A DNA stretch of 42,805 bases, from positions 1 to 42,805 of the forward strand of contig JAPKXU010000221.1 of assembly GCA_026394655.1 (NCBI GenBank). The letters run 5' to 3'. A program made the translations under genes and the position numbers. This DNA comes from Methanoregula sp. Lineage in GTDB: Archaea > Halobacteriota > Methanomicrobia > Methanomicrobiales > Methanospirillaceae. The notes beneath the pieces are model-generated. The model saw nothing but the letters and a program-made list of their open reading frames with translations. It was not told the origin of the DNA and ran no database searches. Positions 1 to 42,805 of this stretch are shown in pieces. The first letter of the stretch is position 1. Every line of letters starts with the position of its first letter.

Positions 1-414
1 TGTGAACATCTCGTCCGGTACCTCATCGATCCCGAATGGCAGGTCGAGATCATAGATCAGGTCCGCTCGCACGATCTCCGGACGGAGTCCGGGGATGACC
101 CCTTCCATCATCCGCGACGAACAGTTAATGAAGCAGCCTTCAATCGCAATCACTTTCTCTGCTCTCCGGATAAGGTTCCGCTGGCCGGTGTCCTTCGTGA
201 ATGCACCGCCGAGGCAAATCCGCACTGTCTCATCGCGGGCCAGCCGGTGGGCAACAAGGTTTGCCGCCCGGCGGGCCACCTCGCCCCGGGCACATGCCCC
301 CTCACAGGCCATCACCGCGATCTTTGACGGGGTTGTGGAATTCTTCTCGGCATAGTCCTCGCAGGCCGGGCATTTCCCGGTCTCTTTTGCTATTTTTACT
401 GTCTCGTAGTCCAT
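1..414 (-). CDS. Putative zinc-binding (DGC-domain-like) protein, truncated at window start
   Basis: Minus-strand frame from ATG at 414 reads MDYETVKIAKETGKCPACEDYAEKNSTTPSKIAVMACEGACARGEVARRAANLVAHRLARDETVRICLGGAF... and stays open to the window edge; Cys-rich pattern recalls DGC-domain proteins. Confidence 0.6.
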   Translation of the reverse strand, partial: MDYETVKIAKETGKCPACEDYAEKNSTTPSKIAVMACEGACARGEVARRAANLVAHRLARDETVRICLGGAFTKDTGQRNLIRRAEKVIAIEGCFINCSSRMMEGVIPGLRPEIVRADLIYDLDLPFGIDEVPDEMFT

Positions 415-520
415 GAGTTTGCACCTTCTGCATGAAGCGTGGGAGTGGGTTCGATATATACTCCGGATCCGGATTTCAAGAAAGTTTGAAGTCCGGCAGA
501 TTGTATCAAAATCCTACCGG

Positions 521-1804
521 TCAGGATCGACGGAGAGAGAAGATTCCATGGTGCCTGCCGGTGATCACCATGAAGATGCACCAGATGACCGTGATGGCGA
601 GTGGGTACAGGACGGCCCATCCCACAAACAAGAATATGGTACTCGTCAGGATGAGGGAAATGACGCTGATCATGACACCAAACCTGCTGCCTTTCAAGAG
701 GACAAAGCCCGCAGCACAACCACCGATATAGGTCAGGATGAAGGTACCACTTGGTACCAGGATCAAGGTGGAAAGTGAAACAATCCGGGTGCTGAATACA
801 AGTAGCAGGATCGCAAAACATCCTGCAAGGAACAGGAGACCCCCTAAGGGTGTATGGTATTTTTCGGATCTGCGTGCCAGCACGTGTGGTGCAAACTCAT
901 TGGTAGCAAGGGAACACGCGAGACGGGAGGCAGCCCCGATGTAGGCTATTGCAGGCGCCATGCAGATGAACAGGGCAGCGACGCCGGCAACGGTAGCACC
1001 GGACGAGCCAAACGACGTTTTGATGATGTGAACCAGGGACACATCGGACAGTGTCGGGCCATAGCTGTGTGTCCCAACTACTACAAACGCAGTGAGAAAA
1101 TAGAGGATACTGATGATCGCAGAGGCGATCAGGGTCCCCCGTATCGCGTCCCGCTGGGGATTGAAAAATTCCCCGGAAATATGCGAGATAGCTTCCCACC
1201 CGATAAAACACCAGAACAGCACTGTTGCCGCATGACCGACACTTTCCCACCCGTAGGGCATGAAAGGTGTGAAATTCGCCGGTTCAACGGTTGTAAAACT
1301 TCCGGCAATGGTGACGACAAGGACGATTATTGTTGTCAGGACAACTGTCACCTGGACCTGCCCGGTCATTTTCATCCCGATATAATTGATGAGAATACCG
1401 GCGGACAGGATTGCTATCGCGATCAGGAGCCGGGAGATATCCCCAAGACCAGCAGTGGCACAGACATATCCTGCTCCCGTGAGAGCGAGAACCGGAGCTC
1501 CGACAACCACTGATAAAAGGAAAAACCAACCCACCAGTGAGCCGATCTGCGGATTGAAGGCTTTCGTGACAAATGAGGAGATCCCCCCGGCATCAGGATA
1601 TTTAGCCGATAACAGTCCCATTGTCAGTGCCATCGGCACCACAAGGACTGCCATCAGACCCCATGCAATGAGCGATGCCGGTCCGGCGAGTTCTGCCGCC
1701 AGCCCGGGAAGGATCAGGATGCCCGAGCCAAGTACTGCTCCGGTATAGAGTGCGACAACCTGTGGCAGCCTGAGGGTACCTCCGGTTTTTAGAGAAGCCT
1801 GCAC
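521..1804 (-). CDS. APC-family amino acid permease
   Basis: 427 aa, multiple TM segments, N-terminal LYTGAVLGSGILILPGLAAELAGPAS typical of APC permeases. Confidence 0.88.
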   Translation of the reverse strand: MQASLKTGGTLRLPQVVALYTGAVLGSGILILPGLAAELAGPASLIAWGLMAVLVVPMALTMGLLSAKYPDAGGISSFVTKAFNPQIGSLVGWFFLLSVVVGAPVLALTGAGYVCATAGLGDISRLLIAIAILSAGILINYIGMKMTGQVQVTVVLTTIIVLVVTIAGSFTTVEPANFTPFMPYGWESVGHAATVLFWCFIGWEAISHISGEFFNPQRDAIRGTLIASAIISILYFLTAFVVVGTHSYGPTLSDVSLVHIIKTSFGSSGATVAGVAALFICMAPAIAYIGAASRLACSLATNEFAPHVLARRSEKYHTPLGGLLFLAGCFAILLLVFSTRIVSLSTLILVPSGTFILTYIGGCAAGFVLLKGSRFGVMISVISLILTSTIFLFVGWAVLYPLAITVIWCIFMVITGRHHGIFSLRRS

Positions 1805-2019
1805 GATTCACTCCATGGTTTAAAAAATAAATCCTGCATTATCCCATACTCCGTAGACAGTTCCCGTTTTATTCAAAAATTCGACATCTCACCTTATATA
1901 GCACAGAACCGGATTTCAAAAATGGTTGTACTCATGAAAGAGAACGATTATTCTCTGACAATAGGCCAGGATTGCCGGATACCATATCATTTTTGCCCAA
2001 GAAGATCTTCTTGGTAATA

Positions 2020-2382
2020 ATGGAAAAACGCGTGCGGTGCTGCCCTTCGGACTGTGCAGTCAGAAGCGACTGGGAGCAGGAGCTCGGTCGTGAAAAAGAA
2101 CTTTTCGAGGGAGAGAACTTCAGAAAAACAAGTGAAGTACTCAAACTTCTCAATCATCCGATCCGTCTTAAAATTATCCTGATGCTTCTCAACCGGGATC
2201 ATTGTGTCTGCGAATTCTGGTATGTCTTTGCTGAACCGCAGAATCTTATATCGTATAATCTAGGAGTATTGAAAAGGGGCGGACTGGTGGAGTCGTATTA
2301 CCGGTCGAAGCATAAGATTTACAAATTAAGCGAATCTGCAGCGCCGTTCCTTCGACAAATCGGGAATGTGGTGAATAGCTGA
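2020..2382 (+). CDS. ArsR-family winged-helix transcriptional regulator
   Basis: EVLKLLNHPIRLKIILMLLNRDHCVCEF...NLISYNLGVLKRGGLVESYYRSKHKIYKL; CxC in the ArsR metal-binding helix region; ATG at 2020 preferred over the 1972 start. Confidence 0.85.
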   Translation: MEKRVRCCPSDCAVRSDWEQELGREKELFEGENFRKTSEVLKLLNHPIRLKIILMLLNRDHCVCEFWYVFAEPQNLISYNLGVLKRGGLVESYYRSKHKIYKLSESAAPFLRQIGNVVNS

Positions 2383-2489
2383 ACTGATTCGGCTTTTGGA
2401 TCAGCTGTGTGTTGATCTGTTTTCACACCGGGGGACGGGACGAGATCCCACCCCCCGTTTAATACGTGTTAAAAGAGAGACCACGGATA

Positions 2490-2717
2490 TTATTCCGTGG
2501 ATCTGTTCTTCACTAATTCCCCGGCGGTCGCGGTAAAGACCAGATGGTCTTGGATCCGGATGCCTTCTGCAAAGGACTCCATGGATCGAGGAACAGATTT
2601 TCCCGGGCACTGGAAACCCAGTTCTGTACTGGAGGGAATAATGTGCCAATAGAGGACTTTTTGCCTGAACTGGACAGTATCCCGGAAAAACCCGAATCCG
2701 ATTGTCCCATAGGTCAC
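2490..2717 (-). CDS. Small hypothetical protein, possibly coupled to the upstream gene
   Basis: 75 aa ORF whose start overlaps the stop of the 2714..3070 ORF (ATGA-type overlap). Confidence 0.4.
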   Translation of the reverse strand: MTYGTIGFGFFRDTVQFRQKVLYWHIIPSSTELGFQCPGKSVPRSMESFAEGIRIQDHLVFTATAGELVKNRSTE

Positions 2718-3070
2718 AGCTGTTCCGCCTCCTTTGCTGTAAATTCTTCGAAGATGGCATTTGATGAGTAATCATAGAAGTGCATAAGGGTGCAGGCAGT
2801 GTTCATATGGGCACGAGCCTGTTCGAGCCGGCTGATCATCTGGCAGGTATCAAGATATAGGTCTGTCAAATCATCTTTCGTGCCATACGTTTCATCCTCC
2901 TGAATATTCACCAGGTGCTGGAAGAAGAACCGGTCATGCAGGTGCAGGTGGTTCCTCGCAACAGCTGCCGCCCGGTCAAGCTCGTCAACCGCTATGATAA
3001 TGGCGGATAGGTTGTGGAGAATTTTCTGCCGGACTTCCCGGCGCTTCTCTCTGTCGATAGTTGCCTGCAT
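2714..3070 (-). CDS. Hypothetical helical protein
   Basis: ORF with probable start MQATIDREKRREVRQKILHNL at 3070; charged/helical composition; same strand as the downstream 75 aa ORF. Confidence 0.55.
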   Translation of the reverse strand: MQATIDREKRREVRQKILHNLSAIIIAVDELDRAAAVARNHLHLHDRFFFQHLVNIQEDETYGTKDDLTDLYLDTCQMISRLEQARAHMNTACTLMHFYDYSSNAIFEEFTAKEAEQL

Positions 3071-3194
3071 AGTAAGTATACAGGTTAGCTTGTATGCATA
3101 TAAGGTATAATTTTGTGGCAAAAATTACACATAATTATTACTTAAAGTAATAAAAAATCTCCTGATCCTACAAGGAAGAATGGCAGTAATTTAA

Positions 3195-4238
3195 TTACGC
3201 CATATCCCCAAACATCACGCGCCAGAACGGGTCTTCGTGTGGGATTGCAAGCTGCCTTATTGAACCATCGATCCGAGTTAATACCCGGGTCTTTGTATCT
3301 TTTACGACTGTGCCGATTACCGATGCCCGGATGCCTTCAGCATCCAGAGCTGCAAGTATCTTTTCCCGGTATTCCCTGCGTGAAGTGATGAGCAGCGATC
3401 CTTCCGCAATTGCCTCTACGGGATCAATATCAAAAGTCTCACAGACAGCCCGGACTTCCTCTGGATAGATGAACAGGGATTCATCGATCTCCATCCCGAC
3501 CCCACTTGCATGAGCAACCTCGAAGAGTCCCCCGATCACGCCTCCTTCCGTTGCGTCATGCATTGCGGTAACGCCACCGGTTTGCATCGCCGTCAGTGCA
3601 TCTTTTACCACGGACATCTGTCCTATAAGTGCCTGTGCCCGGCTGATGAGTTCTCTGGGGTACCTTTTCAGCAGATCGGTTTCCCGGAGCGTGGACAGGA
3701 TTGCCGCAGTTTCTATTGCCGGTCCTTTGGTCAGGATGACATCGTTTCCCGGTCGTGCCCCGGCGGGGGTGACATACTTCCCTTTCTTGGTGATCGAAAA
3801 GACGGTAATCCCACCGATGGTAGGAGAGACAAATCCCGGGTAATATCCAGTATGCCCGCCGACAATGGCAATCCCCAAGTCCCGTGCAGCTGTGTGAATG
3901 GAATCCACGATCACCCGGAGATCATGGTCGCTTGTACCCGGGGGGAGCAGAAGCGAGTAGGTCATGTACTGTGGTGGCACCCCCATTACAGCAATGTCAC
4001 TTGCGCCAATATGTACCGTAAACCAGCCAAATGCCTCAAGGGACTGTTGAGGAGCCGAGAAGATCGGATCTTCTGCTATGATGAGGACGTTGCCGTTTCC
4101 GATATCGATCACACCGGCATCTATACCGGTCATAGGCGGAACTATTACCGATTTATCTTTTTTTCCGAGTCGTTGCAGGATAATTCCCGAGAAAGTCTCG
4201 AGATCTATTTTTCCTATCTTCGGTTTGGGCTTCTGCAT
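3195..4238 (-). CDS. AIR synthase-related / HypE-ThiL-like protein
   Basis: 347 aa; GNVLIIAEDPIFSAP, GASDIAVMGVPPQYM, HDATEGGVIGGLFEVAHASGVGMEID are AIR-synthase superfamily motifs. Confidence 0.85.
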   Translation of the reverse strand: MQKPKPKIGKIDLETFSGIILQRLGKKDKSVIVPPMTGIDAGVIDIGNGNVLIIAEDPIFSAPQQSLEAFGWFTVHIGASDIAVMGVPPQYMTYSLLLPPGTSDHDLRVIVDSIHTAARDLGIAIVGGHTGYYPGFVSPTIGGITVFSITKKGKYVTPAGARPGNDVILTKGPAIETAAILSTLRETDLLKRYPRELISRAQALIGQMSVVKDALTAMQTGGVTAMHDATEGGVIGGLFEVAHASGVGMEIDESLFIYPEEVRAVCETFDIDPVEAIAEGSLLITSRREYREKILAALDAEGIRASVIGTVVKDTKTRVLTRIDGSIRQLAIPHEDPFWRVMFGDMA

Positions 4239-4268
4239 AACACGTCCTTTCCATCAGGTGATCCAGCC

Positions 4269-4877
4269 TTATTGCTGAACATTTCCTGAAAATGCTAAAT
4301 ATTTCCGTGCGATTTCACAGAGTTCAAGGGAAATATCAATAGGATTATTGCCGAGGATCACGCTCACCGGTTCTTTCCCGACAGCCCCGGTCTCGTAAGC
4401 AATTTTCGGTACTTTTCCCCCGGCAGCCCGGACCACTTCCCTGACTTTCCAGGGCATTGAGGCCCCCTCCTCCCCGCGGAGATCGATTGGTTCGTTGGCA
4501 CGATCAATGGCAGAAAATATCCATCCTTTCTCCCTGCAATACTGGTCAAGCCATAGGGACAGGTGGGGTGTGTTTGCAAAATCGATCCCCGCCCGGATAG
4601 AAGGATCGAACTTCCGGATCTCAAGGATCAACCGCGCCATATGGCTGGACGCCCCGAACCGCAGTCGTCCTGCGGCATACGGCATGCCTGCAAGAACCGT
4701 AATCCTTCCCTCTATCGCCAGTACGTCATTCCGGGTCTGTGCATCCGGTAATGCATATACCATATTTGTCCGCACTTCCGGGATAAACTGAGAGAACTCC
4801 CGACATGATTCCAGGGTTTCAAGCGCAATCATCATTTGTCCGTATAAATCAATCAAAGCAGCGCGTTGGTTTGTCAT
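4269..4877 (-). CDS. ThiN-domain thiamine-phosphate synthase family protein
   Basis: NMVYALPDAQTRNDVLAIEGRITVL...FGASSHMARLILEIRKFDPSIRAGIDFA resembles archaeal ThiN domains. Confidence 0.75.
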   Translation of the reverse strand: MTNQRAALIDLYGQMMIALETLESCREFSQFIPEVRTNMVYALPDAQTRNDVLAIEGRITVLAGMPYAAGRLRFGASSHMARLILEIRKFDPSIRAGIDFANTPHLSLWLDQYCREKGWIFSAIDRANEPIDLRGEEGASMPWKVREVVRAAGGKVPKIAYETGAVGKEPVSVILGNNPIDISLELCEIARKYLAFSGNVQQ

Positions 4878-5659
4878 GGAAACGTCCTGGTATAAATTTT
4901 ATATCTGTCGCTATATTTATCTTCTGTAACCAAAAAATTTTTGTACTGGCATACTCCAGATTTCCAGCCCTTTTTGCTGGATCATCAGGAGGCCCATAAA
5001 CACCCGGAGTGTGAGCCTCACTTATACGCATCTCGGTCGGTATCGAAAGCAGTGTGGGCTGCCAAACCCCAATTGTAGACAACCCAGCGGGAAACCACCC
5101 AAATTATGACAACCCAAAAGAGCGAACAGGTCTCCTGCTGACGGACATTCATCATCCCAACTCCCCCTCAAGAGGAAATCCAAACCATCCGGATGAATGG
5201 CAGCTTGAAGAGCAAGTTGTCCCACCACATTTTGATCAAAAGTAATAAGGATCAACGATCTGGATTTCCCCGTTCTTTTCGGCCTTTCATAACACAAAAG
5301 AGTGCCTCTTCTGCCGACTGCTATAATTTCAGTATTAACCGGGCTCTCCCAAAACCTTATATATCAACGAGCCATCACGCAGAGCACCTGCTTTCGTACA
5401 TCCCCGGTCCTTTCCGCCGCATTGAACATGTTCTTTAATCCATTAGGGCCATTTTTGCGGATTTCTAGATCGATAAATATCTTGCAGTTCGATAAAGTTG
5501 TTGAGGATTTTGAAAAACCCCAAAAATCTCCAAGGATAAGTCCATCCAATCTTAAAAAGATAATAAATGGGAGGTTTTTTGGGAGCGAATCAAAATCGTC
5601 TGTCGTGAATCAATCTTTGACACGGCATATCTGAAGTACAACAAGCGGAGTTGAATTTA

Positions 5660-5944
5660 ATGGCAAAAGCATATCTGAAAATTGATATAGAAACTGGAAA
5701 AGAGATTGAAGTAAAAGCTGCATTGAAAAAGGTTAGCGGAGTAAAAAGTGCAGACTTTGTAACAGGAGCACACGATCTTCTGGCATCGGTTGAAGGTAAA
5801 AATTACGAAGAAATCGTGACCAAAACGTTGGCTGAAATACGGAAGGTCAAAGGGATAAAAAGACGACAACAGACTTCGTGTTTGAATGGGCTTGATACTG
5901 AAAACAATTCACTAAAAAATCGAAAGCGCCCTGATCTCCGATAA
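5660..5944 (+). pseudogene. Stand-alone Lrp/AsnC ligand-binding (RAM) domain protein with disrupted C-terminus
   Basis: MAKAYLKIDIETGKEIEVKAALKKVSGVKSADFVTGAHDLLASVEGKNYEEIVTKTLAEIRKVKGIKR matches RAM-domain pattern; a plausible native tail TTTDFVFEWA* is in the -1 frame at 5863..5895. Confidence 0.75.
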
Positions 5945-6194
5945 AGCAACAAAGGAGACCAGGGCTATATCAATAAACGATTTTGTGCAGGATTCTCTTA
6001 ACGATAAAGAGGAGGGACTGAAAGCACTCGTCACTTTTTTCTGAAACCTCGTAATGCAGTATGAAGCCGGACAACAAGCCGAGGCTGGCCGGTATCAAAG
6101 GACCGCAATGAGGAAAGGCAGTAAACCGCGAGTCTTACATACAAAACTCGGAGAACTGACGTTAGAGAAACGGGAATTCCGGAAAATCTTTTGA
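5919..6194 (+). pseudogene. IS256 (mutator-type) transposase N-terminal remnant
   Basis: One frame reads IESALISDKATKETRAISINDFVQDSLNDKEEGLKALVTFF*NLVMQYEAGQQAEAGRYQRTAMRKGSKPRVLHTKLGELTLEKREFRKIF*; resembles mutator transposase N-termini; internal TGA and truncation. Confidence 0.7.
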
Positions 6195-6590
6195 ATCGGT
6201 CATATTTGAAAATATCGCCGGGTGATGCAAACCCTCATCAGCGGGTCGTTATGCTCCTCATACCAATATACAACCCGGCCCCGTTCTTCCTGCCCCGGGA
6301 TTTCCTCTGAACGGATTCCGCGTCTTCATTAAAAAAGATACAAATCACTTGGTATTTCCCAAGACATATCCTTGTCGCGAACATGCCTCCATCGAGCTTG
6401 GGATACCCGGGATAATAAAAACCAGACTGTGATCTCAAATACCTGTCCCGTTTGGAGCATCACCTGAACATGTCAAGAGGGAATCCTTTAAGGAATAAAA
6501 GACCAGTTCTTGCGAATGGGCTTTTCCTTCGGTATTACATCAGAACCTGCAAAAACTATATGCATAGACACTGATAACATACTAGTGTAA

Positions 6591-6604
6591 TTCACAATTG
6601 TGAA
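6591..6604. promoter_or_regulatory. Palindromic operator-like site TTCACAATTGTGAA
   Basis: Perfect 14-bp palindrome upstream of the ThiI-like gene; recurrent in window. Confidence 0.65.
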
Positions 6605-6757
6605 CTCAATTAGGTTATTGGATGAAACGTCGGGTGTCAATCCGGATATCGGAAAAGATGAGTTCAGATGCCATCCTTTCCTTGTCGATGAGTTTGCCAC
6701 CGAACGTGAATTTTCTCTCAGGGATACCAGTTCCTGTCTGCGGGGGTAGGAATTTTA

Positions 6758-7396
6758 GTGAAGCTTATAGCTCTTATCTCAGGTGGAATCGACTCTCCGG
6801 TTGCAGCGTACCTCATGATCCGTCGCGGTGTTGAAATTGTGGCAGTTCATATGGACAACCGCCCGTTCACTGATGAGAAAAACCTGGATAAAACTCTCAG
6901 CCTGGTCCGTCACCTCCGGAATCTGACCGGGAGTCCAATCCGTACCTACATAGTACCGCACGGACCTAACCACATCACCTTTGCACGGAAATGTGACCGT
7001 CATCTGCACTGCCTGTTCTGCCGGAGGATGATGTACAGGATTGGTGAACGGATTGCTGAAATAGAGGGTGCTGACGGGATCCTGACCGGTGAGTCGATGG
7101 GGCAGGTGGCATCGCAGACCCTCCAGAACATTATGGTAGTGAACCAAGCTGTGAAGGTGGCGGTCATCCGCCCGCTCATTGGTCTCGACAAGGTCGAGAT
7201 CATCGACATCGCCCGCAGGATTGGCACATACGAGATCTCCACGCTCCCGGGCCTTTGCTGCACCATCGTCCCCAAGAAACCCTCGACAGCAGCAAGGCTT
7301 GGGGATGTACTCCGTGAGGAACAAAAAACCGATATCGAGTCTCTTGTTGAAAAATCTCTGGAAGGGATGCATGTATTCTCTCCTGAAACCCTGTAA
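6758..7396 (+). CDS. ThiI-like sulfurtransferase / thiouridylase ATP-pyrophosphatase domain (no THUMP)
   Basis: MKLIALISGGIDSPVAAYLMIRRGVEIVAVHMDN (SGGIDSPVA PP-loop), RRMMYRIGERIAEIEGADGILTGESMGQVASQTLQNI, CCTIVPKKPSTAA; GTG start. Confidence 0.88.
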   Translation: MKLIALISGGIDSPVAAYLMIRRGVEIVAVHMDNRPFTDEKNLDKTLSLVRHLRNLTGSPIRTYIVPHGPNHITFARKCDRHLHCLFCRRMMYRIGERIAEIEGADGILTGESMGQVASQTLQNIMVVNQAVKVAVIRPLIGLDKVEIIDIARRIGTYEISTLPGLCCTIVPKKPSTAARLGDVLREEQKTDIESLVEKSLEGMHVFSPETL

Positions 7397-7697
7397 AACA
7401 TCGGCTGCGTTCGAAGCAATTCCCGGGGAGCGTTTCAGCCTTGACCTTGACCGTTGTGAGGAGATCCTGAAAAATGTCTGCACGATCGTTGCCCATGCCG
7501 GTATTCTCCTGATCGTGAGCGATCGGTGCGAAGTCTCGATCCACAAGGACGGGCGGCTCGTCCTCAAGACGGATTCAAAGGATCTTGCCTGCGAGCAGGC
7601 CGGACGTATAGCCGGATGGCTTGAAGGAACACCTGCGATTCAGAAGCACCGGGACTGGAGGAATTCCGAGAGGACAAACCCATCTGCAGGAAAATAA
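7371..7697 (+). CDS. Small protein translationally overlapping the ThiI-like gene
   Basis: 108 aa from ATG 7371, overlapping the ThiI-like gene by 26 nt; contains SDRCEVSIHKDGRLVLKTDSKDLACEQAGRIAGWLEG, resembling the tail of the ThiF-like protein. Confidence 0.7.
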   Translation: MYSLLKPCKTSAAFEAIPGERFSLDLDRCEEILKNVCTIVAHAGILLIVSDRCEVSIHKDGRLVLKTDSKDLACEQAGRIAGWLEGTPAIQKHRDWRNSERTNPSAGK

Positions 7698-7743
7698 AGA
7701 GATCAAACGAACAATAACCGGATAAAAGCAGATCTGTCCTGAC

Positions 7744-8814
7744 TTATAATCCGATGTACCGTGCATAAACTGAACGGGCTATGGTCTCGTCCCTGGTGCC
7801 TTTGATGATAGCCCTTCCGTCACGGAATATTGAGATCTCTTCCTTTTCTGACCTGAAAGTGAGCATATACTGGTGAAAGTGTACGTTGCCGAGCCGTGAG
7901 AGCCGGATCTCCAGTTCTTCTAAAGAGATCTCTAAGGGGGTAGCGGGCGTGATCTGGATGGCATCTCTCCCGCAGAGCGAGGTTATCATTTCCCGGGATA
8001 CAGCATCCAAAAAATCCATACGGCCCTCCGTGCAACAGAGGCAGTCTGCCCGTCGCCCGACAGTTATCCGGTCGAACGTGTTCCGCCATCCATCGACCTG
8101 GATAAGGTACGAAGTCTCATCTTTCGCATCGAACTGATCTGTTAGGATCTGGTAGGCAAGGGTACACTCGATGGAGGCGATAAGGGGAGGTACCGTGTTC
8201 AGCACTCCTGCGATGTCGCAGGTCTGCAACAAGCCGGGCCCGGGGAGCGACGGGATAAGGCACCGGAAACAGGGGGTTCTGCCCGGCAGGATGGGCATCA
8301 CCATTCCCCCGGTTCCGACAACTCCGGCATAGATCCAGGGGATCCTGTGCTTTACGCAGACGTCATTTATCAGGAACCGGGTCTGGAGGTTATCGGTCCC
8401 ATCCAATACCACGTCCGCGCCTGTGAGGAGTTTTTCAACATTCGAAACGTTCAGGTCTTTTGCGTGTGTCTCGATTTCGACAGAAGTATTGATCTTTTGT
8501 AAGATCTCGGCAGCAGCAACCGCCTTCGGGCGGCCCAGATCCTCCTCGCTGTACAGGATCTGTCGCTGCAGGTTGTGCAGTTCCACCATATCACGGTCGA
8601 TCAGTACGACCTGTCCGATCCCCGCCCGCACCAAAGAATTCGCGACCGAACTTCCAAGAGCTCCAAGACCAACGATAACTGCCCGGCTCTCTTCGAGTCT
8701 GCGTTGCCCTTCCGCTCCTATTTCGGGAAGGAGTATCTGGCGACAGTAACGATCCCGGGTCCGGTATGGGGAATCCGGAAGTGTCCCGTCATCGGTTCCT
8801 TCAGGTTGTTTCAT
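7744..8814 (-). CDS. HesA/MoeB/ThiF family E1-like adenylyltransferase
   Basis: RYCRQILLPEIGAEGQRRLEESRAVIVGLGALGSSVANSLVRAGIGQVVLIDRDMVELHNLQRQILYSEEDLGRPKA; start MKQPEG at 8814. Confidence 0.93.
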   Translation of the reverse strand: MKQPEGTDDGTLPDSPYRTRDRYCRQILLPEIGAEGQRRLEESRAVIVGLGALGSSVANSLVRAGIGQVVLIDRDMVELHNLQRQILYSEEDLGRPKAVAAAEILQKINTSVEIETHAKDLNVSNVEKLLTGADVVLDGTDNLQTRFLINDVCVKHRIPWIYAGVVGTGGMVMPILPGRTPCFRCLIPSLPGPGLLQTCDIAGVLNTVPPLIASIECTLAYQILTDQFDAKDETSYLIQVDGWRNTFDRITVGRRADCLCCTEGRMDFLDAVSREMITSLCGRDAIQITPATPLEISLEELEIRLSRLGNVHFHQYMLTFRSEKEEISIFRDGRAIIKGTRDETIARSVYARYIGL

Positions 8815-8818
8815 CCGA

Positions 8819-10012
8819 TCATCTCTTGTCCCAGTCCCCCGAAATTTTTTTGACGGTACCAACGAGCAGGTCCGCATCTTCGATCGTATTGTAGCAGTGA
8901 AGGCTCGCCCGGACCGTTCCGTCCGCAAGGTGGAGGTGCTCCATGAGGGGCATGCAACAGTGATGCCCTGACCGCACCATAATATTTGCCTCCCCGTCAA
9001 GCATCATGGCAACGTCATGCGGGTTCAATCCTTTGATTGCAAACGAGATGACCCCGATCCGGTTCCCTGCTGATCCGGGTCCGAAAACCTGCACGTTCCC
9101 AATACTCGTAAGACCTTCGATGATATGCCGGGTAATGTGCTGCTCATGGTGCTGTATATCCTCCATACCGAGCGCTTCCAAATACTCAACAGCACGGGCA
9201 AGACCGATAGCTCCTGCGATATTCGGGGTTCCTGCTTCGTAACGTTCATACCCTCCCGTAAGGGTGTATCCCGCAGCAGTGACCCGATCCACACTCCCTC
9301 CTCCAACGAGCAGAGGTTCCAGGCTGGGGGTCTTCATATATAGGACTCCGGTGCCAGTGGGGCCGAGCATCTTGTGCCCGGAGAAGCAGAGGAAGTCGCA
9401 GCCCAAGCGCTCCACATCCACCGGGATATGGGGCACTGACTGGGACCCGTCAACGAGGAGGAGCGTCCCATGATCCTGACAAATTTTGGCAAACTCGCGA
9501 ATGGGCACGACGTTTCCAAGCACATTGGATGCATGGGTGATGGCAACGAGCCGGGTCTTTTTCGTGATGACTGCCTCGAGGGCAGCCGGATCCAGGGTGC
9601 CATCCTGTGCAGGGGGGATCAGATGGAGATCGATCCCCTGCCGTTCGCGGAGACGCATCCAGGGAAGGAGATTGCTGTGGTGCTCAAGGAGGGTGGTAAT
9701 TACCTGATCTCCTTTCTGCCACGGGAGTCCCGAAGCGACCATATTGATTGCCTCGGTGGAGTTCCGGGTGAAGACCAGTTCTCCCTCTCGTGCATGAATG
9801 AATTTCCTGACCTTCTGGTGGGCATCCCTGTATTTCTGGGAGGTAATCTGGGCAATCCGGTGGACGCCCCGACCGGAATTTGCCCGGAATTTGTGTTCGT
9901 ACTCAAGCATTGCCAGAAGGACAGGTTCCGGCGAGAGACTCGTCGCTGCACTGTCAAGGTAACAGACATCAGAAAGGAGCGGGAAATCCGTCCGGATATC
10001 ACTTGGGATCAT
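8819..10012 (-). CDS. sufS: Cysteine desulfurase, SufS-like class V aminotransferase
   Basis: 397 aa; YLDSAATSLSPEPVL, FTRNSTEAINMVASGL, ITHASNVLGNVVPI, LLVDGSQSVPHIPVDVERLGCDFLCFSGHKMLGPTGTGVLY, VRSGHHCCMPLM. Confidence 0.92.
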   Translation of the reverse strand: MIPSDIRTDFPLLSDVCYLDSAATSLSPEPVLLAMLEYEHKFRANSGRGVHRIAQITSQKYRDAHQKVRKFIHAREGELVFTRNSTEAINMVASGLPWQKGDQVITTLLEHHSNLLPWMRLRERQGIDLHLIPPAQDGTLDPAALEAVITKKTRLVAITHASNVLGNVVPIREFAKICQDHGTLLLVDGSQSVPHIPVDVERLGCDFLCFSGHKMLGPTGTGVLYMKTPSLEPLLVGGGSVDRVTAAGYTLTGGYERYEAGTPNIAGAIGLARAVEYLEALGMEDIQHHEQHITRHIIEGLTSIGNVQVFGPGSAGNRIGVISFAIKGLNPHDVAMMLDGEANIMVRSGHHCCMPLMEHLHLADGTVRASLHCYNTIEDADLLVGTVKKISGDWDKR

Positions 10013-10100
10013 AAAACCTCGCTAAGTGACCCCCAAGAGGAGTTACGAACAGACTTCCTTCCATGATATGAATATCCTGATTATTTTCTGGCATAGACAT
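9999..10100 (-). CDS. Possible 33-aa leader/small protein overlapping the sufS start
   Basis: Minus-strand ORF MSMPENNQDIHIMEGSLFVTPLGGHLARFYDPK* overlaps the first codons of sufS. Confidence 0.25.
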   Translation of the reverse strand: MSMPENNQDIHIMEGSLFVTPLGGHLARFYDPK

Positions 10101-10179
10101 TCAGGCATCCATTTTTTTGTTCTGGACATCGGCTTTCATGGGGGTTGTGTCCCGGATAAGAAACTGGTACAGTATTGAA

Positions 10180-10193
10180 TTCACAATTGTTAA
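10180..10193. promoter_or_regulatory. Operator-like site TTCACAATTGTTAA
   Basis: Near-perfect copy of the recurrent palindrome, 168 bp upstream of the sufS ATG. Confidence 0.6.
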
Positions 10194-10244
10194 TGTTTTG
10201 CTGCGATGCTACTGTATGATTCGGGCATCTCGTAACCGGGGAGT

Positions 10245-11060
10245 TTATGGATTAAAACCTCCGAGAATTTTCTGTTGGATCATCAGGAGTGCGATGAAAA
10301 TAAGCATAATTGCAAAGAATTTTTTGATCTGATCTGCAGGGAACCGGGATGCAACGTATGCCCCGGTATACGCCCCTATTGCAGCACCTGCTCCGTATAT
10401 CGCGACAAACGGCAGCGAGACGTCACCCAGCGCTGCATGGGTTGTAGCACCGGAAAGTGAGGAGAGAATAATGGCAAACAGGGAGGTTGCGACAGCGTAA
10501 TGGACCGGGATTCCGGTTACGACCAGCGCGGGGACAAAGAGCACACCCCCGCTAATACCGGTTGTGCCGCTGATAAGCCCCCCCATCGCTCCCCAGACAA
10601 CAAGATGAAGGTATGGCAACCTTATCCGTTCATCGCTATCACCAGATTTTCGGGCAGACACTTCAACAAAAGCCCCCCATCCGATCTCCCTCACAATACG
10701 GAGATGTGGACAGAGCATCTGCAGGGACATGATGAGTAGCACTATAACAAAAAAGACGACAAGTATACGGGCGTCGATATATGGCGTGATAGCAGAACCA
10801 ACTGCTGCAAAAATAATGGCGGGCACAACCAGCAGGACAGCCGCAGAATACAGGATCTTTCCCTGCCGGTGGTAACAGATGGTTGCAGCAAACGACGAAA
10901 AAACCATCACCGCAAGGCTTGTTCCAACTGCCATCTTCTGGTCAAAACCGAATATCAGCGTTAATGTCGGAACATAAAGAAAACCGCCCCCCAAACCGAT
11001 ACCAGAAGAGATCATGCCGATCCCTGCTGCAATCAAAAACGCGATGCTGTAGCCGTACAC
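10245..11060 (-). CDS. TSUP-family (sulfite exporter TauE/SafE-like) membrane protein
   Basis: YSIAFLIAAGIGMISSGIGLGGGFLYVPTLTLIFGFDQKMAVGTSLAVMVFSS and GLISGTTGISGGVLFVPALVVTGIPVHYAVATSLFAI; likely GTG start at 11060. Confidence 0.88.
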   Translation of the reverse strand: MYGYSIAFLIAAGIGMISSGIGLGGGFLYVPTLTLIFGFDQKMAVGTSLAVMVFSSFAATICYHRQGKILYSAAVLLVVPAIIFAAVGSAITPYIDARILVVFFVIVLLIMSLQMLCPHLRIVREIGWGAFVEVSARKSGDSDERIRLPYLHLVVWGAMGGLISGTTGISGGVLFVPALVVTGIPVHYAVATSLFAIILSSLSGATTHAALGDVSLPFVAIYGAGAAIGAYTGAYVASRFPADQIKKFFAIMLIFIALLMIQQKILGGFNP

Positions 11061-11240
11061 GATGGTTAAATCCTCTTCCAAATTATCCGGTCTGCCATCT
11101 GACAACCATCTGTAAGAAACGTGTAACAGGATGCCGGTACCCTCACATCCCGCCGTTCTATCATTCTGGTTCCGCTGCAGAAGTTGCAGGAGCCGGGGCA
11201 GGCATTCCTCCATTCCGGCTCGCGATCTTCGTCTCCTGCA

Positions 11241-11519
11241 TCAGCCACCGGCAACAAGAGGGGAAACTGCGATCTCGTCACCATCATTAACGCTGACCTT
11301 TTCTACCTCAGTTGTTTCAACCCGTTTTCCGTTCCTCATCAGTATCACGAACTCGCGGAAGTTCTCCTGCTCATCGAAGATCATATTATAGCCTTCTTTG
11401 TTCTTCTGCGCTATTTCCTTCACGAGGGTGGCAAGCGATATGTTCTTTTTTCCATCGACAAGAATATCGGTACCGAGAAGTTCCCGGAACCGTGCGAAAA
11501 ACCGGATTTTGATACTCAT
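11241..11519 (-). CDS. MoaD/ThiS-like ubiquitin-fold sulfur carrier
   Basis: MSIKIRFFARFRELLGTDILVD...VSVNDGDEIAVSPLVAGG; C-terminal Gly-Gly. Confidence 0.87.
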   Translation of the reverse strand: MSIKIRFFARFRELLGTDILVDGKKNISLATLVKEIAQKNKEGYNMIFDEQENFREFVILMRNGKRVETTEVEKVSVNDGDEIAVSPLVAGG

Positions 11520-11879
11520 TTTTTCTTCCTCATCGCAGTCTTTGTTTTCCCTTTCCTGCATACAGGGCTTGCCGGGTTTCGCCCTAAGAGAATCTCCTCT
11601 GCATACACCTCAAACCCGTCCCGGATGATACCCCTCTTCACCAAAAAGTGATATCTGTTGTGGGTGCCGATCGAGTTCGCGGGGGAATAACATGATAGTA
11701 CTTACCTGTGCCTGCTGCCGGTGATATATTCCGAAAAACAACAGCCGGTTTTCAGGAGTCCGTAACTCCACATTTTGTGCGGGCGGTATTTATGGAGTAA
11801 TATCTCGGCAAATTTTTCCTGATCCTGCCGGTTCCGCATTATGATCATTCCGATTCAAGTCCCGTGTACACAATCGGGA

Positions 11880-13250
11880 TCAGATGGCGATCCCATCATT
11901 GTAATGATGGCTTTCCCGGTGGATCTTGCGGATCAGGGATGGTGCAAATATCGCATGTTCACTCACTGGTTGTGAAATATATCCCAGTTCATGAAGGGTG
12001 CGCACAAATTTCATGGTGGATGCAATATATTCCGGTGGCAACGCTGCGCAGTACTTCGGGGAGATACGGTACGTTTCCATGACAAACGATTCATCCACCA
12101 TGCCGGTGGTCTTTGCCACAATGCGGGCGCACGCCACCGGGTCATGGCGGATCATCTCGCTGGCGGCTTCATGCGCTGATAAAAATCCCATCAGCAGGTC
12201 CCTGTTTTCCAGCATCTGCCGCATGACCACGATCCCATAACTCGGATTGAACGGCCAGAGCCGATCGGGCTGCACGACAAGGTGTGTGTTACTATACCTA
12301 CGGGCGGTGACAGCCAGAGCCGGAGTCCCGGCGGCGGCCACTATCTCTTCCTGCTGGAGAGCATCGGAAAGAAAATCAGCCCAAGGATAGTTTTTCACAG
12401 TAACATCCCTCATACCGTGCTCCCTCAGCAGTTCGTTCACGATAACATCGTGGATTGAACCTTTCGGTGGGGTGCCGATAGCCTTACCGGAGAACTGTGT
12501 AAGGAACTCTGACATGCTGCTGTATTCAGCAAGAGGGGTTATCCCCTCCCCGGCTACGATAATTGTTCCCTCAACGTGCCCGCCGGCGATGCAGGCAAGC
12601 GACAATCCGCGATCGATACCGATGATTACCGGGGGGAGTCCGATATATCCAAGGTCGAGGGTCCCGGCCTGCATGGCGTTAATGATGTCAGGACCTGACG
12701 GAAAAAGTTTCCAGCTTGCATCGATCCCACGATCTGCAAGGAGCTGCGTACCCCGAAGCAGGAACGCGGTATGGTACATTGTTGAAAGGTGGCCGATACG
12801 GAGAACGGACAGTTCGGGACGGAGCATCCCGACCGGGATATCTACAATTTTTTCGACGATCGATGCGAGGATTGGTGCACAGATGACGCCGGATGCCCCG
12901 TCTTTCTCTGCCCGTGCAGCGGCAATGATACATTCTTCAAGAGAATTGGCAGAATATCCCCGTATCCCGAATTTTTTTCCCTGGAAATCAACCTCGCGTA
13001 TTTCGAGAGCATCGAGCAGGAATTTTGCAGCGATGATCGCGATGAACCGGTTCCGTTCCGGCTCCAGCACCGCGACGATTTTCTTGATCGTGGAGAGCCG
13101 GGGATCACGTTCACCCAAGGTGATTTTATAGAGCGTGGATACAGGAATGCCGGTGTGATCCGCAAGTTCCCGCACTGTCAGGTTCTTCCTCTCCAGCTCC
13201 TCGTGCAGCGCCGTGGTGAAATCCGTCTCGAAAATCCTCTTTGAGAGCAT
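11880..13250 (-). CDS. HTH regulator fused to an NMT1/SsuA/TauA-like substrate-binding domain
   Basis: N-terminal LTVRELADHTGIPVSTLYKITLGERDPRLSTIKKI (HTH), then RIGHLSTMYHTAFLLRGTQLLADRGI...GTLDLGYIGLPPVIIGIDRG...GGHVEGTIIVA (SsuA/NMT1 type); no signal peptide seen. Confidence 0.82.
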   Translation of the reverse strand: MLSKRIFETDFTTALHEELERKNLTVRELADHTGIPVSTLYKITLGERDPRLSTIKKIVAVLEPERNRFIAIIAAKFLLDALEIREVDFQGKKFGIRGYSANSLEECIIAAARAEKDGASGVICAPILASIVEKIVDIPVGMLRPELSVLRIGHLSTMYHTAFLLRGTQLLADRGIDASWKLFPSGPDIINAMQAGTLDLGYIGLPPVIIGIDRGLSLACIAGGHVEGTIIVAGEGITPLAEYSSMSEFLTQFSGKAIGTPPKGSIHDVIVNELLREHGMRDVTVKNYPWADFLSDALQQEEIVAAAGTPALAVTARRYSNTHLVVQPDRLWPFNPSYGIVVMRQMLENRDLLMGFLSAHEAASEMIRHDPVACARIVAKTTGMVDESFVMETYRISPKYCAALPPEYIASTMKFVRTLHELGYISQPVSEHAIFAPSLIRKIHRESHHYNDGIAI

Positions 13251-13353
13251 ATTATCCTTTATGTGGCACTTTAAAGATTATAATTATTACTATAAGGTTA
13301 TTTTTTTAGGTAAATTGAGAAGTTATATAAACACAAATACGGTCATTCTAATT

Positions 13354-14157
13354 ATGCGCCGCGAACAGTTCATGGAACTCACCGTTCTTCCCGGCACCAA
13401 CCGGTGCGGGGAGAAAGAAGGGTTCGATCAGATCGTGATTCGTCCGGGTGACACCCTGTCTATCGTTGGGCCGACTGGATCAGGAAAATCTGCATTCATC
13501 AACGATATCGAAGTTCTTGCACAGGAGGATACGGTCACCGGCAGGAGTATTCTTATGGACGGAGTCGAACCTCCCGAAGAAATGGTCCGCGATCCCGCAA
13601 AAAAGCCCATCGCACTTATCTCCCAGAATACCCGTGTCATTGCCGATCTGACTGTCGAACGGTTCCTTGCCCTGCACATAAAGGCACGGGATACCGATAC
13701 GAGGCGGCTTATCGCTCGCACGCTTGCACTTGCGAATGAGTTCACCGGTGAAAAGATTGCATTACCGATGCGCATGACAGCACTTTCCGGTGGACAGGCC
13801 CGGTCGCTCCTCATTGCCGATGCAATCCTGATCAGCCAGACGCCGATTCTGCTCCTCGACGAAGTGGAGAACGCCGGGATCAACAAAGAGCGGGTGATCA
13901 ACTGTATCCGTGATTATAACAAAGCCGTGATCTTTGTCACCCATGACCCATACCTGTCCCTGATAACTGACCGCCGCATTGTGATGAAAAACGGTGCAGT
14001 GGCAGTTATGCTTGAACCCGGTAGCCGTGAACGATCGGTCATTACAAAGGTATCTGGTATGGATTCTTTCCTCTGGGATCTCCGCGAACGGATTCGCAGT
14101 GGAGACCTCATCCAGGAAAGGGAATCTCCCCTAATAAAGATTGGAGTACATGCATGA
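13354..14157 (+). CDS. ABC-type ATPase without an adjacent permease gene
   Basis: GPTGSGKSA (Walker A), LSGGQARSLLIADAIL (signature), PILLLDEVENAGI (Walker B), VIFVTHDPY (H-loop). Confidence 0.88.
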   Translation: MRREQFMELTVLPGTNRCGEKEGFDQIVIRPGDTLSIVGPTGSGKSAFINDIEVLAQEDTVTGRSILMDGVEPPEEMVRDPAKKPIALISQNTRVIADLTVERFLALHIKARDTDTRRLIARTLALANEFTGEKIALPMRMTALSGGQARSLLIADAILISQTPILLLDEVENAGINKERVINCIRDYNKAVIFVTHDPYLSLITDRRIVMKNGAVAVMLEPGSRERSVITKVSGMDSFLWDLRERIRSGDLIQERESPLIKIGVHA

Positions 14158-14861
14158 AGCTTATTATCGTTGCCGGCCCGCCCAGTGCAGGAAAAACCTC
14201 TGTTATCCGCCAGATAATCAAGAAATTCAATAAGACTGATTTGACAGCCTACCTGAAGATTGATGTCGTCAGGGCTTTTGAAGATGAGGAGCTGCACGAA
14301 GAATTCGGCATCCCGACAAAGAAGGTATACTCCGGCGACCTTTGTCCTGATCACATGGGCATCATGGTCCTCAGGGATGCAATCGCTTGGGCTGACGGGC
14401 TCAATGCCAGTATGCTGATCATTGAAAGTGCCGGGCTGTGCCTCCGCTGTACTCCCTATACTACCCAATCGTACGGAATCGCCGTACTGCCTGCAGTATC
14501 CGGCAGCAACTCACCCCTGAAGATGGCACCCCTCATTGCCCTTGCTGATTCGGCAGTCGTTACCAAGACAGACCTCGTCTCACAGGCAGAGAAAGAGGTG
14601 TTCCGGGAATGTATCCGGAGCGTGATTCCTTCTATTGACATCGTTGAGACGAACGCCGTCCAAGGCACCGGTCTCCGTTACCTCCTGAAGGCAATTGCAC
14701 AATACCCGGATATCAGCAATGCAGATACCATCTCGCTCCGTGGGACCCCGCCACTCGGTGTCTGCACCATTTGCGTCGGCAAGAAGGATATCGGGTGGCA
14801 ACACCACTTCGGTGTAATCCGACCACTGGAAGAGGCTGACAACATCTACCGGGGAGACTGA
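14154..14861 (+). CDS. G3E/HypB-CobW-like GTPase
   Basis: MKLIIVAGPPSAGKTSVIRQIIKKFNK (P-loop), LIIESAGLCLRCTPYT, AVVTKTDLVSQAEKEVF; start overlaps the previous stop. Confidence 0.82.
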   Translation: MKLIIVAGPPSAGKTSVIRQIIKKFNKTDLTAYLKIDVVRAFEDEELHEEFGIPTKKVYSGDLCPDHMGIMVLRDAIAWADGLNASMLIIESAGLCLRCTPYTTQSYGIAVLPAVSGSNSPLKMAPLIALADSAVVTKTDLVSQAEKEVFRECIRSVIPSIDIVETNAVQGTGLRYLLKAIAQYPDISNADTISLRGTPPLGVCTICVGKKDIGWQHHFGVIRPLEEADNIYRGD

Positions 14862-14864
14862 TCC

Positions 14865-15488
14865 ATGGTGGCATGGATTCCCCCGGGAAAGGACTGCGGT
14901 GCCTGCGGTTTACCGACCTGTGAGGACTTTAATAAGGCAGTGAAAAGGAAGAAAAAAACCAATGAAGACTGCACATTCTACACAAAGGACCCGTCCGGAC
15001 ACAGGGAGAGACCTCAATACTCAGGTACTGATGTAACCGGGGCAAAGTATGATTTTATCATCAGGGCATTTCCCGGTGAACCTTCAGCACGTAAATTTAT
15101 CGTTCCGTTCCGTGCGGATCTGGTGGAGAAATGGGACATCCGGGCAGGGGATCTTGTCACCGGAAGACCGGCTGGACCGGGATGCCCGCTCTACCATGCG
15201 TTGAGGGTCCTTTCGGCCAACCCGATCACCGGTGTCCTCGAATGCCACACGGTCGGACCGCTCGAAGCCCGGAAGGAGCAGGGGGGGGTGCACGATGTTC
15301 AGGCATATCATGTCCATGCTTTCGAAGGTATCGCTGAGACCGTCATCCGCCCACCGACCATCGGTCTTCGGCAGCGATTCCTCCCCGGCTATTGTATGAT
15401 CGATCTCTCGCATACTGCACTGGTGAACATGGTACTTAAGAAAAAAGAAGGACTCCATGTGCGTGTCGAGGATATCCGCATTATCTGA
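14865..15488 (+). CDS. (4Fe-4S)-binding domain protein
   Basis: N-terminal GKDCGACGLPTCEDFNKAVKRKKKTNEDCTFY resembles the CGxCGxxxC Fe-S domain of corrinoid/CODH proteins; remainder not recognised. Confidence 0.75.
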   Translation: MVAWIPPGKDCGACGLPTCEDFNKAVKRKKKTNEDCTFYTKDPSGHRERPQYSGTDVTGAKYDFIIRAFPGEPSARKFIVPFRADLVEKWDIRAGDLVTGRPAGPGCPLYHALRVLSANPITGVLECHTVGPLEARKEQGGVHDVQAYHVHAFEGIAETVIRPPTIGLRQRFLPGYCMIDLSHTALVNMVLKKKEGLHVRVEDIRII

Positions 15489-15496
15489 ACAGCCCC

Positions 15497-16771
15497 ATGA
15501 TACCCAAGTACCGGATCCGGTGTGCCGGAGGGGGCGAGCGGGTGGAGGATTTCACCCTCCAATCCTGCCCTTACGGACACGACTCTCTCCTCAGGACTGA
15601 GTACTGCAGCAGGAAACTGCACCTCGCACCTTACACGGGGATCTACCGGTACCTGGCATGGTTGCCGGTCAACACCCCGCTCCTCCCATCCGGAGGCCCG
15701 GTCACCTTCACGAACGATGAACTCTCCCGCGAGCTCGGGCTCTTACGGCTTTCGGTTTCCTTTTCAGGCTATTTTCCCGAGCGCGGGGCGGATCTGACCA
15801 CCGGCTCATTCAAGGAACTGGAGGCATCGCCCACCATGCAGCGGCTACGGGAGATGGGAGGGAAGATCCCGGTGATTGCTTCAGCCGGCAACACGGGCAG
15901 GGCATTTGCTGAATTCTCCGCCCGTTGCCGGCAGCCGGTCGTTATTGTAATCCCGGAGAAGGCGGTTCCCCGTCTCTGGACAACAGAGCCGGCTCAGGAC
16001 ATTTTCCTTGTCGCTGTCAAAGGGGATTACGCGGATGCAATCGCCGTGAGCAATATTCTTGCCGCAGTCCCCGGATGCGTTCCGGAAGGCGGGGCAAAGA
16101 ACGTAGCCAGGCGGGACGGTATGGGTACCGTGATGCTTGACGCTGTTGTTACCACGGGCAGGATCCCCGATCATTATTTCCAGGCAGTGGGGAGCGGAAC
16201 CGGGGCAATTGCAGCATGGGAAGCCGCGATGCGGCTCATCCGCGATGGGTCATACGGGACAATACTGCCCCGGCTCCACCTTGCCCAGAATGAGCCCTTC
16301 ACACCCTTAGTCTCTGCCTGGGTGGCAAAACGGCGTGAGATCATTCCTGCGGAGGATATGCCCGATGCGGCGGAGAGCATCGGGAAAGTCATGTCAGATG
16401 TATTAACGAACCGGAACCCGCCGTACAGTATCCGGGGAGGTCTCTTCGATGCACTTCAGGAGACACGGGGACACATGTACAGCGTCCCGAACGCGGAAGG
16501 TGCGGATGCTGAGAAGCTGATCCGGGAGACCGTGGGGATAGATCCCGATCCCGCGGCTGCCATCGCCACCGCAGCGCTTGTCCAGGCAATAGAAAAGGAT
16601 ATCATCGGGCATGACGATCATATTCTCCTGAACCTGACGGGCGGGGGATACGAGCGGATCCGTGAGGATTTTACCCTGCATATGGTCAGCCCTGCCGTGG
16701 TCATCCGCCCGGATGAACCGCGGGAATTTCTGGTAACAAAACTCAGGGGGTGGATCGCACGCCATGGATGA
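15497..16771 (+). CDS. Cysteate synthase (threonine-synthase-like PLP enzyme)
   Basis: GSFKELEASPTMQRLREMGGKIPVIASAGNTGRAFAEFSARC, YFQAVGSGTGAIAAWEAAMRL; overlaps the ComDE gene, as expected for the Methanosarcina-type CoM route. Confidence 0.87.
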   Translation: MIPKYRIRCAGGGERVEDFTLQSCPYGHDSLLRTEYCSRKLHLAPYTGIYRYLAWLPVNTPLLPSGGPVTFTNDELSRELGLLRLSVSFSGYFPERGADLTTGSFKELEASPTMQRLREMGGKIPVIASAGNTGRAFAEFSARCRQPVVIVIPEKAVPRLWTTEPAQDIFLVAVKGDYADAIAVSNILAAVPGCVPEGGAKNVARRDGMGTVMLDAVVTTGRIPDHYFQAVGSGTGAIAAWEAAMRLIRDGSYGTILPRLHLAQNEPFTPLVSAWVAKRREIIPAEDMPDAAESIGKVMSDVLTNRNPPYSIRGGLFDALQETRGHMYSVPNAEGADAEKLIRETVGIDPDPAAAIATAALVQAIEKDIIGHDDHILLNLTGGGYERIREDFTLHMVSPAVVIRPDEPREFLVTKLRGWIARHG

Positions 16772-17894
16772 AAACCAGATTATTGCTGAATTAAAAGAAC
16801 AAGGAATAGACCTTGTCAGTGCAATCCCCTGCGACCGGGCAAAGGGGCTCTTCTTCAAGCTGCCGGAGGAGTTCCAGTATATCGGTCTGACCCGGGAAGA
16901 GGACGGTGTCGGTATCTCCGCGGGGGCATATCTTGCCGGTGCACGACCGCTGATCGCGCTCCAGAGTTCCGGTCTCGGGAATATGTTGAATGCCATCCTT
17001 TCCCTCACCGCTACCTTCGGTCTGCCGCTCCCGATCCTCGCAAGTTGGCGTGGCGGGGAAACCGAGGTGATCCCAGCCCAAATCCAATTCAATCGCCCGC
17101 TTCACAGGATCCTGTCGGCTGCAGCGATCCCATATACTATCCTGTCTGATCCTGACAGGCCGGAGGTAATCGGGAAGGCTGTTTCTGATGCGTTCGTTAA
17201 GAAGACACCGCATGTCATCCTCATCCCTCATGGCAGCCTCCAGGAAACTTCGTGCAGTGCAGCCGGTTCTTCCCCCAAAAACCTCCGTCCGTTTGCCTGC
17301 TGCTATGAGCGGGACTGGCGCACGCCGGTAATGACCCGTTTTGATGCCATCAGGATGATTGCCCACCTCGTAACCAATGAAGTGCTGGTCTCGAATATCG
17401 GTATTCCTTCAAAGGAACTTTATGCAGTAAACGACCGCGATGAAAATTTCTACATGCTGGGAAGTTATACCCAGGCTTCGGCAATTGGCTTGGGTATTGC
17501 CACAGTCCGGCCGGATAAACGGGTGATCGTTCTGGACGGAGACGGCAGTCTCCTCGGTTCATCCATCCTTCCCGTAATTGCTGCTGCAGCACCAGAAAAT
17601 CTCATGATTGTCGGGCTTGACAATGGGGTCTTTGGCAGTACCGGCAACCAGCCCCGACCAGGCTCCGATACCGCAGATCTCCGGCTGATGGCAATGGGCG
17701 CGGGGTTTGAACAAACCTGGACCGTACACGAGCCGTGGGAACTGGAGGCAGCAATGTATGCTTCGTCCCGGACCGGACCTTCGTTTATCCACGTCCGGAT
17801 CAGTCCCGGGAACCGTGACGTCCCAAATATTCCCCTCAGCCCATCAGAGATACGGGACCGGTTCCGGTCAGTATTGACATCTTCGCATGGATGA
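16764..17894 (+). CDS. comDE: Sulfopyruvate decarboxylase, fused ComD-ComE subunits
   Basis: N-terminal DLVSAIPCDRAKGLFFKLPEEFQYIGLTREEDGVGISAGAYLAGARPLIALQSSGLGNMLNAILSL (ComD-like); C-terminal GDGSLLGSSILPVIAAAAPENLMIVGLDNGVFGSTGNQ (ThDP-binding ComE-like). Confidence 0.9.
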   Translation: MDENQIIAELKEQGIDLVSAIPCDRAKGLFFKLPEEFQYIGLTREEDGVGISAGAYLAGARPLIALQSSGLGNMLNAILSLTATFGLPLPILASWRGGETEVIPAQIQFNRPLHRILSAAAIPYTILSDPDRPEVIGKAVSDAFVKKTPHVILIPHGSLQETSCSAAGSSPKNLRPFACCYERDWRTPVMTRFDAIRMIAHLVTNEVLVSNIGIPSKELYAVNDRDENFYMLGSYTQASAIGLGIATVRPDKRVIVLDGDGSLLGSSILPVIAAAAPENLMIVGLDNGVFGSTGNQPRPGSDTADLRLMAMGAGFEQTWTVHEPWELEAAMYASSRTGPSFIHVRISPGNRDVPNIPLSPSEIRDRFRSVLTSSHG

Positions 17895-17946
17895 GTCTGC
17901 ATCTTCCGGGAATAGGTTTTTTTATCTTCCTGACGTAAAAGAAGGG

Positions 17947-18030
17947 TCAGCACCCGTCGTCCTCCAGCCCGTCACGGATCGTGATCACCCGACCGGCTCG
18001 TAATGCCAGTTCCCTGTTATGGGTGATGGC
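17947..18030 (-). pseudogene. Remnant of the 3' end of an ABC-transporter ATPase gene, paralogous to 18813..19487
   Basis: Minus frame reads [27 protein letters not shown]; intact gene ends [27 protein letters not shown]. Confidence 0.8.
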
Positions 18031-18144
18031 TATCAACTAAAAGTGCTTAATGAAAGTGCTCGATGAACCATGGAGCCAGAATCGGGTTGTCATTCAGCGG
18101 GACATATTAAAGGAAATCTGATATCTGCCAATTCAGATAAAAAT

Positions 18145-18450
18145 TTATTTATCATATTGCTTCACGACTTCCGGCAGGCAGTGCACAACACCGCGAATAC
18201 CAGAAACAGTCAGGGTCATGAGAATAGCATCGATCACTTCCTCTTTTGTCGCACCCGCCGCCTTTGCCATCGGAACATGAGCTCTGACTGCCATGTCATC
18301 ACCCATGGCCGCTTTCATTGCGATGTAGATCAGCTGCTTGGTCTTCGCATCAAGTCCCTTTCTGTCTACGAGCGATACGATCAGGCTATTGAACGCTGCC
18401 GCGACTTCCGGCGCTTCTTTCTGGAACAGGTCCATCGGGTTCTGCTGCAT
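18145..18450 (-). CDS. Carboxymuconolactone decarboxylase (AhpD-like) family protein
   Basis: LDAKTKQLIYIAMKAAMGDDMAVRAHVPMAKAAGATKEEVIDAILMTLTVSG. Confidence 0.87.
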   Translation of the reverse strand: MQQNPMDLFQKEAPEVAAAFNSLIVSLVDRKGLDAKTKQLIYIAMKAAMGDDMAVRAHVPMAKAAGATKEEVIDAILMTLTVSGIRGVVHCLPEVVKQYDK

Positions 18451-18812
18451 CGGTAACCTCCACAGTAAGGTCTTGCTTTAAGGTAATAAGCAGAGGGGGT
18501 CGCGGTGCAAAATATGAAAGAGATTTCAATGTTCTGTAAAATCCGGGGATATATCTCGACTGCCATGAAAAATAGGGTGAGTCCTTTCATCTCGATTCAA
18601 GATGCCCTTAAGGGCTTCCCTTTTATCCCTCAAGCTCCTGCCATGGCTGAGTAGTTACGAGATTTCTATGAAATGAAAACTATGAGATAAAAAATGGGCT
18701 GTTACTTTAGAGACAGGAATGGGTCATCCGGTTCTCCTCCCCCTTGCAAATGTTCATTCGGCAATAAGATCGATAGGGTTTCTTCCGCCCTCTTCTTAAA
18801 ATGATAGAAAGG

Positions 18813-19487
18813 TCAGCACCCGCCGTTCACCAGTCCGTCCCGGATTGTGATCACCCTGCCAGCCCGTTGTGCCAGTTCCCTGTTATGGGTGACCACGATA
18901 ACTGTAATACCCTGCCGATGGAGCTCTTCAAAGAGCCGGTAGATCCCGTCCGCGGTGATCGAATCGAGGTTTCCTGTCGGCTCGTCGGCAAGCAGGATCC
19001 GGGGATTGTTCACGAGTGCCCGTGCAATTGCAACCCGCTGCATCTCGCCGCCGCTGAGCTGACCAGGAAAATGTTCCGCCCGGTGCGAGAGCCCGACTTT
19101 TTCGAGTAAGGATTCGATCTTCTGCCGGTCGTACGGACTTCCGGAAAAGATGAGAGGCAAGCCAACATTCTCCCCAACCGTCAGTGTTGGGATAAGGAAG
19201 AACTGCTGGAAGACAAAGCCGATATGCTCCCGGCGGATCTTTACCAGTTCAGCTTCCCCTTTCCCGGTCACCGGCACGCCATCGATCGCGAGCGTTCCGC
19301 AGCTTGGCGTGTCAAGGCACCCGAGGATGTTCAAGAGCGCTGTCTTGCCGGCGCCGGATGGCCCGACAATGGTGACGAACTCACCTGCTTCAATGGTGAG
19401 GTTTACGCCACGGAGGGCGCAGACATCCTCGCGACCCCGCTGGTAGGTCTTGCAGATGCCGGTCGCTTCGATAATACTCATTCCCAC
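18813..19487 (-). CDS. LolD/MacB-type ABC transporter ATP-binding protein
   Basis: [79 protein letters not shown]. Confidence 0.95.
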
Positions 19488-20647
19488 TCACCCCGTATCG
19501 CTTCCATCGGTGAGAGCCGGGCGGATTTCCAGGCAGGGTAGATGCCGCAGAGGAGTCCAAGCCCAATCGAGAACAACAAACATCCTCCGATCAGGAGCGG
19601 GTCAAAGGAGACGAAACTTCCCGAGGGGGCATAGGGTATCAGCTCCCGCACGAACGTCTCGATGATCCCGGAACCTGCCAGTGCCGCAAGGATACCGATA
19701 ATCCCACCCAAGGTAGTGATAAGCAGGGTTTCAGCGATGAGCAGGATGCCGATGTGGTGTCCTGAAGCCCCGATCGCCTTCATCATCCCAATCTCCCGTG
19801 TCCGCTCGTTTACTGACATCAGGAGCGTATTCGTGATCCCTGCAGCACTGATGACGATCGCGATAACGATGACCGAGAAGAGGAGCGAGCGGGCAGAACC
19901 CACGAGGTTCATGATCGTGCCTGTCACCTGCGCCATGGTCACGACCTGGATATCAGGAACCTTCTCCAGGTCCTCCGCGATCCGTGGGATATGCTTCACA
20001 TCATCAGCCCGGACGGCAATCGCCGTGATAAGCCCCACTTTCCCAAACGTCCGCTGGGCATCGGCAAGGGGGAGGAAATGGAAATTGTCATCCTCGCTTC
20101 CGGTGGGCTGAAGAACGCCGATAATCGTGAACTGCTCCTGTGCCGGCCCGAACGGGATCACACTGCCGGCTGCAAGGTTCTCCTTCTCTGCGAGCGTGCT
20201 GCCGATCACCATTACGCGTGTCTCGTTTGCCGAAAAGAACCGCCCGTTCACCTTCCATGCCGGTTTGAGCGGGAGCATCACTGCCGGCTCTATTCCGTAC
20301 ACGATATGTGGCGTACCGTCTTTTGTCACCTGCTGGAGGAGCATCGGGGCAGCGATCGCCACGCCGTCCGTTGCCCGGGCACGGGCAAGATCCTCGTTTG
20401 TCAGGTACTTCGGGATCACGCCCCCGTGGAGGATAAGCGTTGTTGCCTCGTAGGGACAGCCCTTGGGAACCGCGAGCAGGTGGAACCCGAGGCTATCCAT
20501 CTCCCTCGTAAGTTCCCGTTCATACCCCGCAGAGAACGACAGGAGCGAGAAAAGGATCGCAACTGCTATTGCAACACCGGCTATCGTGAGGAGCGTCCTC
20601 CCCTTCCGCCGCTGAAGGTTCTTTACCGCAAACGAGAGGAGGTTCAT
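19478..20647 (-). CDS. FtsX/MacB-type ABC transporter permease
   Basis: MNLLSFAVKNLQRRKGRTLLTIAGVAIAVAILFSLLSF ... VNERTREIGMMKAIGASGHHIGILLIAETLLITTLGGIIGI. Confidence 0.93.
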   Translation of the reverse strand: MNLLSFAVKNLQRRKGRTLLTIAGVAIAVAILFSLLSFSAGYERELTREMDSLGFHLLAVPKGCPYEATTLILHGGVIPKYLTNEDLARARATDGVAIAAPMLLQQVTKDGTPHIVYGIEPAVMLPLKPAWKVNGRFFSANETRVMVIGSTLAEKENLAAGSVIPFGPAQEQFTIIGVLQPTGSEDDNFHFLPLADAQRTFGKVGLITAIAVRADDVKHIPRIAEDLEKVPDIQVVTMAQVTGTIMNLVGSARSLLFSVIVIAIVISAAGITNTLLMSVNERTREIGMMKAIGASGHHIGILLIAETLLITTLGGIIGILAALAGSGIIETFVRELIPYAPSGSFVSFDPLLIGGCLLFSIGLGLLCGIYPAWKSARLSPMEAIRGEWE

Positions 20648-21066
20648 GGGTACGTCCGGGCACCTGTTGCTACGGTGGCAGCGGTAAGTGTGGGATCTCC
20701 TTTTGCGACATGGATGACTCCTTTCACTACGACGGTCGCGCCCTGCAGCTGGGGGATAGCGAAGTTATTTGGTGCAAGGTCCACGTAGATGAGACCGGTC
20801 CCGTCCTCCAGCATAAACCAGCAGCCGGATCCGCACTCATTCGTGATCTTCCCTTTCATCACAACCTCCTTGCCTTCATAAGCTGCGGGATCTTTTACGA
20901 TCTCGCCGATAGAAACGCTGCCGGTCGATACAGGGGCAGACGGTGTTCCCGCGGGTGCCGGCTGTGTGGTGCAGCCGGCGATGAGAACCGCTCCGATGAG
21001 AATGCCGGCAAGGATAAGCGGAAGATAAGCCCGGTTTGAGGGTTTGGTTGATGTTGTGATCTGCAT
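20644..21066 (-). CDS. Lipoprotein with OB-fold (tRNA_anti-like/CcmE-like) domain
   Basis: Lipobox ILIGAVLIAGCTTQ; VSIGEIVKDPAAYEGKEVVMKGKITNECGSGCWFMLEDGTGLIYVDL...GATVVVKGVI. Confidence 0.8.
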   Translation of the reverse strand: MQITTSTKPSNRAYLPLILAGILIGAVLIAGCTTQPAPAGTPSAPVSTGSVSIGEIVKDPAAYEGKEVVMKGKITNECGSGCWFMLEDGTGLIYVDLAPNNFAIPQLQGATVVVKGVIHVAKGDPTLTAATVATGARTYP

Positions 21067-21111
21067 TTTTTTCACCGTGATCGGGTATCCGTTATGGACA
21101 GAGATCGGCGT

Positions 21112-21125
21112 TTCACAATTGTGAT
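21112..21125. promoter_or_regulatory. Operator-like site TTCACAATTGTGAT
   Basis: 46 bp upstream of the OB-lipoprotein start; TATA-like tatttttat (minus strand, 21144..21152) about 30 bp upstream of motif centre. Confidence 0.65.
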
Positions 21126-21349
21126 TATTCTAAGGAAGGTGCCATAAAAATACTATTGTTCGGGGCAATCCGTGGGAAAAAAGATATTTGACCGGGAGAT
21201 GTTGCCGATTCCCCCGGGCATCACAGCGGGTGCGTGCTGCGTTGCATGAGGCGATATGTTCCGGTATGAGTGTTGACGATGACGGATAGTTGTAAAACCG
21301 TATGACACTTCCGGATTAGGTTCGAGGACGTGAAATCAGGATTTGATCG

Positions 21350-21580
21350 TCACGGACGCATACCATGAACAGCAGATCGTCCGCGTGTTATGCGGAATGC
21401 AGTCACTGGTGAGTCTGTCCTTGTCAGCTCCGTTGGACGACAATATTGCCCGGAGCTCCGGATACCGCTGAACCATTCCACATACCTTGCCAGCCGGATG
21501 CCGGGATTGGCACGGGCAGCGGTGCCGGGTGTGCCCGGCTTGGCTGCAGGTCCTGCGATATTCTTATAGTGTGTGTTCAT
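21350..21580 (-). CDS. Doubtful small ORF downstream of a palindromic site
   Basis: 76 aa [40 protein letters not shown]...; starts 11 nt from the palindrome at 21591..21608; low-complexity sequence. Confidence 0.2.
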
Positions 21581-21590
21581 GGATGTTTCC

Positions 21591-21608
21591 TGTTCACTTT
21601 TGTGAACA
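21591..21608. promoter_or_regulatory. Operator-like site TGTTCACTTTTGTGAACA
   Basis: 7-bp inverted repeat around TTTT; same half-sites TTCAC/GTGAA as the other copies. Confidence 0.55.
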
Positions 21609-21763
21609 CACTGTATGGGCCGGAACAAGTAATATACTCTGATTTTGCGTCCGTTTTTGCCGCTATTGTCTTATCTTCCTGCAGGAATGATATCACAAAG
21701 ATCTCAGGATCTCATACCGGCTTTTTTTGCTGGAAAACAAGGTATAATATCAGACCCGGACAA

Positions 21764-21777
21764 TTAACAATTGTGAA
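21764..21777. promoter_or_regulatory. Operator-like site TTAACAATTGTGAA
   Basis: 59 bp upstream of the cysK ATG and centred 24 bp downstream of TATA-like tataatat (21743..21750). Confidence 0.65.
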
Positions 21778-21835
21778 TTTCCGGAACACCGCCAGTATAT
21801 GCGGGAGATTTTCCGGATTCGTAGAGGGAAAAACT

Positions 21836-22765
21836 ATGGCAAAGATTTATGACAATATTACGGCAACAATCGGCAATACACCGCTCGTGCGGCTGAACCG
21901 TATCACCCACGGTGCCGTAGCAACAGTGCTTGTAAAACTTGAGTCCTTCAACCCCATGAGCAGCGTTAAGGACCGTATCGGAGTATCGATGCTTGATGCA
22001 GCCGAACGTGCAGGACTCATCAAGCCGGATACGATCATCCTTGAACCGACCAGCGGCAACACCGGCATCGCGCTTGCGATGGTTTCTGCTGCCCGGGGCT
22101 ATAAGATCACGCTTGTTATGCCCGAGACGATGACAATCGAACGGCGCAAACTCCTAAAAGCCTTCGGCGCCGAACTCATCCTCACGCCCGGAAAAGACGG
22201 GATGAAGGGAGCGATAGGAAAAGCCGAGGCACTTCTTGCAGAGAATCCCCGGTATTTCTACATCCCCCAGCAGTTCAAGAACCCGTCAAACCCGGAGATT
22301 CACCGGAGAACGACGGCAGAAGAGATCTGGCGGGACACAGGTGGCAAGGTCGACGCGGTTGTATCCGGTGTAGGAACCGGTGGTACGATCACAGGAATTG
22401 CGGGAGTAATCAAGCCAAGAAGGCCGGGGTTCAAAGCAATCGCAGTCGAACCCGATGCATCTCCGGTGTTATCCGGGGGCCAGCCCGGTCCCCACAAGAT
22501 CCAGGGGATTGGTGCCGGGTTCATCCCCGATGTTCTGGATCGTAGCCTCGTTGATGAGATCATCCGTGTAACCAATGAAAATGCCATCGCAACGGCACGC
22601 GATCTTGCGAAGAAAGAGGGCATCCTTGCCGGGATATCATCCGGTGCTGCTTTATGGGCAGCTCTGCAGGTTGCAGCACGTAAGGACTATGCAGGCAGAG
22701 TTATTGTGGTCATCCTTCCTGATACCGGAGAGCGGTACCTGAGTACCGAACTTTTCGATGTATGA
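21836..22765 (+). CDS. cysK: Cysteine synthase (O-acetylserine sulfhydrylase)
   Basis: [99 protein letters not shown]. Confidence 0.95.
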
Positions 22766-22777
22766 TGAGGATATACC

Positions 22778-23743
22778 ATGGTTTTTGACCGGCTCCGGGA
22801 AGATATCAGGGCAATTTTTTTAAAGGATCCTGCCGCCAGATCCACGATCGAAGTCATCTTCTGTTATCCCGGGCTCCATGCAATCTGGTTTCACCGGCGG
22901 GCCCACTGGCTCTGGACCCATAACCTGAAATTCTGTGCCCGGTTCGTTTCTCATATCAGCAGGTTTTTAACCGGCATTGAGATCCATCCCGGAGCACAGC
23001 TGGGCCGGCGGGTGGTCATCGACCATGGCATGGGCGTCGTCATCGGTGAAACTGCCGAGGTCGGCGAAGACGTTCTCATCTACATGGGTGTTGTGCTGGG
23101 CGGCACGGCGCTCGAGAATGTCAAGCGCCATCCGACTATAGAGGAGGGTGTTATTCTCGGGTCCGGAGCCACTGTCCTTGGTCCCATCCGGATCGGGAAG
23201 GGTGCAAAAGTCGGGGCAGGATCGGTGGTGGTCCGGTCCGTCCCTCCCGGTGCAACGGTTGTCGGCGTCCCGGGCAGGATCGCCGCCCCGGAGGACGGTT
23301 CGCAGGAAGATCTGGTTGAGGAGGTCATGCCTGATCCAATGCTCCGGGTGATGAGCCGGCTCCTGGACCGGCAGAACCATCTTGAGGAGCAGCTCCGCAC
23401 TATTGAGCAGGCACGGAACGGCCCGATCTCCTCCGCCGTCCAACAGGAGCTCGTCTGCGAGAACCAGATCCGCGAGGCGTTGAGGGACGTGATCGATCCT
23501 GAGGTTGGCATAGATATCGTAGACCTCGGGCTCATCAAAGAGATACGGGTGAAAGGTACCAGCGCGGAGATTGATATGGTCCTCACCTGTAAAGCCTGCC
23601 CCCTCTCAGATCACCTCTCCGGTCAGGTGCAGCGTAAGGTGCTCGGAATCTGCAACATAGAGCACGTGACCGTGAACGTTCTGGACGAGCAATGGAACTG
23701 GGACCGGTTCGTCAAACAGCGGGGAAGTCTCCGGCAGATCTGA
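22778..23743 (+). CDS. Serine O-acetyltransferase (CysE-like) fused to a C-terminal MIP18/DUF59 domain
   Basis: Residues 1-170: [46 protein letters not shown]...[28 protein letters not shown]-terminus: [50 protein letters not shown]. Confidence 0.92.
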
Positions 23744-23811
23744 ACCGTGGCAGTACCAGGGAATACTTCCCCGTTTTTTCTGCCCTTTTAAAACTTCAGG
23801 TAGCGGTAAAA

Positions 23812-23825
23812 TTCACAATTGTGAT
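23812..23825. promoter_or_regulatory. Operator-like site TTCACAATTGTGAT
   Basis: Upstream of pdxS; TATA-like ttttaaaa (23786..23793) centred 29 bp upstream of motif centre. Confidence 0.65.
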
Positions 23826-23947
23826 TATCTTTATCAGCTCATGTACCCTACATCGTAGGATACTTCCGGAAGCAGGAAGCACCCCTTTGAGGCGCCCAGC
23901 CACTTCCCGCAAATCCGGGGACACAGAATAAAAAACAGGAGGAACTC

Positions 23948-24844
23948 ATGGAATTATCAGAACTCAGGCATGGCACCGAACTTGTCAAACGAGGGTTTGC
24001 TTCCATGCAGAAAGGCGGCGTCATCATGGACGTCGTGAATGCAGAGCAGGCAAAGATTGCAGAAGAAGCAGGTGCCGTCGCAGTGATGTCCTTAGAGCGT
24101 GTGCCATCCGACATCCGGAAAGACGGGGGAGTTGCCCGTATGGCGGACCCGGAACGGGTCATGGAGATCATCGAAGCGGTCTCGATTCCGGTGATGGGCA
24201 AGGTACGTATCGGACACTTTGTCGAGGCACAGGTGCTTGAAGTGCTCGGTGTGGATATGATCGATGAAAGCGAGGTGCTGACACCTGCCGATGAAGAGTA
24301 CCACATTGAGAAGACACGGTTTACCGTGCCGTTTGTCTGCGGGGCACGGAATCTTGGGGAAGCACTTCGCAGGATCAATGAAGGTGCTGCGATGATCCGT
24401 ACAAAAGGAGAGGCAGGCACCGGTAACGTGGTTGAAGCTGTCCGGCACATGCGGGCGATCATGGGAGGAATCCGTACAATCCAGAGACTCGAACCGCAGG
24501 AACTGGTTGGCTATGCACGCGAAATCGAAGCACCGGTCGAACTTGTGATTGATTGCGCGAAACGGGGACGGCTCCCTGTAGTGAACTTTTCTGCGGGGGG
24601 TATCGCAACACCAGCGGATGCAGCGCTCATGATGCAGCTTGGCGCTGATGGTGTGTTTGTCGGCTCGGGTATTTTCAAATCAGAAAATCCGCAGAAGCGG
24701 GCAAAGGCGATCGTTGAATCGGTAAATAATTTCACTGATGCAACATTGATCGCCCGCGTAAGCAGGAGCCTGGGTGAGGCGATGCCGGGATTAGATGTTC
24801 ACCTGTTAAAAGAGAACGAGGTACTGCAGTACCGGGGGACTTAG
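23948..24844 (+). CDS. pdxS: Pyridoxal 5'-phosphate synthase subunit PdxS
   Basis: [97 protein letters not shown]. Confidence 0.97.
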
Positions 24845-24896
24845 GATTGCATTCCCCCGGGATACAATCTTAATCCGGACTACAAGATCGAAATAC

Positions 24897-24910
24897 TTAA
24901 CAATTGTGAA
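24897..24910. promoter_or_regulatory. Operator-like site TTAACAATTGTGAA
   Basis: 31 bp upstream of the GTG start of the small wHTH regulator gene. Confidence 0.65.
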
Positions 24911-24940
24911 CTCTTACAGATCTGTGGTAATCCACTATGA

Positions 24941-25222
24941 GTGATCGTTTTTGTCAAAAATACCAACGTCAATGATATAAGGACTGCACAGATCGGGCAC
25001 CTGCCGCCATCGGTAAAGCTCGTGTACAAAGTTCTCGAAACCAGCGGACAGATGACGCAGAAGGATCTCATCCGCGAGACCTCCCTGCCGTCCCGGACAG
25101 TGCGGTACGCACTGGGCAGGTTAAAGGATGAGAAGGTCCTTATCGAGCGCCATTATTTCACCGACGCCCGACAGAGCCTGTACGGTCTTAACAGACCGGT
25201 TGCGGAGGTGGTGGCGGCATGA
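24941..25222 (+). CDS. Small winged-helix (MarR/TrmB-like) transcriptional regulator
   Basis: LPPSVKLVYKVLETSGQMTQKDLIRETSLPSRTVRYALGRLKDEKVLIERHYFTDARQSLYGL; GTG start. Confidence 0.85.
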   Translation: MIVFVKNTNVNDIRTAQIGHLPPSVKLVYKVLETSGQMTQKDLIRETSLPSRTVRYALGRLKDEKVLIERHYFTDARQSLYGLNRPVAEVVAA

Positions 25223-25380
25223 TGCGCCGGCACTCCGGCACGCAGATGCCGGTATTGCAGTTGCCGGTGCGACCAACGCAGTTAAGTCAGTTGAAGATAA
25301 GTCTTAACAAAACCCGGGCTCTCGATTGTTGTTGATGCAATCGGGAGGAGCCGGGAAATATTCCGGCGGAGGGAATCCTC

Positions 25381-26142
25381 GTGAACTCTTCTCCAACTGT
25401 CCCGATCCCGTATCGCATCATCGCACTTGTACAGGAGCGCAACCGTCTCTTTGCGTACCCCCTCGAACGTCTGGCAGGTGAGATCAAGGCCACCGGGTTC
25501 CGGTGCAGCTGTTGCGGGTCGTGCTGCTCCCGTGCTATCAACCGGCACATCTTTCTTTTGAACCGAGATGTGGCAGACGTGAAAAAAATCGATCCTGCTG
25601 CGTTCGAACCCGCTCCCGACCCTGAGTTCTGTGACCAGACTGGCACGTTCTATGTGTCGGGATATGCACTCCGGATAAAAAATGATAAGCCGGGGTCATG
25701 CTGGTTTCTTGAGAATGGCAGGTGCCGGATCTATGACCAGCGGTTTTCTGTCTGCCGCATCTACCCGCATATGCTCCGCCGGAATTCTGATAATTCCGGG
25801 CAGGTGACGTGGCGACAGTTCGCACGAAAAAACGAACACGGGCAATATCACCAAGATTTGCCCGATGACGAATGCCTTTCGCTCGCCCGGGAAAGCAAGG
25901 AATATGAAAACGCCTTTTTAACCCACCAGATCTCATTTCTCGAAACCATTCACGATTATTTTTCCACGCATCATCTCCGGCATGACCAGAAAATGTATGA
26001 TTACCAGGTGCAGCGGGTTTTGCAGGGCAGACCGGTCAAAGTAATGGTGTATCATGCCGGAGGACTCCAAGAGCACCGGATTACAAAAGATGCCTCCTCA
26101 TGGCATGACTCCTGCCAGTCTGGTGTGCCTGACCACCGGTGA
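25381..26142 (+). CDS. YkgJ-family Cys-cluster protein
   Basis: FRCSCCGSCCSRAINRHIFLLNRDVADVKKIDP...CWFLENGRCRIYDQRFSVCRIYPHM. Confidence 0.85.
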   Translation: MNSSPTVPIPYRIIALVQERNRLFAYPLERLAGEIKATGFRCSCCGSCCSRAINRHIFLLNRDVADVKKIDPAAFEPAPDPEFCDQTGTFYVSGYALRIKNDKPGSCWFLENGRCRIYDQRFSVCRIYPHMLRRNSDNSGQVTWRQFARKNEHGQYHQDLPDDECLSLARESKEYENAFLTHQISFLETIHDYFSTHHLRHDQKMYDYQVQRVLQGRPVKVMVYHAGGLQEHRITKDASSWHDSCQSGVPDHR

Positions 26143-26197
26143 TGAAGTGGTTTACAGCGAGAGACGCACACTGCGAGGCTGTGATTTTTTTTTGGGG

Positions 26198-26224
26198 ATA
26201 TGCCGGCGCAAACATCCGGCATAT
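26198..26224. repeat. Inverted repeat (9-bp stem) downstream of the YkgJ-like gene
   Basis: atatgccgg ... ccggcatat with 9-nt loop, preceded by a T9 run. Confidence 0.5.
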
Positions 26225-26400
26225 GTGCCAGAACCGGTATCAGAGAGAGGGATACCCACAAATCTCAAAAATATTAAAAACATGACGGGTTTATAAAATT
26301 AAGACTCTTCTCCAATTTTAGGATGGCTTTGATATGAAAATATTGGAGTCTATATACGACAGATCAGACATCCGGAAATTGATTATGGAGTGCAAAATTC

Positions 26401-26444
26401 TCATTGCTTTGGTGCGAAACCTTTTGGCTTCATGCGAGTTTTTT
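26401..26444. repeat. Copy A of imperfect direct repeat flanking the hydrolase gene
   Basis: tcattgctttggtgcgaaaccttttggcttcatgcgagtttttt; 18-nt identical core shared with 27279..27320. Confidence 0.75.
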
Positions 26445-26527
26445 AATTTTATTCCTGTGCAACAATCTATTATCAGATCACGAAGCAAAGTCACATCAGA
26501 AATATCCGATTGGGAGTATGTCTCAAA

Positions 26528-27193
26528 ATGGCAACTTACGTTCTGGTTCATGGCGGTAACATGTCTACAGAAACCTGGAACAAACTTACCAGAGGAGATC
26601 CTGTTTACACAAAAGACGGCCATATGGGCGCCAGATATTGGGACGGAACCGTTTTTGCACTCAAGGCACATAACCACCGCGTTTTTGCGCCGACACTAAA
26701 AGACGAACACGGCTGCCACATGACCGATCATATCGGGCAGATATGCTCGTTGATGGCTGAAAATGACTTGCGGGATGTCATCCTCGTCGGACACAGTTAT
26801 GGCGGGATGGTAATAACCGGTGTTGCAGACAAAATGGCGGACAGGATCCGCCGTTTGGTGTATCTCGATGCCGCAATACCTGATCCGGGACAATCCCTGT
26901 ATGACATTCTCATGCTGGGTTTATCAGCCAACTCTGGCAATCAGCCACTCCTTCCGGAACCGTCACCTCCGTATGTCGAAAAACTGCAGTTTGACGCAGC
27001 GACAATACAATCATTACCGAAAACCTACATTTTCTGTACAAAAAGCGAATTTGCTGACGTTGCTCGTGTCGCCAGACAAAAAATTGCTACCGGGAAAGGA
27101 TGGACTTGCATTGAGATGCCGTCATCCCATGTGCCAATGGCTGACATGCCGGACGAGTTTTACCAATTGATGCTGGATCTCGCTAAAAAATAA
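26528..27193 (+). CDS. Alpha/beta hydrolase (EstC/salicylate-esterase-like)
   Basis: MATYVLVHGGNMSTETWNKL, VILVGHSYGGMVITGVADKMADRIRRLVYLDAAIPDPGQS, SSHVPMADMPDEFYQLMLDLA. Confidence 0.87.
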   Translation: MATYVLVHGGNMSTETWNKLTRGDPVYTKDGHMGARYWDGTVFALKAHNHRVFAPTLKDEHGCHMTDHIGQICSLMAENDLRDVILVGHSYGGMVITGVADKMADRIRRLVYLDAAIPDPGQSLYDILMLGLSANSGNQPLLPEPSPPYVEKLQFDAATIQSLPKTYIFCTKSEFADVARVARQKIATGKGWTCIEMPSSHVPMADMPDEFYQLMLDLAKK

Positions 27194-27278
27194 CCAGTTT
27201 TTTATCCGTGGCTCTGTCTAAAAAAATGAACAGATTTCACTGCCCATAAACAAGGATTATTGTTCATTCATCAGATTT

Positions 27279-27320
27279 TCATTGCTTTGGTGCGAAGTCT
27301 TTGATTTCATGCGGTTTTTT
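27279..27320. repeat. Copy B of imperfect direct repeat flanking the hydrolase gene
   Basis: tcattgctttggtgcgaagtctttgatttcatgcggtttttt. Confidence 0.75.
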
Positions 27321-27701
27321 CTCCCCCCCATCCCTTTCCTGTATCTCACCCACTCCATAATCATGAAGACCGCCAGATCCCGAACCCGCAATCTCACACG
27401 ACACCGGCAAGCACCGCCGTTTTTACAAGCATCACCCCGTAAAAAGCGACCAACATAGGAGCCGAACCCTCCTAAACAACCAGCACAACCTCCAGCACCA
27501 TCCAAAGGGTCAGCTCTGTAAAAATGCCGGTAACGAGGTGTTTGATTGTGCAATCATCGAATATGGGAAGATCCGGTTATAGATTGAAAATTGACAAGCC
27601 AACTTTCATTTTGCCTGTCTGAACGGGCATTATTAGACCGGGTTTTTTCTTAGCATTTGTCGTAATAATGGTTTTTGGATTCTACCCTCAACAATGTGGT
27701 A

Positions 27702-28349
27702 TCACCGGGCATTTCCCAGCCGTGCTCCCAGTTCAAATGCCCGCTTGCAGTCCTGCGGAAAAACCGTCCTGTGCCGCTCCTTCCTTTCTTCAGGATCGAA
27801 ATAGCTGAACACCACTTTCGAATAGTCCTCGAACTGGAGCGTCTCGAAGGAGAAGAGGGATTCCGCGTGCCCGAACGTACGACCGAGCACTTGTTCGTTT
27901 AAACCGGTGTGCACGGGATACTGGAAATCCTTCATCTGCTGTTCGGACACGTTCATCGTATAGACAAACGCAGTCCGGATCTTCTTTTTGTAAAGGGAAC
28001 CCGGAGGATTGGTATAGGCAAGATACGGGAACATCAGCCGCTCCATAAAGCACCGCATCATACCGGTCACGGTGCCAAAATAGAGGGGAGATCCGAGGAT
28101 GAGCGCATCGGTATCCGGTATCTTTTCAAGAACGGGAGTCAACCCGTCCTGAACGGCGCATTTCCCGTAGCTCTTCCCGCCTTTTTGTTTGCAGGCAAAG
28201 CAGCTGGTGCAGCCGGTATACGTGAGATCGTAGAGATGGACCAGTTCCGTCTCCGCTCCCGTAGAAGCTGCACCGTCAAGGGCGTTCTGGAGCAGGGTCG
28301 CGGTATTCCATTTCTTTCGGGGACTTCCGTTGATTGCAAGGACTTTCAT
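27702..28349 (-). CDS. NADPH-dependent FMN reductase / iron-sulfur flavoprotein family
   Basis: MKVLAINGSPRKKWNTATLLQNALDGA, YTGCTSCFACKQKGGKSYGKCAVQDGL, ADALILGSPLYFGTVTGMM-type flavodoxin motifs. Confidence 0.9.
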   Translation of the reverse strand: MKVLAINGSPRKKWNTATLLQNALDGAASTGAETELVHLYDLTYTGCTSCFACKQKGGKSYGKCAVQDGLTPVLEKIPDTDALILGSPLYFGTVTGMMRCFMERLMFPYLAYTNPPGSLYKKKIRTAFVYTMNVSEQQMKDFQYPVHTGLNEQVLGRTFGHAESLFSFETLQFEDYSKVVFSYFDPEERKERHRTVFPQDCKRAFELGARLGNAR

Positions 28350-28386
28350 GGTTGCGTTCCTTATTTGTTTTATCAGGTGATCTGGT

Positions 28387-29283
28387 TTACTGCCACGTCA
28401 CCACAAGTGGTTTCCGGCGGGGGATCCCGTAGACCTTGTACTGTGGGTGACCGAACATCATCACATAGGCGCATTTCCGTCCCGCCGGCAGGTTGAGTTC
28501 TTTTTGGAGCGGTTCATAGAACATGGCTGCCGCTGCGACAAAGCCAGCCCAGCAGGTACCAATGCCAAACGCCGGTGCAGCGACATCGACATGGGTGAGG
28601 GCGATAATGGCGTCAACGGATGCCATCTGGTTATCTTCCGGAATATGGGCGAAGACCAGGTGCGGGGCATCCCGGCAGATGACATCGTATCCCTGCTCCC
28701 ACGCCGAGATAAACATCGGCACGTAGCCGCTCATGGGGTGGGCGGTATTCAGCAGGGTCTTCATCCATTCGACAGTGAGCCCGGCAATCTTTTTTACCTT
28801 CTTTGGATCATGGACAACCAGCCATTGCACCGGCTGCCCGTTGCTTCCCGAGGCTGCGTACCGGGCAATATCGAGGATTTCGAGGATTTTCTCCTTTGGC
28901 ACATGATCTTTTGTGAAATGCCGCACGGACCGGCGCTTCTTTAAGTAGAAGGTCATGTCTTCTGCTGAGACCGTGCCGGCACCGGCAGGCAGGGACACCT
29001 TCTCATCCGGGCGGACGTTTAAGAGAAGCGCCTGCATCGGGCAGGACGCCTCGCAGTGCCCGCACTGGATACACATGCCGGCTTTTGCATCCACAACCGT
29101 GGGAAGGGTATTCTCATTGGCGGGTTCGACAATCGCCATCGGGCAGATAATAGAGCAGATCCCGCACCGGGTGCAGAGATCCTGGTCAACAAGTATGGTT
29201 GCAGCCATTTCCATCTTTTCCGGGTACTTTTTTGTAACTGCTGCATCAGATTCTTTTCGGCACTCCATGTAATCCCGGCTCAC
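28387..29283 (-). CDS. Nitroreductase family protein with N-terminal 2x[4Fe-4S] ferredoxin domain
   Basis: CTRCGICSIICPMAIVEP, CIQCGHCEASCPMQAL, then KKRRSVRHFTKDHVPKEKILEILDIARYAASGSNGQPVQW. Confidence 0.9.
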   Translation of the reverse strand: MSRDYMECRKESDAAVTKKYPEKMEMAATILVDQDLCTRCGICSIICPMAIVEPANENTLPTVVDAKAGMCIQCGHCEASCPMQALLLNVRPDEKVSLPAGAGTVSAEDMTFYLKKRRSVRHFTKDHVPKEKILEILDIARYAASGSNGQPVQWLVVHDPKKVKKIAGLTVEWMKTLLNTAHPMSGYVPMFISAWEQGYDVICRDAPHLVFAHIPEDNQMASVDAIIALTHVDVAAPAFGIGTCWAGFVAAAAMFYEPLQKELNLPAGRKCAYVMMFGHPQYKVYGIPRRKPLVVTWQ

Positions 29284-29657
29284 TTCCCCGGTGTCCAGTA
29301 CCGGCTGGCAGGTATGGTCTGGAGGAGCGGATCGATCTCCGCAAAGTATGGCTTCCCGTTTTTATCCCCCTGCCGTCAGCATACACTCCTGCAATCTCGC
29401 CGATACAGAGCGTGTTTGTCAGCAACGGGAGGTGGTTATGTACCGGTCCGGTGGAAATTTCACCGGAAAAAATTCGGAAAAATTTGAAAATCCAAAAAAA
29501 ATTCTGACTGCTGTGGTATTAGCGATCGAATGTGCAGAAAATAAATTCGGGATCGGAACTACAACCAAAATTTTTGATAAGATCCCACGCTTGTTACAAG
29601 AGTGGTCTTCTAACGACAATGAACAAATTTTATTGGTTGCCAGATCCTCTCAATAGT

Positions 29658-30467
29658 ATGCAACCATCAACCATCACCCGGTGGACCCGGATCGTCCTCA
29701 TGTTTGTCATCCTCATCGGGCTTTTGTGTCTTCCCGTCATTGGCGCTCCAATCTCTTTAGGAATTTCCACAGGACCCCCGGAGAGCAGCCAGTTGAGTGC
29801 CGCGGCGTATGAAAAGCAGGGCATGGCACAGATGGATCATCGAGACTGGAATGGTCTTATCACCACTACGAACGAGGGGCTTTTATTGTATCCCCAGGAT
29901 GCCGTACTGTATGGTCTCAGGGGATATGCACTCCGGAAAGTGGGCAATTTTGCCGGTTCTGTTGATAATGTCACCCATGCCATCGCCCTTGATCCAAAAC
30001 CGGTCCAGTATGCAAACCGCGGGTTCGGATACCTTGCACTGGGGGACAATATTGACGCCATAAACGATGCGAATACTGCAATAGCCCTCAATAAATCCTA
30101 CACTCCTTCGTATGGGGTAAAAGCGATCGCCCTGATCAATACGGGCAACCTGACCGGCGCAGAGCAGACGATTGATTCAGTCATACCGCTTGATCCGGCA
30201 AATCCATTTTTCTGGCAGTTGAAAGGAAGAGTCCTTGCCGGATCAGGGAATTGCACCGGTGCCGCCGAAACATTCCGCTACTCAATACAGATCGATCCTG
30301 ATTATAATCTTCCATGGCCGGGGTTTGGAAACGCCACGACCGATCTGCAGAAAGCAGAAACCCAATGCGCAGCTCCTGTTAAAACACCGGTTCCGACACA
30401 GGCTTCAGTCCCGGCAGTTTTAGCCGGTGCGGCACTTGTTCTTGCGGTCCTTGCCCGTGAACGGTGA
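29658..30467 (+). CDS. Secreted/membrane TPR-repeat protein with C-terminal TM tail
   Basis: N-terminal TM RIVLMFVILIGLLCLPVIGAP; TPR-like DAVLYGLRGYALRKVGNFAGSVDNVTHAIALDP; C-terminal VPAVLAGAALVLAVLARER. Confidence 0.78.
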   Translation: MQPSTITRWTRIVLMFVILIGLLCLPVIGAPISLGISTGPPESSQLSAAAYEKQGMAQMDHRDWNGLITTTNEGLLLYPQDAVLYGLRGYALRKVGNFAGSVDNVTHAIALDPKPVQYANRGFGYLALGDNIDAINDANTAIALNKSYTPSYGVKAIALINTGNLTGAEQTIDSVIPLDPANPFFWQLKGRVLAGSGNCTGAAETFRYSIQIDPDYNLPWPGFGNATTDLQKAETQCAAPVKTPVPTQASVPAVLAGAALVLAVLARER

Positions 30468-30481
30468 GAGCGGAGGTTGTC

Positions 30482-31168
30482 ATGACCTTCTCCCTTGGCA
30501 GCGTTGTTCCCTGGGGGCGATCGTTTCATGAATATCTCCTGTTTTTCGATCTTCGTGATGATGAGTTGCATAAACGTGTTCTCGGGTGTGCAGACGGTCC
30601 TGCCGGGTTTAACAGTGAACTGACAGCACGCGGGGGTTCGATCGTCTCCTGCGATCCGCTGTACCAGTATTCCGGTGAAGAGATCCGGTCCCGTATAGAT
30701 GTCTGTTACCCAACGATACATGAACAGGTAGCCACAAACCGCAATCTGTTTGTCTGGGATACGATTCACTCTCCGGAACAGTTGCGTGACTGGCGTTTTT
30801 CTGCGATGAATGTGTTTTTGGCGGACTATGAAAAGGGGAGGAGGGATGGGCGTTACTGTGCCGCCACGCTCCCTTACCTGCCGTTTGCCGCCGACAGTTT
30901 CGATCTTGCAATCTGCTCCCATCTGCTCTTCTATTATTCCGACATGCTCTCCCGGGATTGTCACGATGCTGCAATCCGGGAAATGCTGAGAATCGCCCCC
31001 GAGGTCCGCATTTTTCCGTTGGTAGATCTCAACGGGCGGGTGAGCAGGTACCGGGATGCTCTTATCACAACGCTTAAAAAAACCGGGTTTGAGGTGACCA
31101 TACGTGACGTCAGGTACGAGTTCATCCGAGGGGGCAACCAGATGATGACCATAACGCGGAAAACCTGA
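30482..31168 (+). CDS. Class I SAM-dependent methyltransferase-like protein
   Basis: VLGCADGPAGFNSELTARGGSIVSCDPLYQYS, LPYLPFAADSFDLAICSHLLFYYSD. Confidence 0.75.
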   Translation: MTFSLGSVVPWGRSFHEYLLFFDLRDDELHKRVLGCADGPAGFNSELTARGGSIVSCDPLYQYSGEEIRSRIDVCYPTIHEQVATNRNLFVWDTIHSPEQLRDWRFSAMNVFLADYEKGRRDGRYCAATLPYLPFAADSFDLAICSHLLFYYSDMLSRDCHDAAIREMLRIAPEVRIFPLVDLNGRVSRYRDALITTLKKTGFEVTIRDVRYEFIRGGNQMMTITRKT

Positions 31169-31379
31169 AGTTATCCTGATGTGATCTTCCGGTTGAAACC
31201 TGCTCATAAATAAAATCCGGGAGATGCCGGCGCCGTCGTGCTGAACGGGATGCGAACACGGGCAACTAAACGCCCCGTCAATCCTTCCGCTTGAGCGCTG
31301 GATGCACGGTCATTACGTTTAAATAATCGTGCTCATATGGGTATTTGTGGTTCCCATTACGGTACCTTGGGAAAAAACA

Positions 31380-32096
31380 ATGGCAAATGAACCGATGAAG
31401 ATCGCAATAGATTACAAGGAGTCGTCAGAGATCTTAAAGAAATATCTTGGCATGAACGGGTCGCCGGTCGCGTTCAGGTTCGCGGCGACAAAAGATGACA
31501 TCCCGGCTAGTATGGAAGAGCTCGACAAGACCATTCGGCACTGCATGATGGTGACTCTCGCACGAAAGGAGGGCAAAATCTTTTACGCGACCGTGGGAAA
31601 ACACGAGTGTAACGGCGGCGCATGGGCGCTTGGACTTAAGGAGCAGACCCAGACGTTAAAGACCGGTGAATTCTATTTCAAGCTGGGAAAATTCGCGAGC
31701 GCAGCGGCGTGCAAGCGGACGATCGATAACGTCTCGCACTTAAACCTGCTCGAGACCTACGCGACGATGTATGCCCCGCTGGAGAAGACCCCCTTCACCC
31801 CGCAGGTGATAATCATCATTGCAAACCCGAGGGGGATGCTGAAGATCGCCCAGAGCACGCTGTTCCGCCTCGGAGGCAGGATCTATTCGGAGTTCTCCGG
31901 GATCCAGTCCCTGTGCTCGGATGCCACCGCCCAGACCTACCTGACCGGCAGACCCAACTTCTCGCTGGGGTGCGACGGGTCGCGGAAGTTTTCCGGGATC
32001 GAAGACGGCGAGATGGTAATGGGGTTGCCCGCCGAGATGTTGCCTGAGATCACCGCAGCGCTCAAAGTCGTTGCCGCTGCACCCGGTTCAAAATAA
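31380..32096 (+). CDS. DUF169 domain protein
   Basis: KYLGMNGSPVAFRFA...CMMVTLARKEGKIFYATVGKHECNGGAWALGL...RIYSEFSGIQSLCSDATAQTYLTGRPNFSLGCDGSRKF. Confidence 0.82.
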   Translation: MANEPMKIAIDYKESSEILKKYLGMNGSPVAFRFAATKDDIPASMEELDKTIRHCMMVTLARKEGKIFYATVGKHECNGGAWALGLKEQTQTLKTGEFYFKLGKFASAAACKRTIDNVSHLNLLETYATMYAPLEKTPFTPQVIIIIANPRGMLKIAQSTLFRLGGRIYSEFSGIQSLCSDATAQTYLTGRPNFSLGCDGSRKFSGIEDGEMVMGLPAEMLPEITAALKVVAAAPGSK

Positions 32097-32287
32097 ACCC
32101 GTAGTCGGGTATTGGGGTGCGGTGAATGGCGATACCGGATCTTCTGGTTCATGAGGGCTGCCGGGAGATTCACACCACCGGAGATACGTGTTCCTGATCA
32201 GGAGAGACATATCTTCCTGCCCCGTCACGAGTATCCTTTTATCCCACCGACTCACAGTTCAGCACATACTCATATGGAGAGAGGCGC

Positions 32288-32626
32288 ATGAAGATCACCA
32301 ATGTCAGTACGGTTGTGTCGGGTCCAAATCCGCACCATGTAGACGCCCGCAAGGTTTACGAATCCCCGCATGCGGTGGCAGTTGTCATCACTCTCGCACC
32401 CGGCGAAGCATTAAAAAAACATATCACTCCGGTCGATGTCTTCTTCTACGTGCTGGAAGGGACGGGAGTTGTTGAGATCGGGAACGAGAAGCAGACAGTA
32501 GGTAAGGATGTGCTGGTTGAAAGCCCGGCGCGGATCCCGCACAAGTGGACAAATGAGAGCGATGCAGTCTTCCGGGTGCTCGTCGTGAAAGTGCCAAAGC
32601 CGACCGAAGAGACGAAACTGCTCTGA
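32288..32626 (+). CDS. Cupin domain protein
   Basis: VVITLAPGEALKKHITPVDVFFYVLEGTGVVEIGNEKQTVGKDVLVESPARIPHKWTNES. Confidence 0.88.
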   Translation: MKITNVSTVVSGPNPHHVDARKVYESPHAVAVVITLAPGEALKKHITPVDVFFYVLEGTGVVEIGNEKQTVGKDVLVESPARIPHKWTNESDAVFRVLVVKVPKPTEETKLL

Positions 32627-32827
32627 ACCAGGGGACTCCCGGGTTCCTAAACTCCCATCAATACTTTATAGACCACAAATTCCGCCTACTTGATCAATCC
32701 CCATCATTTACTAAAACAATGCCGAAATCGGATTTTAGCGGATCAAAATGGGATTTGTAAAAACAGATCACCGGATATACAGGATATCACTTCAGTTTAT
32801 GCTTCTTATTGGAGATAATCTGCACAT

Positions 32828-33219
32828 TCATCCGATCTGCTCTTCTGCCCAGCGGAGGATTATGTGCGCCAGTATGATTGCTTTATCGTATTCGTCCTTT
32901 GTTACGGGTTTGTCAAATCCCGGGTACCGGGTATCTGATGCATAGGAGGTGAGAATGACTGCTCTCCAGAGTTCTCGGGACATGAGATGTCGTTTTGTTC
33001 GAGCACAGAGAGGAGAGCGTTGATGTCATGGGTGTAGGGGCATGGAATTTTACCGGCAACGAGAACCGCCTTGAGTGCTTTCTCTGCTGCCTGCTGAGCC
33101 TGGTAACCGAGATCTTCGTACAGAACATCCGGTGTTTTCTGGCGTGAGAGGGCAAGGGAACTTTTCGCCCGCTGGAGCCATTCATCCGGGTTATCCGGCG
33201 ACCGTTTTCTTCCTTTCAT
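32828..33219 (-). pseudogene. HEPN-domain protein, frameshifted
   Basis: DEWLQRAKSSLALSRQ...YEDLGYQAQQAAEKALKAVLVAGKIPCPYTHDINALLSVLEQNDISCPE then, in the -1 frame, ELWRAVILTSYASDTRYPGFDKPVTKDEYDKAIILAHIILRWAEEQIG*. Confidence 0.8.
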
Positions 33220-33538
33220 ACACCACTTTCCCTTCCCGCATTGCAGGATACACGACGCTGAACGGTGAATTCCTGTACTCTTCTACCTGTTCAGGGGTGA
33301 CAACAACCAGATCAATTGCCTGTGCGATGCCCCGCATCCGCAGGTAGATCGCTCCTGCGACTTTTCGTGAGTTGTACCTGCCGGCTTTTACGACCAGAAA
33401 GTCCAGATCGCTATGCGGGCTTGCTGTGCTGCGTGCAGCAGAGCCGAAGAGGATGACCTGTTTCGGGCGGGCAACTTCGACAATCCGGCGAATGATCTCA
33501 TCCATATCATGCTTCATTTTGGTTTCTGCGCTTTTCAT
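33191..33538 (-). CDS. MNT-type nucleotidyltransferase (partner of HEPN)
   Basis: RPKQVILFGSAARSTASPHSDLDFLVVKAG: GSxAR...SDxD minimal nucleotidyltransferase motif; overlaps the HEPN start. Confidence 0.88.
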   Translation of the reverse strand: MKSAETKMKHDMDEIIRRIVEVARPKQVILFGSAARSTASPHSDLDFLVVKAGRYNSRKVAGAIYLRMRGIAQAIDLVVVTPEQVEEYRNSPFSVVYPAMREGKVVYERKKTVAG

Positions 33539-33711
33539 TCGCCCGGCTCCATAATTTTATGCTTTTTTATGCCCTGATCATCAACAATCTTGACTGCTAT
33601 CCTCTTATAGGTTCCCGGTTGGATGGGCAACTGTGTCGTGCCATGATAGTCTTCGATGACTTCTTCATCGATCTCGGCGTTGGGCTTGCCGTGGAAGAAA
33701 TAAGAACACAT
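33535..33711 (-). CDS. Short ORF overlapping the MNT start; resembles the C-terminal tail of DNA methylase/helicase-type proteins
   Basis: MCSYFFHGKPNAEIDEEVIEDYHGTTQLPIQPGTYKRIAVKIVDDQGIKKHKIMEPGE*; ATGA overlap with the MNT gene. Confidence 0.45.
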   Translation of the reverse strand: MCSYFFHGKPNAEIDEEVIEDYHGTTQLPIQPGTYKRIAVKIVDDQGIKKHKIMEPGE

Positions 33712-33739
33712 ATACTGTACCGAAGGATACGTTAGTGTA

Positions 33740-34897
33740 ATGAAGAACGCCTTTCACGTGATGCTCATCCCGACGCTGGGCTGTCCCGCACGGTGCAGCT
33801 ACTGCTGGAGTTCCGAGGAAGGGTCTCCTGTCATGAAGATCGAGACCATCCGGGAAGTAGTCGAGTGGCTGAAACATTTCCGCAAAGACCAGGTCACCAT
33901 TACCTTCCACGGCGGCGAACCGCTCCTTGCTGGCGTAGACTTTTACCGCCAGGCGTTGCCGATGATTGCGGAGGGGCTGCGCGAGTTAACCCCGGAGTTT
34001 GCATTGCAGAGCAACCTCTGGAAACTTACGCCGGAACTTGCCGATGTGCTGGCACAGTACAATGTCCCTGTAGGTTCCAGCATCGATGGTCCGCAGGAGA
34101 TCTGCGACTCGCAACGGGGAGCCGGGTATTTCGCAAAGACGATGCAGGGCTACGAGATCGCGAAGGCTCATGGCGTTTCCGTGCGGTTCATCTGCACGTT
34201 CACTTCCCGTTCGGTCAAATCAAAGGAGGAGATCTTCCAATTTTTCTTACAAAACCGGTTCACGCTCAAACTCCACCCGGCACTCCCGTCGCTGCGGAAC
34301 AGCAACCCGGACCAGTGGGCACTTCCCCCGCCAGAGTACGGGGAACTGCTTGTCTACCTGCTCGATCAGGCTCTGGAGCATGCAAGCGAGATCGACATCA
34401 TGAACATCAACGACCTCGTCCGGTGCGTCTTCACCCGCCGGGGGAATGTCTGCACGTTCGCGAACTGCATGGGGAACACGTTCGCGGTGGGACCAGACGG
34501 GCTCATCTATCCCTGCTACCGGTTCGTCGGTATGCCGGAGTACGTGATGGGCAGCGTGTCTGATCGCCCAAGCCTCGAAACGCTCATGAACTCTGACGCC
34601 GGGAAGCTGATGCTGCAATATAAGGAATATGTCGATACTGCCTGTGGCACATGCCGTCACATCAAATACTGCCGGGGCGGGTGCCCCTACAACGCGATTG
34701 CGCCGACTGCCGGAAAGATTGAGGGCGTTGATCCTCACTGCGTTGCGTACAAGCGGATATTCGACGAGATCTCTGACCGTATTAACACGGAGATCTTCGG
34801 GGGTCCCGGTTTCGAGATGACGGGCTTTGGCACACCTCAGGCAAAAGGCAGTAAACCGAAAATCATGACCCTGATGCACAAGATTGTGACCCGGTAG
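33740..34897 (+). CDS. Radical SAM/SPASM peptide-modifying-type enzyme (Mhun_1560-like)
   Basis: LIPTLGCPARCSYCWSSEEG (CxxxCxxC), FHGGEPLLAG, C-terminal CGTCRHIKYCRGGCPYNA SPASM. Confidence 0.88.
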   Translation: MKNAFHVMLIPTLGCPARCSYCWSSEEGSPVMKIETIREVVEWLKHFRKDQVTITFHGGEPLLAGVDFYRQALPMIAEGLRELTPEFALQSNLWKLTPELADVLAQYNVPVGSSIDGPQEICDSQRGAGYFAKTMQGYEIAKAHGVSVRFICTFTSRSVKSKEEIFQFFLQNRFTLKLHPALPSLRNSNPDQWALPPPEYGELLVYLLDQALEHASEIDIMNINDLVRCVFTRRGNVCTFANCMGNTFAVGPDGLIYPCYRFVGMPEYVMGSVSDRPSLETLMNSDAGKLMLQYKEYVDTACGTCRHIKYCRGGCPYNAIAPTAGKIEGVDPHCVAYKRIFDEISDRINTEIFGGPGFEMTGFGTPQAKGSKPKIMTLMHKIVTR

Positions 34898-35032
34898 CTC
34901 AGGATCTATCCGGTTTTATCTTCACAGCAGGGTACTTGCCGGCTCTGCAACATAACCACTTTTTTGCATCAGTATAACCGGGTGAAACACGTGTCCCCCA
35001 CCACAGTCATTTACCTCCCGCCAGTATCGCGA

Positions 35033-35686
35033 TTACTCAGGCTTCTTCGGATAATGAGCGTTCCTGAACGTAATGAGCTGCTCGCAGAACTCTCCGAGAT
35101 ACTCATTCATCGATAGGCTCCCTTCCTCAAAGACGCAGTCTTCTTCTTCGATGATCTTGTTGATCATGTCACGGGTGGGGAGGAGGATGTCGATAGGAAC
35201 CCCGGCTTCTTTTGATCCACGGATAAGTGCTTCACGGAATACGCCAAGGCAGTACCCAATCCGGTATTTGTAGACATGACGGGTCTTATCAAGGTACCCT
35301 GCCACCCGCCCGGTCTCGATGCGGAGGAAATCATCCTTGACCTTGTCGTCTTTGCACTTCCCCAGCATGTACTTGTAATGCGCAAAAGGGTACATCTCCT
35401 CGAGCTCTGCCGGGACGATCCCGCACGTCCCGAAGATGACGATGTGGTACTGTGTCGGGTCGAAGACCTGCGAGATGATCATCCGGATCAGCTGGTGGCT
35501 GGGGCTTGTGCTGTAGGGTTTCCTCACGGCGCAGGGCATGAAGATCGCAATATCCTTTGGTGCGACCTTGTACTCATCGATAATATACCGGTACGACTGC
35601 TCAAACTCCGGTAAATAAAACGGGGGATCCGTTAAAAACGGTGCCTTGCCGTTTCCCGGTGCCCTCTCGTCTTTCTGGTCACCCAT
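35033..35686 (-). CDS. DUF5591 / archaeosine-synthase-like (ArcS) domain protein
   Basis: IAIFMPCAVRKPYSTSPSHQLIRMIISQVFDPTQYHIVIFGTCGIVPAELEEMYPFAHYKYML. Confidence 0.75.
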   Translation of the reverse strand: MGDQKDERAPGNGKAPFLTDPPFYLPEFEQSYRYIIDEYKVAPKDIAIFMPCAVRKPYSTSPSHQLIRMIISQVFDPTQYHIVIFGTCGIVPAELEEMYPFAHYKYMLGKCKDDKVKDDFLRIETGRVAGYLDKTRHVYKYRIGYCLGVFREALIRGSKEAGVPIDILLPTRDMINKIIEEEDCVFEEGSLSMNEYLGEFCEQLITFRNAHYPKKPE

Positions 35687-35916
35687 GGTCAGTCCATATC
35701 AGCTCTCCCCCGTACTAAAAGAATCAACCGTTCCCCCCGGTTAGTGCCGTCAATCGCCGGGTTCTGTTTGGCACCACAATTTCCCCTTGATCTTTTTAGG
35801 AATGCCGGAGCACTGGTGCCGGGCGCTTATAGCGGTTGGTCACACCCGACATTGCACCTGGCCGAAAGCACAAACAAAAAATAACCCTTTTATATCCTGC
35901 ACGAGACGGTACGTCC

Positions 35917-37344
35917 ATGAGATCCAGCGATCTGATCCTTATTGCACTCGTGGTTGTCGGGTGCGTTCTCTTTGCCGGCTGCACACAACAGTCTCCGGCA
36001 GCCGGCAGCATGGGCACTTCCCTGCCGGCACCATCGGTTTCAACCGGGCAGGCACTGTCGGGAAACCTCACGACAACCGATCTGGATGCATTTGTCAGCC
36101 GGGCTGTGGCATATGCCCGCGAGAACGGCAGGGACAAAGCGATTGCTGTATTTAATGACCCAAACGGACAGTTCTGCACAAACGGTCTGTATATCTTTGC
36201 CGAGGCATATGACGGGACTGCACTCGCTGAGCCATACGAGCACAACATCGTCGGGACGAACATCCGCTCCCTCACCGACAACTACGGAGTCCCGCTCGTA
36301 AAAAACCTTGGCGAGACTGACCGCTATGGCATAGGATACGTCAGCTACGATTACCGGAACCCGGCACGCAACGGGACGGTCGAACCGAAGCTCTCGGTTG
36401 TTGCCGATGTTGATGGCACGTATTATGTCGGTGCCGGGATGTACTCGAGTGCCGGCGCGGTGTATCCATCCGTATTGCTTCCCCCGCAAGAGAAAGTGCA
36501 AAACCGTGATGACCTCGTCGCATACGTGAAGGATGCCGTTGCCTATGCACAGAAAAACGGTAAGGACAAAGCGATCGCCGCATTCAATGACCCGAACGGG
36601 CAGTTCTCGCAGGGCAAGCCCGCCATTATGGCATTCGATTACAACGGCACTGCGGTCGTCGGTCCGCCATACTCCCGCGAACTCGCAGCATACCACATCA
36701 ACCTGATCAACTACCATGACCCTGACGGAGTTGCAACGATCCGCGAAATGCGGGACCTCGCACGGGATAGGGGTGGAATATCCTACACAGTGGCGAAGGT
36801 TTCAACAGGTGACAGGGATATCTACGTGCCAAAGATCGATTATGCTGAACCGGTGGACGGATCATGGTGGCTCTTTGCCGGGATCTATGCCCCGGATTAT
36901 ATCCAGCTCGGCATCGGCAACCTGTCGGGTATAATGGTCCGGAACCACTCACGGGCAGATCTCTACGCTCTTGTGAACCGCTCGGTGACATTTGCACGGG
37001 CGAACGGGAGAGACCGAACTCTTGCTGAGATCAACAACCCCGCCGGGCAGTTCTCGAACGGCGATCTCTTTGTCTGGGCAGAGTCATTTAACGGCACGAT
37101 CCTTGCTGACCCGTACTGGAAGAGCGGGGTTGGGCAGAACTTTATGAACTACTCTGATCCCTTTGGACAGAAGACGACGGTTGTTGCGATCGACACCCTC
37201 AGAAACGGTACCGGGTTCACCCACGAGATGTTCCCGGACACTGCCATAAACAGCACCCGCTTCATCCCGAAACTGGTCTGTATGAAGGCGGTCGACGACC
37301 AGTGGTGGATTGGTAGCGGCATCTATGGTGTGGAGGTGGAGTGA
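35917..37344 (+). CDS. Lipoprotein with three tandem Cache-type sensor domains
   Basis: Lipobox VVGCVLFAGCTQQ; three repeats of AVAYARENGRDKAIAVFNDPNGQF / AVAYAQKNGKDKAIAAFNDPNGQF / SVTFARANGRDRTLAEINNPAGQF. Confidence 0.85.
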   Translation: MRSSDLILIALVVVGCVLFAGCTQQSPAAGSMGTSLPAPSVSTGQALSGNLTTTDLDAFVSRAVAYARENGRDKAIAVFNDPNGQFCTNGLYIFAEAYDGTALAEPYEHNIVGTNIRSLTDNYGVPLVKNLGETDRYGIGYVSYDYRNPARNGTVEPKLSVVADVDGTYYVGAGMYSSAGAVYPSVLLPPQEKVQNRDDLVAYVKDAVAYAQKNGKDKAIAAFNDPNGQFSQGKPAIMAFDYNGTAVVGPPYSRELAAYHINLINYHDPDGVATIREMRDLARDRGGISYTVAKVSTGDRDIYVPKIDYAEPVDGSWWLFAGIYAPDYIQLGIGNLSGIMVRNHSRADLYALVNRSVTFARANGRDRTLAEINNPAGQFSNGDLFVWAESFNGTILADPYWKSGVGQNFMNYSDPFGQKTTVVAIDTLRNGTGFTHEMFPDTAINSTRFIPKLVCMKAVDDQWWIGSGIYGVEVE

Positions 37345-37513
37345 GGAGCCCTCGTTCTCCACCAATCCCCCTTTTCGTTTTAATAAGTGTGCAATCTTTT
37401 CTTCACGAGTCCACTCTATCGGAAGTATCGGCAACAATACCCGACACATACACGGCAATCTTGTTGTTACGCAGCACTGCACCCGGTTACGGGGCAGCAG
37501 GGAAAAAGAGAGA

Positions 37514-39193
37514 TTATGACCGGCACTTTCTTGCGATCAACACGACAGCAACAAGGGCGATCACTGCAAGGATACCCTCAAAGCCGGAGATCATGACCTT
37601 CGATACCTGTAATACCTCACCTGAGCCAACGGTGAGGACCGCGACATTATCTTTGTATCCCCCTTTGGTGAGCTTGAGGATGTACTTCCCCGGTTTGATC
37701 TGCAGGGTGGCGGGAGTGTTCATCCCCTTCGACTGGTCATCAATGTAGACAGCTGCACCGGATGGTTCCGAAGTGATGAAAACAACCCCTTCCTTGTCGA
37801 CAGGTGTCCATGCGGCATTGACCATTGTGGTCATGCCGGGACTGACCGTAACAATAGTTGTGTAGGTAGTGTACCCAAGCATCGACATGGATACCGTGTG
37901 CGCCCCGGAATTCACATCATTAAAATCACCGGGCGTCGTTTTGCCGGTTAAGAGCCCGTCAAGGGAAATTACTGCCCCCGGAGGGTTGGAGCGCACAGAT
38001 ATGGTGCCAATGCCGGGTGGAACCACATGCAAAATGGTATACATGGATGCAGAGTCCCCCGGACCGAAAGTATAGTTCGTGCTCTGCGTAATATACCCGG
38101 GTTTGGTAAACGAGAACGTGTGCATTCCGGGGGCGATGCCGGTTATGGTGAGGGGCGCGATCCCTTTATACACATCGTCTACTGAAATCTCGACTCCGGT
38201 CGGACTTGAGGTGATCCCGATCTGGGCTGGCGTGTCGTCGGGAAAAACCTTAAGGGCAAATTTCTGGACCCGGTAATTGTTTTTATCTGCTACGTAGACG
38301 TTGCCATCAAGATCGACCGCTATGCCTTCGGGCTGGTCGAACTGACCGTTGGCATTCCCGTATGCCCCCCACTGCGTGATGTACTGTCCATCACCGGTAA
38401 ATTTCTGGATCCGTTGGTTGTTCCCATCCGCAACATAGATGTTTCCCTTCTTGTCAACAGCAAGTCCATCTGGATAGGCAAACTGCCCGTTCCCTGAACC
38501 GGCAGATCCCCACATTCCCAAAAAGGAACCGTCGTCCGCAGAGAATCGCTGGATACGGTTGTTATAGAAATCTGCCACGTACACGTTCGATAACGAGTCC
38601 ACAACCAAGTGAGAGGGATAATTAAATTCACCGTTGCCTGACCCTTTCGAACCCCATTGCAGGAGGAATTTGCCATCAGAACTGAATTTCTGGATGCGGT
38701 TGTTAAGCCGGTCTGTAACATAGATGTTCCCCTTCAGATCAACAGTCACCGATTCGGGCTGGTTGAACTGGCCAGGTCCCGTCCCGTTTGTCCCAAACGA
38801 GAAATAGAGTGTCCCGTCGGGACGGAACTTCTGGATGCGGTTGTTGTAGCTGTCGGCAACATAAACATCTCCGTTGAGGTCTACTGCGACTTCCGATGGT
38901 CGGTTAAACTGCCCTTCGGCTGTACCTGCCTTTCCCCAGCTGGCAACGTACCTTCCCTCGGATGTAAACTTCTGGATACGGTTGTTCTGGTAATCTGCGA
39001 CATAGACATTTCCGGCATTGTCCACTGCTACCCCGGTTGAAGTGTTGAATTCGCCCAGGCTCGTTCCCTTCTCCCCCCATTCAGTTACAAAGTTATATGT
39101 CTCTTTTGCCTGAACCCCTTGGAACAGAACAACAACAAGCAACGCCGCAATCAATAGCAGGATCCAGTCCCGCTTATACTCCTGTACCTGCAT
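37514..39193 (-). CDS. NHL-repeat / PEGA-domain surface protein with C-terminal TM sorting-like tail
   Basis: Repeats of VAVDxxGNVYVADxxNNRIQKF; PEGA-like ITSEPSGAAVYIDDQSKGMNTPATLQIKPGKYILKLTKGGY; C-terminus SGFEGILAVIALVAVVLIARKCRS. Confidence 0.9.
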   Translation of the reverse strand: MQVQEYKRDWILLLIAALLVVVLFQGVQAKETYNFVTEWGEKGTSLGEFNTSTGVAVDNAGNVYVADYQNNRIQKFTSEGRYVASWGKAGTAEGQFNRPSEVAVDLNGDVYVADSYNNRIQKFRPDGTLYFSFGTNGTGPGQFNQPESVTVDLKGNIYVTDRLNNRIQKFSSDGKFLLQWGSKGSGNGEFNYPSHLVVDSLSNVYVADFYNNRIQRFSADDGSFLGMWGSAGSGNGQFAYPDGLAVDKKGNIYVADGNNQRIQKFTGDGQYITQWGAYGNANGQFDQPEGIAVDLDGNVYVADKNNYRVQKFALKVFPDDTPAQIGITSSPTGVEISVDDVYKGIAPLTITGIAPGMHTFSFTKPGYITQSTNYTFGPGDSASMYTILHVVPPGIGTISVRSNPPGAVISLDGLLTGKTTPGDFNDVNSGAHTVSMSMLGYTTYTTIVTVSPGMTTMVNAAWTPVDKEGVVFITSEPSGAAVYIDDQSKGMNTPATLQIKPGKYILKLTKGGYKDNVAVLTVGSGEVLQVSKVMISGFEGILAVIALVAVVLIARKCRS

Positions 39194-39307
39194 CAAATGA
39201 TACTCCAATACTGTAACATTCATTCATCAGTTCATAAACGTTTCCAAGACGGAGAACAGGGGTGCCTGCCTCTGTTTCCGATATGATGCGGGAAGGCGCA
39301 GTATGCT

Positions 39308-40207
39308 TCACGCTGCAACCGGCGCCACCATCCACTGCCGCAGACGCATGCCGTTTACGATAAACATAATCCCTCCCAGTATAGCGATCACTCCAAGGAC
39401 AGCGACTATTATCATCACACTCGCACGCGGGATACTGATGATGGCGATCACCAGAAGAAGCGAGAGAATGCCCGTGATAAGGCGGTTCCAGAGCCCTTCC
39501 GGGATCGCGGTACGCTGCCGGACAATCTGGAACAGGAGGATCACGGCAGTTGCCAGCGCCCACACCGCCAGTACCGCAAGGATTGCAAGGCTCCAGACAA
39601 GAAGCGGGAAGTACCGGGTGATAATACCCGTACAGAATATCGCGACCCCCTGCAGTACACCCTCCCAATCTATCTTCCCACCAGACCGGGTATCAAATCC
39701 TTTCCACGCGATCAAAATGCCAAAGCCCATAAGCAGTGGCGGGATGACAAGATGGGTTACGCCGTCAATGAACCCTATGGGATTTGCGACAATGAGTATC
39801 CCGGCAAATAAGACAGAAATCCCTAACAGGATCTGGCGCTGCCATGACAAACGCTGCTCATCCATGACCTGTTGCGTGTCCGTGCCGGAAGCGTGGCGGA
39901 TGTGGGTGATGAGGGTGCTGCAGGTTTCTCCTATCATGAGGAGGAGCGGGGCATCATCCGCAAGGTGCAGCAGAGGATGTTTTTTGGGATCATGGCGGTC
40001 AAGGTGCACACGCCATTCGGTGCGAGTTTCATGCACATGATACTGCCCTTTCCGGAAACTCGCGATCGTTCCTGGTGACGGCACATTGAGGGTGGATTTC
40101 ATCCAGCCGGCATCAAGAGGCTCTGTCACCGACGACTTCTCCACGACCACTTCCCAGACACCATGATACAGGGGATTGAGAAAATCATCCAGTTTTGTCA
40201 CTGACAC
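39308..40207 (-). CDS. DUF308/HdeD-like membrane protein
   Basis: Several TM helices after a soluble N-terminal half; ILGGIMFIVNGMRLRQ-type HdeD end. Confidence 0.65.
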   Translation of the reverse strand: MSVTKLDDFLNPLYHGVWEVVVEKSSVTEPLDAGWMKSTLNVPSPGTIASFRKGQYHVHETRTEWRVHLDRHDPKKHPLLHLADDAPLLLMIGETCSTLITHIRHASGTDTQQVMDEQRLSWQRQILLGISVLFAGILIVANPIGFIDGVTHLVIPPLLMGFGILIAWKGFDTRSGGKIDWEGVLQGVAIFCTGIITRYFPLLVWSLAILAVLAVWALATAVILLFQIVRQRTAIPEGLWNRLITGILSLLLVIAIISIPRASVMIIVAVLGVIAILGGIMFIVNGMRLRQWMVAPVAA

Positions 40208-40216
40208 ATCACCTGC

Positions 40217-40408
40217 TCATGATTGCCCGGATCGTACGATTGCCGGGTCTTTGACATTCTCGTTCTCGTGGTGCACCGGTTCCGGGGAATACGTGCAACT
40301 GCTGCCCATGCATGTCCCGTTGGTATAATAGTGTGTGAGGACATCGGGGAAATACTGCTTTGCAAAAATTCCCCATTTTGGAATTCCCGTCACGTTTGCC
40401 ATGTCCAT
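40217..40408 (-). CDS. Small hypothetical protein upstream of the DUF308-like gene
   Basis: 63 aa, 9-bp gap to the next same-strand gene. Confidence 0.4.
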   Translation of the reverse strand: MDMANVTGIPKWGIFAKQYFPDVLTHYYTNGTCMGSSCTYSPEPVHHENENVKDPAIVRSGQS

Positions 40409-40459
40409 ATAGCCCTGAGTAGGGATGTGCCCCGATGATATAAAGGGAGTTCTAAGTCC

Positions 40460-40528
40460 GTGGTTGACCGCATTGATTCAATCGTATCAGATATTGGCAT
40501 CGCCCATATCACAATCGAAATGAAATGA
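40460..40528 (+). pseudogene. Possible C-terminal remnant of a cation-diffusion-facilitator efflux protein
   Basis: VVDRIDSIVSDIGIAHITIEMK* resembles the terminal strand of CDF C-terminal domains. Confidence 0.3.
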
Positions 40529-40614
40529 TGTTCGCGTCAGGGATGGTGGGGAATGGCTGTGGATGAAATGCACTTACAGGGAAAACCTGCAGAAAAGAGA
40601 GTGCGGGAAAGATC

Positions 40615-40896
40615 TCAGGGCTTTGCCCCGGTCTTAGTCACTTTTTTTGAGGGCTTGATGGGACTTGGCGGATTCGTGTGAGCAGGCAACTCATCGCCAT
40701 GCGGATGCGAGTGCGGAGTGTGTTTGGGAGGGAGAGTAGGCTTTTTAATGGTTTTGTGTTTGGGATGCGGGAGGGGATAGACAAGCGGGTGGTGCCGGGC
40801 ATCTTCTAAGTGTTGCTCCCGGTTCTTGCTTGACCCTCCTTTGACCGGGGCTTCAGGCTCGCTGTCCCCCTTCGGTTTCGCATGTCGTGGTGACAT
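40615..40896 (-). CDS. Low-complexity His/Pro/Lys-rich protein
   Basis: MSPRHAKPKGDSEPEAPVKGG...HPLVYPLPHPKHKTIKKPTLPPKHTPHSHPHGDELPAHTNPPSPIKPSKK. Confidence 0.5.
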   Translation of the reverse strand: MSPRHAKPKGDSEPEAPVKGGSSKNREQHLEDARHHPLVYPLPHPKHKTIKKPTLPPKHTPHSHPHGDELPAHTNPPSPIKPSKKVTKTGAKP

Positions 40897-41051
40897 AATC
40901 AGTGATCGATTGTGGGAATATAAAAGCATCTGGTGGCAATGACACCGGATATGGAGCACGGAGCCAGAAGAACCGGTGGCAGTACCCAACCGGGTGCGGA
41001 CTTCCTGCAAATTACCCAACGATATAATATCTCCGACACAGTGGCAGATGT

Positions 41052-41300
41052 ATGATAGTCACGAATCTCCTCACTCCCCTTTCCATCGTGATCGAGTTCC
41101 TCGTTACGGTTGGCGGGTTGTATTGCGGTGCCGTCCTGAAGAGACCGGCAGGGTACTTCTTTGCCCTCACGTTCCTGATCTTCGGACTGTATGATTACCT
41201 CTTCATGTTCGGGGTCGGACCGGACCTGCTCTCGTTCATCAACTTTATCGCAGTGCTCTCGGCGCTGGGCGGGACCATCCTTATTGCGAAGAAGGCATAA
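41052..41300 (+). CDS. Small membrane protein
   Basis: 82 aa with about three hydrophobic segments. Confidence 0.65.
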   Translation: MIVTNLLTPLSIVIEFLVTVGGLYCGAVLKRPAGYFFALTFLIFGLYDYLFMFGVGPDLLSFINFIAVLSALGGTILIAKKA

Positions 41301-41407
41301 CTCCTTCTTTTTTCGCCCTGTGCGCGGCATGAGTGCACAGGAGGGCAAATCGTCTCATACAATGGTGAGCGGGGTGAGCCGGGGGACTTCCCGAAAGCCG
41401 GCATCTC

Positions 41408-42091
41408 ATGAGAAGATTGAAACCCGTGCATCACCGATCACTCCAACAGGTGATCCGTTTGAAGGATGTCGACATCGACAGGATTTATCGGGATGTACCG
41501 CTCGACAAGATCCCCTGGAACTGTGAGACCCCACCGGAGGCGCTCGTTGCGCTCGTAGAAAGCGGGATGGTCAGACCATGCAGGGCTGCCGACCTCGGGT
41601 GTGGTGCCGGTAATTATGCACTGTATCTTGCACGCCTTGGGTTTGAGGTTACCGGCATCGATAGTGCCCCACAGGCAATTCAGATCGCCCAAAAAAATGC
41701 ACAGCAAAAGGGTGTCAGGTGTAGGTTTATCGTCGCCGATATCCTTCGCGACCTGCATGAATTGACGGGTACGTTCGACTTTGCCTTTGACTGGGAAGTG
41801 CTGCACCACATCTTCCCCAAAGACCGGGAGACCTACGTGAAAAATGTCCATGCGATCTTAAACCCAAATGCGCTTTACCTCTCCATCTGTTTCTCTGACT
41901 CGGATCCCCAGTTTGGCGGTGAGGGAAAGTTCCGCGAGACCCCGTTGGGAACAACCCTCTATTTTTCATCTGAAGCTGAACTGCGGGCACTCTTTGCCCC
42001 GTTTTTTACTATCCGGGAACTGAAGACGATCGAGGTCGGCGGCAAATATGGATCACACCGTGCAGTATATGCTCTCATGGAACGTGACTGA
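41408..42091 (+). CDS. Class I SAM-dependent methyltransferase
   Basis: RAADLGCGAGNYALYLARLGFEVTGIDSAPQAIQIAQKNAQQKGVRCRFIVADI; WEVLHHIFPKDRETYVKNVHAIL. Confidence 0.92.
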   Translation: MRRLKPVHHRSLQQVIRLKDVDIDRIYRDVPLDKIPWNCETPPEALVALVESGMVRPCRAADLGCGAGNYALYLARLGFEVTGIDSAPQAIQIAQKNAQQKGVRCRFIVADILRDLHELTGTFDFAFDWEVLHHIFPKDRETYVKNVHAILNPNALYLSICFSDSDPQFGGEGKFRETPLGTTLYFSSEAELRALFAPFFTIRELKTIEVGGKYGSHRAVYALMERD

Positions 42092-42308
42092 CCGTGTGCA
42101 GAGGGGGCATGCACCGGATCTTTTGTGCATCAACTTCCTGCATCCCGCCGGGAAAGTCGCACACATACCCACAGTTAGCATTATAACGGCACCGGAATCA
42201 TCCCCTGCGATGCCCGAGATCGAGAGGTTTCTTCTCGCGTTCTTTTCACATCCTCCCAGATAAAACCACAATCCATAATATCCGGCATTCCCTGATTATT
42301 GATCACCC

Positions 42309-42805
42309 ATGACGAGCTGCACCACAAAAAACGAGGGGCTTGCTTTTATCATCCTGCTCATTCTCTGCCAGCTGCTTGACTATCTCACTGCACAGACACT
42401 CTCGTTTGTCGATCTCGTCCGTCTCACCGAAGTTACGCAGATCATCCGTTTCGAAGATGTTTTTGGCGTCGTCGTCAGCTTTGCCCTTGTCGCATGTGTC
42501 CTCATCTTTCTCTTTGCCTCGCAAAAAAACGTGTACAAGGCAGTCGTTGTCACGACACTGCTGTCGCTGGTTGTCCTTATCCTGAATGCTGCCGGTCTCT
42601 TGAGGAGCCTCCTTAACCAGCACATTAACCCGGTTTTCCTGTTGATGGACGCAGCGATCGTGTACGCCTCGACCATCCTGCTTTTCTGTGTTTGCTACTG
42701 GGTGCTCGATCACGAAAGCCAGCAGGCACGGTGCAGCAAACGCGAATTCACACCCGTCCTTGTGTTCCCGCAGAACGCTACAACATTTCCAGGATACGAG
42801 AACTG
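42309..42805 (+). CDS. Multi-TM membrane protein, truncated at window end
   Basis: Open from ATG 42309 to window end: MTSCTTKNEGLAFIILLILCQLLDYLTAQTLSFVDLVRLTEVTQIIRFEDVFGVVVSFALVACVLIFLFASQKN... Confidence 0.75.
   Translation, partial: MTSCTTKNEGLAFIILLILCQLLDYLTAQTLSFVDLVRLTEVTQIIRFEDVFGVVVSFALVACVLIFLFASQKNVYKAVVVTTLLSLVVLILNAAGLLRSLLNQHINPVFLLMDAAIVYASTILLFCVCYWVLDHESQQARCSKREFTPVLVFPQNATTFPGYEN

Follow-up and report, generated by a model that had tools for sequence, protein, structure and literature searches.

A conserved ATPase, GTPase and Fe-S protein gene trio linked to coenzyme M biosynthesis in methanogens and shared with bacteria

What do an ABC ATPase, a GTPase and an Fe-S protein do next to the genes for coenzyme M (CoM) biosynthesis? 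The question is raised by a 42,805-nt stretch of Methanoregula DNA (the window), in which genes for these three proteins lead into those for cysteate synthase and a fused ComDE sulfopyruvate decarboxylase (Table 1). The ABC and GTPase ORFs share 4 bp (ATGA), spacings of 3 bp and 8 bp separate the Fe-S gene from the GTPase gene and from cysteate synthase, respectively, and the ComDE gene overlaps the end of cysteate synthase (16764 vs 16771). An earlier note on this DNA had described three tightly packed genes upstream of cysteate synthase, as these junctions confirm. Since cysteate synthase and ComDE share the operon of the trio, the locus belongs to the cysteate synthase route to CoM. The order ABC-GTPase-Fe-S recurs at nearly all of about 66 archaeal loci and at most of the 79 loci from a genome-wide scan, so the arrangement is not due to chance. 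Nor is the linkage to CoM new, because it already appears in the Fig. 2 legend of Chadwick et al. (2025, PMC12068725), according to which genes for an ATPase, a “Ni2+ binding GTPase” and a COG2000 Fe-S protein, of unknown role, are often colocalised with CoM biosynthesis genes. The window trio apparently corresponds to these three genes. The main text of that paper does not describe where the trio occurs beyond methanogens, does not analyse its residues and does not treat trio-bearing lineages that lack ComF.

Table 1. Genes of the window's CoM operon and its neighbourhood.
Feature	Coordinates	Strand	Matches and remarks
Lone ABC ATPase, 267 aa	13354..14157	+	Pfam ABC_tran, 55 bits
HypB/UreG-like G3E GTPase, 235 aa	14154..14861	+	Pfam cobW, 43 bits; NCBIfam hypB, 57 bits
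Fe-S protein, 207 aa	14865..15488	+	PF04060, 36 bits, residues 7-38; remainder without match
Cysteate synthase, same operon as trio	15497..16771	+	TIGR03844, 612 bits
ComDE sulfopyruvate decarboxylase, fused alpha + beta, same operon	16764..17894	+	TIGR03845 and TIGR03846 above cut-off
Divergent regulator, XRE-type HTH + SsuA/NMT1-like sulfonate-binding domain	11880..13250	-	Kept beside window-type trios, 10 loci
MoaD/SAMP-like sulfur carrier	11241..11561	-	Context; possible partner
Class-V aminotransferase / cysteine-desulfurase-like protein	8819..10012	-	Context; possible sulfur source
ThiF/MoeB-like E1 enzyme	7744..9000	-	Context; true start inside ORF

Is the ABC protein part of a transporter? 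Its Walker A, LSGGQ, Walker B and H-loop motifs are intact in the window, and the catalytic motifs are present in 136 of 136 homologues. Its family match is generic (ABC_tran), and it scores far under the cut-off of every NCBIfam family listed. A generic match of this kind, together with the SsuA-like domain encoded next door, would fit an uptake ATPase for sulfonates or CoM with its permease encoded elsewhere. However, no permease family recurs near the locus (none clusters in at least 5 of the best 80 loci of the scan), and the ABC gene is tied to the GTPase and Fe-S genes across phyla. Fusion to an HTH makes the SsuA-like domain a probable part of a cytoplasmic regulator. A role in uptake is thus very improbable, and the earlier note's view of a lone ABC ATPase in a trio that is not a transporter stands. 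The XRE-HTH/SsuA-NMT1 fusion, encoded divergently from the trio in about nine genomes with the window type, is a candidate cytoplasmic sensor of sulfonate or CoM that would regulate CoM synthesis. Also adjoining the CoM operon is a sulfur-transfer gene set (6758-11561) for ThiI-like, ThiF/MoeB, cysteine-desulfurase-like, TauE and MoaD-like proteins; four other trios (L035, L116, L117 and L119) likewise have MoaD and ThiF-like genes nearby.

The other two proteins are marked by invariant cysteines and histidines. In the GTPase, C64, H67, C96, C99, C204, C207 and H218 are the same in 142 of 142 aligned sequences, and in the Fe-S protein this holds for C11, C14, C19, C36, C107, H111, C177 and H183 (138 of 138). 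Judged by sequence, these residues resemble metal ligands. The GTPase has cobW/HypB-like family matches, a G3E fold and nucleotide motifs, and its predicted model matches the folds of HypB and UreG. The Fe-S protein combines an N-terminal [4Fe-4S] motif (C11, C14, C19 and C36) with a beta-rich second domain that bears the other four invariant residues, which are predicted to cluster. The short PF04060 motif is the protein's only family match, and its N-terminal four cysteines account for its sole sequence similarity to solved structures (4djd, 1.8e-7); the model is confident (mean pLDDT 89.5) and matches no PDB fold at E 0.001.

How strong is the link to CoM? Phyletic profiling against ComDE, a check that the earlier note had suggested, shows that the trio tracks ComDE. 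Across the phylum, in an even draw of 384 genomes with the Fe-S gene as trio marker, ComDE is found in 101 of 106 genomes with the Fe-S gene versus 90 of the other 278 (Fisher p about 4e-32, kinship ignored). Within the window's family, the trio is present in 14 of 14 ComDE genomes versus 3 of 19 others (p about 1e-6, kinship ignored). A com gene lies no more than 6.5 kb away at 55 or more of the 66 archaeal trio loci, a set drawn via the trio rather than at random. Two arrangements account for the operons, with the taxon words for surveyed genomes here and below (Methanosarcina, Methanomicrobia) assigned from gene content and a ComF control: many Methanomicrobia of the window's taxonomic order have ABC-GTPase-FeS-ComF-cysteate synthase-ComDE, and a second, distant set in Methanosarcinia reads cysteate synthase-ABC-GTPase-FeS-ComD-ComE(-ComF). 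Trio and com genes have also decayed jointly, in an eroded CoM operon of the closed genome G004 (locus L223), where the ABC gene is broken in two and the GTPase gene reduced to a stump, next to what remains of ComDE. The link between the trio and CoM in methanogens is real. MCR, Mtr or another CoM-using enzyme was rejected as the client because CoM non-makers of the window's family, as judged by ComDE rather than mcr, mostly lack the trio. At four loci (L109, L111, L112 and L114), stand-alone trio copies without com genes adjoin genes for secreted proteins, and two of the genomes concerned (G212 and G359) have neither ComDE nor ComF.

Which step of CoM synthesis is involved? In M. acetivorans, CoM is made primarily by MMP16, or ComF, and loss of MMP16 leads to CoM auxotrophy when sulfide is absent (PMC12068725). 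In most Methanomicrobia relatives, comF is inside the operon directly after the trio; the HcyBio/COG1900 and ferredoxin protein encoded between the Fe-S gene and cysteate synthase scores as MMP16. Several Methanosarcina and two ANME-like genomes pair the trio with ComF without cysteate synthase or ComDE at the same locus, and several Methanosarcina-like genomes have the trio with a second ComF copy, apart from cysteate synthase and ComDE. Such pairs indicate the ComF step. The trio therefore tracks the CoM pathway, with the last step as its apparent closest partner. The late CoM step suggested in the earlier note is favored by the operon that the trio shares with cysteate synthase, ComDE and ComF, by its co-loss with ComDE and by the trio-ComF pairs. 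That note had called the step unassigned, which no longer applies to M. acetivorans, now that ComF is its primary synthase, and still applies to several closed genomes of the window's genus. There, ComF (TIGR03287) has no match above cut-off in four closed genomes (G017, G280, G302 and G344), nor in the window's own genome (G000, 82% complete), and all five have lower-scoring COG1900 matches alone (about 150-165 bits). The four closed genomes keep the trio, cysteate synthase and ComDE despite the absence of ComF.

The relationship with ComF is not exclusive in either direction. The ComDE genomes in the 384-genome draw comprise 91 with trio and ComF, 10 with the trio and no ComF, 63 with ComF and no trio, and 27 with neither. 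As the last two groups show, CoM synthesis does not generally depend on the trio; nor is the trio purely an accessory of ComF. These counts bear on two alternative explanations. First, the trio could be a dedicated maturase or reactivase of ComF/COG1900, either inserting the Fe-S centre of this synthase or activating it by reduction. The position of comF directly 3' of the trio in most Methanomicrobia and the Methanosarcina pairs argue for this, but the 63 genomes that have ComF without the trio and the 10 that have the trio without ComF argue against it. Moreover, COG1900 is not the client of the module in general, since 43 of the 47 non-methanogen genomes with the trio lack any COG1900 protein. 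A strict maturase of this kind is weakened on both counts, and the explanation is rather unlikely. Second, the trio itself could be an alternative CoM synthase that converts sulfoacetaldehyde to CoM in place of ComF, with MoaD or NifS as the source of sulfur. This would account for the 10 ComF-less genomes, four of which are closed and from the window's genus, and for the MoaD and ThiF-like genes near some ComF-less trios. However, most trios coexist with ComF, 27 ComDE genomes have neither, and trios unlinked to CoM genes would have no use for sulfoacetaldehyde. L-ASST may also stand in for ComF (PMC12068725), and a synthase formed by the trio is a decidedly doubtful proposition. In 80 hand-picked genomes, no CoM maker was without both ComF and the trio; as a general rule, this was discarded because of the 27 ComDE genomes with neither (e.g., G077, G349 and G376). 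Those genomes may encode unrelated decarboxylases or use another route to CoM.

Is the trio restricted to CoM makers? When species genomes were scanned with a profile of the GTPase, at least 578 relatives came up, and the best 80 of these were examined. Almost all of these best 80 are bacterial, with 58-67% identity to the ANME-type query, and their hosts include Omnitrophota, Acidobacteria, Chloroflexi, Bacteroidota, Planctomycetota and Pseudomonadota, among others, with Rhodoblastus sphagnicola and Thioalkalivibrio denitrificans as cultured carriers of the trio; com genes were found near none of these loci except the ANME query locus. Bacterial trios without CoM genes rule out a CoM-specific system, and the earlier note, which had itself named a wide distribution unlinked to CoM as evidence against its proposal, was mistaken on this point. 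Full GTPases are encoded at 79 of the best 80 of at least 578 loci, with the ABC gene in 75 and the Fe-S gene in 73. A NifS-type cysteine desulfurase gene is near 34 of the 79, mostly between the GTPase and Fe-S genes, and is not beside more than half of the CoM-unlinked loci in this set. Among the same best 80 of at least 578, a gene for an Rrf2-family (CymR/IscR-like) regulator is upstream at 22, CysK is near 9, and MetX and MetW are near 4. One archaeal locus of bacterial type (L119) has NifS, SsuA-HTH, ThiF, MoaD, ABC, GTPase, NifS and Fe-S genes on one strand. Occurrence is patchy (5 of 97 genomes in one phylum and 4 of 200 in another, centre genomes counted in), and a plasmid search gave one match, at 39%, in Fusobacterium. 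A GTPase tree rooted on a paralogue has three groups, namely CoM-linked GTPases of Methanomicrobia, those of the unlinked loci and CoM-linked GTPases of Methanosarcinia; the first two are closer together, and the two CoM types are distant and non-sister. In the freely accessible literature, nothing was found on the four-gene system beyond PMC12068725.

These gene neighbors also bear on whether the trio handles metal or sulfur. A Ni, Co or Zn insertion machine, similar to HypAB or UreEFG and serving some metalloenzyme, would be consistent with the fold of the GTPase, which is nearest to HypB and UreG, and with a divergent GTPase'-ABC' pair that adjoins DUF4213/DUF364 genes (“putative heavy-metal chelation”), in some cases with FecCD-type uptake genes. 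Nevertheless, the metal cysteine motif of HypB is shifted or replaced in the trio GTPase, many unlinked loci are flanked by NifS, Rrf2/CymR-like and cysteine or methionine genes, and CoM non-makers in the window's family mostly lack the trio. Metal insertion is accordingly unlikely. In view of the same absence from family non-makers and of the NifS and cysteine/methionine genes of the bacterial loci, activation of a corrinoid or Ni enzyme, the other role offered in the earlier note, finds no support here. The divergent pair (L055-L062) is paralogous, about 37-43% identical, and has no Fe-S gene; apparent mtr genes are neighbors in some genomes.

The trio is best read as a non-transport, NTP-driven module of the sulfur/Fe-S type that is common to methanogens and bacteria, which supports the energy-dependent Fe-S or metal-type machine of the earlier note. 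More specifically, with a probability of roughly 45%, the trio would be the methanogen branch of a widespread sulfur/Fe-S delivery module driven by NTP, serving CoM, most likely at thiolation. Gene neighbors are the basis for preferring sulfur over metal. The substrate, direction, acceptor and role of each NTPase in the following scheme are inferred. The Fe-S protein would be the scaffold, with its [4Fe-4S] domain handing on electrons and C107/H111/C177/H183 in its second domain binding a persulfide or a metal-sulfide unit. Metal would be loaded or gated by the HypB-like GTPase via its Cys/His sites, and a dimer of the ABC ATPase would drive assembly or release. The NifS cysteine desulfurase encoded between the GTPase and the Fe-S protein would provide the sulfur in bacteria and a few archaea; most methanogen trios lack NifS, presumably because sulfide is available. 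Methanogens would use the module for CoM, most likely for sulfoacetaldehyde thiolation. In lineages with ComF, it may supply sulfur or a cluster to ComF, and in ComF-less lineages such as that of the window the acceptor may be a second COG1900 protein or the nearby MoaD-type carrier.

What are the implications? First, three CoM neighbors of “unknown role” can be placed in a conserved system that many bacterial lineages also have. Second, the invariant residues are targets for mutation. Third, some methanogens apparently make CoM precursors without the known CoM synthase, making the source of the CoM thiol directly testable.

How does the trio compare with known systems? The N terminus of the Fe-S protein shares its four-cysteine motif with the [4Fe-4S] domain (PF04060) of the CFeSP large subunit and RnfB, whereas its second domain matches no PDB fold. 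The GTPase resembles HypB and UreG in its predicted fold (2hf8, TM 0.68/0.76), its P-loop and a Cys at the position of the HypB CHLD motif. However, it scores below the NCBIfam hypB cut-off (56.8 vs 121.2 bits), has CPDH and ESAGLCLRC in place of the HypB metal motifs CHLDA and ENVGNxVCP, carries an additional C-terminal CxxC and His, and is partnered with the ABC and Fe-S proteins rather than HypA. By analogy, SUF and SMS (SufBC, SmsBC) are similar in combining a soluble ABC ATPase with a scaffold and sometimes a cysteine desulfurase. They differ in that no SufB-type scaffold was detected in the trio, where the Fe-S protein has PF04060 alone and no PDB fold match, and in that the trio additionally has a HypB-like GTPase. 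It is possible, and we suggest it tentatively, that the trio, with NifS as an optional fourth member, is a sulfur/Fe-S biogenesis system in its own right, distinct from ISC, SUF, NIF, MIS and SMS. Such a system would occur patchily in many phyla of bacteria, and methanogens would have recruited it on at least one occasion to build the thiol of CoM.
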